Shown here piece after piece: positions 1 through 56,242 of a stretch of 56,242 nucleotides of DNA (position 1 is the first letter of the stretch; the number at the start of each line of letters is the position of its first letter). The notes beneath the pieces are model-generated. The model worked only from the letters and a program-made list of their open reading frames with translations. It did not search any database and had not been told where the DNA came from. The DNA is taken from contig JAKASE010000014.1 of the NCBI GenBank assembly GCA_021819135.1, forward strand, positions 1 through 56,242, given 5' to 3'. This DNA is from Thermoplasmata archaeon. Its GTDB lineage: Archaea; Thermoplasmatota; Thermoplasmata; Lutacidiplasmatales; UBA184. The position numbers and the translations under genes are program-made.

Positions 1-108
1 AAGTTTGGGGCCGGGAAATCGGTCCGCGAATGGGCGACCCGGCTCACCGAGATACAGGAGGCGATCCTGAAGCCTCTCGGAGCAGAGAAGCTCCTACCTG
101 TTGCCTAA
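1..108 (+). CDS. C-terminal end of an unidentified protein (5' partial)
   Basis: The frame is open from base 1 to a TAA at 106-108 and gives 35 residues. They are mostly helix-forming, include a stretch SVREWATRLTEIQEAILKPL, and end in LLPVA. The stop overlaps the TTG start of the next gene, so the two are probably cotranscribed. I do not recognise the family. A transposase or recombinase tail is possible given the surroundings, but nothing diagnostic is visible. Confidence 0.45.
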   Translation, partial: KFGAGKSVREWATRLTEIQEAILKPLGAEKLLPVA

Positions 109-523
109 GTCCCCCGAAAGATGGGCTGCGAGTGAGTGGGCCACTATCGTCGCTGTGGTTGGGTTGATCGGGGCGGGGAGCGAGGTCCCCTATTCATGGT
201 ATGTTCTTGCACAGGCGTACAAGGTTCCCGGTGCACCGGACATCGCAGCGGACGCCGCCGCCACGATGATCGTGGCTCTATCCGCGATCTTCATCGGGGT
301 GCTCGCGGTCCACGCTGCCGCACACATCCTCTTGCTGTTCGCGTTCGTCTTGGCCTGTCTAGCTTTGGCAGCGATTAGTGTTCACTTCTTCGGTACCATC
401 CTACGTGACTTGCCGTCAATTTCGACGCTAGGTTGGATTGACTTCGGACTCTCGGCCACGGCATTCTTTGGCTCAGCCATCGACCTTGGTTTGAACTGGA
501 ACAAAGTCCAACAGGCGTTGTGA
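101..523 (+). CDS. Small hydrophobic membrane protein
   Basis: The product is 140 residues with about three to four hydrophobic segments: roughly residues 14-35, 50-72, 74-95 and 108-128. No charged catalytic motif is visible, so it looks like a small integral membrane protein of unknown role. The start is TTG at 101, inside the stop of the upstream frame. The stop TGA overlaps the GTG of the next membrane-anchored gene (GTGA), which indicates an operon. Base composition is less GC-rich than in the housekeeping genes to the right, fitting acquired DNA. No family assignment is possible from what I can see. Confidence 0.55.
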   Translation: MPKSPERWAASEWATIVAVVGLIGAGSEVPYSWYVLAQAYKVPGAPDIAADAAATMIVALSAIFIGVLAVHAAAHILLLFAFVLACLALAAISVHFFGTILRDLPSISTLGWIDFGLSATAFFGSAIDLGLNWNKVQQAL

Positions 524-1140
524 ATATGTGCGCTGAGGATCTCGTGACTCCGGCGACCATAGACCTGACCTCCATGAGTAATGTGGGAAACAAGAGTCGC
601 CGCGCGGTGAGGGTCGTTACCCTCGTCATGGCTGCACTGATGGCTGCGCTCCTGATTTGGATTCTATCGATTGCCTTAGCACCGGGAAATCTCTCGACGA
701 GTCTCGAGTGGACGCAGTTCTTGGTGTTGGTGCCTGGGATAGTTTGTATGATTGCACTCATGCTATTCACCCGATGGAAGGTTGGCCCGGGTGCAACATC
801 TGTTACGGTCAACCGAGACGGACTACGATTCACATGGAGAACAGGTCGGCGTGAACACTTGCCTTGGCATCGAATTTCTCGAGGTTTTACAATCGTGGAT
901 TACACGATCACTCCCACGATACCCCGGCTGACAGGCATATCGTGGGAGTTACGCCGGGCCAACCGACCAACCACCTATCTGACTGAGGCAGCGTTCAGGG
1001 CAATAGTCGAGGGGGCTAGACAGAGCGGGCTGGGGATCGACTCGGTAATCCCGCACGGCACTGATTTCCGCCACAATTTCTGGGGGTGGCCTGCCTGTCG
1101 AATAATCAAGTTCAATCCCACCGTGAGAGCGCAATCATAG
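520..1140 (+). CDS. Membrane-anchored protein with a possible PH-like C-terminal domain
   Basis: The product is 206 residues. A polar N-terminus is followed by two hydrophobic helices (about residues 30-53 and 67-84). The rest is a soluble beta-rich region containing the stretch SVTVNRDGLRFTWRTGRREH and then LPWHRISRG, which resembles the architecture of bacterial PH-like membrane proteins. That assignment is a guess from the strand pattern. The start is GTG at 520 overlapping the upstream TGA; an ATG at 526 is an alternative. It probably works with the preceding membrane protein. Composition is less GC-rich than most of the window. Confidence 0.5.
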   Translation: MNMCAEDLVTPATIDLTSMSNVGNKSRRAVRVVTLVMAALMAALLIWILSIALAPGNLSTSLEWTQFLVLVPGIVCMIALMLFTRWKVGPGATSVTVNRDGLRFTWRTGRREHLPWHRISRGFTIVDYTITPTIPRLTGISWELRRANRPTTYLTEAAFRAIVEGARQSGLGIDSVIPHGTDFRHNFWGWPACRIIKFNPTVRAQS

Positions 1141-1294
1141 CCTTCCGAGCACGCCCTACAGGTCCCCACCGAGCGTGGCAGGGACGTTTCGGGGGACGGA
1201 CATGGGTCACGGCTGATCTTGGCCCGCCACCCGGGAGGTTGCAGCCAGTTCCCGGCTACTCTGGTCGGGCTACCTTCCTCATGCGCCGGCGCGG

Positions 1295-1768
1295 CTAGAC
1301 TTGCTGCCTTCCCTCCGAGCAACCAGGTACACTCCGACCTCGACAATGTCTCCGCACTGCCGAAAGGAAGTGGGTGTTGCTGAAGTGGACTGGTTCCCTC
1401 GATTCCATGTTGTCTTTCGCCTGCTCAGGTCGGAGGAACTCGACCAGCCCCGGGCAGAACCGCTCGTAGAAGCCCCCCGCGCTGAGAATCGGGTCGGGAG
1501 TCCATCGGTTGTAGGGGTCCCGGAGGTACTCCAGCGTGCGCTGAATCTCGGAACCGGTCTCGAAGACGAGGGTGTGGAGGAAGGTGACGGGATCCAGCTT
1601 CCGGTGGTGACGGACAACCCCCGTCTCCCGGGCGATCCGTTGGATGACCTTCGGGGGGTAGGGGGCCACGAAAGCCTCGAGGCAGGCGTCCGGGCCGAAG
1701 TGTTCTGCCGGCGGTAGGCGAGGATCCCGTCGCTTCTTGGCTCGGGTCTTCTTGGATGGATGGAACAT
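1295..1768 (-). pseudogene. Truncated IS4-type transposase, N-terminal part only
   Basis: The first ~115 residues resemble the N-terminal domain of IS4-superfamily DDE transposases. They include a basic start, the segment ARETGVVRHHRKLDPVTFLH, and then FETGSEIQRTLEYLRD. After about residue 118 (PEQAKDN) the frame runs into unrelated low-complexity sequence and stops. No DDE catalytic core is found downstream on this strand. The gene is therefore broken, and I see no inverted repeats bounding it. The region downstream of it (1141-1294) holds no recognisable gene. Confidence 0.6.
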
Positions 1769-1982
1769 CCCTCACCGGTGGACGATCCATCGCGAGCCCA
1801 CCCAGTTGCAGCGGAAGGGAACCTTAACCGAAATCACATGCACGAATCGGCCCCGCGGTGGGTGGGCAGGACGCGCCGGCCCAGTGACGAAGGCGGGAGC
1901 TCCTCTCTCCCGTGGCCATCCGTCCCAATGCGCTCCACAGCACGGGACAGGGACATCCCAGGTGAACCGGAGAACCGATCGG

Positions 1983-2831
1983 TCAGCGGCGGCGACTCCG
2001 CTTCCCGGGCCGCCGAGCGTGTGCCGCGCTCTGGGACGCCTTGGCCGCGGCTCTCGATGGTGCGACGGGTCGGCGCCCGGACCTTGCGGACGGGACGGTC
2101 GGGCCCTCCGCTGGCTGACGCGACTGCGTGACGTCGATTCCGAACACCTCTCCGATGACGTCCTCCCTCAGTCGGCGTCCCGGTCGGGACGCTGCTCTTC
2201 CAACCACGGCTCGCACGGAGGCCCGACTCACGAGCTGATTGTAGTCCACGCCCCGGAGGAGGAAGAGGAGCTCCGGGCTCTCGTCGAGGCGGGCTCCGAC
2301 GCCGTACAGGACGGCCGCGACGTGCTTGCACATCGTGGCCCAGTCGGGGCAGGAGCAGCTCATGGTCATCTCCCGGGGGCCCGGAAAGAGCCCCTGGTCC
2401 CGGTCGGTGACGACCGACATCACCCGGTCGGAAAGCCGACCTTGCAGGAGCTCGAGGGCCGAGCTCACCTGCCCGACGCAGCGCGATTTCAGGCGGGCCC
2501 ACTTGTCGGCCGGCAGGGCCCGGATTTTGAGCCTCACATCGTAGAGCTCCGAACCGCTCACCTTCCCTGAGATCTGCCCCGAGCCGATCTCGAGGTGACA
2601 GACGGCGCCGCTGCGGACGTAGGTCCGCCCCCGCGGCAGTCTGTTCTCGAAGTCGCTGAACTTCTCGAGGTGCCGACACCATCCCTCGCCCCAGAACGTC
2701 TGGGCGATCCGACGGCCGGCGATCCGTACCGGCTGCACCTTCAGCCCCTTGCGTTCCAGGCGCGCCATCTCGCGGGCGGCCTGTGCCCGACGCTGCGCCA
2801 CGGGGATGTACGGCGCCCAGGACCAGGCCAA
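1983..2831 (-). CDS. SWIM zinc-finger protein
   Basis: The product is 282 residues and carries a SWIM motif near residues 155-170 (CSCPDWATMCKHVAAVLY), the CxC...CxH zinc-binding pattern used for DNA or protein contacts. The N-terminus (WAPYIPVAQRRAQAAREMAR) is typical of the SWIM proteins that accompany SNF2 ATPases in bacteria. The C-terminal ~70 residues are basic and low complexity. The start is TTG at 2831, chosen because an AGGAGG (2841-2846) sits 9 bases upstream and the SNF2 stop is only 4 bases away. It is cotranscribed with the helicase and is probably its partner. The job of this pair is not established. Confidence 0.8.
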   Translation of the reverse strand: MAWSWAPYIPVAQRRAQAAREMARLERKGLKVQPVRIAGRRIAQTFWGEGWCRHLEKFSDFENRLPRGRTYVRSGAVCHLEIGSGQISGKVSGSELYDVRLKIRALPADKWARLKSRCVGQVSSALELLQGRLSDRVMSVVTDRDQGLFPGPREMTMSCSCPDWATMCKHVAAVLYGVGARLDESPELLFLLRGVDYNQLVSRASVRAVVGRAASRPGRRLREDVIGEVFGIDVTQSRQPAEGPTVPSARSGRRPVAPSRAAAKASQSAAHARRPGKRSRRR

Positions 2832-2835
2832 TCGA

Positions 2836-5544
2836 TCAGTCCTCCTGGAGGGCGGAGACGTCGAGCCGCACGAGATCCATGAGCTCCCGGTCGCTCATCT
2901 CGGTGATCAGGGGGGCCGCATCCCCGGTCAACAACTGGCCGGCGAGATCCGTCTTCTCTCCCAGCATAGTGTCGATCTTCTCCTCGATCGTGCCCTGGCA
3001 GATGAACTTGTGCACCATCACGTTCCTCTTCTGGCCGATCCGGAAGGCCCGGTCCGTGGCCTGGTTCTCCACCGCGGGGTTCCACCAGCGGTCGAAGTGG
3101 ATCACGTGGGAGGCGGCGGTCAGACTAAGACCCGTACCTCCGGCCTTGAGCGAAAGCACGAAGAAAGGCGGCCCGTCCTCGCGCTGGAAGGCGTCGACGA
3201 GCCTCTGTCGCTGCTTTACAGGAACCTGTCCGTGGAGGACGAGCCCGGGTCGACCGAACGTGGGCTCGAGGAAGCGGGCGAGGGGGTCGGTCATGACGCG
3301 AAACTGGGTATAGATGAGCGCCTTCTCCTGACGAGCCGAGATCTCTTCGCAGAGCGCCTGAAGGCGCTGGAACTTCCCGCTCTCCCTCGGGGTGTACTCA
3401 CCGGCTCCGAGCCACTGCGCGGGATGGTTGCAGATCTGCTTGAACCGCAGGAGGAAGGACAGGACCACGCCCCGGCGTTCGATTCCCTCCACTCCTTCGA
3501 GCGCTCCGGCCAGCTCCCGCACCGCCTCTCCGTAGAGAGCCGCCTGCTTCCGTGCGAGGGGACAGAAGACCTTCATCTCGGTCTTGTCGGGGAGGTCGGA
3601 GATAATCGACCGGTCGGTCTTGGTCCGGCGGAGCAGGTATGGTGCGATCAACTGTCGCAGTGGGGCGTACGGCTCCTCGGGCCTCCGATCGAGCCGCTTC
3701 ACGAACTCCCGGAACGCGGAGTGCGAACCGAGCAGACCCGGGGAGAGGAAGTCGAAGATCGACCAGAGGTCGGTCAGACGGTTCTCGACGGGGGTGCCTG
3801 TGAGCGCGATGCGCGTCCCGGCCGTGAGGCGCTTGACCGCCTGCGCTTGAAGCGACCCGGGGTTCTTGATCGCCTGGGCCTCGTCCACGACCGCTACTCG
3901 CCAGGAGACCGTGTAAAGCCATCTCTGCCGCAGGAGCATCCCGTAGCTCGTGAGGACCGCGTCGGTGCCCGCCACGAAATGGGTAGGGTCTTCGGCGGCC
4001 TTCGCAAGGAACTCGGTCGATTCCTGGGAAGGGTGGGCGACCCGGATGCGTAGCGAGGGGGCGAACCGCTCGATTTCTCGCCTCCAGTTGGCTAGCAACG
4101 ACGCCGGGAGCACCAGGAGCGCGGGAGGGAGTTCCTGCCGGGATTGCCGCTTCTGCACTAGGAGGAGCGAGATCACCTGGACCGTCTTCCCGAGTCCCAT
4201 GTCGTCCGCGAGGAGCGCTCCGAGTCCCAAACGGGAGAGGAAGTCGAGCCATCGTACGCCCACTTCTTGGTAGGGCCGTAGCGTACCGTGGAGGTCCGGA
4301 CCCGGGAGCGACCCTTCGAGGGCTCCGGGCGTCCTCAGCTCACGGAGCCGCTCGGCCAGCCACGCTCCCGCCCGGACGTCCGACCATGCGGAGGTCTCGC
4401 CGTCGAACAGCGGAGCGAGTTCGGGGCGCAACGGGGCGCGTGCGAGGAGGCGCATCCCCTCGAGCAACGAGATCCCGTCCCGACCGACCTCACGTTCCAC
4501 CCGCTTCCAATGTGCCAGGGCCTCGCGGAGCTTCTCTGGGTCAACCTCCACCCACCGCCCTTTGAGGAAGCGCAGGCCGTCCCCGCCGGCCAGCAGTGCC
4601 TCCGTCTCCTCGGGAGAGAGCGGCTCGCCTTCGACCGCGAGATCGACTCGGAAGTCGAGCATCGACTGCGCGGTGAAGGCGGTGCCGCGGGACCGACCGA
4701 GAGAGGCGGTCGCCTGCACGCGGAGTGGCCGGCGGGTCCACCAATCCGGTACCCGCACCAGGAGGCCGCTCGCCTCGAGAAGGGGGATGTCCTTCAGGAG
4801 CCGATGAGCCTCCTGGGGGGTCCACCGCAGCGGATGGAAGATCTCACCCGTATCTATGAGCGTCTTCACCCAGGAACACTTCTTCGCCGCTTCTTGGATC
4901 GGTACGAGCAGACGGGTGACGGCCCGTTGGTCGCGCACGTCGGCCTGCTGCTCGAGAGCACGACCCAGGGGCTGATACTCGACTCGCCGACCATCGAGGA
5001 GGCGGGGCGCGTACGTGGCCAGAAACGCGAAGGGGAAGAGCGCGTCGTGCTTGTTCTCGGCGAGATGGAAGCAGACGCGTCCGACCCGGTGCCAGAGCGG
5101 GCTCCGCTGGCGTAACCACGGGGAGAGCCCACCGGGAACGCCGGAAATCTCTCGTCGTACGTAGTCATCGAGCTCCGTCCAGATCCGGTCCATCGTCTCC
5201 GGTCGAAGGTACTCTCCGCCCGGCATCGGGGGGACCCCGCCCACCATCTCCGCGAGCTCGTCGTGGGGTACTGGGAGCGGTGGCAGCGGACTCACGGAGC
5301 TCTCGGGGATGCGACAGAGGTCGTGGAGGTACCGTTCTCCGACCCGCTTCCAAAAGGCGAGGGCCGGTGAGATTTCGTCTCCCGAGGGACGCGTGGCCAG
5401 GTGCAGGAGCCCTTCGCTCGGGTCCTTCGCGAACGCTGCGGAGAGCTCTCGCGCCTCTCGCGGTTCCTTCCCGACGCCGCCCGTCACCGGAGTTGTTTCG
5501 ACCATCCTCAGATGACCGAACGGGGTCAGCGCGAGGTCCCGCAC
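2836..5544 (-). CDS. SNF2-family DEAD/DEAH helicase (SWIM-associated)
   Basis: The product is 902 residues with a long N-terminal region (about 1-415) followed by a two-lobe SNF2 ATPase. Visible motifs are Walker A DMGLGKT (about 448-454), the DEAQ box VVDEAQAIKNP, LTGTPVENRLTDLWSIFDFL, YLLRRTK, the C-lobe IYTQFRVMTDPLARFL, and motifs V-VI GTGLSLTAASHVIHFDRWWN with RAFRIGQK. These are dsDNA translocases that move nucleosomes or other DNA-bound proteins rather than unwinding DNA. The GTG start at 5544 fits a TATA-like box 25 bases upstream. The SWIM protein follows in the same operon. It lies inside the putative island, so a role in element maintenance or defence is possible but unproven. Confidence 0.9.
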   Translation of the reverse strand: MRDLALTPFGHLRMVETTPVTGGVGKEPREARELSAAFAKDPSEGLLHLATRPSGDEISPALAFWKRVGERYLHDLCRIPESSVSPLPPLPVPHDELAEMVGGVPPMPGGEYLRPETMDRIWTELDDYVRREISGVPGGLSPWLRQRSPLWHRVGRVCFHLAENKHDALFPFAFLATYAPRLLDGRRVEYQPLGRALEQQADVRDQRAVTRLLVPIQEAAKKCSWVKTLIDTGEIFHPLRWTPQEAHRLLKDIPLLEASGLLVRVPDWWTRRPLRVQATASLGRSRGTAFTAQSMLDFRVDLAVEGEPLSPEETEALLAGGDGLRFLKGRWVEVDPEKLREALAHWKRVEREVGRDGISLLEGMRLLARAPLRPELAPLFDGETSAWSDVRAGAWLAERLRELRTPGALEGSLPGPDLHGTLRPYQEVGVRWLDFLSRLGLGALLADDMGLGKTVQVISLLLVQKRQSRQELPPALLVLPASLLANWRREIERFAPSLRIRVAHPSQESTEFLAKAAEDPTHFVAGTDAVLTSYGMLLRQRWLYTVSWRVAVVDEAQAIKNPGSLQAQAVKRLTAGTRIALTGTPVENRLTDLWSIFDFLSPGLLGSHSAFREFVKRLDRRPEEPYAPLRQLIAPYLLRRTKTDRSIISDLPDKTEMKVFCPLARKQAALYGEAVRELAGALEGVEGIERRGVVLSFLLRFKQICNHPAQWLGAGEYTPRESGKFQRLQALCEEISARQEKALIYTQFRVMTDPLARFLEPTFGRPGLVLHGQVPVKQRQRLVDAFQREDGPPFFVLSLKAGGTGLSLTAASHVIHFDRWWNPAVENQATDRAFRIGQKRNVMVHKFICQGTIEEKIDTMLGEKTDLAGQLLTGDAAPLITEMSDRELMDLVRLDVSALQED

Positions 5545-5564
5545 AAACGGCCGATGGACCGCCC

Positions 5565-5573
5565 TTGATTACT
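5565..5573 (-). promoter_or_regulatory. TATA-like box of the SNF2/SWIM operon
   Basis: AGTAATCAA on the minus strand is centred 25 bases before the GTG at 5544, in an otherwise GC-rich stretch. It supports a leaderless transcript for the helicase. Confidence 0.4.
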
Positions 5574-5702
5574 GTGGCGGGTGCCCGTTCGCCGGGACCG
5601 CACTCGGGCCACCCGGGCCCGTCGAGGCCCTCCCTTGGGCCCTGGCTTCCCGATGGGCTCGGGAAGATCAATAGGGTACGAGGTGTCGAGCGAATGGACC
5701 AC

Positions 5703-5861
5703 CTACTCTTCACCCCGCACGAACCGGACGACCCTCCCTTCGTCAAGTTCGCGGAGCCGCTTTCGCTCCGACTCGAGCTCCCGAACCTTCCCTTCAAGTA
5801 GTTCCTTCCAGTGACGTCTTGCGGTTCTCCGACTCCCGCAGCGGTGCCGGAGACCGAGACA
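5703..5861 (-). pseudogene. Startless fragment encoding a charged helical tail
   Basis: The open segment contains KELLEGKVRELESERKRLRE followed by LDEGRVVRFVRGEE and a TAG. The heptad-like pattern looks like a real coiled-coil C-terminus. There is no ATG, GTG or TTG in frame before a TGA at 5862-5864. It is either the end of a decayed gene or chance; the amino-acid pattern favours the former. Confidence 0.3.
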
Positions 5862-5887
5862 TCATCCCGGGTCGCTCGCCCTCTCGA

Positions 5888-6034
5888 TCAGGGGGGTAGG
5901 ATTTCCATCAAGTCGGCCCTCGACCCCGACCCGACGGAAATCGAGATCCTCGCCGAGAGCAGGTCCCCGCGCAGATCGCCCAGTGCATCCGCGAGCGACG
6001 GACGCGACTTCCGACGATACCATGGAAATCCGAA
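5888..6034 (-). pseudogene. Transposase-like C-terminal relic
   Basis: The open segment reads PWYRRKSRPSLADALGDLR and ends EILPP before TGA. The PWYRRK...SLADAL pattern resembles the C-terminal tail of DDE transposases. It has no start codon and no catalytic core, so at best it is a remnant. Family assignment is tentative. Confidence 0.3.
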
Positions 6035-6167
6035 TCATCCGGAATCATCGGGGGTCCTCGTGGTCCGAATCTAATGGGGTACGGACCAGGGTCATCTCCA
6101 AGGCTCGCGGCCTCGTGCGCACCCGGTACCCATGCCGAAAGTGGGTGGCGAGAGCAAGGTGCGATAT

Positions 6168-7493
6168 CTACTCGGGTGCCTGAATCACGACCTTGGAGCC
6201 GTTCAAGGGTGCCACAAACCGCCAGCCCTTCTCGATCCACGCCTCGGCCGCGGTTGCGTCCACGACCTTCTGTTGCCCGGGGACCGCGGGGGTGTCCGCG
6301 CTCGCCGAGGCCTCCTTGGCCCGATGCAAGGCCTCCAGGACGACTTCCGAGTTGAGCGGGCCCAGCTTGGCCACCTCGGCCGCGTCCAGCCCAGCCATCT
6401 CCAGGATGACCTTGTAGACCTCTTCGTTGGAGGTGCGTGGGACTTGCAGAACGGAGAGGAAGGGCAGGGTTCGCTCGTAGGACGCTCGCATCGCGTCCAC
6501 GGTCTCGTCCGTGAGGCGCTTCCCCAGGGTGTAACGGTTCTGGACCGAGCCCAGGTCGTGTCCCATCCAGAACTCCCGAACGTCCCGTGTGACCGTCCCG
6601 TGCTGCTCTCCGAGCAGGCAGGCGGTGGCGAACCGCGCTCGAAGGACATAGGGCCGGAACGCGAGCCCGGAGCGGCGGATGCCTTCGCGGAGGTCCAGGG
6701 TGATGCTCTTGGTCGACACGAACGTCCCGGCTTGTTTCGGTCCCTTCCCCTCCCGCCCGACCCCCGAACCTAGCGCGCCAACCAGGGGAGACTCTGGGGC
6801 CAGCATCTCTCCGCGCGCCACCCGCTCGTGGACGTAGGCGAGGATCGCCTCCGCGAGCTCCGGTCCTCCGAAGGTCAGGAACCCCTTGCCCATCTTGTCG
6901 CGGGTCGACCGGACGCGGACGACAAAGGGGACACGACAGAACTCGAGCTTCGTGAGGTCGAACTCGGGAAGGTCGCCGAGGCGAAGCCCGTCGCTCGCGT
7001 CGATGGAGCCCAGCACACCCGGTCGGACCCCACTCTGCGCCATGAGAAGGGCGCAGACCCGCCCTCGAGCCGAAAGGACACCGAGCAGCCGACGGAGGTC
7101 CTCCGCGGATGGCACCCGCTCGTTCTCGATGGTGACGCCGTCCCGACCTCCAATTTTCGGCAGACGAGTGAACTCGACGCCGTTGTGGTCGAGCCAGGAG
7201 CGGAGGGCGAACAGGACCTTGCGGATATACGCCGGGCTGCGCCCTCGGTCCTGTTGAGCCACCGCGTAGTCGGCAAGGAGTCGGCGAACCGACTCGGGGC
7301 GGTTGCGGGCGCGCCGAACGAGCTCCCCAGGGGAGAGCCCAGCGGTGTCGCAGAAAAGGGCGAGGCGGCGCACGTAGCCGTCGGCGGTGAGCTTGGAGCG
7401 AAGGGAGAGCTCGCGGTTCCAGCGAATCACCTCGGGGGATCGGCGGAACCGGGCATGGTTCCCCCGTCCCTCACGGAAGGCGAACTCGGCCAC
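6168..7493 (-). CDS. Tyrosine site-specific recombinase (element integrase)
   Basis: The product is 441 residues. The N-terminal SAM-like DNA-binding part (about 30-115) is followed by the catalytic domain. I see the first Arg (R157 in AQSGVRPGVLGSI), a beta-hairpin Lys (K200), the box-II Arg (R285 in PYVLRARFAT), H312 in MGHDLGSVQNRY, and Y321 as nucleophile. The usual box-II His is replaced by Tyr (YVLR instead of HxLR). A C-terminal extension of ~110 residues is unusual. The gene directly follows tRNA-Lys on the same strand, fitting integration at that tRNA. The GTG start at 7493 lies 28 bases from a good TATA box. Confidence 0.85.
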   Translation of the reverse strand: MAEFAFREGRGNHARFRRSPEVIRWNRELSLRSKLTADGYVRRLALFCDTAGLSPGELVRRARNRPESVRRLLADYAVAQQDRGRSPAYIRKVLFALRSWLDHNGVEFTRLPKIGGRDGVTIENERVPSAEDLRRLLGVLSARGRVCALLMAQSGVRPGVLGSIDASDGLRLGDLPEFDLTKLEFCRVPFVVRVRSTRDKMGKGFLTFGGPELAEAILAYVHERVARGEMLAPESPLVGALGSGVGREGKGPKQAGTFVSTKSITLDLREGIRRSGLAFRPYVLRARFATACLLGEQHGTVTRDVREFWMGHDLGSVQNRYTLGKRLTDETVDAMRASYERTLPFLSVLQVPRTSNEEVYKVILEMAGLDAAEVAKLGPLNSEVVLEALHRAKEASASADTPAVPGQQKVVDATAAEAWIEKGWRFVAPLNGSKVVIQAPE

Positions 7494-7516
7494 GAGGACA
7501 TACAGGTACCGCAGAT

Positions 7517-7526
7517 GGCTTAAATG
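7517..7526 (-). promoter_or_regulatory. TATA box of the integrase gene
   Basis: CATTTAAGCC on the minus strand is centred about 28 bases before the GTG start at 7493. It lies between the tRNA 3' end and the gene, so the element carries its own int promoter next to the attachment site. Confidence 0.5.
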
Positions 7527-7532
7527 TTTGGA

Positions 7533-7560
7533 CGGGCCCGAGGGGATTCGAACCCCTGAC
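7533..7560 (-). other. Putative attachment site (att) at the 3' end of tRNA-Lys
   Basis: This is the T-arm and acceptor 3' strand of tRNA-Lys immediately before the integrase gene. Archaeal elements usually keep the tRNA intact by carrying a copy of this part. No second copy is present in the window, so the core cannot be delimited here. Confidence 0.35.
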
Positions 7561-7606
7561 CTTGCGGTTAAGAGCCGCCTGCTCTACCGGGCTGAGCTAC
7601 GGGCCC
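7533..7606 (-). tRNA. tRNA-Lys (anticodon CUU)
   Basis: A full cloverleaf is visible on the minus strand. The acceptor stem pairs GGGCCCG with CGGGCCC. The D arm is GCTCAGCCCGGTAGAGC. The anticodon loop CTCTTAA gives CUU for lysine AAG codons. The T arm has loop TTCGAAT closed by AGGGG/CCCCT. The CCA end is not encoded. The gene's 3' half faces the integrase and is the likely attachment site. Confidence 0.95.
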
Positions 7607-7637
7607 ACGATGGGTGGGGGCGGACCGGAACCCCTCC

Positions 7638-7646
7638 CATAAAGCC
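7638..7646 (-). promoter_or_regulatory. TATA-like box of tRNA-Lys
   Basis: GGCTTTATG on the minus strand lies about 35 bases before the mature tRNA 5' end at 7606. It is the only AT-rich patch in the spacer between dys and the tRNA. Confidence 0.4.
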
Positions 7647-7670
7647 TCGCCGCCGAGCGGCCCGGTGCGG

Positions 7671-8612
7671 TCACCTGCGCAGGCGTTCAAGCGCGGCGCC
7701 GACCATGAGCGGGAGGAGGACGGTCACGTCCCCCTCGACGGTCGTGTGATGGGCGCGAGCCTTGACCTTGCCCCAGGAGATCGCCTCCCGGGTCCGGGCG
7801 CCCGACAGGCTCCCGTCCCACTCGACCGCGGTGGTCAGGTAGAGGGCGGCGTCCAGGCCGCCGCGGAACTGGTTCCACCAGATCGTGTGGTGCTTCGAGA
7901 TGCCGCCGCCGAGCATCACCGCCCCGGCCCGTTTCGCCTCGAAGACGAGGTCGGAGATCGCCTGCTCGTCGGAGAGGAGGTCGAGCGAGAGCCCCTTGTG
8001 GTCCTGCCAGAACAGCCAGATCTGCGAGCCGACCGCACCGTCGGTGATCCCCGGGACGAACACCGGCACGTGCCGGTCGTACGCCGCGCGCAGGATGCTC
8101 GACCGGGCGCTCGCCGGTATCGCGGCCCCGATCGCGGAGGAGAGGTCGCGGGTCGACAGGCTCCGGGTCCCCTTCGCCCATAGGTCCCGCAGGATCGCCT
8201 GCATCTTCCGCTCGAGGATCGCCCCGTAGTTCGCCTCGGGGATCACGAGGTTCCCGAGGCGGTAGCGGTGGTGGCGGTGGAGCTCGGCGTCGTCGAGCTC
8301 CCAGGCCCCGTGGTAGTACGGGCGGAAGGCGCGGGCGAGGTCGTGGTCGAGGGTCCCGCACGTCGTGATCACCGCGTCGACGTACCCCTCCCGGACCAGG
8401 GTCGCGAGGACCCCGCGCGTGCCGGTCGCGACGATGTCGGCGGGGAACGACAGGAACGTTGTCATCTCCCGGTCGCCGAGGATCTCGGCGAGCAGGTCGA
8501 CCCCGTCCGCGACCTCTTTCGCGCTGAACCCCCCGCCGGCGGCAAGGCGCCGAGCGAGCGTGTCGAGGCTCGGCCGGTCGTCGATACGTACGTCCTCTAC
8601 CTTGCGCGGCAC
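7671..8612 (-). CDS. dys: Deoxyhypusine synthase
   Basis: This NAD- and spermidine-dependent enzyme makes the deoxyhypusine residue on translation factor aIF5A. The product is 313 residues, about the family length. It has the conserved block MLGGGISKHHTIWWNQFRGG, then YLTTAVEWDGSLSGA, and near residue 285 SWGKVK with the lysine that forms the enzyme-imine intermediate. The start was set to GTG at 8612, 25 bases after a TATA box at 8634-8641; a TTG at 8624 would leave only ~13 bases. That TATA box overlaps the stop codon of the presenilin gene upstream, so dys has its own promoter despite the tight packing. Confidence 0.92.
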   Translation of the reverse strand: MPRKVEDVRIDDRPSLDTLARRLAAGGGFSAKEVADGVDLLAEILGDREMTTFLSFPADIVATGTRGVLATLVREGYVDAVITTCGTLDHDLARAFRPYYHGAWELDDAELHRHHRYRLGNLVIPEANYGAILERKMQAILRDLWAKGTRSLSTRDLSSAIGAAIPASARSSILRAAYDRHVPVFVPGITDGAVGSQIWLFWQDHKGLSLDLLSDEQAISDLVFEAKRAGAVMLGGGISKHHTIWWNQFRGGLDAALYLTTAVEWDGSLSGARTREAISWGKVKARAHHTTVEGDVTVLLPLMVGAALERLRR

Positions 8613-8633
8613 GGCCGGCCGCAACCGTCCGGG

Positions 8634-8641
8634 GTTAAAGC
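8634..8641 (-). promoter_or_regulatory. TATA box of dys overlapping the upstream stop codon
   Basis: CTTTAACC on the minus strand contains the TAA stop of the presenilin-family gene (8635-8637). It sits 25 bases before the GTG chosen for dys. Confidence 0.55.
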
Positions 8642-9603
8642 GCTCCCGTGAACCCGAGGGTGAACGAGTGGAACACGAGGAGGTAGGTGATCACGTATCC
8701 GACCATCGCCCCGCCGTTGAGCAGCGGGAGGCCGGCCTGGGGGTTCCCGCGGAGGACGTAGCGCATCAAGACCCCATAGCCGCCGAGGGAGCCCACGAGG
8801 GCGCCGATCGCGACCCAGAGGGAGGCCCCGATGCCGAGGAGGACCGGGGCGGAGGGGAGCCAGATGAACGCCGAGACGACGAGCGTCCCCGGGATCACGA
8901 CGTCCCCGAGCCCCATGAACATCGCGCTCCGCTCCTCGACCGGCTGGCCGCGCTGCACGGCGAGGGGAGGCGCCTTCGTGTAGTCGTACCCCGCCGACTC
9001 GGGCATGACCATCAGGATCGGGAGCTTCATCTCGGTCACGACGTCCGCGAGCGAGACCATATGCTTCGTCCGGTAGACCGCGATCGCGTCGTAGACCATC
9101 AGGGCCCCGAGCAGAATGAACGCGGGGAGGATCCCGAAGGAGATCCCGAGGAGGGCGACCAGGGACCCGGCGGCGAGGAACCCCGCGAGGTCGACGATGT
9201 ACCACTGGGGCTCGACGAGGAGGGCGAAGTAGAGGGCGGCGCTCACCATCGCCGAGAGCACGAGCGGGAGATCGATGACGAGCTCCGCGCCGTACGGCGG
9301 CGGGAGGATGAGGTTCGGGAAGAGGAGGCCGAACGACGCGTAGAGGGTAAAGTAGAGCGACCCCGCGATCGCGATCAGGATCAGGTGGCGGAGCCCGGCG
9401 ATCCCCCCGCGCCGCCGGGAGAAGAAGAGAATGAACAGCGGAGCGATGACGATGATCGCGATGAAGACGAGCGGCGCGGTCGGGCTCTGGGGGTTCGAGG
9501 TCGAGGAGAGACCCGCCGAGTGGAACGGCTGCGCGAGGGCGAGACCGACCGCCTGGGCCCCGACGTAGAGCGCCAGCAGGCCGGCCCAGCGCAGGCTCCG
9601 CAT
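8635..9603 (-). CDS. Presenilin / signal-peptide-peptidase family intramembrane aspartyl protease
   Basis: The product is 322 residues with about nine hydrophobic segments. The two catalytic aspartates of the GxGD proteases are visible. D172 lies in the YD motif (LMVYDAIAVYRTKHM). D234 lies in MGLGDVVIPG. The downstream PAL motif appears as LPLLNGG near residue 293, so the Ala is replaced by Leu. Archaeal members (PSH) cleave transmembrane helices in the membrane plane; the substrates here are unknown. The gene lies 6 bases downstream of aIF2-beta on the same strand and is probably cotranscribed with it. Confidence 0.85.
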   Translation of the reverse strand: MRSLRWAGLLALYVGAQAVGLALAQPFHSAGLSSTSNPQSPTAPLVFIAIIVIAPLFILFFSRRRGGIAGLRHLILIAIAGSLYFTLYASFGLLFPNLILPPPYGAELVIDLPLVLSAMVSAALYFALLVEPQWYIVDLAGFLAAGSLVALLGISFGILPAFILLGALMVYDAIAVYRTKHMVSLADVVTEMKLPILMVMPESAGYDYTKAPPLAVQRGQPVEERSAMFMGLGDVVIPGTLVVSAFIWLPSAPVLLGIGASLWVAIGALVGSLGGYGVLMRYVLRGNPQAGLPLLNGGAMVGYVITYLLVFHSFTLGFTGAL

Positions 9604-9609
9604 CGCCCG

Positions 9610-10227
9610 CTACGGCTGGACGACCGCGTAGGCGTTGTTGCCGAGCACCTTCGTGATCTTCGCGTTGATCGTGACCCCGCGCTGGTTCGCGCCGGTCACG
9701 AAGATCACGAACCCTTCCTTCTTCGCGACGCCATCGCCGCGCCGTCCGACGTCCTCGATGACGAGCCGGTAGACCTCGCCGACGACGACCGGCGTCTTCG
9801 GCTTCTCGGGCGTGAGCACCCGCCGGACCGTCACCGGCCGCTGGGCCCCGCAGGCCTCGCAGACGAGGAGCGTGAGACGGCCCTCCTTCTTGAGGTGGGT
9901 GTCGGGGCGCTTGCATTCCGAGCAGATCACGTACTTCGCGGTGTAGTCGCGCACGCGCTGGCCGATCTGCTCCTTCGTCAGGCGGGACTTCAAGACCCCG
10001 CGCGGGAGATCGAGGACCCCGGGGCAGCCGAACTCGCGGGCGAGGAACCCGATCACGTGCTCGGGCTCGCGGCGGAGGACCCCCGTGATCTCCTGGAAGT
10101 TGCGGATGACGGTGTTCTTGCCGTCCGTCATGATGTCCGGCTCCGGGACCTGGAACCGTTCGCCTCCGGTCTGGACCGGGGGCAGCTTCGCCCGGGCCCG
10201 CTCGAGCAACGCCTCGTAAGAGCTCAT
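9610..10227 (-). CDS. Translation initiation factor aIF2 beta subunit with C-terminal TRAM domain
   Basis: The product is 205 residues. Residues 1-135 match aIF2-beta, which with the alpha and gamma subunits carries initiator tRNA to the ribosome: an N-terminal helix (SYEALLERARAKLP), the central alpha/beta fold, and a C-terminal zinc ribbon CSECKRPD...CEACGAQRPVTVRRV. Residues ~140-205 add a small beta-barrel (VGEVYRLVIEDVGRRGDGVA, then EGFVIFVTGA) typical of TRAM RNA-binding domains. The fusion is known from other Euryarchaeota such as haloarchaea, as far as I recall. The gene heads a short cluster with the presenilin gene. Confidence 0.9.
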   Translation of the reverse strand: MSSYEALLERARAKLPPVQTGGERFQVPEPDIMTDGKNTVIRNFQEITGVLRREPEHVIGFLAREFGCPGVLDLPRGVLKSRLTKEQIGQRVRDYTAKYVICSECKRPDTHLKKEGRLTLLVCEACGAQRPVTVRRVLTPEKPKTPVVVGEVYRLVIEDVGRRGDGVAKKEGFVIFVTGANQRGVTINAKITKVLGNNAYAVVQP

Positions 10228-10270
10228 GGAGTACCGACCGAGCCGGTCGGGGGGGATAAGCGCTCCGCCC

Positions 10271-10930
10271 TCAGGGAAGGCCGGAGGGGAACCGCTCGAG
10301 GAGGTCGGCGACCCGGCCGAGGTCCCGCTCGGTCACGATCGCGGTCGCGTTCGCCCGCACGGCGTCGTCCTCGGGGAGGAACGCGATCCCCATCCGGCTT
10401 CGCCGGAAGAGGCCGACATCGATCTCCGAGTTCCCGACGGAGGCGGTCTCCCCGGGGCCGATCCCGAGGCGCTCCTGGAGGGCGGCGAGGACGCCTTCCT
10501 TGCCATGGATCGGGACGCGGATGATCCCGTCGCCGGTCAGGCGGCCGTCCCCGTCGGCCTCGAGCCCGTTCGCGAGGACGTGGTCGATCCCGAGCTCCTG
10601 CCCGATGCGCTCGGCGACGAGGTCGAGGCCCCCGCTCACGATCGCGGTCGTCACCCGCAGCGCCCGGAGCCGGGCGAACAGACCGTGGGCCCCGGGCATG
10701 AGCGCGACCGGGGCAAGGATCCGTCGGAGGTCGGCGAGGGAGAGCTCGGGATCGTGCCGCCACCAGAGGCGGACGTCCGAGCGGATGAACTCGCGGTCGT
10801 CGATCTCGTTCGCGAGGAACTTGCGGAGCCCCTCGTCGTTCGTGTCGCCGAAGTGGTCGTGGACCGCCCGCCAGGAGCTCGCGACCGTGAGGAGGGTCCC
10901 GTCCATGTCGAACGCGACGAGCCTAAGCAC
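10271..10930 (-). CDS. HAD-superfamily phosphatase, SerB-like
   Basis: The product is 219 residues with the HAD motifs in order: the nucleophile motif DMDGT (residues 8-12), motif II Ser in TAIVSGGLD, the motif III Lys in HGKEGVL, and motif IV GNSEID. The helical cap between motifs I and II resembles phosphoserine phosphatase. Dephosphorylation of phosphoserine or a similar small phosphomonoester is the best guess; substrate residues do not settle it. It overlaps the aldo/keto reductase stop by 8 bases and lies at the end of the valS operon. Confidence 0.75.
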   Translation of the reverse strand: MLRLVAFDMDGTLLTVASSWRAVHDHFGDTNDEGLRKFLANEIDDREFIRSDVRLWWRHDPELSLADLRRILAPVALMPGAHGLFARLRALRVTTAIVSGGLDLVAERIGQELGIDHVLANGLEADGDGRLTGDGIIRVPIHGKEGVLAALQERLGIGPGETASVGNSEIDVGLFRRSRMGIAFLPEDDAVRANATAIVTERDLGRVADLLERFPSGLP

Positions 10931-11915
10931 GGTCGCCCCGCGCGATCGCCTCCGCCTCCGCGAGGACCCGGGCCGACGGGCGGACGGCCCAGGCGCGGAG
11001 GTTCCCGTCGACCTGCTCCGGGCGGCTCATGCCGACGATCGGGGCCGCGCCGCGCCCCTCGAGCCAGTGGAGCGCGATCGAGGCGAGCGGGACCTCTTCC
11101 CGCTCGGCGAGCTCCCGCAGCGTGCGGGTCCGGGCGAGGATCTCGGGGAGCCGGTCCCCCTCGAACAATCGATGGGAGTAGCGGCGGACCTCGGCCGGGA
11201 TCCGCGCGCCGTCGACGTACCGGCCGTGGAGGAGGCCGCGCGCGAGGGGGGTATAGGCCTCCACGAGGATGCGGTGCGTGCGGCAGTAGTCGCGCACGTT
11301 CTCCCCCTCCTCGCGATAGAACAGGTTGTACTCGACCTGGTTGACCGCGAGGCGTGCCTCGGAGAGGTGGCGGGCGGCCTCCTCGAGCTCCTCGACCGTG
11401 AAGTTCGAGACGCCGATCGCGCCGACCTTCCCTTCCCTATAGAGCGACTCGAGGGCGCTCATCGTCTCGCGGAGGGGGACATGTCGGTCGGGCGCGTGGA
11501 CGAGGTAGAGGTCGACCGACCGCCGGCCGAGACGCTCGAGGCTGTTGATGAGGCTCGCCCGCACCTGCGACGGTCTCAGGTGCTCCCAGGAGACCTTCGT
11601 GACGACATAGGCGTCGTCCGCGGTCCCGGCGGCCCGCCCGAGCACCTCGCCGAGCAGGCGCTCGGAGCGGCCGTTCCCGTACACCTCGGCGGTGTCGAAC
11701 CAGCGGAGACCGAGCTCCCAGGCCCGACCGATCGTCGCCTTCGTGCGGGCCTCGTCTTCCGGACCCCAGCGCCCGAGGCCCCAGAGCCCGAGCCCGAGGA
11801 CCGGGTGGCGTTTCGCGGCGCCCGGGATCTCGTAGGTGCCGAGGGCGACCGGAGCGGTCGGGGCGGGCGTCGGCCGACGGCGCTTCGGAGAGGCCTTGCG
11901 GGCGGTTGGGGTCAT
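10923..11915 (-). CDS. Aldo/keto reductase
   Basis: The product is 330 residues, the length of an NADPH-dependent AKR TIM barrel. The tetrad is partly visible: D and Y in WFDTAEVYGNG, K in VVTKVSWEHL, H in YLVHAPDRH. Then come GVSNFTVEEL and QVEYNLFYRE. The long open frame upstream is a shadow of valS; the start was set to ATG at 11915, which overlaps the valS stop as ATGA. A basic Ala/Pro/Lys-rich N-terminus of about 20 residues precedes the barrel. The substrate is unknown; the operon with valS gives no hint. Confidence 0.85.
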   Translation of the reverse strand: MTPTARKASPKRRRPTPAPTAPVALGTYEIPGAAKRHPVLGLGLWGLGRWGPEDEARTKATIGRAWELGLRWFDTAEVYGNGRSERLLGEVLGRAAGTADDAYVVTKVSWEHLRPSQVRASLINSLERLGRRSVDLYLVHAPDRHVPLRETMSALESLYREGKVGAIGVSNFTVEELEEAARHLSEARLAVNQVEYNLFYREEGENVRDYCRTHRILVEAYTPLARGLLHGRYVDGARIPAEVRRYSHRLFEGDRLPEILARTRTLRELAEREEVPLASIALHWLEGRGAAPIVGMSRPEQVDGNLRAWAVRPSARVLAEAEAIARGDRA

Positions 11916-14596
11916 GGCTCCTCGGAAGGCGAGCCGCTCGCCTTCAAGTGCTCGTCGATGCGGGCGCGCCGGGCCTCGAGCTCCTTCGCCTTCTCTTCCG
12001 TCTCCCGGACGACCTCGGCCGGGGCGCGCGCGCGGAACCCGTCGTCGGCGAGACGCGCCCGGGTCTTCGCGAGGAGCTCGGTAAGCTTCTCCCGCTCCCG
12101 CTCGAGCGCCCGGGTCTCCCCGGGGGAGGCCGGGGGCCGTTCGAGGAAGCACTCCCCGAGCGGCGCGACCCGACCGCTCGCGTTCGCCGGGGCCGGGTCC
12201 GCCGGCCCGAGGAAGGTGAGGGAACCCACGCGGGCGAGCCGTTGGAGGGTCGCCCGCTCCGATGCGAGCACCCGCGCGACCTCCGGCCCGGAAGGGCGCA
12301 GCCAGGCACCCGGTGCCGCCTCGGGCGGGACCTTCTCCTCGGACCGCAGGTTCCGCAGGAGACGGATCGCCTCGAGGACCGGCTCCATCGCGACCTCGGC
12401 CTCCGGGTCGGGCGGGGCCTCCGAGGCCGTCGGCCAGGGGGCGAGGGCGAGGAGCTCACCGGAGTGCGGCAGCCCGTGCCAGAGCTCCTCGGTCATGTGC
12501 GGTACGAACGGGTGGAGGAGGCGGAGCGTGCGGTCGAACACGAACAGGAGCGTGGCCCGGGCGTCCCGGCGGGCCGGCTCGCCCCGCCGGCCGGCGAGGG
12601 CGTCCTTCGCGATCTCGACGTACCGGTCGGCGAGGTCGTGCCAGACGAACCCGTGGAGCGCGGTCGCCGCGCGGGTCGGGGCGAACTCCGTGATCGCCCG
12701 GTCCGTCTCGTCGATCGTGCGGCGGAGCCGGCTCAGGATCCACCGGTTCTCGAGGGCGGTACCGGGCGAGAGCGCCGGTGCCCCCTCGGGAGGTGACGCG
12801 CCGGGGGGGACGTGGACGAGGGTCAGCCGGCCGAGGTTCCAGACCTTCGTGAGGAAGTTCCGGGCCCCTTCGAGCGCCCCGACGCCGAACGGCCCGTCCT
12901 CGTCGGTCGGGTTGGGGAAGACGAGGCCGAAGCGCATCGCGTCAGCTCCCCGCTCCCGGACGACGTCGAGCGGGTCGGGGGAGTTGCCGAGATGCTTCGA
13001 CATCCGGCGGCCGATCTCGTCCCGGAGCATGCCGGTGAAGTAGATGTCCGAGAACGGCCGCTCTCCCGTGAAGTAGTAACCGCCCATCATCATCCGCGCC
13101 ACCCAGAAGAACATGATGTCGCGACCGGTGACGAGGACGTCCGTCGGATAGTAGTGGTCGAGGTCCGCGGTCCGGTCGGGCCAGCCCAGCGTGACGAACG
13201 GCCACAGCCACGACGTGAACCAGGCGTCGAGCACGTCCGGGTCCGGGACGAGGTCCCCCGCGCCGCAGTAGGCGCACCGGACGGGGGGATCCACGGAGAC
13301 CGTCTCCCGGCCGCACGTCCGGCAGAACGCCACCGGCACCGGGTGGCCCCAGAAGACCTGGCGGGAGATGCACCAGTCCTGGATCCCCTCGAGCCAGCGG
13401 AGGAACGTCCGCTCCCACCGCTCCGGATGGATCCGGATCTCCCCCTTCTGCACCGCCTCGAGGACCGGGGCGGCGAGGCCCTTCATCCGGACGAACCACT
13501 GCGTCGAGAGCCGCGGCTCGATGGGGGCCTCCGAACGCTCGGACCGGGCCACCGAATGGCGGTACGGCTCGCGACGGACCAGGAGGCCGAGGCGCTCGAG
13601 CTCCTCCGTCGTGCGGGCGCGCGCCTCCTCGACCCCGAGGCCGTGGAACCGGGGGTCGACCCACGGGCCCGTGAGCTCCGCCCCCTCGGTGAGGATCTCC
13701 GTCGGCTTCGGAAGCTCCGGGTGGCGCTCGGCGATCTCGTAATCGACCGGGTCGTGGCGAGGCGTCAGCTTGAGGGCCCCGGTGCCGAAGGCCGGGTCGA
13801 TCGCCGCGTCGGTGATCACGGCCACGACCCGGTCGGTCATCGGCACCCGGACCTGCCGTCCGATGTCGGAGGCATGCCGGGCGTCCTCGGGATGGACCGC
13901 GACCGCGACATCGCCGAAGATCGTCTCCGGCCGCACGGTCGCGACCTCGATCCCGCCCGGGCTCCCGTCGGCCCATGGGTAGCGGACGGTGACGAGCGTC
14001 GCCTCCTCCTCGCCGTGCACGACCTCGAGGTCGGAGATCGCGGTCCGAAGCTTCGGGTCCCAGTTGACGAGACGCTCGCCGCGGTAGACGAGGCCGTCCC
14101 GGTAGAGCCGCGCGAACACCTCGCGGGTGGCCCGGACGCTCCCCGGGTCCATGGTGTAGCGGAACCGGCTCCAGTCGACCGAGAACCCGCCGGCGCGGGT
14201 CTGCTCGACGATGCGGCGCTCGTGCTCCTCCCGCCACCGCTCGACCTCGCGCCGGCCCTCCTCCCGGGGAAGGGACTCGAGCAGCACCCCCGCCTTCAGG
14301 AGACGCCGACGCACCTCGACCTGCGTCGCGAGGCCGGCGTGATCGAGCCCGGGGACCCAGACCGTGGGCACTCCCCGCATCCGGGAGCGCCGGATCAGGA
14401 TGTCCTGGACGGTGTCGCCGAGCATGTGGCCCATCGTGAGGACCCCGGTGACGTTCGGCGGTGGGAGGACGATCGAGTAGCCCGGGGCGGTCGGACGGTC
14501 CGGTCCACGGAACGCCCCCGCCCCTTCCCAGGCGGCCTGCCAGCGTGCGTCGACCTCCCGCGGGTCGAACCGTGTGGGGAGCGCGGGCGCGGTCAG
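11912..14596 (-). CDS. valS: Valyl-tRNA synthetase
   Basis: The class I enzyme charges tRNA-Val. The product is ~894 residues. The HIGH equivalent is PPPNVTGVLTMGHM near residue 45. The KMSKS loop reads RMSKHLGN, so the last Ser is His. An editing-domain insert and zinc-binding pairs (CRTCGRE, CAYCGAG) are also seen, and a coiled-coil C-terminus ends in SGSPSEEP. No ATG, GTG or TTG occurs in frame between the first conserved residues and the overlapping exporter gene; the first in-frame ATG lies inside the active-site signature. CTG at 14594-14596 overlaps the permease stop as CTGA and has a purine-rich GGGAGGGGGAG just upstream, so CTG initiation is the simplest reading. Confidence 0.9.
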   Translation of the reverse strand: MTAPALPTRFDPREVDARWQAAWEGAGAFRGPDRPTAPGYSIVLPPPNVTGVLTMGHMLGDTVQDILIRRSRMRGVPTVWVPGLDHAGLATQVEVRRRLLKAGVLLESLPREEGRREVERWREEHERRIVEQTRAGGFSVDWSRFRYTMDPGSVRATREVFARLYRDGLVYRGERLVNWDPKLRTAISDLEVVHGEEEATLVTVRYPWADGSPGGIEVATVRPETIFGDVAVAVHPEDARHASDIGRQVRVPMTDRVVAVITDAAIDPAFGTGALKLTPRHDPVDYEIAERHPELPKPTEILTEGAELTGPWVDPRFHGLGVEEARARTTEELERLGLLVRREPYRHSVARSERSEAPIEPRLSTQWFVRMKGLAAPVLEAVQKGEIRIHPERWERTFLRWLEGIQDWCISRQVFWGHPVPVAFCRTCGRETVSVDPPVRCAYCGAGDLVPDPDVLDAWFTSWLWPFVTLGWPDRTADLDHYYPTDVLVTGRDIMFFWVARMMMGGYYFTGERPFSDIYFTGMLRDEIGRRMSKHLGNSPDPLDVVRERGADAMRFGLVFPNPTDEDGPFGVGALEGARNFLTKVWNLGRLTLVHVPPGASPPEGAPALSPGTALENRWILSRLRRTIDETDRAITEFAPTRAATALHGFVWHDLADRYVEIAKDALAGRRGEPARRDARATLLFVFDRTLRLLHPFVPHMTEELWHGLPHSGELLALAPWPTASEAPPDPEAEVAMEPVLEAIRLLRNLRSEEKVPPEAAPGAWLRPSGPEVARVLASERATLQRLARVGSLTFLGPADPAPANASGRVAPLGECFLERPPASPGETRALEREREKLTELLAKTRARLADDGFRARAPAEVVRETEEKAKELEARRARIDEHLKASGSPSEEP

Positions 14597-16257
14597 CCGC
14601 TCCCCCTCCCGAAGGCATACGGCAGGCAGACGGCGAGCTCGCCCACCGCGACGAGCGCCATCACGAGGAGGCCGATCGCCTCGCCCCCCGGTCGCTCGAT
14701 CTGGAAGGCGAGGAGGGGGAGCGCCGCCACGAGGAGGCCCGGTATCGAGACCAGGACCGCGAGCCAGGCTCCGGCGTAGAGGTTCGTGATCGGGAGCCCC
14801 CTCGCACGGGCGCGGCGGAACAGGATCCCGAGCTCGAGCAGCGCGGCGGCGACCACCCCGGGCAGCTCGGCGACCACGAACGCGACGAAGACGATCGGGT
14901 CGAAGACCCGGACCAGCGTGAGGCCGAGCACCACTGTGCTCGCGACGAGGTACATCAGGCTGATCAGCGCGACCTTGCCGGTGAGGAGCGAACGGTCCGA
15001 GAGCGGGAGCGTGCGGCCGTAGGAGTAGGCAAACACCTCGATGGCGAAGAACGCAGGCCCGAAGAAGGTTGCGAGGAGCGCGGCCGTCGTCACCGCGGCG
15101 AGGGCGAGGGCGAGCGCCGACTCCGCGCTCGGCGCGGTCGCGTAGGTCCACAGGCCGAGGGCGAACGCGTCGAGGATCGGGAGGAGGATGAGGAACGCGT
15201 AGCCGGGGGTTCGGCTCGCGATGCGGAGGTCCTTGCGAAGGACCGCGAGGGAGGCCGTCCCCGGATGGAGGCGGACGACCGGCGCCGCCCCTGCCCGGGG
15301 GAGCGTGGCGGGCACGAGACCGACCCGGCGGACGGAGAGGAACAGCCAAAGGACCGACCAGACGGCGAGCGCCCCGTACCCCGCGACCGACGCCGCGAGC
15401 ACGAGCGCTCCGGTCGCATCGAGATCGAGGGATCCCGGGCCGCCCGCCGCGAGTGCGGTCACCGCCGCGAAGGGGTACGGGTAGGCGGCGAGAAGTAGGT
15501 CGCCGCCGATCGACGGGCCCGAGGCCGAGACCCGGGCGAGAAGGGCGAAGAACGCCGGCGCCGCGGTGACGAACCCGAACATCGCGAACGCCGGGACGAG
15601 CCAGAGCACGAGGTAGAGCCACCGGACCACCGCGCTACCCCCGCCGCCCCGGGACCCCTGGACGCGACGAACGAAGAACCGCCCGGTAAGGAGGGAGAGC
15701 GCGAGGGCGAAGGCGACCGTCGCGAAGGCGCCCGGCAGCGCGGCGAGCCCGACCCACGGGCCGAGGGCGATCCCGAGGAGGAGCGGGGTCACGAACGCGA
15801 CCGTGATCGCGGGGAGGTCGAAGAGGCGCAGGTAGAGGAGGCCGGCGGCCCGGGAGAGGGTCCGGTCCTCGATCGGGAGCGGCTCGAGGACCGGGAAGAC
15901 CCCCGAGGCGAGGAACGTCGGGAGGATCTGCATCCCCGTCCACCAGAGGAACGCGACGTCGAGGCTGAAGAGGCCGGTGAGCAGCCCGGCCCGGAAGATC
16001 CCCAACGGGAGGGAGGTGCCGAATGCCGACGCGATGAGCGGGGCGTCCCGGAGCGCGTAGGCGACCCCGAGCGCGAGGAGCGCCAGCATGGCGCTGACGA
16101 CCGCCTTGCTCTGGAGGACCCGACGGCGGGCCCGCGCGACGACCTGGCGCGCCGGTCCGGGCGGCATGAGGTTCCCCTGGCGGAAGGCGTAGATCGCCTG
16201 GAACGACAGCTCGGTGAACGCGACGTGGCTGAGCCGGAACGCCTCCCGCCAGCTCAT
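14593..16257 (-). CDS. ABC transporter permease (exporter type)
   Basis: The product is 554 residues with roughly a dozen hydrophobic segments spread over the whole chain. The short cytosolic N-terminus (WREAFRLSHVAFTELSFQAI) is typical of archaeal ABC-2-like permeases. No solute-binding or ATPase motif is present. It overlaps the ATPase gene by ATGA at 16254-16257, so the two form one exporter complex. The cargo is unknown: no peptide, polysaccharide or drug marker is adjacent. Its stop overlaps the proposed CTG start of valS. Confidence 0.75.
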   Translation of the reverse strand: MSWREAFRLSHVAFTELSFQAIYAFRQGNLMPPGPARQVVARARRRVLQSKAVVSAMLALLALGVAYALRDAPLIASAFGTSLPLGIFRAGLLTGLFSLDVAFLWWTGMQILPTFLASGVFPVLEPLPIEDRTLSRAAGLLYLRLFDLPAITVAFVTPLLLGIALGPWVGLAALPGAFATVAFALALSLLTGRFFVRRVQGSRGGGGSAVVRWLYLVLWLVPAFAMFGFVTAAPAFFALLARVSASGPSIGGDLLLAAYPYPFAAVTALAAGGPGSLDLDATGALVLAASVAGYGALAVWSVLWLFLSVRRVGLVPATLPRAGAAPVVRLHPGTASLAVLRKDLRIASRTPGYAFLILLPILDAFALGLWTYATAPSAESALALALAAVTTAALLATFFGPAFFAIEVFAYSYGRTLPLSDRSLLTGKVALISLMYLVASTVVLGLTLVRVFDPIVFVAFVVAELPGVVAAALLELGILFRRARARGLPITNLYAGAWLAVLVSIPGLLVAALPLLAFQIERPGGEAIGLLVMALVAVGELAVCLPYAFGRGSG

Positions 16258-17042
16258 CCGTGGCTCTCGAGAGCGTCGACCGCCGCCCGGACCCCCTCGC
16301 TCTCGTCGGTGAGCCGCAGGAAGACCTCCTCGAGGGTCGCGTCGCCCCCGGCGAGCTTCTCCCGGAGGCTCGCGAGGGTCCCTTCGCCGCGCAGCACCCC
16401 GCGGTCGAGGATCCCGACCCGGTGGCAGAGCTGCTCGGCGACCTCCATCGTGTGGGTCGAGAACAGGATCCCCCGGTCCCCGCCCGCGACGTACCGGACC
16501 AGCAGCTCCTTCATGATGCGGACCGACCGCGGGTCGAGGCTGTTCAGGGGCTCGTCGAGCACGAGGAGCGGCGGCTGGTGGAGGAGCGCCGCGATCAGGA
16601 GGACCTTCTGGCGCGTCCCGTTCGAGAGGGTCAGGATCGGCTCCTCGAACTCGGCCTCGAGGCGGAAGGCCCGGACGTAGTTCTGGGTCCGGGCGGTCGC
16701 GGTCCCCGCGTCCAGCCGCCGGACGCTCGCGACGAACTCGAGGAACTCCCTCGGGGACAGGGCATCGTAGAGGAGCGAGGTCTCGGGAACGTACCCGAGG
16801 CGTTCCTTGACCCGCAGCGACTCCGTGACGGCGTCGGCGCCGAAGACCCGGACCCGCCCGGCGGTCGGCCGGACGAGCCCGACGATCGACTTGATCGTGC
16901 TCGTCTTTCCCGCCCCGTTCGAGCCGAGGAGGCCGTAGATCTCGCCCGGACGCACCACGAGCGAGAGGCGGTCGACGGCCCGGTGCTCCCCGTAGGTGAC
17001 GGTGAGCGCATCGAGCCGGAGCGGGAGCCCGTCCTCCTCCAT
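16254..17042 (-). CDS. ABC transporter ATP-binding protein
   Basis: The product is 262 residues with Walker A GSNGAGKTST (about 39-48), Q-loop region GYVPETSLLYDALS, signature LSNGTRQK, Walker B LLVLDEPLN, and the switch His in FSTHTMEV. It is most like the NatA/CcmA-type ATPases that power exporters with ABC-2 permeases. The signature begins LSNG rather than LSGG, a tolerated variant. It is the first gene of the exporter-valS-AKR-HAD cluster and couples to the permease by a 4-base overlap. Confidence 0.88.
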   Translation of the reverse strand: MEEDGLPLRLDALTVTYGEHRAVDRLSLVVRPGEIYGLLGSNGAGKTSTIKSIVGLVRPTAGRVRVFGADAVTESLRVKERLGYVPETSLLYDALSPREFLEFVASVRRLDAGTATARTQNYVRAFRLEAEFEEPILTLSNGTRQKVLLIAALLHQPPLLVLDEPLNSLDPRSVRIMKELLVRYVAGGDRGILFSTHTMEVAEQLCHRVGILDRGVLRGEGTLASLREKLAGGDATLEEVFLRLTDESEGVRAAVDALESHG

Positions 17043-17085
17043 GGCCCGGGGATCGCCGCGAAAGGAGAAGAAAGGAACGGACCGC

Positions 17086-18561
17086 CTACCGCTCGCGCAC
17101 GGGCGGGAAGAGGATCGCGTCCTTGATCGACGAGAGGCCGAGGAGCGCCATCACGAGCCGGTCGATGCCGAAGCCGATCCCGGTGGTCGGCGGGAGCCCG
17201 TAGCGCAGGGCCTCGACGAAGTCGGCGTCGTAGGCGTACCGGTCGTCCCCCCGCTCGCCGAGCTGCGAGCGGAACCGCTCCTCCTGCTCGTCCGGGTCGG
17301 TGAGCTCCGTGTAGGCGTTCGCGAGCTCCATGCCGGGGGCGAAGACCTCGAACCGCTCGACGCGCCCCGGCTTCGCGCGGTGCCGCTTCGCGAGGGGGGT
17401 CGTCGCGGTGGGGAAGTCGACCACGAACGTGACCCGGTCGATCGACGGCTCGACGTAGTGCTCGAAGAGCTTGTCGAGGAAGGTGCCGGTGGACGAGCCG
17501 TCCGGCACCGTCGACCCCGCGGCCCGGGCGAGGGCCCGTAGCTCCTCCCGGCTCTTGCCGAGGATGTCCGGGATCCCGCTCCGCGCCTCGAGCGACTCGA
17601 CGAAATCGAGCGTCGCGAACGGGGGCCGGAACCGTCCGGCCGCGCGGGCGACCTCGGGGTCGTCGGGAAGGAGCTCGACCGTCCGTGCGGCCAGGCGTTC
17701 GTAGAGCCCCTCCAGGAACCGGCGCATGTCGTGGTAGTCGGCGTACGCCCAGTACGCCTCGAGCTCGGTGAACTCGGGCGCGTGGATCGAGTCGAGGTCC
17801 TCGTTGCGGAACACCTTGCCGATCTCGTAGACCCGCTCGAGACCGCCGACCAGGAGGCGCTTCAGGGGGAGCTCCTCGGCGATCCGGAGCTGGACCTCCG
17901 CGTCGAGGTAGTTCGAGCGGGTGACGAACGGTTGGGCGGCGGCCCCGCTCGCGACGCGCTCCAGGACCGGGGTCTCCACCTCGAGGAAACCGGCCGCGTC
18001 GAAATGCTCGCGGATCGCCCGGAGGAGCAGGCTCCGGACCCGGAACCGTCGCCGGACCGCCTCGGACGAGAGGAGGTCGACGTACCGGCGGCGGAGCCGC
18101 TCCTCGACGTCCTGGAGGCCGTGGAACTTCTCCGGCGGCGGCGTGATCGCCTTCGCGAGGAGCGTGAGCGATCGGACCAGGAGCGACGGCTCGCCCCGCC
18201 GCGAGAGCGCTGGCGAGCCGTCGGCGCCGAGGATGTCCCCGGGGTCGAGGTCGGCCAGCCAGGACCGGTAGGCGCTCTCCCCGAGCTCGTCGACCCGGAG
18301 GATCAGCTGGAGGGGGCCCGCGAGGTCCTCGAGGTCGGCGAAGGCGGTCCGCCCGTGCTGCCGCACGATGCGGAGCCGACCCCCGACCCGGAAGGATCGG
18401 GCGGGGTCATCGGCCCCGGGCGCGAGCCCGGCACAGGCGGCCCGCACGACCGCGGTGTCGACCCGGCCCGGGAACTCCCAGGGGTACGGCTCCCGACCGT
18501 CGGCCCGCCAGCGGGCGACCTTGCCGCGGCGCTCCCGTTCGAGGGGGGTCTCCTCGGGCAT
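17086..18561 (-). CDS. lysS: Lysyl-tRNA synthetase, class II
   Basis: The product is 491 residues. An N-terminal OB-fold tRNA-binding domain (about 55-165) is followed by the class II core. Motif 2 is seen in YEIGKVFRNEDLDSIHAPEF and motif 3 in TGIGFGIDRLVMALLG. The lysine-specific PGMELANAYTEL is also present. Start ATG at 18561 was preferred to one further upstream because the N-terminus PEETPLERERRGKV is typical and a TATA box lies 31 bases ahead. Many euryarchaea use the class I LysK; this lineage has the class II enzyme. tRNA-Lys(CUU) is in the same window. Confidence 0.92.
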   Translation of the reverse strand: MPEETPLERERRGKVARWRADGREPYPWEFPGRVDTAVVRAACAGLAPGADDPARSFRVGGRLRIVRQHGRTAFADLEDLAGPLQLILRVDELGESAYRSWLADLDPGDILGADGSPALSRRGEPSLLVRSLTLLAKAITPPPEKFHGLQDVEERLRRRYVDLLSSEAVRRRFRVRSLLLRAIREHFDAAGFLEVETPVLERVASGAAAQPFVTRSNYLDAEVQLRIAEELPLKRLLVGGLERVYEIGKVFRNEDLDSIHAPEFTELEAYWAYADYHDMRRFLEGLYERLAARTVELLPDDPEVARAAGRFRPPFATLDFVESLEARSGIPDILGKSREELRALARAAGSTVPDGSSTGTFLDKLFEHYVEPSIDRVTFVVDFPTATTPLAKRHRAKPGRVERFEVFAPGMELANAYTELTDPDEQEERFRSQLGERGDDRYAYDADFVEALRYGLPPTTGIGFGIDRLVMALLGLSSIKDAILFPPVRER

Positions 18562-18586
18562 CGACGTCCGGGGTCGAGGTGGGCGC

Positions 18587-18596
18587 GGATACAAAA
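18587..18596 (-). promoter_or_regulatory. TATA-like box of lysS
   Basis: CTTTTGTATC on the minus strand is centred 31 bases before the ATG at 18561. Confidence 0.4.
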
Positions 18597-18616
18597 GGGT
18601 CGTGCGCGACCGGCGC

Positions 18617-19021
18617 TCACGACGCCGGGTTCTCGAGCGCGAGGCGCTCGACGCCCCCCGGCCGGAACAGCGCGAGGTGCTCCGGGACCGCGGGGGTCTC
18701 CTTGCCCGGCGGTCGGGCGCTCTCGTGCAGGAGGAGGAACGTCCCGAGGAAGAACTCCGCCGCGGCGTCTCCCCCGCCGATCCCGTAGCTCACGTAGTCG
18801 GAGAAGTAGACGTGGACCTGGCCGGACCGGTGTTCGCGCAGGGCCGCCAGGAACCGCTTGAGCTCCTCGGGCCCCTTCCGCTCGAGCTCCTCGATGAGGT
18901 CGCGGAGGATCGGTCGCTGGCTGATCCCGGCGAGCCCGTCGTAGGCGAGGTAGATCGCGGGTCGCGGCTCGAGCGCGACGACGTCGAGGCGGAGGACGCC
19001 CTCGACCGGCTTCGTGCGCAT
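18617..19021 (-). CDS. Conserved-looking protein of unknown function
   Basis: The product is 134 residues, soluble and mixed alpha/beta: an N-terminal strand region (VLRLDVVALEPRPAIYLAYD), a charged helix (LIEELERKGPEELKRFLAAL), then VHVYFSDYVSYGIGGGDAA. I recognise no family. The ATG at 19021 is preceded by a TATA-like CTTATCGG about 28 bases upstream, which supports a real gene. It sits between lysS and the thermosome gene, all on the minus strand. Confidence 0.65.
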   Translation of the reverse strand: MRTKPVEGVLRLDVVALEPRPAIYLAYDGLAGISQRPILRDLIEELERKGPEELKRFLAALREHRSGQVHVYFSDYVSYGIGGGDAAAEFFLGTFLLLHESARPPGKETPAVPEHLALFRPGGVERLALENPAS

Positions 19022-19118
19022 GGCGAGCGCCCTACCCGGTGCCCGATAAGAAGGCTTCGGGCCGGCGGCGTCGAGCGCCGCCGGCGTTCGGAAGGGGTTG
19101 GTTCGGCCCCGCGCCTAT

Positions 19119-20744
19119 CTAGTGGTCGTGGCCGCCCGGGGGACCGCCGGCGCCGGGGCTCGACTTCTTCGAAGCGATGACGTCGTCGATGCGCAGGACC
19201 ATGTTGGCGACCTCGGCCGCCGAGCTGAGCGCCTGGCGCTTCACCCGGAGCGGCTCGATGACGTGGAGCTTCCACATGTCGGCCGCCTTGCCGTCGTCGA
19301 GGTTGATCCCGACGTTGCGGTTCGCCGAGGTGCCGTCGTGCGCGCTTCGGAGGTCGATCAGCACGTTGATGGAGTCATACCCGCCGTTCTCGGCGAGCGC
19401 CCACGGGATCGACTCGAGCGACTGGGCGAACGCCTCGACCGCGAGCTGCTCGCGCCCGCCGACCGTGCCGGCCCACTTCCGCAGCTTCACCGCGAGGTCG
19501 ATCTCGGTCGCGCCCCCGCCGGGGCAGACGACCCCGTCCTCGAGGACGCTCCCGACGACCTTGAGCGCGTCCTGGAGCGAGCGCTCGACCTCCTGGGTCA
19601 CGTGCTCGGTGCCTCCCCGGACCAGGATCGAGACGGAGCGCGGGTTCGAGCAGCCGGTCACGTAGGTCATCTTGTCGTCGCCGACCTTCCGCTCGTCGAC
19701 CTTCGCCGCGTGGCCGAGGTCGGCGCTCGTGAGCTCCTTGATGCCCGTGACGATCTTGCCGCCCGTGGCGCGGGAGAGCTTCTGGAGGTCCGACTCCTTG
19801 ACCTGCTTCACCGCGTAGATCCCTTCCTTCGCGAGGTAATGGAGGACGACGTCGTCGATCCCCTTCTGGCTGACCACGACGTTCGCCCCGGAGGCCTTCA
19901 CCGCCGAGACCATCTGGCGGAACGTCTTGTCCTCCTCGTCGAGGAAGCTCTGGATCTGGGCCGGGTTCTTGATGTTGATCTTGCTCTCGATCTCGGTCTT
20001 CTTGATCTCGAGCGCCGAGTTGAGGAGCGCGATCTTCGCGTTCCGGATCTCCCCGGGCATGCGCGGGTGGCCGCGTTCCTTGTCGAGGATGATCCCCTCG
20101 ATCAGCTGCGTGTCGGAGATCGTGCCACCGTGCCGCTTCTCCACCTTGATCTGATCGACGTCGCAGACGGTCTTGCCGCCGCGGACCTCGGCGATCTTCT
20201 TCACGGCCTCCACGGTGATCTTGGCGAGGTCGTCGCGCGAGCCGGCGACGCCCTTCGAGCCCATCGCCGTCCGGGCGCAGTCGACCAGGATCCCCTGGTC
20301 GTCCGGGCCGACGGTCGTTCCGATCTCCTTCTCGAGGAGGCGCTTCGCTTCCTGTACCGCGAGCTGGAAGCCGCGCGTGATCACGGTCGGGTGGACGTTC
20401 TGCTCGAGCAGGTACTCCGAACGCTTCAGGAGCTCGCCCGCGAGGACGACCGCGGTGGTCGTCCCGTCCCCGCACTGCTGGTCCTGGGTCTTCGCGACCT
20501 CGACCAGCATCTTCGCGGCCGGGTGCTCGACGTCGACCTCCTTGAGGATCGTGACCCCGTCGTTGGTGATCGTGATGTCGCCCATCGAGTCGACGAGCAT
20601 CTTGTCCATCCCCCGGGGACCGAGGGTCGTCCGCACGGCATCGGCGATCGCCCGAGCCGCCGCGATATTGTTCTCCGTCGCGCTCTTGCCGCGCTCGCGT
20701 TCCGTTCCTTCCTTCAAGACGAGGATTGGGGTACCCTGAAGCAT
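19119..20744 (-). CDS. Thermosome subunit (group II chaperonin)
   Basis: The product is 541 residues, the full length of a CCT/thermosome subunit, which folds proteins in a double-ring ATP-driven cage. It shows [17 protein letters not shown] with TITNDGV, the ATPase segment [15 protein letters not shown], and late in the chain [12 protein letters not shown]. The C-terminus is Gly/Pro-rich ending in GGHDH, like the GGM tails that line the cavity. A strong TATA box lies 31-40 bases before the ATG. Only one subunit gene is in this window; whether a second exists elsewhere cannot be told. Confidence 0.95.
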
Positions 20745-20774
20745 CGTCTCACCACGATGGGAAAAATTGCACTT

Positions 20775-20784
20775 CTATATAATA
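20775..20784 (-). promoter_or_regulatory. TATA box of the thermosome gene, embedded in the ksgA 3' end
   Basis: TATTATATAG on the minus strand is the clearest TATA box in the window. Its last three bases are the TAG stop of ksgA. It sits 31-40 bases before the thermosome ATG at 20744, predicting a short leader of about 10-15 bases. Confidence 0.7.
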
Positions 20785-21722
20785 GATTCTGAGTTCTCGG
20801 AAGGGGTTGGGATTCCCCGGGCGCCGGTTTCCATCGCGTGCGCGAGGGCGAAGAACGCCTCCGGGGCGAACTCCTCGGGGCGGCGTCGCCCCCAGTCGGC
20901 GGGCCAGCCGGCCCGCCGGGCGAGCGACTCGGCGGCCTCCCGGGACGGGGTGAGCCTCGGCAACAGGTTCCCGAGCTGCTTGCGTCGAGAGGAGAACAGG
21001 GCGGCGAGGGCCCGGTCGAGCGCCCGGGGGGACCGCACGGGGAGCGGTCCCTCGCGCGCCGCATGGACCACAAGGCGGCTCTCGACGCGCGGTCGGGGGG
21101 TGAACGCGTCCGGTCCCACGGTCCGGTACAGCTCGACGGTACCGTAGTACCGGGCGACGATCGACAGCCGTCCGTACGCCTTCGAGCCCGGCCCGGCCGC
21201 GAGACGGTCCGCGACCTCCCGCTGGACCAGGAACACGATCCGGGGCGTTCGGGCCTCGAACAGGCGCCTCAGAAGGTGGCTCGCGATCGAGTACGGGAGG
21301 TTCCCGACGACGCAGGCCGCGGGCGGAAGAGGGACGCTGAGGGCGTCGCCCGGGAGGACACGGACCCGTTCGCCGAAGGCGCTCCGCAGGAACCCCGCGA
21401 GCCGTCGGTCCCGCTCGATGACCGTGATCGGACCGAGGCCTCGTCGAAGGAGCGCGGCCGTGAGGATCCCGAGCCCGCCCCCGATCTCGGTGATCGGCGC
21501 ACCGGGCGGGACGTCCGTGAGCGCAGCCTCCGCGTCGGCGACGAACGGATCGACCAGGAACGACTGGCCCATCCCGCGGGAAGGTCGAACGCCGAGGGCG
21601 TCCAGCGTGCGGGCCACCGCATCGGCGCTCTCGGGTACGGTCGGGATCGCATCCGGTCCCCCCGAACGAGGTCCCGTGGAAGAACCGGCGATCGCGGTCG
21701 GACGCGGGAGGTTAGCGCGCAA
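20775..21722 (-). CDS. ksgA: 16S rRNA dimethyladenosine transferase (KsgA/Dim1)
   Basis: The enzyme dimethylates two adjacent adenines in the 3' hairpin of 16S rRNA. Motifs seen are GMGQSFLVDP, the SAM loop EIGGGLGILTAALL, acidic IERDRRL, GDALSVPL, and the catalytic NLPYSIASHLL. The C-terminal helical domain (RRKQLGNLLPRL) is complete. The frame as given starts at TTG 21722 (315 residues). Homology begins near residue 36, where a GTG at 21617 is a good alternative start, so the first 35 residues are doubtful. The last codons and stop form the TATA box of the thermosome gene. Confidence 0.9.
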   Translation of the reverse strand: MRANLPRPTAIAGSSTGPRSGGPDAIPTVPESADAVARTLDALGVRPSRGMGQSFLVDPFVADAEAALTDVPPGAPITEIGGGLGILTAALLRRGLGPITVIERDRRLAGFLRSAFGERVRVLPGDALSVPLPPAACVVGNLPYSIASHLLRRLFEARTPRIVFLVQREVADRLAAGPGSKAYGRLSIVARYYGTVELYRTVGPDAFTPRPRVESRLVVHAAREGPLPVRSPRALDRALAALFSSRRKQLGNLLPRLTPSREAAESLARRAGWPADWGRRRPEEFAPEAFFALAHAMETGARGIPTPSENSESII

Positions 21723-21999
21723 GAGGTCCGATGCTCCGGTAGGGCGGTTCGAAGACGTGGAGCCACATCAAGCCGACCGGACCCACCTTCGCTCCCACGG
21801 GCCGTGGCCCCGGGAGGCGAAGCGATTGACCCCACCGGGCGCGTTCCCTTGGGGGCATCCCGGCCGAGGCCCCGAACCGCTCCGGTCGCCCAACGGGGGT
21901 GGTTGCGTATGGGACCAGGCCCCGGGGGCCGCGCCCACCCCTCATCAACCCCCGTCCGGCGACGGGGGCCCCACGTGGCATCGGGGCGGATGGAGGCCG
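21723..21999. other. Spacer between DUF655 and ksgA with a strong hairpin
   Basis: Archaeal rpl21e-rpoF-DUF655-ksgA clusters are normally tight, yet 277 bases separate the last two genes here. On the minus strand, right behind the DUF655 stop, is an almost perfect hairpin (about 21947-21970: CCCCGTC, loop GCCG, GACGGGG), followed by more GC-rich inverted repeats. A reading frame at 21712-21981 (minus) exists but has no recognisable content. It may be a terminator, a structured RNA or a leader of ksgA. Confidence 0.35.
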
Positions 22000-22545
22000 T
22001 TAGGGAGCGACAAAGAGACGGTACTTGTCGTTGACCCCGCTCAGCTCCTGCTCGATCCGGCCAACGATCAGCCGCTCGGGGTTCTTGAGGTGCATCCGGT
22101 TCTCGATCTCGGCGAAGCTGGCGAACGGCGCCCGCCGGCGCTCGTCGACCATCTGCTGCATCGTCTTCTTCCCGATCCCGGGCAGGAGCTCGAGCAGGTG
22201 GAACCGCCGCGACACCGCCGGGGCCTCGTTGATGAACTTGAGGTACCGGGCGCTGTTCGTCCGCACGATCGACTCGAGCGCGGTCGGGAGCTCCGTCCGC
22301 GCCGAGACCGTCAGCTCCTCGTACCCGACGCGACGACGCACGTGGTCGATCGGCGGGGAAATACCCTCGATCGGGACCAGCGCGACCCGGGAGCCCGGGG
22401 TGAGGGAAGCCCCCGGCCGGGGGATCAGCTCGAGCAGCTTCAGCTCGTCCTCGCCGATCGCGAGGGCCAGCGGCTCCTTATGGAAACCGCGGTCGGTCTG
22501 CCGGCCGGAGGGCAGGTAGTCCAGGATGTACGCGTAGCGCTCCAT
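22000..22545 (-). CDS. DUF655 family protein with helix-hairpin-helix domain
   Basis: The product is 181 residues. The N-terminal half is an OB-like beta domain (ERYAYILDYLPSGRQTDRGF...). The second half has a helix-hairpin-helix signature LLELLPGIGKKTMQQMVDER, suggesting non-specific nucleic-acid binding. The family is archaeal and constantly linked to rpl21e, rpoF and ksgA, as here, so a role in ribosome or RNA metabolism is assumed. It lies 15 bases behind rpoF in the same operon. Confidence 0.88.
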   Translation of the reverse strand: MERYAYILDYLPSGRQTDRGFHKEPLALAIGEDELKLLELIPRPGASLTPGSRVALVPIEGISPPIDHVRRRVGYEELTVSARTELPTALESIVRTNSARYLKFINEAPAVSRRFHLLELLPGIGKKTMQQMVDERRRAPFASFAEIENRMHLKNPERLIVGRIEQELSGVNDKYRLFVAP

Positions 22546-22560
22546 GGGCCCTCGGCCGAT

Positions 22561-22875
22561 TCATCGGTGATGCGCCACGACCTCGAGGAGGCGGGCGACC
22601 TGTTCCTCGTCCAGCGGCACCCGCTCCTTCGAGAACAGGAGCCGGATCTCTTCGGGATACTGCGGCATCGTGTCGGCGATCTTCACGGCGACGGAGGCGT
22701 CGACGTAGGGGAGCGCGCGGAGCTCGTCGATGAGCTTCGCCGTCGCCTCGCTCGAGAGCCGCGCGAACTGCTCGGCGTGCTGCTGCGCGAGCCCCGCCTC
22801 GCGGGGGAGCGTGCGGTGCGACGCCTCCTCGGTGAGGAGGTCCTTCACGCGGGAGAGGGGGACCGGTTCAGGCAT
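22561..22875 (-). CDS. rpoF: DNA-directed RNA polymerase subunit F (Rpo4/RpoF)
   Basis: The product is 104 residues, matching the archaeal counterpart of eukaryotic Rpb4, which pairs with subunit E' to form the polymerase stalk. The N-terminal part SRVKDLLTEEASHR and the HRDC-like helical half (LIDELRALPYVDASVAVKIA then ADTMPQYPEEIRLLFSKE) are typical. It overlaps the rpl21e stop by 8 bases, as in many archaea. Confidence 0.9.
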   Translation of the reverse strand: MPEPVPLSRVKDLLTEEASHRTLPREAGLAQQHAEQFARLSSEATAKLIDELRALPYVDASVAVKIADTMPQYPEEIRLLFSKERVPLDEEQVARLLEVVAHHR

Positions 22876-23182
22876 GGGCAGGACCGCCCTCCTCGAGCGG
22901 GACGAGATGGATCGGGGTCGCGATGAGCTCCTTGCGCTTCCCGCCGTCGAGGAACTCGACGCGGTAGGCCCGGCCGACCTTGCCGATCACCGTGCAGGTG
23001 CGACCCTGGTAGCGGGGGTGGGGCTGGCCGTGGGGGTCGGAGGCTTCGATGCGGACGGAGACCCTCTGACCGATCGCGAACTCACGCAGGAAGCGGGTCA
23101 CGGGCGGGAGCCCGCGCTCGCGGACCTCCTTCGTGAACGTGCCGCGGGAACGGGATCGAAATCCCTTCGAACTCTTCACCAT
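22868..23182 (-). CDS. rpl21e: Ribosomal protein eL21 (L21e)
   Basis: The product is 104 residues of the large-subunit protein eL21. The basic N-terminus VKSSKGFRSRSRGTFTKEVR is diagnostic, followed by the SH3-like barrel (GQRVSVRIEASDPHGQPHPR then YQGRTCTVIGKVGRAYRVEF). The start is ATG at 23182, four bases from the pus10 stop, so the operon continues upstream into pus10. Confidence 0.93.
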   Translation of the reverse strand: MVKSSKGFRSRSRGTFTKEVRERGLPPVTRFLREFAIGQRVSVRIEASDPHGQPHPRYQGRTCTVIGKVGRAYRVEFLDGGKRKELIATPIHLVPLEEGGPAHA

Positions 23183-23186
23183 GCGC

Positions 23187-24422
23187 TTACTCCTCCCTAT
23201 CGTGGATCTCTAGGACGTCGAGGAACTCCACCTTCAGCGGGAGGCCCACGAGCGCCGAGAGGCTCGGGTCCGTGCGTCCACCATCTCCTTCCACCCACTC
23301 CTTGACGTAGGTACCGGCCTCGGTCCTCAGGTCGAGCGTGAACCGCCCCTCGCCCGTCTCCACGACCCGTGCCGCGACGATCCGACGCGTTCGGACGCGG
23401 TCGGAACGCCGATGGGCGACGCGCGTGGGCGTACGCTGGGCGATCGCTCGCCCCACGGCGAATGTCAGGGCCTCATTAACCTTTGCCACCGCGACCTCGC
23501 CGAGGACGCCGACGCGGTAGCTCTTCTCGGGGCTCGCCTCCTTGACCTGGAGGACGTCCAACGCCTCCGCGGGCGCGAGGTCGAGCCCCTCGACCCTCCC
23601 GGCGGCCTCCTCGGCGAGCTCCCGCGCGAGCCGGTCGAGGTCGAGCGTACGCTGGCGGGGACGGAGGAGCTCGAGGACGAACGGGCGGCCGCGACCGAGC
23701 ATCCGGGCGTCGATGTCCTCCCGGCCCATCCCGTGAAAGCGGCTGCCGTCGGCCCCGGTCGCCCGGAGGAACGGTGCCGCGATGATCTCTTCGACGCTCG
23801 TCGGGTAGGTCTTCCCGCTCCCGCCGCAGGCGTGGCATCCCCGTCCGTGACAGCGGCGGCACGGCCACCGGGTCTGCGGGAGCGACCGGTCGAGCTTGCG
23901 GTACCGACCCCGGACGTACACGGGGAGCACCGTCAGTTCGACCCGGCCCACGGGCAGGTCGGCCAGGAGGACGATGTCGGCCCGCTCGGTCCCACCGGTC
24001 CTTCCGGTACGGTGCTCGAGGAGCTTGCCGAGCTCGCGGTTGAACGCCGACCGGGCGCTCTCCCCCCACTCGGTCCGGATGTCGGCCCAGATCGTTTCCT
24101 CGCGGGCGAGTAGCTCGGCATCCCAGCGGGAACCGCAGGTGAACCGGTGCCACTCGAGGCCCTCCGCCGCCCGCTCCGCCCGGTCGACCCAGGTCGCGAG
24201 GCGAGCGAAGAGCCCGCCGCAGAGCGGGCAGTCCGTCGTCACGGCAGGGACCGGCACCCCGAGCGCGCGGGCGAGCCGCTCGGCCCGCTCCGGGTTCGTG
24301 AGGCCGTGACCGAGCCGGCCGAAGAGGCGGCCGAAGCACTCGGCGCACAGTCGAAGATCGGACGCCCGGCGGGCCGCCGACAGGGCGGCCTCGTCCGGGG
24401 CGAACGAGACGGTCGTCTCCAC
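23187..24422 (-). CDS. pus10: tRNA pseudouridine synthase Pus10
   Basis: Pus10 makes pseudouridine 54/55 in the T-loop of archaeal tRNAs. The product is 411 residues. An N-terminal THUMP-like, zinc-binding part (LRLCAECFGRLFGR and CPLCGG) is followed by CRRCHGRGCHACGGSGK. The catalytic segment is SRFHGMGREDIDARMLGRGR, holding the active-site Asp. The C-terminus ends EFLDVLEIHDREE. I chose GTG at 24422; the longer frame upstream runs over the divergent gene's promoter and has unrelated sequence. It leads the rpl21e-rpoF-DUF655 operon. Confidence 0.92.
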   Translation of the reverse strand: METTVSFAPDEAALSAARRASDLRLCAECFGRLFGRLGHGLTNPERAERLARALGVPVPAVTTDCPLCGGLFARLATWVDRAERAAEGLEWHRFTCGSRWDAELLAREETIWADIRTEWGESARSAFNRELGKLLEHRTGRTGGTERADIVLLADLPVGRVELTVLPVYVRGRYRKLDRSLPQTRWPCRRCHGRGCHACGGSGKTYPTSVEEIIAAPFLRATGADGSRFHGMGREDIDARMLGRGRPFVLELLRPRQRTLDLDRLARELAEEAAGRVEGLDLAPAEALDVLQVKEASPEKSYRVGVLGEVAVAKVNEALTFAVGRAIAQRTPTRVAHRRSDRVRTRRIVAARVVETGEGRFTLDLRTEAGTYVKEWVEGDGGRTDPSLSALVGLPLKVEFLDVLEIHDREE

Positions 24423-24483
24423 GTCCGGGCGAGCCGGGGGAGGATGGATAACACTAGCGGGGCCGACCGTTCCGCACGGAGGA

Positions 24484-24491
24484 GTTTTACC
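24484..24491 (+). promoter_or_regulatory. TATA-like box of the small gene at 24520
   Basis: GTTTTACC is centred about 32 bases before the ATG at 24520. It favours that ATG over the in-frame GTG at 24502, which would lie too close. Confidence 0.4.
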
Positions 24492-24519
24492 TCGGGAATC
24501 CGTGGGCCGCTTCGACCCG

Positions 24520-24921
24520 ATGCCATCGATCACCGAGGCAGAGCTCACGCGGGCGATCGAGCGCACGCTGGTCTCCGGCGGCAAGGTCACGCCTCCCGAG
24601 GCCCGGCCGATCGCCCGGATGGTCCTCGGCTACTTCGGGGCCGACGACAGCGTGCTCGACAACAAGCTCTCGACCGAGGACCGGGACCGGTTCTACCAGC
24701 TCGAGGAGGAGGGCCTGCTCACGAGCGAAGAGGAGGACGCGACGGTCTCGCGCGGGAAGACCTGGCGCATCCACTACTGGCTGCTCAAGAAGGCGCGGAT
24801 CCGGGACGTCGGCCAGACCGGAGAGGCGCCCCCGGCCGACGACGCCGCGTCGGTCTACCGTTCGATCGGCGAGTCGGCCTGGCAGCGGGAGTCGGGCGGG
24901 GCTCCGCCCCGCCCTCTCTGA
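24520..24921 (+). CDS. Small conserved Thermoplasmata-type protein (DUF6015-like)
   Basis: The product is 133 residues. Helices SITEAELTRAIERTLV and RPIARMVLGYFGADDSVLDN precede a winged-helix-like end: DRDRFYQLEEEGLLTSEEED, then GKTWRIHYWLLKK. The pattern is familiar from short proteins of Thermoplasmatota and Methanomassiliicoccales; the DUF number is from memory and not certain. The fold looks like a small winged helix, so DNA or RNA binding is a fair guess, no more. It is divergent from pus10. Confidence 0.7.
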   Translation: MPSITEAELTRAIERTLVSGGKVTPPEARPIARMVLGYFGADDSVLDNKLSTEDRDRFYQLEEEGLLTSEEEDATVSRGKTWRIHYWLLKKARIRDVGQTGEAPPADDAASVYRSIGESAWQRESGGAPPRPL

Positions 24922-24930
24922 CCGATCCCC

Positions 24931-25767
24931 TCACCGAGTGCGGGCCGGGGGCATCGGGGGCTGGTACCGCCCCGAGCCCTTGAGGAGCGCCGGGTAGTCC
25001 GAGGACTGGATCACCGTGCGCACGTGCTCGATCGCCCCGAAGGCGAAGGCGATCGCGGCGAACAGCGCGACGACGCCCGCCGCCTCGGCCGCGAGGCCCG
25101 AGACCCCCACGAACGCGAGGATCACGCCGAGGGAGGCGAGAGCGTTGAACGACCCGTGCATCGCGACCGCGAGGAGATAGTAGCTGCCCCCCTGGGGTCC
25201 TTTGACGGCGAAACGTCCCCGCGCGTACCCGTACCCGAACATGCCGGTCGAGCTTCCGTGCAGCAGCACGCTCGAGACGCTGCGGACGAGGATGAGCGTG
25301 ATCCCGGCGGCGAGGCCGCCGACCAAGAACGCCCCGAGCCCGTAGAGGAACGTCTCGAAGAACCCGAACCCGAGACCGACGGACGCGCCGAAGACCGGAC
25401 CGTCCGCGAGGATCCGGAGCGACTTGCGGTTCGCTGCGACCCCGGAGGCCTTGAGGGCCTCCTCGATGAACGGCGCGACCACGAGGACGAGGAAGAACAC
25501 CCCGATCGTGGAGTTCCCGTTCAGGAAGACGAACTCCGGCCCGGGGAGGTAGCCGCTCGCCGTGGTCCCGAGCGAGACGAAGATCGCCTCGAGGATCCCC
25601 GCGGTGAACGTCGCGAAGAGCGCCCCGTAGGCGAACGCTCCGAGGAGCGGCCCCCAGCTCTCGGTACGGTAGCGCTCGGTGCGTCGCACCCAGGACAGGT
25701 AGAACAGCGCGGGAAGGAGCGAGACGACGATGAGGACCCCGAGGTCGACCAGGTCCGCCGAGCTCAT
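24931..25767 (-). CDS. PrsW-family membrane protease
   Basis: The product is 278 residues with about eight membrane segments. The conserved blocks of the PrsW/M82 group are present: PFIEEALKASG (the EExxK metal/catalytic motif), GASVGLGFGFFET, HGSSTGMFGYG and AMHGSFNAL with the conserved histidines. Bacterial PrsW cleaves an anti-sigma factor; archaea lack sigma factors, so the substrate here is unknown. The start is ATG at 25767, overlapping the stop of the dehydrogenase upstream (ATGA). Confidence 0.85.
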   Translation of the reverse strand: MSSADLVDLGVLIVVSLLPALFYLSWVRRTERYRTESWGPLLGAFAYGALFATFTAGILEAIFVSLGTTASGYLPGPEFVFLNGNSTIGVFFLVLVVAPFIEEALKASGVAANRKSLRILADGPVFGASVGLGFGFFETFLYGLGAFLVGGLAAGITLILVRSVSSVLLHGSSTGMFGYGYARGRFAVKGPQGGSYYLLAVAMHGSFNALASLGVILAFVGVSGLAAEAAGVVALFAAIAFAFGAIEHVRTVIQSSDYPALLKGSGRYQPPMPPARTR

Positions 25768-26684
25768 CGGGCTCCCCCGGCCGGTTTCGGGTAGACGTAG
25801 AACCCCTCGCCGGTCTTGCGTCCGAGCTTCTTCGCGCTGACCATCGTCCGGAGCAGCGGGCAGGCCCGGTAGCGGCTGTCCCGGAAACCGTCCCAGAGGA
25901 CGTCCAGGATCGCGACGGCCGTGTCGATCCCCACGAGGTCGATCAGCTCGAACGGGCCCATCGGGTGGTGGAAGCCGAGCTTGTAGGCGGCGTCGATGTC
26001 CTCCTTCGTCGCGACGCCTTCGTAGAGCATCCACGCCGCCTCATTGACCAGGACCGCGAGCGCCCGCGTCGTGACGAAGCCGGGGGTGTCCCGGCTGGTC
26101 ACGATCGTCTTGCCGAGGCTTTCGGCGAAGGCGCGCGCCCCGGCGAGGATCTCCGGGCGCGTCCGGTGTCCGGGGATGAGCTCGACCAGGGGCATCTGGA
26201 GGACCGGATTGAAGAAATGGATCCCGACCAGGCGGCCCGGGTCCTTCAGCTCCTCCCCGATCGCGGTGATCGGGAGGGAGGAGGTGTTCGATGCGAGCAG
26301 GCTCGTCGGGGCCGCCGCTTCCTCGAGCTCGGCGAAGAGCCGCCGCTTCAGGCCAAGGTCCTCCGGGGCGGCCTCCACGATGATCTGGGCGGAATCGGCG
26401 CGACGGAGCCCGATGGCGATATCGATCCGCGGGAGCGCGGCGTCCCGTTCCCCGGCCCCGACCTTCTTGCGCTCCACGGCGTGGTCGAGCGCCCGCGTAG
26501 CGTTCGCGAGTCCGCGACGCGCCAGCTCCTCGGTGACGTCCTCGAGCGTCACGGGGTATCCGGCGAGCGCGCACTGCGCGGCGATGCCGCTGCCCATGAT
26601 CCCCGCACCGACGACGAAGACCCGCTTGAGCACGGAGGCCCGGGGGTCGCTCATCATCCCGGCTAGCAGACCCCCCGCGCTCAT
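25764..26684 (-). CDS. 3-hydroxyacyl-CoA dehydrogenase (single-domain, HBDH type)
   Basis: The enzyme oxidises 3-hydroxyacyl-CoA with NAD(P). The product is 306 residues, the size of a stand-alone 3-hydroxybutyryl-CoA dehydrogenase. It has the Rossmann motif VVGAGIMGSGIAAQ, the segment SNTSSLPITAIGE, catalytic His in GIHFFNPVLQMPLVE, and PGFVTTRALAVLVNEA. The C-terminal domain contains GFHHPMGPFELIDLVG. The start is ATG at 26684 overlapping the thiolase-gene stop; an ATG near 26660 is an alternative. No other beta-oxidation gene is nearby. Confidence 0.9.
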   Translation of the reverse strand: MSAGGLLAGMMSDPRASVLKRVFVVGAGIMGSGIAAQCALAGYPVTLEDVTEELARRGLANATRALDHAVERKKVGAGERDAALPRIDIAIGLRRADSAQIIVEAAPEDLGLKRRLFAELEEAAAPTSLLASNTSSLPITAIGEELKDPGRLVGIHFFNPVLQMPLVELIPGHRTRPEILAGARAFAESLGKTIVTSRDTPGFVTTRALAVLVNEAAWMLYEGVATKEDIDAAYKLGFHHPMGPFELIDLVGIDTAVAILDVLWDGFRDSRYRACPLLRTMVSAKKLGRKTGEGFYVYPKPAGGAR

Positions 26685-27616
26685 GACGCCTCGGGGGCGA
26701 GGGGGTGAGTCCCGGCCGCCGCCAGGAACTCGCACGCGCGGCAGACCGGGTGGGCGGAGGGGGCGCCGCAGACGCGGCACCGACCGGGGGCGCCCTCCCC
26801 CTCGGTCCGGAGCCAGCGGTCGACCAGCCGCGCGTGGGTCCGCAGGAGCGCCTGGCGCGTCCCGGGCTGCGACTCCTCGAGCTGCCAGACGATCTCGCGG
26901 AAGAGGTTCCGCGCGGCCCGGTCGGCGTGCGGGCACTCCCCGTGATCGAAGGGAAGGCCCGCGAGGCGGGCGTAGAGGTAGACCTCTCGCTCGGGGACCG
27001 CGGCGAGCGGGGCGATCCGGGGAACGAGTCCGGGTTGCCGGACCCGGTGCGGGGCCATGCGGACCAGCCGGTCGAGGTCCCCATGCACGAGGTTCATGAG
27101 GACCGTCTGGGCGAGGTCGTCGAGGTTGAACCCGACGACGAGCGCGTCGGCGCCGCAGTCGAGCGCTGCCCGGTTCAGGAGCCGGCGGCGCCAGACCCCG
27201 CAGAACGAGCAGGGCACCGTTCCCGGGAGGCCCGCCGCGGTGGTGTCGACCGTGGTGCGGATCTCCTCGGAGGCCCGTACCACGCGGTGCTCGACCCCGA
27301 TCGCGCGGGTCAGCCGCTCGGCCGCGGCGAGCGTCGCGGGCCGGTACGTCGCGATCCCCTCGTCGACGCTCAGCGCGATCACACGGACGGTCGGACGACG
27401 ACCGAAGTAGCGGTGCGTCAGGGCGAGGGCGACCGACGAGTCCTTCCCTCCCGAGAGCGCGACCGCGATCGTCCCGTGCCCGAACCGCGGGATCTGACGG
27501 TGCATCTCCCGGCGGACCCGCTCCTCGACGGAGGCGCGGAAGTGGTGTTCGCACAGGTGCGCCGAGCGATACGGTTGATCGACGACCGCCGGGGCCTCAC
27601 ACCCTGAGCAGCGCAC
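26681..27616 (-). CDS. tRNA 2-thiolation enzyme, TtuA/Ctu1 (NcsA) family
   Basis: This ATP-pyrophosphatase activates a tRNA uridine for sulfur insertion. The product is 311 residues: an N-terminal zinc finger (CSGCEAPA...CEHHF), the PP-loop ALSGGKDSSVAL, catalytic cysteines in PCSFCGVWRR, the segment VVGFNLDDLAQTVLMNL, and a C-terminal zinc finger CRVCGAPSAHPVCRACEF. These features fit archaeal NcsA/TtuA proteins; whether U34 or U54 is the target cannot be read off. The gene leads the operon with the dehydrogenase and PrsW. Confidence 0.88.
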   Translation of the reverse strand: MRCSGCEAPAVVDQPYRSAHLCEHHFRASVEERVRREMHRQIPRFGHGTIAVALSGGKDSSVALALTHRYFGRRPTVRVIALSVDEGIATYRPATLAAAERLTRAIGVEHRVVRASEEIRTTVDTTAAGLPGTVPCSFCGVWRRRLLNRAALDCGADALVVGFNLDDLAQTVLMNLVHGDLDRLVRMAPHRVRQPGLVPRIAPLAAVPEREVYLYARLAGLPFDHGECPHADRAARNLFREIVWQLEESQPGTRQALLRTHARLVDRWLRTEGEGAPGRCRVCGAPSAHPVCRACEFLAAAGTHPLAPEAS

Positions 27617-27682
27617 GACCGTCCCCCACCGGTCCGCGGTATTTGACTGCGGAGCGGGCCTGCCCCTTCCACTGCGTGGATA

Positions 27683-27690
27683 CGATTAAG
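27683..27690 (+). promoter_or_regulatory. TATA-like box of xerA
   Basis: CGATTAAG is centred about 30 bases before the ATG at 27717 and is the only AT-rich patch in the spacer. Confidence 0.4.
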
Positions 27691-27716
27691 AGTCGAACTT
27701 CGGCCAGCATCGTCCG

Positions 27717-28634
27717 ATGTCATCGCCGTCGCCGATCCCGCGCGCGCCGATCGGGCCGCGTCGCGGACGCTCCTCCGCGTCGGGCACGGACGGACCGGAA
27801 GGACGCTTCGACGCCCTTGCGCTGGTCGGGCGCTTCCAGCGGATGCTGCAGGCCCAGGAGCGGAGCCCCTGCACGGTGAAGCAGTACGGGCACATCGCCC
27901 GGACGTTCCTCGCCTTCACCCAGAAGCCGCTCGAGGAGGTCACGCTCCGCGACCTCGAGGCGTACCGGGAGTACCTCGTCCTTCAACGGCACTACTCGAA
28001 GAACTCGGTCTACACCACCGTGCGGGGCCTCACGTGCCTGTTCCGCAGCTTCGGCTACGCCGTGGCCGATCAGCTCGAGCCTCCGCGCCGGCCCGAGCGG
28101 CTCCCCCGCTACCTGACCGAGGAGGAGATGCGCCGGCTGTTCGAGGCGGTCAGCGGCTCGCCTCGGGACAGCGCGATCGTCCACGTCCTCGGGTTCGCCG
28201 GACTCCGGGTCGGGGAGCTCTGCCATCTCGCCCTCGAGGACGTCGAGTTCGAGCGGAACATCCTCCACGTGCGGAGCGGGAAGGGCGACAAGGACCGGGA
28301 GGTCGTCCTCGAGGACCGGACGCGCGCCGCGCTCGACAAGTATCTCACCGAGCGGACGCTCGCCGGCGAGTCGAACCCGCGCCTCTTCCCGGTCGGCCCC
28401 GTCACGGTCGAGCGGCTCGTCCGGAAGGCCGCGCAGGTCGCCGGGATCCCCCGCCGGGTCACGCCGCACATGCTGCGCCACACCCTCGCCACGGCCCTCC
28501 TCTCCCGAGGGTGCGATATCCGCTACATCCAGAAGCTCCTCGGGCACGCATCGGTCGCCACGACGCAGATCTACACCCACGTGGACACCCAGGCGCTGCG
28601 CGAAGCGTATCAGCGCGCGCGCCCGCAATATTAA
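27717..28634 (+). CDS. xerA: Tyrosine recombinase XerA
   Basis: XerA resolves chromosome dimers in archaea. The product is 305 residues: a ~30-residue basic/Pro-rich leader, the core-binding domain (about 35-118), and the catalytic domain. All catalytic residues are in place: R164 in GLRVGEL, a Lys in GKGDKDRE, H251 and R254 in PHMLRHTLAT, H277 in LLGHASVATTQIYTH and Y286. No mobile-element neighbours exist, so it is the housekeeping enzyme, unlike the integrase at 6.2-7.5 kb. Its last codons and TAA form the TATA-like box of the next gene. Confidence 0.9.
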   Translation: MSSPSPIPRAPIGPRRGRSSASGTDGPEGRFDALALVGRFQRMLQAQERSPCTVKQYGHIARTFLAFTQKPLEEVTLRDLEAYREYLVLQRHYSKNSVYTTVRGLTCLFRSFGYAVADQLEPPRRPERLPRYLTEEEMRRLFEAVSGSPRDSAIVHVLGFAGLRVGELCHLALEDVEFERNILHVRSGKGDKDREVVLEDRTRAALDKYLTERTLAGESNPRLFPVGPVTVERLVRKAAQVAGIPRRVTPHMLRHTLATALLSRGCDIRYIQKLLGHASVATTQIYTHVDTQALREAYQRARPQY

Positions 28635-28635
28635 C
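28626..28635 (+). promoter_or_regulatory. TATA-like box of the FAD oxidoreductase, overlapping the xerA stop
   Basis: CAATATTAAC includes the TAA stop of xerA (28632-28634). It is centred 27 bases before the GTG at 28658, so it predicts a leaderless transcript. Confidence 0.5.
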
Positions 28636-28657
28636 CGTCCGAGCGCCTCGGCTCGTC

Positions 28658-29857
28658 GTGCCCTCCGATTCGGTCGACGTCGCCATCCTCGGTGCGGGCA
28701 TCGCCGGCTGCTCCCTCTCCTACCATCTCGCGCGGCGCGGCGTCGGCCCGGTCCTCGTCTTCGACCCGCAGACCTTAGCGGCCGGCGCGTCCGGGCGGGC
28801 CGCCGGGATCGTGACCGAGCAGCTGTGGAACCGCTGGGACGTCGAGGTGACCCGCGCCGCCAAGGCCGAGTACGCGGAGCTCGCCCGCCGGTGGGATCCC
28901 TCCGCGTACGCGACCAACGGGTTCGCCCGGTGGACCCGACAGGCGGAGGCGGTCGCGGTGCTCGACCGGGTCGTTCCGCAGTTCCGGACCTGGGGCGTGC
29001 CGATCGAGCGTCTCGACGCCGACGCGCTCTCGCGTCGGGTCCCCTGGGGGCGCTTCGACGACGTTCGGGGGGCGATCTGGAGCCCGGACGACGGGGTCGT
29101 GGCGCCGAGCACGATGACCGAGATCTACGCGAAGCGGGCCCAGGCGGACGGCGTGGAGTACTGGATGGGGGATCCCTTCCACGCCCTCGATCGCGCAGGC
29201 GACGGATGGTCGATCTCGGGACGGGGTCGGACGGTACGCGCCCGACGCGTGGTCCTCGCCGCCGGTGCCTGGACCAAACGCCTGCTCACGCGGCTCGGCC
29301 TCCCGGCACCGCTCGCCCCGTACCGGGTGCAGGCGGCGCTCCTCCGGCCGCCCCGCCCCGACCCGAGGCTCTTCCCCTCGGTGCACGACATCGACACCGA
29401 CGTGTACGCCCGGCCGGAGGCGAACGGGCGGATCCTGGCCGGGGACGGCACGGAGCTCAATGAGATCGACCCCGAGACCTTCCGTCCCGGCGGGGACGAA
29501 TCGTTCGTCGCCCACCTCGCCGAGAGCTTCCAGACCCGCTTTCCGGGATGGGCCGACGCCGAGCTCATCCGGGCCTGGGCGGGCGTCGTCGTCTCCACCC
29601 CGGACCGCCGGGCCCTCGTCGGCCCGGTCTCGGCGGCGCCGGGGCTCTACCTCATGACCGGGTTCAACGGCTTCGGGGTGATGCGTGCCGGGGGCGTCGC
29701 CCAGCGGCTCGCGGACGCGATGTCGGTGGGAGAGGCCACGGCCGCCGCGACCGAGCCGCTGGCCCCGGTCCTGCCGGATCGGTTCGCCGGAGGGTTCGCC
29801 CCGTTCTCCCCCCGCCCCGGGTTCACCCTGGAGGGGGGAAGTGACCCTCGTTTCTGA
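28658..29857 (+). CDS. FAD-dependent amine/amino-acid oxidoreductase (DAO family)
   Basis: The product is 399 residues. The N-terminal dinucleotide fold VAILGAGIAGCSLSYHLA binds FAD. ASGRAAGIVTEQLW and VVLAAGAWTKRLL are typical of the D-amino-acid/sarcosine oxidase family, and the C-terminal LMTGFNGFGVMRAGG closes the FAD site. The electron acceptor and substrate are unknown. The start is GTG at 28658; the longer frame upstream is a shadow of xerA. Its stop overlaps the glycerate kinase start by 17 bases, so the two are an operon. Confidence 0.85.
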   Translation: MPSDSVDVAILGAGIAGCSLSYHLARRGVGPVLVFDPQTLAAGASGRAAGIVTEQLWNRWDVEVTRAAKAEYAELARRWDPSAYATNGFARWTRQAEAVAVLDRVVPQFRTWGVPIERLDADALSRRVPWGRFDDVRGAIWSPDDGVVAPSTMTEIYAKRAQADGVEYWMGDPFHALDRAGDGWSISGRGRTVRARRVVLAAGAWTKRLLTRLGLPAPLAPYRVQAALLRPPRPDPRLFPSVHDIDTDVYARPEANGRILAGDGTELNEIDPETFRPGGDESFVAHLAESFQTRFPGWADAELIRAWAGVVVSTPDRRALVGPVSAAPGLYLMTGFNGFGVMRAGGVAQRLADAMSVGEATAAATEPLAPVLPDRFAGGFAPFSPRPGFTLEGGSDPRF

Positions 29858-31232
29858 CGCGCTCGCGATCGCACGGGCCGGCATCCGGGCGGTCGACCCG
29901 GCCCGGGCGGTGGCCCGGAACCTGCGGCGGTCGGCGGGGGAGCTCCGGGTGGGCGGTCGCCGCCTCCGGGCGATCCCGCCCGACGCCGTACACCTCGTAG
30001 CGATCGGCAAGGCCGCGGCGGCGATGGCGGATGCGGCCGCTGCCATCCTCGGGCCGAGCGCCCGCGGGATCGTGGCGACCCCCCGGGGGTACCCGTCCCC
30101 TCGCCGGGACCTCCGGGTCGTGTTCGGAGAGCATCCGGTTCCCGGCCCGGGGAGCTTTCGGGCCGGGGCCGCCGTCCTCGACTACGTGCGATCCCTCTCC
30201 CCCCATGAGGCGGTGCTCTTCCTGATCTCCGGGGGCGGCTCGGCGACCGTGGAGGCGCCCGCGCCCTCCCTGAGCTCGGCCGCGATCCGACGGACGACCG
30301 AGGTGCTTCTCTCGAGCGGGGCCCCTATTCAGGCGATGAACGCGATCCGACGTCACCTCTCCGCCATCAAGGGCGGCCGCCTCGCCTTTGCGACCCCGGC
30401 GAAGGCGTTCGCCACGATCGCGATCAGCGACGTCGTCGGGGATCCGCCCGCCGACATCGCGTCGGGGCCGACGGTCGGGGACCCGAGCACGTTCCGGGAC
30501 GCCCTCGGGGTGGTCGGCGACTATGACCTCGTCCGAAGACTTCCTGGGACGGTCCTCGCCCATCTCCGGGCCGGCGCCCGCGGGAGGATCCCCGAGACGC
30601 CGAAGCCGACGGACCCTCGGCTACGGGGGCGCCCGTTCCTCCTCGGGGCCACGAACCGCCTCGCGCTCGACGCTGCGGAGGCGGAGGCCTGCCGCCGGGG
30701 ATACGCGGTCCGGATCGCATCGCGCGCGATGACCGGAGAGACCCGCCCCGTCGCCGAGCGGTTCGCATCGTTCGTCGCGGAGATCTCCCTACGGGAACCG
30801 GGCCGACGGAGGGCGCTCCTGGCCGGTGGCGAGACGACCGTCCGTCTCGGTCCGCACCCGGGCCGGGGCGGTCGGAACCAGGAGTTCGCGCTCGCCTCCG
30901 CCGCGGCGATCGTGGGCCTCGACGCGGTGGTCCTCTCCCTCGGGACGGACGGGGTCGATGGCCCGACGGATGCGGCCGGCGGTTGGGTGGATGGGAGGAC
31001 CGTTGCCCGGGCGAAGGCGCACCGCATCGATCTGGCCGCCGTGCTGCGGACCCACTCCGCCTACGACGCGCTCGTGGGTCTCGGGGGCCTCGTGCGGACC
31101 GGGCCGACCGGGACCAACGTGATGGACCTGCACGTCGGGCTGGTGCGAGGAGCGGGCGCGGCTCGACCGACGGCCGCTCGAGCTCCGCCCGCACGAGCGC
31201 GGGTCCGTCAGTCGGGATACGGCGGGAAGTAG
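29841..31232 (+). CDS. Glycerate 2-kinase (MOFRL family)
   Basis: The enzyme phosphorylates D-glycerate to 2-phosphoglycerate. The product is 463 residues: an N-terminal GCK domain (HLVAIGKAAAAMADAA, then SGGGSATVEAPAPSLS and SDVVGDPPADIASGPTVGD) and a C-terminal MOFRL domain (LLAGGETTVRLG, GRGGRNQEFAL, LSLGTDGVDGPTDAAGGWVD). The start GTG at 29841 directly follows a GGAGGGG (29831-29837). In Thermoplasma this type of kinase ends the non-phosphorylative Entner-Doudoroff route. The 3' end overlaps the convergent aldehyde dehydrogenase, a plausible source of its substrate. Confidence 0.9.
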   Translation: MTLVSDALAIARAGIRAVDPARAVARNLRRSAGELRVGGRRLRAIPPDAVHLVAIGKAAAAMADAAAAILGPSARGIVATPRGYPSPRRDLRVVFGEHPVPGPGSFRAGAAVLDYVRSLSPHEAVLFLISGGGSATVEAPAPSLSSAAIRRTTEVLLSSGAPIQAMNAIRRHLSAIKGGRLAFATPAKAFATIAISDVVGDPPADIASGPTVGDPSTFRDALGVVGDYDLVRRLPGTVLAHLRAGARGRIPETPKPTDPRLRGRPFLLGATNRLALDAAEAEACRRGYAVRIASRAMTGETRPVAERFASFVAEISLREPGRRRALLAGGETTVRLGPHPGRGGRNQEFALASAAAIVGLDAVVLSLGTDGVDGPTDAAGGWVDGRTVARAKAHRIDLAAVLRTHSAYDALVGLGGLVRTGPTGTNVMDLHVGLVRGAGAARPTAARAPPARARVRQSGYGGK

Positions 31233-32701
31233 TCGGCCCGGTGCGGCTCCTTCCAGTCGACGTAGACGGTCTTGAGCTGGAGATAGTCGCGGACCCCCCA
31301 GACGGTCCCTTCCCCGCCGAGACCGCTCTGGCGGAAACCGCCGTGGTAGCCCTGAGGGGTCTCGGGACCGACCCGGTTCACGTACGTCTCGCCGTAGCGG
31401 AGCTCGCGGATCGCCTTCTCGGCGAGCGAAAGGTCCCGGGTGAAGACGTAGCTCGAGAGACCGTAGCGGCTCGCGTTCGCCCGACGGATCGCCTCGTCCC
31501 AGTCGGCGAACGTGAGGAGGGGGAGCACCGGTCCGAAGATCTCCTCCTGCGCGACGACGGCGTTCTCCTCCTCGACGTCCCCGAGCACGGTCGGCTGGTA
31601 GAACGCCCCGCCGGCGAACGCCGTCGCCTTCGGGACCTCTCCCCCGACCACGACCGTCGCGCCGGCATCCACCGCCTCGCGGACGTCCTTCGCGATCGTA
31701 TCCCTCGCGTGCTTCGAGTAGAGCGGTCCCATATCGACGCCCGGAGCGAGTCCCGGCCCGACCCGGAGCTTCCCGACCAGGCCGGCGACCCGGGTCCGGA
31801 ACGCTTCGGCGACGGCCCGGTCGACGTAGACGCGCTCGGCCGCGATACAGGCCTGTCCGGCGTTCCAGAAGCGGGCCCAGACGGTCGCCCGCGCCGCCCA
31901 GTCGAGGTCGGCGTCCCGGCCCACGAGGACCGGGGCCTTGCCGCCGAGCTCGAGCAGGCACTTCACGACGCCCGGGGCGGCGAGCCGGAGCACGTCGATG
32001 CCGCTCGATGTGGAGCCCGTGAGCGTGACCGTGGAGCACTGTGGGTGCTGGATCAGGCCCGGTCCGACCTCGGCGCCCCCGCCGGTCACGACGTTCAGGA
32101 CCCCGGAAGGAAGGCCCGCCTCCTTCAGGACCTCCGCGATGAGGAGCGAAGAGAGCGGCGTGTTGCTCGACGGCTTCAGGACCATCGTGTTCCCGCCGAG
32201 CAGCGCGGGGGCGATCTTCCGGGTCACCGTGGCGGCGGGGAAGTTCCACGGTGTGATCGCGACGACGACCCCGCGCGGGACCCAGAGGAGGCGCATCGTC
32301 TCGCCGGTCGGGAGCCCCGCGACCTCCTCGCCCGAGAGGGTGCGCGCGAACGCCGCGTAGTACTCGAAGTTGTCCGCGGCCCCTTCCACCTCCGAGCGAC
32401 TCTCGAAGAGGACCTTCCCCATCTCGCGCGTCACGAGGCGGGCGAGCTCGTCGGCCCGCGCCCGCAACCGCTCGGCGGCCCGCACGAGGATCTTGGCCCG
32501 GGCCGCCGCGCCGATCGCTTCCCAAGCGGGTTGCGCCCTCGCCGCCGAGTCCATCGCCGCCCGGGCGTCGTCGCGGGTCGCCCGCGCGGCCCGTCCCACG
32601 ATCGAGCCATCCGCGGGGTCCACGACGTCGAGCGTCGCCCGGGTCCCGATCGGCACCGACGCGTTGTCGAGAAACAGTCCCCGGGTCAACGACACGGACA
32701 T
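31208..32701 (-). CDS. Aldehyde dehydrogenase (candidate glyceraldehyde dehydrogenase)
   Basis: The product is 497 residues, a full NAD(P)-dependent ALDH. It shows ITPWNFPAATVTRKIAPALL, KPSSNTPLSSLL, TGSTSSG in the cofactor site, catalytic Glu in LELGGKAPVLV, catalytic Cys in NAGQACIAAERVYV, and EEIFGPVLPLL. The substrate is not readable directly. Because it faces a glycerate 2-kinase, oxidation of glyceraldehyde to glycerate is a sensible proposal; Thermoplasma and Picrophilus use an ALDH for that step. AT-rich patches (GGTATAC and AAATAAC) lie 22-37 bases before the ATG. Confidence 0.88.
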   Translation of the reverse strand: MSVSLTRGLFLDNASVPIGTRATLDVVDPADGSIVGRAARATRDDARAAMDSAARAQPAWEAIGAAARAKILVRAAERLRARADELARLVTREMGKVLFESRSEVEGAADNFEYYAAFARTLSGEEVAGLPTGETMRLLWVPRGVVVAITPWNFPAATVTRKIAPALLGGNTMVLKPSSNTPLSSLLIAEVLKEAGLPSGVLNVVTGGGAEVGPGLIQHPQCSTVTLTGSTSSGIDVLRLAAPGVVKCLLELGGKAPVLVGRDADLDWAARATVWARFWNAGQACIAAERVYVDRAVAEAFRTRVAGLVGKLRVGPGLAPGVDMGPLYSKHARDTIAKDVREAVDAGATVVVGGEVPKATAFAGGAFYQPTVLGDVEEENAVVAQEEIFGPVLPLLTFADWDEAIRRANASRYGLSSYVFTRDLSLAEKAIRELRYGETYVNRVGPETPQGYHGGFRQSGLGGEGTVWGVRDYLQLKTVYVDWKEPHRADYFPPYPD

Positions 32702-32744
32702 GGCCCCGGCAGCGCGGAGTCCCGTATACCGTTATTTCGAACGT

Positions 32745-33653
32745 TCAGTCGGGAGCGCGCACCCGGGCCAACTTCTCGAGGAACTCGACCCCCTCACCGC
32801 TCGTCATCGGGCGGCCGTCCTCGCGGGTGAGGGGGAGTCCCGCGATGCGGCACGCCTCCTCGGGCGGCTTCCCTTCGAGGAGTGCGCGGAGCGCCCGCTG
32901 CTCGGCGCGGCTGAAGGGGATACCGCTCAGCTGGAACTCCTCGAACGCCTCAAAGGCGATCGGGCAGACGACGCGCCCGATACGCGCCAGCTCGGCAGCG
33001 TAGAGACGGATCTCTTCCTGGGCGTGCGGGTCCAACCGCAGCGAGAGAAAGTGGAACAGGTTCCACAGGTTCGTCTTCCAGTACCATTGGGTGTAGTAGG
33101 CGACCGGCAGGAGAAGTCGGGCGGTCTCGCGGGCCACTCCTTCCTCCAGCGCCCGGGTGTACGCGGCGTACGCCTCCTGGGAGATCCGGTCGAGGTCGCT
33201 CCGGAACCGTTCGACGGTCTCCGCCGGCAGCGGATCGCCCCGGCCCTGACGGTTCCGCTGGGACTGGTGGCGCACTTCGTCCGGCAGCGGGACCTCGTAC
33301 TCGTCCGTGACGACGCTGTACCGCGCCGACGCCTCGTTCACGGAGGCCGTCCGATGGCGGATCCATTGACGCGCGACGAAGATCGGGAGCCGGACGAAGA
33401 ACTTGTACTCCACCATCTCGAACGGAGTGGTGTGCCGGTGCCGCATCAGGTACCGGATGAGGCCCCGGTCGTCGCGCACCGTCTTGGTGCCCTGGCCGTA
33501 GGAGACCCGGGCGGCCTGCACGATCGCCGCGTCGTTCCCCATGTAGTCCACCAGGGCCACGAACCCGTGGGCGAGCACCGGGGCCTGTACGCCGATGAGC
33601 CGGTCCGCCTCCGGCACGATGGGCCGGGTCATCCGGTCCGACGATTCGGACAC
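32745..33653 (-). CDS. thyX: Flavin-dependent thymidylate synthase ThyX
   Basis: ThyX makes dTMP from dUMP using FAD. The product is 302 residues. The ThyX signature is present at residues 99-113 (RHRTASVNEASARYS). FEMVEYKFFVRLPIFVARQW lies just before it, and ARLLLPVAYYTQWYWKTNL follows. The C-terminal ~80 residues are longer than in the minimal family and contain a helical segment (SRAEQRALRALLEGKPPEEA). The start is GTG at 33653, 28 bases from a TATA-like CCTTTATGCC (33676-33685). Confidence 0.93.
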   Translation of the reverse strand: MSESSDRMTRPIVPEADRLIGVQAPVLAHGFVALVDYMGNDAAIVQAARVSYGQGTKTVRDDRGLIRYLMRHRHTTPFEMVEYKFFVRLPIFVARQWIRHRTASVNEASARYSVVTDEYEVPLPDEVRHQSQRNRQGRGDPLPAETVERFRSDLDRISQEAYAAYTRALEEGVARETARLLLPVAYYTQWYWKTNLWNLFHFLSLRLDPHAQEEIRLYAAELARIGRVVCPIAFEAFEEFQLSGIPFSRAEQRALRALLEGKPPEEACRIAGLPLTREDGRPMTSGEGVEFLEKLARVRAPD

Positions 33654-33675
33654 GGGTCCGCGGAGGGGGTCCGCG

Positions 33676-33685
33676 GCATAAAGGC
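33676..33685 (-). promoter_or_regulatory. TATA-like box of thyX
   Basis: GGCCTTTATG on the minus strand lies about 28 bases before the GTG at 33653, in an otherwise GC-rich spacer. Confidence 0.45.
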
Positions 33686-33760
33686 CGCCGGGCGGGTCGT
33701 GGAACGCCCCGGGAAAGACTATAGGCCACGCGCTGACTCGAATGGCTCGGGAGCTCTCCC

Positions 33761-36025
33761 GTGAGGATCTTCGTCGGGATCGCGTGGCCGTACTCGAACG
33801 GCCCGTTCCACATCGGTCATCTCGCGGGGGCGTACCTTCCTGGGGACATCTTCTCCCGCTTCCACCGGCTCCGGGGAAACGAGGTCCTGATGGTCTCGGG
33901 CTCGGACATGCACGGCACCCCGACGCTCGTGACGGCCGAGAAGGAGGGGGTCTCTCCCGAGGTGATCGCCCGCCGGTACCACGCGATCAACAAGGCCGCG
34001 TTCGAGAAGCTCGGCTGCTCCTACGACCTCTACACCCATACCCACACGATCGTCCACGAGCGGACCGTCCAGGAGCTGTTCCTCGCGCTGCTCGAGAACG
34101 GTTACATCCGCCGACGGACCGAGGAGGGGGCCTTCTGCCCGAAGCACCAGCGGTTCCTGCCGGACCGGTACCTGACGGGGACCTGCCCGCACTGCGGGTT
34201 CGAGAACGCCCGGGGGGACGAGTGCGACCACTGCGGCCGGCCGCTCGAGCCGCGCCAGCTCCTCCACCCGAAGTGCGTGCTCTGCGGCACGCCGGCCGAG
34301 TTCCGGCCGTCCGAGCACTTCTACCTCGAGCTCGACCGGCTCCAGCCCCGGCTGGCCGAGTACCTGGGCCACCAGACGCACTGGCGGTCCGGCACGATCC
34401 GGGTCGCCGAGAACTTCCTCGCCGAGGGGCTCCATCCCACGCCGATCACTCGGGACCTCGACTGGGGGATCCCGATCCCGCTCGACGGGTACGGGGCGAA
34501 GCGGTTCTACGTGTGGTTCGACGCGGTCACGGGGTACCTGTCGGCCTCCAAGGAGTGGGCGATCCGCACGGGGGACCCGGAGGCCTGGCGGAGGTTCTGG
34601 GACGAGGGGGACGGCGTCCGCGCGTACTACTTCGTCGGCAAGGACAACAAGTTCCATCACACGGTCATCTGGCCCGGGATGCTCCTCGGGGTTGGCGGCC
34701 TCCGCCTTCCCTACGACGTCCCCGCGAACGAGTGGCTGCTGACCCAGGGCAGCAAGATCTCCAAGTCCCGGACGAAGGACCGGGACCCGTTCGTCCCGTC
34801 CCTGCTCGAGCGGTACCCGCCCGACGTCATCCGGTTCTACGCCGCGCTCCTCGCGCCGCAGAACCACGACACTGAGCTCGACTGGGCCGAGTTCGACCAG
34901 CTCCACAGCGAGGTGCTGGCGAACCAGTACGGGAACCTCGTCCAGCGGGCCCTCGTCCTCGCGCGCGACCGGTACGAGGGGAAGGTCCCCTCCCCCGGCA
35001 CGACCCCGGGAGACGTGCGCGAAGAGGAGGTCCGGCGCCGGATACGCGCCGCCCACGAGCGGATCACCGAGGAGTACGAACGGGTGCATCTCAAGGAGGC
35101 CCTCGATCTCACCCTCGCCGAGGTCCGCGAGGCGAACCGACGGTTCCACGAGGCGAAACCGTGGGCGGCCTCCGAGCCCGCCCGGGCCCGGGCGGTGTAC
35201 GAGACCCTCTGGTGGCTCGAGGCGATCGCGGTATGGCTCGCTCCGGTCCTCCCGTTCTCGAGCGCGGAGGTCTTCCGGATGCTCGGACGCACCGGCCCCC
35301 CGTCTTCCGGCGACTGGGATCGGGTGACCGAGCCCCCCACCCCCGGTCAGCCGCTCCAGGAGATCCGCCCGCTGTTCCCCCGCCCGGAACCGTCTCCGCG
35401 GCGCAGCGCCGCTGGCGGTAGCCCTTCCCCGCCGCCGTCGGCGAGCGCCCCGCCAGTCCTCGCGGCCAAGGTGGGAATCGTACGTTCGGTGTCCGACCAC
35501 CCCTCGGCCGACAAGCTCTACGTTCTCGAGGTGGACGTCGGGGAGGACGGTCCGCGGACCGTGGTCGCGGGGCTGAAAGGGTCGTACGCGCCGGACCAAC
35601 TGGTCGGACGACGGGTCACCCTGCTCGCGAACCTCGCACCCCGGACGATCCGCCGCATGACCTCCCAAGGCATGGTGCTCGCCGCCGACCACGCGGACCG
35701 CGCGGTCCTGGTCGAGCCGCCGGCCGCGGTCGCGCCGGGAACGTACCTCGCCGGGGCCACCGCATCGGACCGGACGATCTCCTACGAGGAGTTCGCCGCG
35801 TTCCCCCTCGTCGTGGGCGCGGTCGCCGGGGTGACCGAGGACGGACGGACGCGCATCGACGTCGGGGGGAGAGCCGTCACCGTGCTCGGTACGTGGGAGA
35901 TCGGCTCCCGGGTGGTCGTCCGGCTGGTCGCCCGGGACGCCGACGCCGGCGAGCTGCTCGCGTTCGGTCCCGGGCTCCCCGCCCGAGTTCCCCCCGAGGT
36001 GCCCGTGGGGGCGACGGTCCGATGA
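33761..36025 (+). CDS. metG: Methionyl-tRNA synthetase with fused C-terminal tRNA-binding domain
   Basis: The product is 754 residues. The class I core has WPYSNGPFHIGHLAGAYLPG with HIGH at 17-20. A double zinc knuckle lies at about 143-177 (CPHCGFENARGDECDHCGRP, then CVLCG). KMSKS appears as KISKS near residues 332-336. An anticodon-binding helical region reaches about 520. A Pro/Ser/Ala linker joins a Trbp111/EMAP-type OB fold (about 567-670). A further ~80-residue beta-rich tail is extra. The start is GTG at 33761; an AT-rich ACTATAGG lies 38 bases upstream. The stop overlaps the PHP gene as ATGA. Confidence 0.93.
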   Translation: MRIFVGIAWPYSNGPFHIGHLAGAYLPGDIFSRFHRLRGNEVLMVSGSDMHGTPTLVTAEKEGVSPEVIARRYHAINKAAFEKLGCSYDLYTHTHTIVHERTVQELFLALLENGYIRRRTEEGAFCPKHQRFLPDRYLTGTCPHCGFENARGDECDHCGRPLEPRQLLHPKCVLCGTPAEFRPSEHFYLELDRLQPRLAEYLGHQTHWRSGTIRVAENFLAEGLHPTPITRDLDWGIPIPLDGYGAKRFYVWFDAVTGYLSASKEWAIRTGDPEAWRRFWDEGDGVRAYYFVGKDNKFHHTVIWPGMLLGVGGLRLPYDVPANEWLLTQGSKISKSRTKDRDPFVPSLLERYPPDVIRFYAALLAPQNHDTELDWAEFDQLHSEVLANQYGNLVQRALVLARDRYEGKVPSPGTTPGDVREEEVRRRIRAAHERITEEYERVHLKEALDLTLAEVREANRRFHEAKPWAASEPARARAVYETLWWLEAIAVWLAPVLPFSSAEVFRMLGRTGPPSSGDWDRVTEPPTPGQPLQEIRPLFPRPEPSPRRSAAGGSPSPPPSASAPPVLAAKVGIVRSVSDHPSADKLYVLEVDVGEDGPRTVVAGLKGSYAPDQLVGRRVTLLANLAPRTIRRMTSQGMVLAADHADRAVLVEPPAAVAPGTYLAGATASDRTISYEEFAAFPLVVGAVAGVTEDGRTRIDVGGRAVTVLGTWEIGSRVVVRLVARDADAGELLAFGPGLPARVPPEVPVGATVR

Positions 36026-36702
36026 GCGACGGACTTCGAGTGGACCTGCATGTGCACTCTCATCACTCTCCGGACTCGAGGCTCGATCTCGACGCGATCG
36101 CCCGTCAGTTGCCCTACGTGGGCCTTCGCGGGTTCGCCCTGACCGACCACAACACGGTCGCCGGACACGCCGAGATCCCGGCTCTCCGGGCGAAGTACCC
36201 CGGGACCTTGGTGCTTCCCGGGGTCGAGGTATCGACCCGGGAGGGCCACCTTCTGGTCTACGGCGTGAGCGAGGTCCCCCCGCTCCACCGCCCGATCGAC
36301 GAGACGCTCGCGTGGGCCCGGGAGCGGAACGGGGTCTCAGTGCTCGCGCATCCGTTCCGCATCGCGCATGGCGCGGGGCGACGGGTCGCCGAGACGAGCC
36401 CGGTCCTGGGGATCGAAACCCGGAACGGTCACTCCTCCGCCATCACGAACTACCAGGCCGAGATCGTTGCGGCCCGACGATCGCTTCCCGGCACGGGGGG
36501 CAGCGATGTGCACGAGCTCTCGGACCTCGGCCGGGCCTACACGGAGTTCCCGAGCGGGGTCACGACCGCGGAGGAGATGCTCGAGTCGCTGCGCGGCCAT
36601 CGGATCGAACCGGGTGGCCGGTCGCTCCGCTTTGCGGCCCGGTTCCGTCTCGGGCTGCGCACCGGCGTCCTCTTACTGGCCCGCGGATTCCGTCCTATCT
36701 GA
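36022..36702 (+). CDS. PHP-domain metal-dependent phosphoesterase
   Basis: The product is 226 residues. PHP metal ligands are visible in order: DLHVHSHHSPDSR (residues 8-20), LTDHNTVAGH, PGVEVSTREGHLLVYG, VLAHPFR, GIETRNGHS and GGSDVHE. This set matches the small archaeal/bacterial PHP phosphoesterases acting on nucleotides or sugar phosphates. The last ~25 residues are hydrophobic and basic (FRLGLRTGVLLLARGFRPI), suggesting peripheral membrane contact. It is translationally coupled to metG by ATGA. Confidence 0.85.
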   Translation: MSDGLRVDLHVHSHHSPDSRLDLDAIARQLPYVGLRGFALTDHNTVAGHAEIPALRAKYPGTLVLPGVEVSTREGHLLVYGVSEVPPLHRPIDETLAWARERNGVSVLAHPFRIAHGAGRRVAETSPVLGIETRNGHSSAITNYQAEIVAARRSLPGTGGSDVHELSDLGRAYTEFPSGVTTAEEMLESLRGHRIEPGGRSLRFAARFRLGLRTGVLLLARGFRPI

Positions 36703-36724
36703 GACCGGCCTCGCGCCCCGAGGG

Positions 36725-36731
36725 CTTTAAG
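36725..36731 (+). promoter_or_regulatory. TATA-like box of tRNA-Cys
   Basis: CTTTAAG is centred 28 bases before the mature 5' end of tRNA-Cys at 36756. Confidence 0.5.
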
Positions 36732-36755
36732 CGGCGGACCCCTGCGGAGCGCCGC

Positions 36756-36828
36756 GCCGAGGTGGCAGAATGGTTAATGCGACGGACTGCAGATCCGTTT
36801 CCTGGGGGTTCGATTCCCTCCCTCGGCT
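36756..36828 (+). tRNA. tRNA-Cys (anticodon GCA)
   Basis: The acceptor stem pairs GCCGAGG with CCTCGGC. The anticodon arm ACGGA-CTGCAGA-TCCGT gives anticodon GCA. The T loop is TTCGATT closed by GGGGG/CCCTC with one imperfect pair. CCA is not encoded. A short T-run (TTTT) follows a few bases after the 3' end, consistent with termination. Confidence 0.95.
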
Positions 36829-37145
36829 CCTTTTCCTCCGTAGATCCTCGCCGTCGTAGGCGGGGGATCGAACTCTGCCGCGATATTCGCGCAGCGTGAG
36901 GAGCATGCCCCCGGCCCCAGAACGATCCCCCTCCGGAGGAAGGCCGGCTGCCCCGCAAGAGAACCCCGTCGGTCCCGACCTCGGCTGGCACGAACCGTCT
37001 GAGGCCTCCTCATCAGTTCTTGGTCGCTCCGGTTCGCTGGAGCGAACGAAGGTCTCTTGCCAACGGCCCTGGCGTTGGCAACCCGGGGTCGGTCAGCCCG
37101 TTCGACGCCGTCGGGCGACGGCTCCTGGTGGTGCGCCGAGCGTTC
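36829..37145. other. Intergenic stretch with three strong hairpins
   Basis: No gene is supported between tRNA-Cys and the convergent membrane protein. Three compact inverted repeats follow one another. The first is at 37025-37046, CGCTCC/GGAGCG with a nested TTCGCT/AGCGAA. The second is at 37057-37081, a perfect 9-base stem TTGCCAACG/CGTTGGCAA with a 7-base loop. The third is at 37107-37122, GCCGTC/GACGGC with loop GGGC. A possible TATA (CGATATTC) lies near 36881. A structured RNA or clustered terminators are the main options. Confidence 0.45.
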
Positions 37146-37664
37146 TCAGGAAGAGATCTCCATCACCGACCGCGGGATGGGGTAGTCGAGGTACCAGAGC
37201 ACCGCGTGATACTCCGCTCGAGAGATTTCGCCGTGCACGAAGTGGCGGTAGGCGATGACTCGTTCATACTCGCGTCGGGATATCCCGCCCTGACGTAGTC
37301 GGCGGCGGGCCAACACCTCCTCCCGATCCGCCCTTCGGCCCGCTTCTCGGGTGGGGCGGAACCCGAATACGACGAAGGGCCCGAGGAACACCACCAGGCC
37401 AAGAGCGATCCCTCCTCCGGTGAGTCGGAGGGTGGCGTACCAGATCGCATAGATCTGGGCAACGGTGATGGAGAAGAGCAGCAAGATCGCGGTCGGTAGA
37501 GAAGTTGCGCCGACCCCGGGAATCAGCAGCCCCTCCAGTACCACGACCGGTACGGAAGCCCCGAGACTAAAGGCGGAGATCGCCCATGGCGACGCCCGGG
37601 GAGGCAGTCGGGCCGGGGGGCCGGATAGGTCGATCTCGTACGGAAGAGTCGGGACGACCATCAT
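37146..37664 (-). CDS. Membrane protein with tandem SHOCT-like motif
   Basis: The product is about 172 residues. Three hydrophobic segments (roughly residues 25-48, 54-72 and 80-102) are followed by a basic cytosolic tail. The tail carries two copies of a short motif: RRRLRQGGISRREYERVIAY and RHFVHGEISRAEYHAVLWYL. Each resembles the SHOCT pattern (L-x-G-I-S-x-x-E-Y) often found at the end of membrane proteins with oligomerisation roles. Start choice is uncertain: ATG 37664 was taken; ATG 37661 or GTG 37691 are possible. No partner is evident. Confidence 0.6.
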   Translation of the reverse strand: MMVVPTLPYEIDLSGPPARLPPRASPWAISAFSLGASVPVVVLEGLLIPGVGATSLPTAILLLFSITVAQIYAIWYATLRLTGGGIALGLVVFLGPFVVFGFRPTREAGRRADREEVLARRRLRQGGISRREYERVIAYRHFVHGEISRAEYHAVLWYLDYPIPRSVMEISS

Positions 37665-38219
37665 GGCCACCGGGAGAGTCGGTCGCCCCACCCCCTTCTC
37701 GACCGACGAGAGGAACCCGCCCGAAAGGACTTTCGGCGCCCGAACGCCGCTCGAGCGACCGGACCCGTTTCCGAACCCGTGCGAGACGAGCCGAGAGTCT
37801 CAGAACGGACCCATCCGGTCGGTCCAAGGCTCGGCCGCTGGAACGTGAGGTCCAGTAGGGTCGAAGGCAGGGGATCGAGGCGAATCCACCCGATCGACGC
37901 GTGACCGGCAGCACTCGCAGCGGGAGACCGCGCAAGGAGTCGCTCAGACGGGAACCGATTGCCCCCGAGAGCTTCTGGCGGTGTTCGCGGACTTCATCGC
38001 TTGGCTCGCCTCCCTCCCCTGACTGGGTGATCCTCGGCTCGCCTTCTATCGGGGTGGTTGAGGTAAGTCACCCCGTGAACCGCGTCGCCCGGGGACTATC
38101 CCGCTTGGCTCGAAGGGGTCAGTCGCGCCGGGGCCGGACCTGGAGGGAGGGTGCCAGGAGTCCGTGCAACGGGGCCGATACGATTTAGGAGGTGTTCCCG
38201 GTTGCGAGCGCTGAAGCCG
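37665..38219. other. Gene-free stretch
   Basis: All frames here are short or have unrelated, arginine/serine-rich translations, and I find no tRNA, repeat or clear RNA fold. Near its right end, GATTTAGG (38182-38189) may be the TATA box of the methyltransferase. The region looks like decayed or regulatory DNA. Confidence 0.35.
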
Positions 38220-38855
38220 ATGGGAGCCATGGATCCGGACCGACGCGGCATCTCTTCCCTGACCGGAGACGAGTATCGGCGGGCCATGAGCCAGCGATAC
38301 GAGACCGGTCATACTCCATGGGATTCCGGACGACCGGACCCGGAGTTGATACGTGCGGTCACAGCCGGTGAACTGCCCGGTACCACGCTTCTCGAGCTGG
38401 GATGCGGTATGGGTACCAACGCGATCGAACTCGCCCGCCGGGGCTACCGGGTGAAGGCGATCGATCTCGTGGATCTTCCGATCCAGCAGGCCCGAGAGAG
38501 GGCCCGGAAGGCGGGGGTGGCCGTCGAGTTCCTCTCCGGGGACCTCACAAAGCTGGACCTCGGAGGTCCGTTCGACTGCCTCGTCGATGTGGGGCTCTAC
38601 CACGGCATCCGGAACCGGGACCTTCCAGGGTTCCTTTCCACGCTCCGTCGGGTCTCTCGAAGCGGAACCCGGTGGCTTTGCCTCGCGGGGAACGCCAACG
38701 AGACGCTGCCCGATGGCCCTCCGGTCGTTCGAGAGGAAGAGTTCCGAACCGAGCTCGAACCCCTCTTCCGGATCCTGCGGGTCCGGGAATTCCGATTCGA
38801 TCTGAGCCGGGACTTTCGTCCCCTGGCTTGGTCGATACTGGCCGAGCGTCGGTAG
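38220..38855 (+). CDS. SAM-dependent methyltransferase
   Basis: The product is 211 residues, a class I methyltransferase. SAM motif I is LLELGCGMGTNAIELARRG, the acidic post-I residue is in VKAIDLVDLPI, motif II is DLGGPFDCLVDVGLYHG, and motif III LRRVSRSGTRWLCLAG. The YETGHTPWDSGRPDPELI segment near the N-terminus resembles thiopurine/TehB-type small-molecule methyltransferases. The start ATG at 38220 is about 35 bases after GATTTAGG; ATG 38229 or 38286 are also possible. The substrate is unknown. Confidence 0.8.
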   Translation: MGAMDPDRRGISSLTGDEYRRAMSQRYETGHTPWDSGRPDPELIRAVTAGELPGTTLLELGCGMGTNAIELARRGYRVKAIDLVDLPIQQARERARKAGVAVEFLSGDLTKLDLGGPFDCLVDVGLYHGIRNRDLPGFLSTLRRVSRSGTRWLCLAGNANETLPDGPPVVREEEFRTELEPLFRILRVREFRFDLSRDFRPLAWSILAERR

Positions 38856-38989
38856 CGCCCGAGTCGGCGGCTCCGCGGCCGGTGCACGTCGGTGACGACG
38901 CCCCGGCTCGCGGCCGTCGACGCTCGCCGAAGATCGGCCACTCGTGGGAAACCGCGCGGGGCTTAAACCAGGGTGCAGATGCCGGACCC

Positions 38990-39286
38990 ATGGCAGTGGT
39001 TCTCCATGTGCGCGGCCAGATCCGCTACGGAGAGTGGCGCCGCTTTCGCGAGACCGTCGAACGATATCGAGACTATCGGAGGAGCAAGGGGTACGTGGTC
39101 CCCGAGGTCCTGTTGGGTCTGAGCGGTCCGATGAACTCGGCCGTGCTCGTGTATCGGTACGCCGACGCGAAGGCGTTCGAAGCGGAAGATCGGGCGATCT
39201 CGGACGACCCCGAATACGGCAAGGTCGCCTCGGCGATGCCGTATCGCGACGGCACGATCGGCTACGAGCTCTATCGCGAGGGGTAG
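38990..39286 (+). CDS. Small dimeric alpha/beta-barrel (NIPSNAP-like) protein
   Basis: The product is 98 residues. Strand AVVLHVRGQIRYGEWRRFRE and helix ETVERYRDYRRSKGYV precede strand SAVLVYRYADAKAFEAEDRA. This order fits the ferredoxin-like NIPSNAP/ABM fold, usually a small dimer. The start ATG at 38990 lies 25 bases after GGCTTAAACC, which supports a leaderless message; the longer frame upstream is a shadow of the methyltransferase. The function is unknown. Confidence 0.7.
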   Translation: MAVVLHVRGQIRYGEWRRFRETVERYRDYRRSKGYVVPEVLLGLSGPMNSAVLVYRYADAKAFEAEDRAISDDPEYGKVASAMPYRDGTIGYELYREG

Positions 39287-39375
39287 CCGCGAGGCGACGC
39301 CTCCGCGAAGAGGCCGCTGGTCCGACGGTTCCCGATCCCGTACGGGAACGTCTGCCGTCGCGAAGCCCGACCGAG

Positions 39376-39642
39376 TCAACGCGGACGGGTGAGAGCTCGG
39401 ATCTCATCCAGGGTGACCGGCACCTCGAGCGGGTGGGCATCCTGGTAGAGCTGGGCGACCCGGGACGGGGCGTGGCCCTGGCGAACAAGTTCCCGAAGCT
39501 CTTCCCGTCGACGCCGGGCCGCCCGGCCCAAGGCCGCGTACGTGATAGCCGCCGGAGTACCCGGTTCGACGGCCCGATAACCGGAGTCCCGGTCCCGCTT
39601 TGGAAGGTCGCGCGTTCCCTCCCGCGGCCCGTTCTCGCTCAT
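39376..39642 (-). CDS. Small basic protein of unknown function
   Basis: The product is 88 residues. A charged disordered N-terminus is followed by a helical part: ITYAALGRAARRRREELREL, then RQGHAPSRVAQLYQDAHPLE and TLDEIRALTRPR. This could be a small helix-turn-helix-like unit, but I cannot name it. ATG at 39642 was chosen because GAGGTCG precedes it and a CCATAAGC box lies about 30 bases upstream. Confidence 0.5.
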   Translation of the reverse strand: MSENGPREGTRDLPKRDRDSGYRAVEPGTPAAITYAALGRAARRRREELRELVRQGHAPSRVAQLYQDAHPLEVPVTLDEIRALTRPR

Positions 39643-39735
39643 CGACCTCTGGGGGAGGCAGGGCACGCTTATGGCTCCGCCCCCGGGAGAATTCGTCACT
39701 CGTCGCTTCCCAGTCGCGGCGCTCCCGTGACGTGC

Positions 39736-40392
39736 TCACCGGCTCGGTCGGCCCCGGGAAGGCCGTCGCCGAGGCGGCTTCCGTGCCGGGGCAACATAGC
39801 CGCCGGGGCTGGGCCGGGGACCCTTGGGGTCAGAGTACCAGAGGTCGCGATGTCGTTCGGGGTCGTGGTCGTACTCGAACCACCAGACACCGGTGTACGG
39901 CGGTTCGATGTCGTCCTGCCACAGCATGCACAGGATCTCGCCGTGGTGGAGGAAGTCCTCCTCGATCAGGTGCCATAGGACCTCCCTCGGCGTGATCCTC
40001 CAGTTCGACACCTCCTTCTCATGACCAGCCACGCGCGGGGGGATCCGCTTCCGGTCGAAGTCGTCCGGTCCGAGGCGACGTGCGACCCGCTGAACGGCGG
40101 AATCGATCGCCCGGTTCATCCGTCGGAGCTCCCGGACCGACGTCGGACTCCTCGGGAGCTTCAGCATCCACTCGAGCCGGCGCTGCCCGAAGAAGTGCAC
40201 GAGCCACCACGCGTACACCTGTAGGACGTGGAGGTGGACGTTCCGTATCGACTCGAAGGTCGAGCCGCGTCGTCGGGTCAGGACCTTCCACGGTAACCGC
40301 TCGAACAGGTCGAGGTACTTGTTCCTCGACCAGCCGTGATAGACCAGCATCCGCTCGAGGTCGGTCCGGAACTCGGGATCGGAGAAGGGCAC
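39736..40392 (-). CDS. DinB-like four-helix protein
   Basis: The product is 218 residues. The helical pattern starts RTDLERMLVYHGWSRNKYLD, continues with RNVHLHVLQVYAWWLVHFFG, and ends in PREVLWHLIEEDFLHHGEIL. The histidines at the three helix positions correspond to the metal-binding triad of DinB/YfiT-type proteins, which often act as thiol-dependent metalloenzymes. The basic Pro/Arg tail (about 195-218) is low complexity. The GTG at 40392 was chosen because homology begins there; a T-rich patch lies 20-33 bases upstream. Confidence 0.7.
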   Translation of the reverse strand: MPFSDPEFRTDLERMLVYHGWSRNKYLDLFERLPWKVLTRRRGSTFESIRNVHLHVLQVYAWWLVHFFGQRRLEWMLKLPRSPTSVRELRRMNRAIDSAVQRVARRLGPDDFDRKRIPPRVAGHEKEVSNWRITPREVLWHLIEEDFLHHGEILCMLWQDDIEPPYTGVWWFEYDHDPERHRDLWYSDPKGPRPSPGGYVAPARKPPRRRPSRGRPSR

Positions 40393-40544
40393 AGGGTGGG
40401 CAGTTCCGGGGAAGAGAAAAAAAGGTCGATGATGGGTTCGGGTCTGCCTCACGGGCTCCGGATTGACCGCCGACCGGGAAACGCCGCGAGGCCGCCAATA
40501 CCGGGGTGTCCCCCGGGGGTCGGGGTTCCACGCAGCCGATGATT

Positions 40545-40904
40545 TCACGTCGCGCGGAGGAGGCGGGTGAGCCCCTCCGCATGCGCCCGAGCCTCCGCCC
40601 GCGGAACCGACCGATCCGATGTCAAGGCCAGGATGGCCTCCGGTCCCGCGGCGAGCAGGGCGGTCGTCGTCTCCGGGCCGTCTACGAACCCGCGCTGCGG
40701 TCGCCCCCGACGGAGTTCGGATCCCAGCGTTCCCGCGGCTCCGAAGATCGTCGCGCACAGGATCGCGAAGGTCTCGGCCGAGACCCCCGGTGGCACGTCC
40801 GCCGAAAGGACCGTCCCGTCGCGCGCGAGGATCGCGGCCACGACGGCCCCGGTCCGCTGTCGCATCTCACAGACCGCCTCGACAACGCCGGCGCCTTCCC
40901 TCAT
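40545..40904 (-). CDS. Roadblock/LC7-like protein
   Basis: The product is 119 residues. The order is helix (GVVEAVCEMRQRTGAVVAA), strand (AILARDGTVLSADVP), then a long helix (AETFAILCATIFGAAGTLGS), followed by ELRRG and strands. It matches the Roadblock/LC7 fold, which in prokaryotes works as a dimer next to small GTPases or signalling ATPases. It overlaps the KaiC-like gene by ATGA, so the two are made together and probably interact. Confidence 0.7.
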   Translation of the reverse strand: MREGAGVVEAVCEMRQRTGAVVAAILARDGTVLSADVPPGVSAETFAILCATIFGAAGTLGSELRRGRPQRGFVDGPETTTALLAAGPEAILALTSDRSVPRAEARAHAEGLTRLLRAT

Positions 40905-41707
40905 AAGCCGGGCCCCCGGTCGGACGGCCCCGGGATGAACACGACGTGGGGCAATCCCCTCGACGGATCCGGAACGACCACGTGGCTCGGAAACCGGGGG
41001 CGGAGTCCCCGGATGGTGAGGCCGACGTCCTCCCGGTGCAGGGCGAACTCCGTGTCCACCATCTGACGGACGCTGTCGGCACAGCCGACCCCGGGACCCA
41101 GGACCCCGATCCCAAGGTTTCCCATCTGCCGGGTGCGCTTGGTCCCCTGAAAGAACGCCTTCACCGCGTCCTCGCTCCCCAGGAGCGTATCGAACACCTC
41201 GAACGCGGTGCTCTCCACGAACGGCCGGTGGCGACCTCCCTGGGCCGCCTTCTCGGCCGCCACCGCCTTCGCGACCGCTGCCCGGCGCGCCTTCGGGTCA
41301 CGCCGGCGCCCGAGAGGGTCCCGCTCCGGGTCTCCGATGGTCACGACGTACGACAGCCCCCGGTCCTCCCCGGCATAGTCGAAGATCCGTACCCGGCTGT
41401 CGAACCGACGGCGGGTGACGAAACGGATCATCCGATCGCGAAAGCGGTGCGGTACGTCCCGGGTGGGCAGGATGGCGACCAGGCCCCGAGACTGGTAGAG
41501 CGCGTTGAGGTACGCGGGAAAGAGCAGGAGATCGAGGTCCTCCAGTCCGACGGTGGGGTCCATCGTAAAGAGGGCGACGCTGCCTCGGGAGAAGCCGCCC
41601 CCGAGCAGCCGGTCGAAATCCGGAATCCCGCTTGAGAATCGTCCGTCCGGATCCGGAACGGGTGTCCAGGGTGCGGGCTCGTTCGACCTTCGCGCGGAGG
41701 TGCCCAT
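40901..41707 (-). CDS. KaiC/RadA-like protein with degenerate P-loop
   Basis: The product is 268 residues. The opening SSGIPDFDRLLGGGFSRGSV (residues 25-44) is the hallmark of KaiC/RadA-type RecA folds, directly before Walker A. The expected GxxGxGKT is replaced by MDPTVGLEDLD (about 49-59) with no Lys or Ser/Thr, so ATP binding is probably lost. The rest keeps the alternating strand pattern (LVAILPTRDVPHRFRDRMIR, SRVRIFDYAGEDRGLSYVVT). A non-catalytic scaffold or sensor is likely. The promoter region carries a 13-base palindrome. The Roadblock gene follows by ATGA. Confidence 0.65.
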   Translation of the reverse strand: MGTSARRSNEPAPWTPVPDPDGRFSSGIPDFDRLLGGGFSRGSVALFTMDPTVGLEDLDLLLFPAYLNALYQSRGLVAILPTRDVPHRFRDRMIRFVTRRRFDSRVRIFDYAGEDRGLSYVVTIGDPERDPLGRRRDPKARRAAVAKAVAAEKAAQGGRHRPFVESTAFEVFDTLLGSEDAVKAFFQGTKRTRQMGNLGIGVLGPGVGCADSVRQMVDTEFALHREDVGLTIRGLRPRFPSHVVVPDPSRGLPHVVFIPGPSDRGPGL

Positions 41708-41728
41708 GACCCGGCCATGGAGCCCGGA

Positions 41729-41741
41729 GGTTCATAGAACC
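41729..41741. promoter_or_regulatory. Palindrome overlapping the TATA region of the KaiC-like operon
   Basis: GGTTCATAGAACC is a perfect inverted repeat (5+3+5) centred 28 bases before the ATG at 41707. It both supplies the AT-rich core and could be an operator for a dimeric regulator. Confidence 0.4.
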
Positions 41742-41970
41742 GTGTGTTCCCGCGCGTCGATTTCCTGACGGTAGCCTCGCTCCATCTTTGGGTACGGCCG
41801 GCGCGCAGAGCGGTGTCCGTCCCGTATCTTCCGGTACCCGGTCCCGTGTTCCCGGTCGGGTACGGATCCGACGCGTACTCAGGTAACTGATGCGCGACCC
41901 CGGGCCGGACTGATTCCCCGGGAGTGTCTCGAGTCGCCGGATCGAGCAAGCCGATCCGGGGCAGGCGGCC

Positions 41971-43929
41971 CTACCTCCCGTCGGTCGTCAGGGGGTGGAC
42001 CGCTCGCTCGAGGACCTCCGCCGGAAGCCGGAGCCCCTGAAGGGCGGCAAGGAATCGCGGATCGCCCCGGATCGGATCGAACGCCGGGCTCGAGTAGCGC
42101 AGCCAGAGCCCGCTCTCCCCTTCCCTCTTCAGCGTTTCGAGGAGCGTGAGGGCCTTCTCCTTCTCTCCGATGACCGAGTACAACATGGCGACGAAGTCGT
42201 TCGATACGAACTCGTGGGGAGCACCCCCTTCGAGCTCCGCCAGGAGCGCGCGCGCCTCCTGAGGCTCCCCGATCATCGCGAGGACGATGGCACGCCCGAC
42301 CCGGACGAGGAGGGCGGTCGGGGGCCCCGCGAGCTCGAGTTCACGGTGGGCCTCGACCGTCCGTCGGTCCATCGCGTACCGCACCGCAAACGCGACGTGG
42401 GTCATTCTCGGCGACGGATCCTCCGGTAGCAGCTCGCGAAGCCGTGCCTGGGCGTCGGCCACCGAGTGGTGCATCAGGGCGATATCGACCAGCAACCACC
42501 GGGGGGTCGCGGACTTGGGGTCGGTCTCGACGGCCATACGGAGCTGGTGCTCCGCCTCGGGGAAGCGCCCGAGGACCCGCAGGAGCGTCGAATAGCTCAC
42601 CCGGGCCATGGTATTGCTCGGGTTGAGCGTGATCGCCCGCTCGAATTCCCGCTCCGCACGGGGCCAGTCGTGGTCGGCCTGCATCGCGAGGTTCCCGAGG
42701 GCGGAGTGGGCCTCGGAGAGCTCCGGGTCGAGCTCGAGCGCGCGGGTGATGAGCGCCCGGGCCCGATCGAGCCCTTCGTGGTGCGGCAGGTAGTCTCCGG
42801 CGGCCTGAACGAAGCGATGACCGAGTTGCGCGTAGGCGAGGGCGAACTCGGGGTCCCGCCGGATCGCCTCCTCGAGCATCTCGATCGATTCCCGGAACCA
42901 GCGGTGGTCCAGCTCGTCGGCGCGAAGGATCGCGCGGAGGTAGAGCTCGTACGCCGCGAGGTCCGATGTGGGGGATCGTCGGATGAACTCGCGGGCACGG
43001 TCCGACAGTTCGACCCGGATCGCCTTGGCCGTGCTCTCCGCGACCTCGGTCTGGATGGCGAAGACGTCCGACAGTTCGCGGTCGTACCGCTCCGACCAGA
43101 CGTGCTCCTGGCTCGGCACGTCGATGAGCTGCAGCGTGATGCGCAACCGGTCGCCCGCCTTGCGCACGCTCCCCTCGAGGATCGATCCCACGCCGAGCTC
43201 GCTCCCGATCTGGGCGACCGACTTCGCGCTCGACTTGTACGGGACGACGGAGGTACGGGCGATCACGCGGAGCCCGGGGATCTTGGAGAGGACGGCGATC
43301 AGCTCCTCCGTGAGCCCGTCGGCGAAGTACTCGTCCTTCGCGTCGGGGCTGATGTTCGCGAGCGGGAGCACCGCGAGCCGCGGGTGCGCCGCACGGGAGG
43401 GCGCCGCGGCCGCCCCGGGAACCCCGACGCGATAGAGCCCGATCGGCTCGCTCACTCCCTTCAGGACCTGGGGTCCGAGGGGCTCGAGACCGTAGTGGAC
43501 CTTGTTCCGGACCTGGTTATACACCGATTCCGAGATCACGATCCCCCCGGCTTCCGCGGCCGACTCGACCCGGGCGGCGACGTTGACCGCGTCGCCGAAG
43601 ATGTCCTGGTCCCGCCGCTGGACGTCTCCGAGGTGCACACCGACCCGGAGGCGGAGCGCGACGACCCCGGGCCGGGCGTTGCGGTCGAGGACCTGCTTCT
43701 GGAGCTCGACGGCCGACTCGATCGCATCGAGGGCGCTCGGTAACTCGAGGAGGAGGCCGTCGCCCGTGGACTTCACGAGCCGTCCATGATGGGCCTCGAC
43801 GATCGGCCGGGCGATGCGCTCCTGCTCCTCGATCAGGGCGAGGGCGGTACGCTCGTCCGTCTGGGCAAGATGGGTGGAATCCACCATGTCGGTGAACATG
43901 ATGGCCGCCAGCTGCCGGCTCGCTGCCAC
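41971..43929 (-). CDS. Class III nucleotidyl cyclase with TolB/FlgO-like and TPR regions
   Basis: The product is 652 residues. Cyclase domain (1-170): metal Asp D14 in IMFTDMVDST, K53 and metal D57 in KSTGDGLL, D113 in FGDAVNVAAR, N116 and R120. The Lys/Asp pair is the adenine-selecting combination, so cAMP is the expected product. Residues ~183-330 (RLAVLPLANISPDAKDEYFA...) form the TolB/FlgO-like domain often attached to such cyclases in proteobacteria. The rest is a TPR array. The GTG at 43929 gives the classic AASRQLAAIMFTDM start, about 27 bases behind a T-rich box. It is divergent from a cNMP-binding gene. Class III cyclases are rare in archaea. Confidence 0.85.
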   Translation of the reverse strand: MAASRQLAAIMFTDMVDSTHLAQTDERTALALIEEQERIARPIVEAHHGRLVKSTGDGLLLELPSALDAIESAVELQKQVLDRNARPGVVALRLRVGVHLGDVQRRDQDIFGDAVNVAARVESAAEAGGIVISESVYNQVRNKVHYGLEPLGPQVLKGVSEPIGLYRVGVPGAAAAPSRAAHPRLAVLPLANISPDAKDEYFADGLTEELIAVLSKIPGLRVIARTSVVPYKSSAKSVAQIGSELGVGSILEGSVRKAGDRLRITLQLIDVPSQEHVWSERYDRELSDVFAIQTEVAESTAKAIRVELSDRAREFIRRSPTSDLAAYELYLRAILRADELDHRWFRESIEMLEEAIRRDPEFALAYAQLGHRFVQAAGDYLPHHEGLDRARALITRALELDPELSEAHSALGNLAMQADHDWPRAEREFERAITLNPSNTMARVSYSTLLRVLGRFPEAEHQLRMAVETDPKSATPRWLLVDIALMHHSVADAQARLRELLPEDPSPRMTHVAFAVRYAMDRRTVEAHRELELAGPPTALLVRVGRAIVLAMIGEPQEARALLAELEGGAPHEFVSNDFVAMLYSVIGEKEKALTLLETLKREGESGLWLRYSSPAFDPIRGDPRFLAALQGLRLPAEVLERAVHPLTTDGR

Positions 43930-44101
43930 ACCGGGGCGAGGGCCGCCGTCCACAAAAAGGTCGGCGTCTCGCCCCGGACCCGGTCCACCCGCGCCGACGT
44001 CGCCCTTGCCTCGCGCCGCATGGCCGGGGCCGTGGGGTCCCGGCCCCCGGCTCGGAACGGTCCGCCCTATCCCCCTCGCGGCGGGGGAGCCGACGCTCAG
44101 G

Positions 44102-44109
44102 GCTATATC
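44102..44109 (+). promoter_or_regulatory. TATA box of the cNMP-binding protein gene
   Basis: GCTATATC is centred 26-27 bases before the GTG at 44132 and is a good archaeal TATA, supporting a leaderless start. Confidence 0.55.
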
Positions 44110-44131
44110 CCGGCAGTCGGTCAGCCGTCGC

Positions 44132-44572
44132 GTGCCCGTCTTCCAAGGAAAGGCCGCGAACGAGAGCGCCCAGTTGCTCGGCAAGGTTCCGATCTTCGCG
44201 AGCGCCAGCGAGCGGGAGCTGAAGCATCTCGCTCGGGATGGCGCGGAGCGAACGTACAAGGAGGGCGCCGCCGTCGTCTCGCAGGGCGAGAAGGGGATCG
44301 GCCTCTACCTCGTGCTGGACGGCAAGGTCGAGGTCCGGCGCAAGGGCCGCCGCCTCGCCACGCTCGGCCCGGGTCAGTTCTTCGGAGAGATGTCGATCTT
44401 TGATGACCAGCCGCGTTCGGCGGACGTCGTGGCCGTCGTCCCCACCCGATGCCTCGTCCTCTCGAAGTGGGAGTTCTGGGGCTACGCGAACCACCACACG
44501 GGGCTGCTTCGCGGGATGCTCGAGGAGATGGCCCGCCGCCTGCGGGCCACGGACCAGGCCCTATCGGAGTAG
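44132..44572 (+). CDS. Stand-alone cyclic-nucleotide-binding domain protein
   Basis: The product is 146 residues, a single cNMP-binding beta-barrel with flanking helices. The phosphate-binding cassette FGEMSIFDDQPRSADV (84-99) keeps both key residues: E86 for the ribose hydroxyl and R95 for the cyclic phosphate. LLGKVPIFASASERELKHLA is the typical N-terminal helix pair. There is no helix-turn-helix, kinase or channel part, so it must act through a partner. The start GTG 44132 fits the TATA at 44102-44109. It lies back to back with the nucleotidyl cyclase, the likely source of its ligand. Confidence 0.87.
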   Translation: MPVFQGKAANESAQLLGKVPIFASASERELKHLARDGAERTYKEGAAVVSQGEKGIGLYLVLDGKVEVRRKGRRLATLGPGQFFGEMSIFDDQPRSADVVAVVPTRCLVLSKWEFWGYANHHTGLLRGMLEEMARRLRATDQALSE

Positions 44573-44630
44573 CGGGCCGGGGCGTCCCGATCGGCCCGCG
44601 CCCTCCCGGGGACCCGCCCGGTCGATCGGT

Positions 44631-46721
44631 TCAGCGTCGCGGCAGCTTCCCGTCGACCAGGAGCGGGAGCGCGCGTCGGCGAATCCCCGAGGCGTCGAAG
44701 ATCGCGTTCGCGATCGCCGGCGCCACCGCGATCATCGGGGTCTCGCCTCCGCCGACCGGCGGGAGGTCCTTCCGGTCGATCAGGATCGTGTCGAGCTCGG
44801 GGAGGTCGGAGAACCGGGGGACCCGGTACTGCGAGAGACGGGGGTTCAGGATGCGACCGTCGCGGAAGTGGATCGATTCGAACAGCGCTCCGCCGATGGC
44901 CATCATCGCCGCCCCCTCGACCTGGTTCCTCAGGTTCTCCGGGTGAACGATCGCCCCCGCCTCGAACGCGGTGACGAGGCGGTCGACGTGGACCGACCGA
45001 TCCGCGCCGACCGACACCTCGGCGACCGTCGCCACGCGCCCCTCCTTCTCGAGCCCGACCGCGAGGCCGTGACCTCTTCCCGCCGAACGGACCCATCCGC
45101 TCCAGCCGGCCCGCTCGGCGGCGCTCCGTAGGACCGCGAGCAGCCGTTCGTCCTCGAGGTTCCGCTCCCGGAAGGCGAGCGGATCGATCTCGGCGAGCCC
45201 GGCCAGCTCGTCGATCGCGACCTCCCGCGCGAAGTTGTTCGTGTTCGCCGCCAGCGATCGGTACGCGCCCTGGGGTAGCGGGGAGACGGACAGTTCGTTG
45301 TCGATGCGGTAATCCCTGACGCGGTACGGCGAGCCGAGCCCGGCGGACCCGGCGTTCACATTGTGGAACACCCAGGCCGCCAGCCGCCCGTCGCGGTTCA
45401 CGGCGGCACGGACGTCGATGAGGGCCATCGGCCGGAAGTAGCCGAACCGGAACTCCTCCTCGCGGGAGAACGTGACCGCGACCGGAGCACCGGCCGCCCG
45501 CGCGAGGCGGGCCGCCGCCAGGGACACGTCGCCCCCGTGCTTCCCTCCGAACCCGGAACCGGTGTACGGAACGATCACGCGGACGTCCTCGACCGCGAGC
45601 CCGAGCGCCTCGGCCACGTGATCCCGTGCGCGGAACGGCGTCTGGGTCCCGACCCAGACGGTGAGTCGGGGGCCGGTCCACTCCGCGACGGCCGTTCTCG
45701 TCTCGAGGGGAACGTGGGCGATGTACGCGGTGCGGTACGTGACCTCGATCGATCGGTCGGCGTGGGCGAGGATCCCGTCGGGGTCGCCGTCGGAGTCCGA
45801 CCGCACCTCCCAGCCATCGCCGTTCCGCGGGTGGGCCCGCAGGAACGCCTCGGCCTCGTCCTCGCGGGGCTGGGGCGACTCCTCCCACTCGGCCTCGACG
45901 TCCGCCAGGGCCGCACGCGCCTCGAAGGGCGACGGCGCCACCACCCCCGCGAACTCCCCCTCCCGGACGAAGCGGACGCCCGGCCTCGCCTCCGCCCTCG
46001 CTCCATCGACCCGTACGAGCCGGGCCCCGATCCTCGGAGGGCGAAGGATCGCCCCCCAGTGCATGGCCGGGAGCCTCAGGTCCGAGACGAACGTCCGCCG
46101 CCCGGTGACGACGTCCCGGGCGTGGGGGTCGAGCGCCGGATGGCCGGCCACGCGCCAGTCCTCCGCTCGGGTCAGGGGTGGAGTCGGGCCCACCGGGACG
46201 ACCTCCCGCCGACCGCGGACCAGTTCGGCGTACGGCGTCCCCCGCGAGCGGCCGGGCGGGCGGACCTCGCCATCGACCGCCTCTCCCGGGGTCCCGGACC
46301 CACCCGCGGCCATGGAGGCTCGCTCGATCAGGGCCGCCCGGGCCGTGGCCGCCACCTCACGGAGCGCCGGCAGCGCATCCGGCATCGAGCGGCTGCCGAA
46401 CGTTCCCATGTCCCACGGGCAGAGGTCCGTGTCCCCCATCACGAGCTCGACGCGCTCGAGCGGGACCCGAAGCTCCTCGGCGACCGCGAGCGAAAGCGCG
46501 GTCCGGGTCCCCTGCCCGACCTCGACCTTCCCCGTGAAAGCCCGGATCCGACCGTCCGGGGCGATGTGGATCCACGCGGAGGGCGGGGAGAAGCCCCGCT
46601 CCGGTCCTTTCGACCGCAGGGGGACCCGGTGGACGACCAGCCCCTCGCCGAGAACGTCGAAGTAGTCCCGTTCCGAAGGAGGGGTCCGGTCCCACGGACG
46701 CTTGGGTCGTGGCGGGAGCAT
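44631..46721 (-). CDS. Molybdenum hydroxylase, molybdopterin-binding large subunit
   Basis: The product is 696 residues of the xanthine-dehydrogenase/aldehyde-oxidase family, closest in layout to isoquinoline 1-oxidoreductase-type two-subunit enzymes. It shows GKVEVGQGTRTALSLAVAEE, PYTGSGFGGKHGGD, PQGAYRSLAANTNNFA, and near the C-terminus the catalytic Glu in PVGGGETPMIAVAPAIANAI. No signal peptide is obvious. It is one base behind the 2Fe-2S subunit gene. No FAD subunit is adjacent, so electrons must leave by another carrier. The substrate is unknown. Confidence 0.85.
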   Translation of the reverse strand: MLPPRPKRPWDRTPPSERDYFDVLGEGLVVHRVPLRSKGPERGFSPPSAWIHIAPDGRIRAFTGKVEVGQGTRTALSLAVAEELRVPLERVELVMGDTDLCPWDMGTFGSRSMPDALPALREVAATARAALIERASMAAGGSGTPGEAVDGEVRPPGRSRGTPYAELVRGRREVVPVGPTPPLTRAEDWRVAGHPALDPHARDVVTGRRTFVSDLRLPAMHWGAILRPPRIGARLVRVDGARAEARPGVRFVREGEFAGVVAPSPFEARAALADVEAEWEESPQPREDEAEAFLRAHPRNGDGWEVRSDSDGDPDGILAHADRSIEVTYRTAYIAHVPLETRTAVAEWTGPRLTVWVGTQTPFRARDHVAEALGLAVEDVRVIVPYTGSGFGGKHGGDVSLAAARLARAAGAPVAVTFSREEEFRFGYFRPMALIDVRAAVNRDGRLAAWVFHNVNAGSAGLGSPYRVRDYRIDNELSVSPLPQGAYRSLAANTNNFAREVAIDELAGLAEIDPLAFRERNLEDERLLAVLRSAAERAGWSGWVRSAGRGHGLAVGLEKEGRVATVAEVSVGADRSVHVDRLVTAFEAGAIVHPENLRNQVEGAAMMAIGGALFESIHFRDGRILNPRLSQYRVPRFSDLPELDTILIDRKDLPPVGGGETPMIAVAPAIANAIFDASGIRRRALPLLVDGKLPRR

Positions 46722-46722
46722 C

Positions 46723-47238
46723 TCAGGGACCTCGCATCCGATCGCCGCGGGCGATCTCCGAGGCCCGCCGGACGGCCCGGACGATGCGGGCGTTCGCTCC
46801 GCACCGACAGAGGTGGGGTTCGAGCGCCTCCCGGATATCGGCCTCCGAGGGGTCGGGGTTCCGATCCAAGAGCGCAGTGGCCCGCACCACCATTCCGGGG
46901 GTGCAGAAGCCGCACTGGAACGCCCCCGTCTCCACGAACGCTTGCTGGGCCGGGTTCAGCCGATCCCCCGTCGCCATGCCCTCGATCGTCCGGACATCGG
47001 CGCCCTGGAGCTCCCGTATCGGGACCTGGCACGCCGGGGTCGGGGTCCCGTCGACGAGCACCGTGCACGCTCCGCACTCCCCCTCCCCGCATCCGTACTT
47101 GGTGCCGGTGCGACCGAGATCGACCCGCAGCGCCTCGAGGAGGTGGCGCTCGGGGGATCCCGATACGGTCACCGGTTCCCCGTTGACCGTCAGCCGTACC
47201 CCGCGCGCGGCTCTGCCCCCCGCGCCCTTACCGGCCAT
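46723..47238 (-). CDS. Molybdenum hydroxylase, [2Fe-2S] small subunit
   Basis: The product is 171 residues. A plant-type [2Fe-2S] site uses C50, C55, C58 and C70 (GCGEGECGACTV...C). The second, helical [2Fe-2S] site uses C109, C112, C144 and C146 (QCGFCTPG...CRCG). These clusters carry electrons from the molybdenum site in the large subunit encoded next. A CCCTTTTGG patch lies about 28 bases before the ATG. Together the pair matches the IorAB layout. Confidence 0.92.
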   Translation of the reverse strand: MAGKGAGGRAARGVRLTVNGEPVTVSGSPERHLLEALRVDLGRTGTKYGCGEGECGACTVLVDGTPTPACQVPIRELQGADVRTIEGMATGDRLNPAQQAFVETGAFQCGFCTPGMVVRATALLDRNPDPSEADIREALEPHLCRCGANARIVRAVRRASEIARGDRMRGP

Positions 47239-47293
47239 GTCGGATGACCCCGCACGGCCCCAAAAGGGTCGCGGGGCGACGGCCCGGAACGGT

Positions 47294-47803
47294 CTAGTCG
47301 CCGGGGACCGAGCGGTTCGGGGTGGGCGACGGGCGCCCCGGACCGCGGACGATCAGCACCGAACCGCGGGCGTGGTGGAGAATGCCGTCAGAGACGCTGC
47401 CGAGGAAGAGACGCCCGGCCTCGGAGAGGGCGCGGCCGCCGGCCACAATGAGGTCGGGAGGGTGCTCTTCGGCGTAGGCGAGGATCCGCTCGACCGGCCG
47501 GCCCTTGAGCAACTGGGTCTCGACGTGCCGAACGCCTCGGCCTTCGAGCAATGCCTTGGCCCGGACCAGCTCGCCCTCCGCCGCTTCGACCGTCTGGTCT
47601 ACGCTCGCGCCGGCCGGGAGGAGGAGCCCATAGGCGAGCCGGGCCGTGTCGAGCACGAACACGATCGTGACAGACACCTCCGTGCGTCCGGTGATCTCGG
47701 CAACGATGTCGAGGGCGGCCGTCGCCTCGGGCGAGCCATCGTACGCCAGCAGCACCGACCGAAGGGCCATCGTCACCGCGAGCGAACGGGGGGAGATAGC
47801 CAT
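47294..47803 (-). CDS. Universal stress protein (UspA family)
   Basis: The product is 169 residues. It has the Usp fold with SVLLAYDGSPEATAALDIVA at the start of the core, DLIVAGGRALSE, and the ATP-binding G2xG9xGS-like tail LFLGSVSDGILHHARGSVLI. The ATG at 47803 is 24-25 bases from the shared AT-rich box at 47823-47830; an internal ATG at 47770 would shorten it by 11 residues. It is divergent from a sugar nucleotidyltransferase. Confidence 0.85.
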   Translation of the reverse strand: MAISPRSLAVTMALRSVLLAYDGSPEATAALDIVAEITGRTEVSVTIVFVLDTARLAYGLLLPAGASVDQTVEAAEGELVRAKALLEGRGVRHVETQLLKGRPVERILAYAEEHPPDLIVAGGRALSEAGRLFLGSVSDGILHHARGSVLIVRGPGRPSPTPNRSVPGD

Positions 47804-47822
47804 TCCCGCGGGCCCGAAGGGG

Positions 47823-47830
47823 GATAAATG
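47823..47830. promoter_or_regulatory. Shared AT-rich box between usp and the nucleotidyltransferase
   Basis: GATAAATG (plus strand; CATTTATC on the minus) is the only AT-rich patch in the 56-base divergent spacer. It is about 24 bases from the minus-strand ATG (47803) and 33 from the plus-strand ATG (47860), so one TATA may serve both directions. Confidence 0.45.
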
Positions 47831-47859
47831 ACCCGGAGGTCGCTGCCGGCGCCACGACG

Positions 47860-48834
47860 ATGAAGGCGCTCGTCCTGATCGGGGGGTTCGGCACCCGGCT
47901 GCGCCCGGTGACCTACACGGTCCCGAAGCAGTTGATCCCGATCGCGGGGAAACCGATGCTCTACCACGTCCTCGACCTCCTGCCGCCGGACGTGGAGGAG
48001 GTCGTCCTCGCGACCGGCTACAAGGCCGACCTGATCGACGCCTACGTGCGCGCCCACCCGCCGCGGTGGCCGGTCCGTACGGTCTCGGAGGCGGAACCGC
48101 TCGGGACCGGCGGCGGGATGAAGAACGCCGGGGACGGCATGTCCGATCCGTTCTATCTTCTGAACTCCGACGTGATCGCGTCGGTGGACCTCCGCGCGCT
48201 CGCCGAGCGCCAGCACGATCGCGGCGGGATCGGGACGATGACGCTCGCCGAGGTGGAGGACACGAAGCCTTACGGGGTGGCCGCCCTCGGCGAGGGAGAC
48301 CGGATCACGGAGTTCGTCGAGAAGCCGGAGCCCGAGAACGCCCCCTCGCACTGGATCAACGCGGGGATCGCGGTCTGGCAGCGCGAGGTCCTCGACGCGA
48401 TCCCGGCCGGTCGGGCGGTGAGCTTCGAGAAGGAGGTCGTTCCGGGTCTCCTGCCCCGCGGACTCTACGGGTTCCGTCTCACGGGGTACTGGGACGATGC
48501 CGGCACCCCCGAACGCCTCCTGCGGTCCCAACGCCTCCTCTTCGAGGGAGGGCGGGGCGGGAAGGGCACCGTCCCCACCGGTTCGTTCGGTACCGGCCCG
48601 ATCGCCGTGCTTCCCGGCGCGACCGTTCGGGGCGCATCGTTCGGCCGGTTCGTCACCGTCGGGGCGGGGGCGGTCGTGGATTCGGGAGCGTACGTTGAGA
48701 ACTCCATCCTCATGGACGGGGCGCACGTCGATCGCGATGCGACGGTCTCCGGATGCCTTCTCGGACCCCGGTCCCGAGTGCATCCCGGGCACCGTATCAC
48801 CGGTGTGGTGCTCGGGGAGCACGGCGAGGCCTGA
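47860..48834 (+). CDS. Sugar-phosphate nucleotidyltransferase
   Basis: The product is 324 residues. The N-terminal nucleotidyltransferase domain has LIGGFGTRLRPVTYTVPKQL with the signature GTRLRP and catalytic Lys, then GTGGGMKNAG, LLNSDVIA (metal Asp) and EKPEPENAPS. The last ~90 residues form a left-handed beta-helix with hexapeptide repeats (PGATVRGASFGRFVTVGAGA). It probably makes GDP-mannose, UDP- or dTDP-glucose from NTP and sugar 1-phosphate; specificity is open. No glycosyltransferase is nearby. Confidence 0.87.
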   Translation: MKALVLIGGFGTRLRPVTYTVPKQLIPIAGKPMLYHVLDLLPPDVEEVVLATGYKADLIDAYVRAHPPRWPVRTVSEAEPLGTGGGMKNAGDGMSDPFYLLNSDVIASVDLRALAERQHDRGGIGTMTLAEVEDTKPYGVAALGEGDRITEFVEKPEPENAPSHWINAGIAVWQREVLDAIPAGRAVSFEKEVVPGLLPRGLYGFRLTGYWDDAGTPERLLRSQRLLFEGGRGGKGTVPTGSFGTGPIAVLPGATVRGASFGRFVTVGAGAVVDSGAYVENSILMDGAHVDRDATVSGCLLGPRSRVHPGHRITGVVLGEHGEA

Positions 48835-48954
48835 CGCCCAGATTCTACGACGACCCGCCGTTCCTATCGACCGGGCCACGACAGATCTCGGTGCGACGGA
48901 GGACCGTCCCCCCTCGACCGCTCGGCCGGAGCGAACCGCGTCGGTGAGGCCGGC

Positions 48955-49992
48955 TCAGAAGCTGGGGCCGGTGACCACGACCTTGAGCGCGCGGTCCGGG
49001 TGGGATGCGGTCTCGAACGCCTCCGGCATCGACTCGAGCGGGATCCGGTGGCTGACGAGGTCCGCGAGCGAGAGCTCACCTGAGGCGACCCGGCGATGGA
49101 CCTCGGCGATGTCCGGCTCGGTCGTCGCGTACGACGGGATGACCCGGATCCCCCGGAGGTAGAGGTCCTGCAGGTCGGCCTCGAGCCGGCTTCCCGCCTC
49201 GGGGAGCCCGAACAGGTTCACCGTCCCGCCCCGGCGGACGAGCTCCGTCGCGGCCCGGGTCACGCTCGGGTGCCCGGTCGCGACGACCGCGAGATCGACG
49301 CCGCGTCCCTCGGTCGCTCGGTCGATGGCCGCCCGGGCCGCCCCCTGCACGCGGGGATCGACGGCGACGTCGATGCCGCCCCGCTCGGCCGCCGAGCGGC
49401 GGAGCGGGGAGACCTCCGTGCCCGCGACCCATGCCGCCCCGAGGCTCTTCAGGATCCGCGCGTAGAGAAGGCCGACCGGTCCGAGCCCGAGGACGAACAC
49501 GCGGGCCTTCGGGGGGAGCCCGATCCTCCGGATCGCGGTGAGCGCGCAGCCCGCCGGCTCGAGGAGCGCGCCGGTCGCCCAGTCGACCGACGGGTCGAGC
49601 CGGAGGACCGCCCTTCGCGCGACGTTCTCCTTCGGGACCCGGAACGTCTCGGCGAACCCGCCGGGGTCGATGTTCGTGCGCGAGTACGTCGGGCAGAACG
49701 TGAAGTCCCCGCGCGCGCAGACCTCGCAGGCGTAGCACGGCACGTGGTGGTGCACGAAGACCCGGTCCCCGACCGCGAGCCCTTCGACGCCCGCGCCGAC
49801 CGACGCGATCCGCCCGACCGGCTCGTGGCCGAGGATCCCGGCGGACCGGTAGTTCCCGCGGAGCTTCTCGAGGTCGGTGCCGCAGACGCCGCAGGCGGCG
49901 AGCGACACCGTCACCTCGCCCGGGCCGGCGGTCGGCTCGGGGGCCTCGATGACCGATACCGCTCCGGTACCCGTGAGCTGTCCGAACTTCAT
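48955..49992 (-). CDS. Zinc-dependent alcohol dehydrogenase (MDR family)
   Basis: The product is 345 residues. Catalytic zinc ligands are in ACGVCGTDLEK and GHEPVG; the structural zinc loop CYACEVCARGDFTFC has four cysteines. The Rossmann motif is VFVLGLGPVGLLYARI. It resembles threonine/sorbitol/glucose dehydrogenases; the substrate is not decided by sequence. The start ATG 49992 overlaps the aminotransferase stop (ATGA), so the two are an operon and may share a pathway. Confidence 0.88.
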   Translation of the reverse strand: MKFGQLTGTGAVSVIEAPEPTAGPGEVTVSLAACGVCGTDLEKLRGNYRSAGILGHEPVGRIASVGAGVEGLAVGDRVFVHHHVPCYACEVCARGDFTFCPTYSRTNIDPGGFAETFRVPKENVARRAVLRLDPSVDWATGALLEPAGCALTAIRRIGLPPKARVFVLGLGPVGLLYARILKSLGAAWVAGTEVSPLRRSAAERGGIDVAVDPRVQGAARAAIDRATEGRGVDLAVVATGHPSVTRAATELVRRGGTVNLFGLPEAGSRLEADLQDLYLRGIRVIPSYATTEPDIAEVHRRVASGELSLADLVSHRIPLESMPEAFETASHPDRALKVVVTGPSF

Positions 49993-51380
49993 GCGCGGCC
50001 GCGGGCCGCCCGGATCGACGCGTCGAGCACCTCGACGGCCTCGTCGATCTCCTCCCGACGGACGATGAGGGGCGGAATGTAGCGGATCGAGGACCGGCCG
50101 CACGGCAGGAGGATCAGGCCCCGGCGGACCGTCTCCTCGAGCACGCGGTCCCGGAACTTCACGGCGGGCTCCTTGGTCTTCGGGTCGGTCACGAACTCGG
50201 TCGCGGTCATGAGCCCGAGCCCCCGCACGTCGCCGATCTCGGGGTGCGCCCGGGCGAGCTCGCGCAGCCGGCCGAGGAGGTACTCCCCCTGCACGCGGGC
50301 GTTGTCGAGGAGCTTCTCCTTCTCGATGACGTCGAGGGTCGCCATCGAGGCGGCCGACGCGACCAGGTTCCCTCCGAACGTGTTCGAGTGGGAGCCCTGG
50401 AGCGTGTAGTCGAGGTCCGCGCGGAAGATCATCGCGCCCATCGGGAGGCCGCCCCCCAGCGCCTTCGCGCTCGTGATGATGTCGGGGACGATCCCGTGGT
50501 GCTCGACCGCCCACCACTTGCCGGTCCGGCCCATTCCGGCCTGGACCTCGTCATCGATGAACAGGATCCCGTGCTCGTCCAGGATCGACTTGATCGCCTT
50601 GTGCCAGCCGGGCGGCGGCACGACATAGCCGCCCTCCCCCATCACCGGCTCGGCGAGGAACGCCGCGACGTCGTCCGGCGGGATCGAGGTCTGGAAGTAG
50701 AGCTCCTTCAGGATCTTCGCGCAATACAGGCCGCAGCTCGGGAACTCGAGCTTGTACGGGCACCGGTAGCAGTACGGCGGTGGGATGTGCGTCCCGCCCC
50801 CGACGAACGGGAAGTACCGGGCGCGCTGGACCGGCTTCGAGGCGGTCATCGTCAGCGAGCCCATCGTCCGGCCATGGAACGCCCCGATGAGCCCGATGAC
50901 GATCGGGCGCTGGCGGTTCCACCGGACGAGCTTGAGGGCCGCCTCGGCGCTCTCGGTGCCGCTGTTGGTGAAGAAGACCTTCTTCGCGAACTCCCCCGGC
51001 ATCGTCCGGGCGAGCCGCTCGGCCAGGCGGACCTGGATCTCGTAGTAGAAGTCGGTCCCCGCGAAGTGGCTCAGGCGGCCGACCTGGTCCCGGACCGCCC
51101 GGACGACCTCGGGATGGGAGTACCCGACCGCGGTGACGCCGACCCCGCTCGCGAAGTCGAGGAGGCGGTTCCCGTCGACGTCGGTGACCCAGACCCCGCT
51201 CGCCGACTCCGCAACGAATGGCGAGGTCTTGGTGGTCGTCATCAGGCCCGCGCGATCTTCGGCCACGATACGCTGCGCCTTCGGCCCGGGGATGGGGGTC
51301 TTGAGGAGGATCCCCCGCGGACTCTTGCTCTTCGGTGGTGCGGCGGCAGGCTTCGCCTGGGCGGAGACCGGAGGACTCAT
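49989..51380 (-). CDS. Class III PLP-dependent aminotransferase
   Basis: The product is 463 residues of the acetylornithine/4-aminobutyrate aminotransferase family. It has FTNSGTESAEAALKLVRW, the AFHGRTMGSLTMTASK segment, FIDDEVQAGMGRTGKWWAVE, and the PLP lysine in TSAKALGGGLPMGA. The insert YCYRCPYKLEFPSCGLYC resembles Pyrococcus-type broad-specificity aminotransferases or racemases. ATG at 51380 was taken; upstream sequence is low complexity and overlaps the divergent gene. It is coupled to the alcohol dehydrogenase. Confidence 0.9.
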   Translation of the reverse strand: MSPPVSAQAKPAAAPPKSKSPRGILLKTPIPGPKAQRIVAEDRAGLMTTTKTSPFVAESASGVWVTDVDGNRLLDFASGVGVTAVGYSHPEVVRAVRDQVGRLSHFAGTDFYYEIQVRLAERLARTMPGEFAKKVFFTNSGTESAEAALKLVRWNRQRPIVIGLIGAFHGRTMGSLTMTASKPVQRARYFPFVGGGTHIPPPYCYRCPYKLEFPSCGLYCAKILKELYFQTSIPPDDVAAFLAEPVMGEGGYVVPPPGWHKAIKSILDEHGILFIDDEVQAGMGRTGKWWAVEHHGIVPDIITSAKALGGGLPMGAMIFRADLDYTLQGSHSNTFGGNLVASAASMATLDVIEKEKLLDNARVQGEYLLGRLRELARAHPEIGDVRGLGLMTATEFVTDPKTKEPAVKFRDRVLEETVRRGLILLPCGRSSIRYIPPLIVRREEIDEAVEVLDASIRAARGRA

Positions 51381-51465
51381 GAGATCACCCGACGGCGAAG
51401 GTCGTCGGGGAGGGAAAAAGGTCGCGGTCGGCCCGGGGAATCCCTCGCCTTCCCGTGCAGCGCCG

Positions 51466-51475
51466 GCTTTTATGC
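51466..51475 (+). promoter_or_regulatory. TATA-like box of the small gene at 51501
   Basis: GCTTTTATGC is centred 30 bases before the ATG at 51501, as in other single genes of this window. Confidence 0.5.
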
Positions 51476-51500
51476 CGAGGCACCGGGTCGTTCGCCGACG

Positions 51501-51806
51501 ATGCGTCCGGCGAGACCCCCGGAAGAACGGCCCGACCGCGAGGAGGAGGAGATCCGCGAGGTCGTTCCGGCGCGGGCGGTACTGACGGAGCTGGCCCGCG
51601 GCTTCCTGCTCGTCCACCAGTCGAACCCGGCGCGGGCGGTGCGGTTCGCCGAGACGTTCCTCCGCGAGCGGTCGGGCGATGCTCCGGAGCCGAGGATGGC
51701 CCCGGTCCCGAACGTCACCCTGGCGCGACTATCGCTTGGGCGGTGGAGCCGCGGGGCGGTCGAGCCGCCTTCGGCCACCGCGTCCGGCTGGAGCGACTCC
51801 GACTGA
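51501..51806 (+). CDS. Small helical protein of unknown function
   Basis: The product is 101 residues. A charged N-terminus (PEERPDREEEEIREVVPARA) is followed by one long amphipathic helix region (VLTELARGFLLVHQSNPARA) and a Pro/Ser-rich tail. I recognise no family. Support comes from the well-placed TATA box and ATG. The last 78 bases overlap the convergent HisC-like gene, so the C-terminus may be shorter than it seems useful. Confidence 0.5.
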   Translation: MRPARPPEERPDREEEEIREVVPARAVLTELARGFLLVHQSNPARAVRFAETFLRERSGDAPEPRMAPVPNVTLARLSLGRWSRGAVEPPSATASGWSDSD

Positions 51807-52769
51807 GCCCGCTCCCTCGTCGCGGACCGCGAGGTACGCGGCCAGGTCGCGGGAGAACGTAGGACGCGTCAGGCACAGGCGCACGCCGTCCGGGTCGCCG
51901 AAGTAGCGGCCCGGACAGACGAGGATCGAACGCTCCGCGCACCGGTCGGCCAGAAGGTCCCCCCCGCCGGACGGCATCGACCGGTCAAAGGCGACCGGAG
52001 CGACCGGAACCGGATGGTGCGGCATCGCCCGGGACCATGCGGCCCGGTTGGCGGAGAGGATGCGGCCCACGTCGCGCCGGTACCGCTCGTGGGAGCGGAG
52101 GGCGGCCTCGGCCGCCGCGACCGAGTACGCGGGAAGGCCGTTGTAGAGGAGCCCGTGGAACCGGGCGAACGGCTCGGTCTCTTCCTCCGGAACGGTCGCG
52201 AAGCCGACCCGGATCTGATCGGCGGCGTAGAACTTCGTGAACGATCCGGTGGTCCAGAGCCCCCGCGACCGCAGGGCGTGCAGGCTCGGCGTCCCTCCGA
52301 ACTCCCGGAAGGTCTCGTCGATCAGGACGTCCCGTGCCCCCTCGATCCACCGGAGGATCCGCTCGCGATCCCAGAGGTCCCCCTCGGGATTGCGCGGCTG
52401 TGAGGTGACGGCGACCGCCACGGGCCCCTCCCGTTCCACGGGACGGAACCCTACCCATTCCGCCGCGTCGAGCAGCGGAGGGTACTCCGGCCGGAGGACG
52501 CGGCAGTCCCGGCCGACCCCGTCGGAGCGTTTCGCCAGGAACTGGAGGACGGCGGCGTTCGCTTCGGTGGCCCCGTGGGTCAGGAAGACCCGACCGGGGT
52601 CGATCGAAAGCCGCTCCGCGAGGCGCCGTCGCAGCGCGTCCGGGTCGGCCGTGGCGATCTCCCGCGCCGAAGGGACCGGCGGTCCGACGGCCCCGATCAT
52701 TCCGCTCGTGCCGAGATCGTGGCGGCATCCGGCGTGGGACTCGATCCAGTCGGCGAGCGGGAACTTCAC
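51729..52769 (-). CDS. Class I/II PLP aminotransferase (HisC/CobD-like)
   Basis: The product is 346 residues. The fold-type I pattern is present: FLTHGATEANAAVLQFLA, a strand ending in SQPRNPEGDLWD, DVLIDETFREFGG, and the PLP lysine in TTGSFTKFYAADQIRVGF. It is similar in size to histidinol-phosphate aminotransferase and threonine-phosphate decarboxylase, but no his or cob gene is close, so the substrate is open. The start was set to GTG at 52769 (VKFPLADWIESHAGC). It converges on the small gene at 51501. Confidence 0.8.
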   Translation of the reverse strand: MKFPLADWIESHAGCRHDLGTSGMIGAVGPPVPSAREIATADPDALRRRLAERLSIDPGRVFLTHGATEANAAVLQFLAKRSDGVGRDCRVLRPEYPPLLDAAEWVGFRPVEREGPVAVAVTSQPRNPEGDLWDRERILRWIEGARDVLIDETFREFGGTPSLHALRSRGLWTTGSFTKFYAADQIRVGFATVPEEETEPFARFHGLLYNGLPAYSVAAAEAALRSHERYRRDVGRILSANRAAWSRAMPHHPVPVAPVAFDRSMPSGGGDLLADRCAERSILVCPGRYFGDPDGVRLCLTRPTFSRDLAAYLAVRDEGAGSVGVAPAGRGGRRRLDRPAAPPPKR

Positions 52770-52827
52770 GACCGGCCCACGGCACACCGGGCCAAAGGGG
52801 TTCCGGCTCGCCGATCGCACCCGTCGG

Positions 52828-54144
52828 CTACAGGCCGAGCGCGAGGGTGGCCCAGAGCACGACGAACGTCACGAACGCGAGGGGGGCCCCGTAACGGACG
52901 AATGGGCCCAACCGGAACGGGACCCCGGCCTTTTCCGACTGCTCGGCGATGATCAGGTTGCTCGCGGCCCCGAGGAGCGTGAGGTTGCCGGCGAGCGTGC
53001 TCGCGGCGGCCAGCGCGACCCACGCGATCGGGGTCGAGCTTCCATACCCGAGCGTCGAGAAAAGGGGGATCTGGAGGGCCACCCAGGGAACGTTGCTGAC
53101 GACCTGCGAGCCGACGGCGGAGGTCACGACGATGGCCGCCACGGCGGAGGCGGTGTGGCCGGGCCCGGGGATCGGCAGGAACCCCTCGGCCGCGCTCACG
53201 ACGCCTCCCGCGACGGCTCCGCCGACGACCACGAACAGTCCCGCGAAGAGCAGAAGGACCGTCCAGTTCACCCGGTGCACGATCTGGGTCCGTCCCGGGG
53301 AGAGTACGAGCAGCAGCATCCCGCCGGCTGCGGCCAGCTCCCAGATCGGGATCACCGGGCCGCGCGTCAGCGCGGCGGTCGCATCCAGCGTGATGATCAC
53401 GAGGATCGTGCCGGGGAAGACCCAGAGGACCGGGTAGCGCAGAAGCCGCGCCCTCCACCCCCCGGTCGGGAAGAGCGGGGGAGCGGGGCGCCGGGCCGCC
53501 TCGAACTCGGATTCGCCCGACCGCATCGCGGGCGAGAACGACCGCTTGAGGTACCACGCGCCGAAGGCGAGGTTGATCCCGGTGGGCAGGAGGAGGTAGC
53601 GCAGGAACACCGAGACCGGGTCGGAGAGACCGCTCGAGACCGAGACCAGGAGGTTCTGTGGGTTGCCGAACGGGGTCAGCACGCTGCCGACGGTCACGGA
53701 GAACGCGAGGACCAGGAGCAGGGGTTTCGGGTCCACGCGGACCTGGCGGGCCACCGCGAAGAGGAGCGGCACTCCGACCAGGACCAGCGCGTCGTTCACG
53801 AGGAACGCCGAGGCGATCCCGAAGCCGACGAAGAGGAACGCCGGAAGGTCGGCCGCCCGCCGGGCCCGGCCGACGATCCAACGGGCAAGATGGTCGAGCG
53901 CCCCGGCCCGCTCGAGGGCCCCCGCGAACAGGAAGAGCGCGAAGAGGAACAGGAGCACCGGGAACGACTGGGCCACGGCGTTCTCGGCCCCCGTCACGCT
54001 CAGGACGTCGGTGGCGACCGTGAGGAACGCGCCTCCGAGGAAGATCGCCCAGATTCCGGGTCCCCGTCCGGTCCCCTGCCGTACGATGACCGCCGCGAAG
54101 ACGATCGCGAGCACCCCGACCGAGACGAGGTTCGTGGGACTCAC
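52828..54144 (-). CDS. ArsB/SLC13-type anion permease
   Basis: The product is 438 residues with about eleven membrane helices. Paired re-entrant motifs of the ion-transporter superfamily are visible: LTPFGNPQNLLVSVSSGL (first half) and LTLLGAASNLIIAEQSEK (second half). LFLFAGALERAGALDHLARW is typical of the ArsB/citrate-transporter group. The substrate may be arsenite, dicarboxylate or sulfate. No arsenic or regulatory genes are near. GTG at 54144 has CCTATGTACC about 30 bases upstream. Confidence 0.8.
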   Translation of the reverse strand: MSPTNLVSVGVLAIVFAAVIVRQGTGRGPGIWAIFLGGAFLTVATDVLSVTGAENAVAQSFPVLLFLFALFLFAGALERAGALDHLARWIVGRARRAADLPAFLFVGFGIASAFLVNDALVLVGVPLLFAVARQVRVDPKPLLLVLAFSVTVGSVLTPFGNPQNLLVSVSSGLSDPVSVFLRYLLLPTGINLAFGAWYLKRSFSPAMRSGESEFEAARRPAPPLFPTGGWRARLLRYPVLWVFPGTILVIITLDATAALTRGPVIPIWELAAAGGMLLLVLSPGRTQIVHRVNWTVLLLFAGLFVVVGGAVAGGVVSAAEGFLPIPGPGHTASAVAAIVVTSAVGSQVVSNVPWVALQIPLFSTLGYGSSTPIAWVALAAASTLAGNLTLLGAASNLIIAEQSEKAGVPFRLGPFVRYGAPLAFVTFVVLWATLALGL

Positions 54145-54231
54145 TCCGGTGGACCAGGGACGATGCGAGGAGGTACATAGGTCGCCGGTCGAGACGAACG
54201 TTCAAGAGTCGCGGGGGCGGCTGCCCATGCG

Positions 54232-54687
54232 GTGCCGCCGAGACCCACCCCTGAGAGCGCCGTCCGCGTCGAAGCGAACGGGCGGATCCTCGCCCTGTCC
54301 TCGGCCTGGTTCACCGACGGGGCCCGACGGCGGGCGGAGGCCCGGCGTTCGGCGCGATGCGTGGAGTGCGGTCGGGCGCTCGAGAACCACCGCTCGCCGT
54401 ACTGCTCCCGGCGTTGCCAGTGGCAATTTCATGGACACTACTTCTGGGACTCCGCCCGCTCCTACGTCCTGCTCCGGGATCGGTACACCTGCCGCCGCTG
54501 CGGGACGCGTCACCGGGCCCGGGACCTCGAGGTCGACCACATCGTGGAGGTCGCCCTCGGCGGCGCGTCGCTCGAGTACTCGAACCTGCAGACCCTGTGC
54601 CGGGACTGTCACCGGGACAAGACCCGCCGGTTCTCGAGCCGGGGTCGTCCCGGGCGCGAGGCCGATCCTGTCTCGTCAGTCCCGTAG
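54232..54687 (+). CDS. HNH endonuclease with two zinc-binding pairs
   Basis: The product is 151 residues. A first treble of cysteines (C43, C46, C58, C62) is followed by an HNH domain: YTCRRCGTRHRARDLEVDHI with D102/H103, N118 in YSNLQTLCRDCHRDK, and H127. C87, C90, C123 and C126 bind structural zinc. It is a McrA/5-methylcytosine-restriction-like stand-alone HNH protein; targets are unknown. GTG at 54232 was chosen; CGTTCAAGAG lies ~28 bases before it. It overlaps the threonine synthase-like gene tail to tail by 12 bases. Confidence 0.82.
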   Translation: MPPRPTPESAVRVEANGRILALSSAWFTDGARRRAEARRSARCVECGRALENHRSPYCSRRCQWQFHGHYFWDSARSYVLLRDRYTCRRCGTRHRARDLEVDHIVEVALGGASLEYSNLQTLCRDCHRDKTRRFSSRGRPGREADPVSSVP

Positions 54688-55869
54688 GCTGCGCTCCAGC
54701 GCATCGACCGAGAAAGCGAGCCCGGTACCCGTGTTGTAGAGCAACACCCGCTCTCCGGGCTTCACGTCCCCGCGGCGGAGGAGCTTCGGCAGGGCCGCGT
54801 ACGGGGCCGCGGCCTCCGGGGACGCCGAGATGCCGTGTCGATGGCCCAGCGCCCGCATCGCCGAGAGGATCTCACGATCGGTCACGGTCATGCCTCCGCC
54901 GCCGGTCGACCGCACCGACTCGATCACCCGTTCCGAGGCGAACGGTGAGGGGACGAGCAGCCCCGGGGCCACCGTACGCGGCTCCTCCCACGTCGTGACA
55001 CGATCGGCGCCCTCCGCCAGCGCCCGGACGACAGGGGCGCATCCTTCGGGCTGGACCGCATAGAGTCGCGGCGGCCGTTCGAGCAGGCCGAGCTCGGCGA
55101 GCTCCCGGAACGCCTTCGCCATTCCCACGAGCCCCGTTCCTCCGCCGGTCGGATAGAGCACCGCGTCGGGCATCGGGCCCGGCTGGGACTGTTCGAAGAT
55201 CTCGAGTCCCATTGTCTTCTTTCCCTCGACCCGGTACGGCTCCCGGAGGGTCGACATGTCGAACGAGCCCCGGTCCGCTTCGCGGGTCCGGGCGACCGTC
55301 CCGGCCTCCCGGATCGTTCCGGGGACGCCGATCACCTCGGCGCCGTAGAGCGCACACGCGTCGCGCGCCGGAGCGGGGGTTGACTCGGGCAGGTAGATGC
55401 GGCTGTGGAGTCCCCCCCGGGCGGCATAGGCCGCCAGGGCGATGCCGGCGTTGCCCGCGCTCGGCACGTAGAGATCGGAGAGCCCGAGCTCTTTCGCCCG
55501 GGAGACGGCGACCGCCATGCCGCGGGCCTTGAACGAGCCCGTGGGGAGCCCGCCGTCGTCCTTGACCGACACGAGGATCCCCGGTGCCTCGGGGATCGGC
55601 CCGATCGGGAGGATCGGCGTGAACCCCTCGCCCAGGGAGAGGACCGCCCCGGTCCGGCCCACGGGCAGAAGCTCCCGGTATCGCCACAGGCTCGCCTCCC
55701 GGGACGGCAGGTCAGCGAGCCAGCGACGGCCGTCCAGTCGATCGAGCGCATAGGCGGCGAGCAGCGTGTGGCCGCAGCCGGGACACGTCCCCACCGGCCG
55801 AGCCGGGTCGACCGTTCGGCCGCATCCGCGGCACTCGAGGTGGTGGAAGAGAGAGCCGGACTCCGCCAT
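54676..55869 (-). CDS. Threonine synthase-like PLP enzyme
   Basis: The product is 397 residues. An N-terminal zinc ribbon (LECRGCGRTV...CPGCGHTLL) precedes the fold-type II core with the PLP lysine in PTGSFKARGMAVAVSRAKEL, SAGNAGIALAAYAARGG, and the PLP phosphate loop LYPTGGGTGLVGMAKAF. This architecture is that of archaeal threonine synthase, which converts O-phosphohomoserine to threonine; a threonine dehydratase is less likely. A GGTTATCC box lies ~28 bases before the start at 55869. A second AT-rich box (GTTTAAATAG, 55921-55930) is further upstream. Confidence 0.85.
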   Translation of the reverse strand: MAESGSLFHHLECRGCGRTVDPARPVGTCPGCGHTLLAAYALDRLDGRRWLADLPSREASLWRYRELLPVGRTGAVLSLGEGFTPILPIGPIPEAPGILVSVKDDGGLPTGSFKARGMAVAVSRAKELGLSDLYVPSAGNAGIALAAYAARGGLHSRIYLPESTPAPARDACALYGAEVIGVPGTIREAGTVARTREADRGSFDMSTLREPYRVEGKKTMGLEIFEQSQPGPMPDAVLYPTGGGTGLVGMAKAFRELAELGLLERPPRLYAVQPEGCAPVVRALAEGADRVTTWEEPRTVAPGLLVPSPFASERVIESVRSTGGGGMTVTDREILSAMRALGHRHGISASPEAAAPYAALPKLLRRGDVKPGERVLLYNTGTGLAFSVDALERSLRD

Positions 55870-56009
55870 CCGTCAAGGTCCTGGCGCATTCTCGGATAAC
55901 CTCTAGGCGTGAGTTTGGTAGTTTAAATAGTGCCCTCCGGCCGCCGCATGGGCCCCGGGCTCTATCTTGATCGGACCTCCTCGTCAAGAGGATGCCTCCT
56001 CTCACTCCT

Positions 56010-56162
56010 GTATCGCCGACATTGGCTGCCACGCTTCTGTCGCGAATCAACCCACAGATAGATATGTATCGCCGACATGCCTGCTCTCGTGATCCTGCGA
56101 GGGAAATCGAGACGGGACCATCAGTACTGGTCGGTGGTCACCTCGCGGCGTATCGCCGACAA
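56010..56162 (+). repeat. Three copies of a 13-base motif at an IS end
   Basis: GTATCGCCGACA(T/A) occurs at 56010-56022, 56066-56078 and 56150-56162. The second copy overlaps the transposase start codon and the third lies in its coding sequence. Copies are spaced 56 and 84 bases apart. They may be transposase-binding sites. Confidence 0.5.
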
Positions 56163-56242
56163 GCCTCGCGAGATCACGCGCCTCTACTTGGGGCGCCTCG
56201 ATCGGGTCGACCCTCTCCTCCTCGAGCAGAAGCGTCAGGAGG
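56077..56242 (+). CDS. Transposase, N-terminal part (3' partial)
   Basis: The frame starts at ATG 56077 and is open to the window end, 55 codons. The N-terminus runs PALVILRGKSRRDHQYWSVV, then TSRRIADKPREITRLYLGRL. This basic, strand-rich start ending in a YLGRLD is typical of IS1634/IS4-type transposases. The rest lies outside, so intactness is unknown. AT-rich AGATAGATATG (56057-56067) may be its promoter. It is probably a different element from the relic at 1295-1768. Confidence 0.6.
   Translation, partial: MPALVILRGKSRRDHQYWSVVTSRRIADKPREITRLYLGRLDRVDPLLLEQKRQE

Follow-up and report, generated by a model that had tools for sequence, protein, structure and literature searches.

Results

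Divergent genes for a nucleotidyl cyclase and a cyclic nucleotide receptor

The window (the whole stretch of 56,242 nucleotides that was analyzed) is contig C32 of a genome, G000, of 2.2 Mb that is 91% complete. The host is a Thermoplasmata archaeon, in keeping with the genes on the contig for a Cpn60_TCP1 chaperonin and for ribosomal protein L21e. Within the window, a gene encoding a class III nucleotidyl cyclase lies back to back with one encoding a small cyclic-nucleotide-binding (CNB) protein, called here the receptor. The features of the locus are as follows:

41971..43929, minus strand: class III nucleotidyl cyclase with C-terminal TPR tail (ORF, PF00211, TPR models, catalytic residues)
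43402..43926, minus strand: catalytic domain of the cyclase (domain span; PDB sequence matches to 3mr7 and to Ma1120, 4wp9)
41974..43386, minus strand: tail of the cyclase, a part without a Pfam family ("TolB/CadC-like") and then TPR repeats (Pfam, NCBIfam)
43930..44131, no strand: shared intergenic region of 202 bp between the divergent genes (sequence)
44132..44572, plus strand: stand-alone CNB receptor of 146 amino acids, with a GTG start at 44132 (PF00027, AlphaFold2, Foldseek)
44378..44428, plus strand: phosphate-binding cassette of the receptor, FFGEMSIFDDQPRSADV (alignment with E. coli CRP)
44387-44389, plus strand: codon of cassette residue Glu86
44414-44416, plus strand: codon of cassette residue Arg95

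The cyclase gene has its stop codon at 41971-41973, and its start was taken to be the GTG at 43929, giving a protein of 652 amino acids and agreeing with the numbering of the original prediction; a GTG at 43953 is a possible alternative. The protein matches PF00211 with 55.2 bits, above the cut-off of 21.9. The metal-binding residues (D14 and D57), the adenine pair (K53/D109), and the Asn/Arg pair (N116/R120) are all present. The claim that every catalytic residue is kept holds for D14, K53, D57, N116, and R120, but the purine-specifying aspartate is D109, not D113 as had been proposed. D109 precedes N116 by 7 residues and R120 by 11, paralleling D157, A164, and R168 in the aligned class III adenylate cyclase Ma1120, where the adenine pair is K101/D157 and D157 precedes position 164 by 7 and R168 by 11 (PMC4215837, in the part available). 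D14, K53, D57, D109, and R120 are invariant in the 47 aligned archaeal cyclase rows (those scoring at least 60 bits against a profile built from them, the window's sequence being counted twice), while N116 and D113 are each kept in 46. The Lys/Asp pair expected of an ATP-type enzyme is thus present, as had been predicted, and never varies, and the residues favor ATP as the substrate. The window cyclase has in common with Ma1120 the PF00211 domain, the two metal-binding aspartates, the Lys/Asp pair, and the conserved arginine, but it keeps an asparagine that Ma1120 lacks, and it belongs to an archaeon whose genus has as many as 21 such enzymes per genome.

The tail had been described as TolB/FlgO followed by TPR, from which a bacterial origin was proposed, at most a possibility here. 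Pfam models for TPR and related repeats do match it, and they are the only ones that do; the supposed TolB/FlgO part has no Pfam match. NCBIfam gave sub-threshold matches to the cyclase, CadC and TIGR04510 among them.

The receptor matches PF00027 with 75.3 bits (cut-off 27.5) and no other Pfam family at 0.01, and its chain ends after the C-helix, bearing out the claim that it lacks an output domain. Similarly, the glutamate and arginine of the cassette are kept, as claimed: FGE (with Glu86) and R.A (with Arg95) never vary in 49 aligned receptors. Its AlphaFold2 model (mean pLDDT 87.2) has the CNB fold, and the ten best PDB matches found with it by Foldseek are GlxR and MtbCRP, seven of them cAMP-bound according to their titles. 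The receptor shares with these bacterial regulators the fold, the Glu/Arg cassette, and a C-helix threonine at the position of CRP Thr127. However, the C-terminal HTH of a CRP/FNR transcription factor was sought in the chain by Pfam, in the model, and in the CRP alignment, and it is absent; where an HTH protein is present, it is encoded by a separate gene of the Lrp type. The receptor would work like CRP, but it is not a CRP. Since it has no DNA-binding domain, it must act on another protein.

A TATA-like sequence (ctatat, 44103-44108) lies 24-29 nt upstream of the receptor start. Such boxes precede many of the 48 receptor genes aligned by their starts, whose combined AT content peaks between about -26 and -39, as expected for native archaeal genes.

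Next to the cyclase, positions 40545-41707 encode a Roadblock/LC7 protein and one with a match to GvpD_bR2, neither of them among the listed recurrent neighbors of receptors. The receptor is followed by genes, on the strand opposite to its own, for a molybdopterin-binding oxidoreductase subunit and a 2Fe-2S subunit (44631-47238; Pfam). Universal stress protein genes are found near receptors at five loci, including the window (47294-47803), L085 (2587-3084), and L073 (4665-5183). One universal stress protein of mycobacteria binds cAMP (PMC11107214, in the part available), which makes a link tempting, although five loci may be no more than chance.

Cyclases and receptors within the genus

Both families were sought in the window's own genome and 60 others of the genus (61 in all), several of which are only 56-75% complete. 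CNB proteins were divided into type A (stand-alone receptors like that of the window) and type B at 60 bits, a threshold set after the table of scores had been seen, with those of G005 and G016 put in type A by their similarity to the window receptor. Class III cyclases number 267 in 45 genomes. Type A receptors occur in 39 genomes, 38 of the 45 with cyclases and 1 of the 16 without (Fisher 3e-8, only a guide, as the sampled genomes are related and P values overstate their independence). That one exception (G080) has, beside its receptor, a cyclase-type tail cut by the end of the contig. Seven cyclase-bearing genomes have no receptor; one of these, G015, has 21 cyclases. Type B proteins (42-58 bits) go weakly with cyclases (29/45 versus 5/16 genomes, P 0.04, subject to the same relatedness) and were set apart from the receptors; the one examined, at L010 on contig C10 of G000, lacks the cassette residues and lies amid ORFs that read as ferredoxin-type and NAD(P)H-reductase-like.

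Linkage was counted on the 47 contigs, many of them short, that hold the 49 type A receptors, in the stretches around these; L105 and L118, which overlap and duplicate L104 and L096, were left out, as were L119 and L120 (type B). A cyclase lies within 4 kb of the receptor in 13 of the 47, as against 1.15 expected from its genome-wide density, and within 2 kb in 6, as against 0.63. The linked loci fall in several clades of the receptor tree and include two cyclase architectures, the one with the TPR tail and one of AAA_16 type. When neighbors within 4 kb were clustered without names, cyclases were the commonest (14 loci), followed by an Lrp-like gene (13 loci); the next came to 8. Eleven of the 13 linked loci have both genes on the same strand. 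The remaining two are the window and G032, in which an Lrp-like gene stands between the pair, so no second directly divergent pair was found among the 13. The original prediction called for a search of archaeal genomes for the same divergent pair: in the genus the linkage is there, and the divergent layout belongs to a minority. The cyclase/receptor pair is genuine, and relatives keep the two kinds of gene linked without holding to one divergent arrangement.

Could the window pair nonetheless be a chance neighborhood of two unrelated genes? The rarity of the divergent layout is in keeping with this, as is the lack of an Lrp-like gene in the window. But within the receptor clade that includes the window's (12 rows, starred in the tree), 6 have a cyclase within 4 kb, and one of these, in G006, is the closest relative of the window's cyclase. 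(Two cyclases more than 60% identical to the window's are listed; the one in G006 is beside a receptor of the window's clade, and the one in G022 is not.) A chance neighborhood therefore seems improbable.

It is another matter whether the two proteins serve only each other. The pair had been proposed to be a complete minimal circuit, but it is not an isolated one, as G000 has seven cyclases and two stand-alone receptors. Perhaps all seven cyclases feed one pool of cyclic nucleotide that is read by two receptors with different partners, in which case the window pair would not be dedicated and the Lrp-like protein would be one output or none. Elsewhere in the genus, too, receptors number 0-3 per genome even where cyclases reach 21; neither a cyclase nor an Lrp-like gene lies within 4 kb in 25 of the 47 receptor loci (again, with many short contigs); and one receptor clade is found beside genes of heme synthesis instead. 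Yet a common pool does not lead one to expect receptor-cyclase linkage so far above chance, nor the three same-strand loci with just 95-238 bp between the domain matches, and this alternative is considered rather unlikely.

The heme-linked clade has a HemA-type gene next to the receptor at five loci: L113 (8913-13421), where HemC and HemB follow, L079, L090, L091, and L103. A URO-D gene lies near the receptor at L101. The receptor may thus have a tie to heme synthesis.

A tandem Lrp/AsnC-fold protein near the receptors

The second receptor locus of G000, on contig C20, encodes in order a cyclase with AAA_16 and TPR, a receptor, and a protein of 323 residues matching HTH_24 and MarR_2 (Pfam). 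A search with this last protein found that 15 of the 47 loci have a homolog no more than 2 kb from the receptor, as against 0.14 expected (the clustering of neighbors, by its own means, had given 13), and receptor, cyclase, and Lrp-like gene occur together in six. The gene is absent from the window and from the neighborhood of the receptor in 32 of the 47 loci overall. The family amounts to 75 matches in 38 of the 61 genomes; 24 reach at least 120 bits, and 12 of these are by a receptor. G000 itself has one close copy, beside the C20 receptor, and one weak one.

The helices and strands of the model (pLDDT 91.8) read as two winged HTH and two Lrp-like parts. Its top structural match by Foldseek is the siroheme decarboxylase NirDL, followed by Lrp/AsnC regulators. 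NirDL is an enzyme of the Lrp fold, so the neighbor might be an enzyme of heme metabolism, with the receptor regulating heme synthesis and not transcription. The HemA-type and URO-D genes near receptors would suit this reading. Against it, the C20 protein matches HTH_24 with 53.3 bits, above the cut-off, while NirdL-like_HTH falls below its own; no invariant histidine was found in 14 Lrp-like sequences (one of them truncated); and an Lrp-like gene is missing from the stretch examined at each of the five heme-linked loci. A role of this kind in heme metabolism is thus improbable. Going by the model and these matches, the protein is probably a regulator and possibly an enzyme. Its place beside so many receptors makes it a likely partner of the receptor in part of the family and a candidate for its output.

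The ligand of the receptor

In the alignment with CRP, Thr140 of the receptor falls at Thr127 and Asp141 at Ser128. Position 141 is Asn in 21 of the 49 receptors, Asp in 10, and another residue in 18. Both Asp and Asn can serve as hydrogen-bond acceptors for amino groups, for example N6 of adenine, and to that extent the residue would fit cAMP as the ligand. Binding of cGMP or cUMP is also possible: Asn at this position reads uracil (cUMP) in PycTIR, and in XC_0249 a Glu at the position accompanies cGMP (PMC11224242, in the part available).

The mention of PycTIR raises the case of Pycsar, an anti-phage system that likewise sets a cyclase (PycC, which makes cyclic pyrimidine nucleotides) beside a CNB protein (PycTIR or PycTM). 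The window receptor does match the CNB half of the PADLOC PycTIR profile (71.7 bits), and many receptors have the uracil-reading Asn. However, the match covers only positions 30-144 of the 288 in the profile, and there is no TIR or membrane effector. The PycC models match the cyclase weakly (28.8 bits at best), and K53/D109 is of the adenine type, as is the Lys/Asp pair in every one of the 47 cyclase rows. Numbers of cyclases as high as 21 per genome also speak against such a defense system, and a Pycsar-like function is very improbable.

Relatives outside the genus

Among 292 genomes sampled across the phylum, 21 have PF00211, and more than one copy per genome is seen in this genus only. Matches to the receptor profile (1e-10) occur in 14 of the 292, four in the genus and ten in a family designated f36. 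In six of these ten (G124, G188, G266, G275, G290, and G326), some 4-5 kb separate a cyclase from a CNB domain, with the two on opposite strands in five of the six; in G206 they are far apart. In G188 (L202, contig C1, 2188-7393; also L203), a CHASE2-class III cyclase and a FecR-like gene are divergent to a GNAT-CNB fusion (Pfam), and the arrangement in G266 reads the same way. This is a separate, second archaeal pairing, reminiscent of the cAMP-controlled acetyltransferases of mycobacteria.

The nearest relatives of the receptor outside the genus, among the matches listed, are bacterial (38-42% identity). A cyclase match was found in the stretch examined at 18 of 74 bacterial loci (kept from the best 80 of 564), including four of the five best-scoring. 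Loci of Coriobacteriia, Actinobacteria, and Chloroflexi (L127-L130, L133) have a receptor of the same family and a cyclase match within 4 kb but no Lrp-like match. The receptor tree took in L125-L160 (above 110 bits) and left out L161-L200 and also L121-L124, duplicates of sampled congeners. Its 51 archaeal rows require two changes in the best tree, with L126 apart, and a single clade is compatible with the data (AU p 0.71).

The idea that both genes came together from bacteria was considered and rejected: the receptors fit, but the aligned bacterial cyclases do not, K appearing in 10 of 16 rows and Asp in 1 of 16. In the alignment, the Lys/Asp pair is missing from the cyclases beside the receptors of L128-L130 and L133, and because of this it looks as if the pairing either arose anew or exchanged a partner.

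Discussion

Cyclic AMP has been measured in archaea. Class III enzymes, however, make up very few of the predicted archaeal cyclases, and the available part of PMC8646023, which states this, infers that an enzyme yet to be identified probably serves most archaea. This, and the sparse occurrence of PF00211 in the phylum, upholds the original remark that signaling of this type is scarcely described in archaea. No description of such an archaeal system was found among the titles and beginnings of abstracts listed, a survey confined to open-licence papers, and the available parts of PMC9939782 and PMC7408454 contain nothing that bears on the matter. The novelty lies in the expansion of cyclases in an archaeon and in a proposed architecture in which receptor and regulator are split.

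With moderate confidence, the locus is best understood as a cAMP circuit belonging to a cyclic-mononucleotide signaling system that has expanded within one genus of Thermoplasmata, with a receptor that acts in trans and an Lrp-like output in part of the family. The cyclase would be cytosolic, under the control of its own TPR tail, and K53/D109 would lead it to convert ATP to cAMP. The receptor, probably a dimer joined through its C-helix, would bind cAMP in the intact cassette and then act on a second protein, the best candidate being the protein of tandem Lrp/AsnC fold, which has two winged HTH domains and is often encoded alongside. In G000, the candidate adjoins the other receptor, on C20, with which it may make contact. 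The role of CRP in bacteria would thus be divided between two proteins, with target genes that the second of them would presumably control. The stronger form of this proposal, that a free cAMP receptor switches a tandem Lrp-type regulator and is fed by many class III cyclases, as if CRP had been split, is possible but is put forward only tentatively.

The findings suggest that an archaeon has rewired a messenger circuit of the bacterial kind. The genus offers many intact class III cyclases, a receptor family that looks dedicated, and a candidate output encoded alongside, and cAMP signaling in archaea thereby becomes directly testable with three proteins. If the proposal is correct, archaea would have a complete pathway from cAMP to transcription, built from a receptor of bacterial type and an output of the Lrp type, and the receptor and regulator that are fused in CRP would be shown to work as separate parts.
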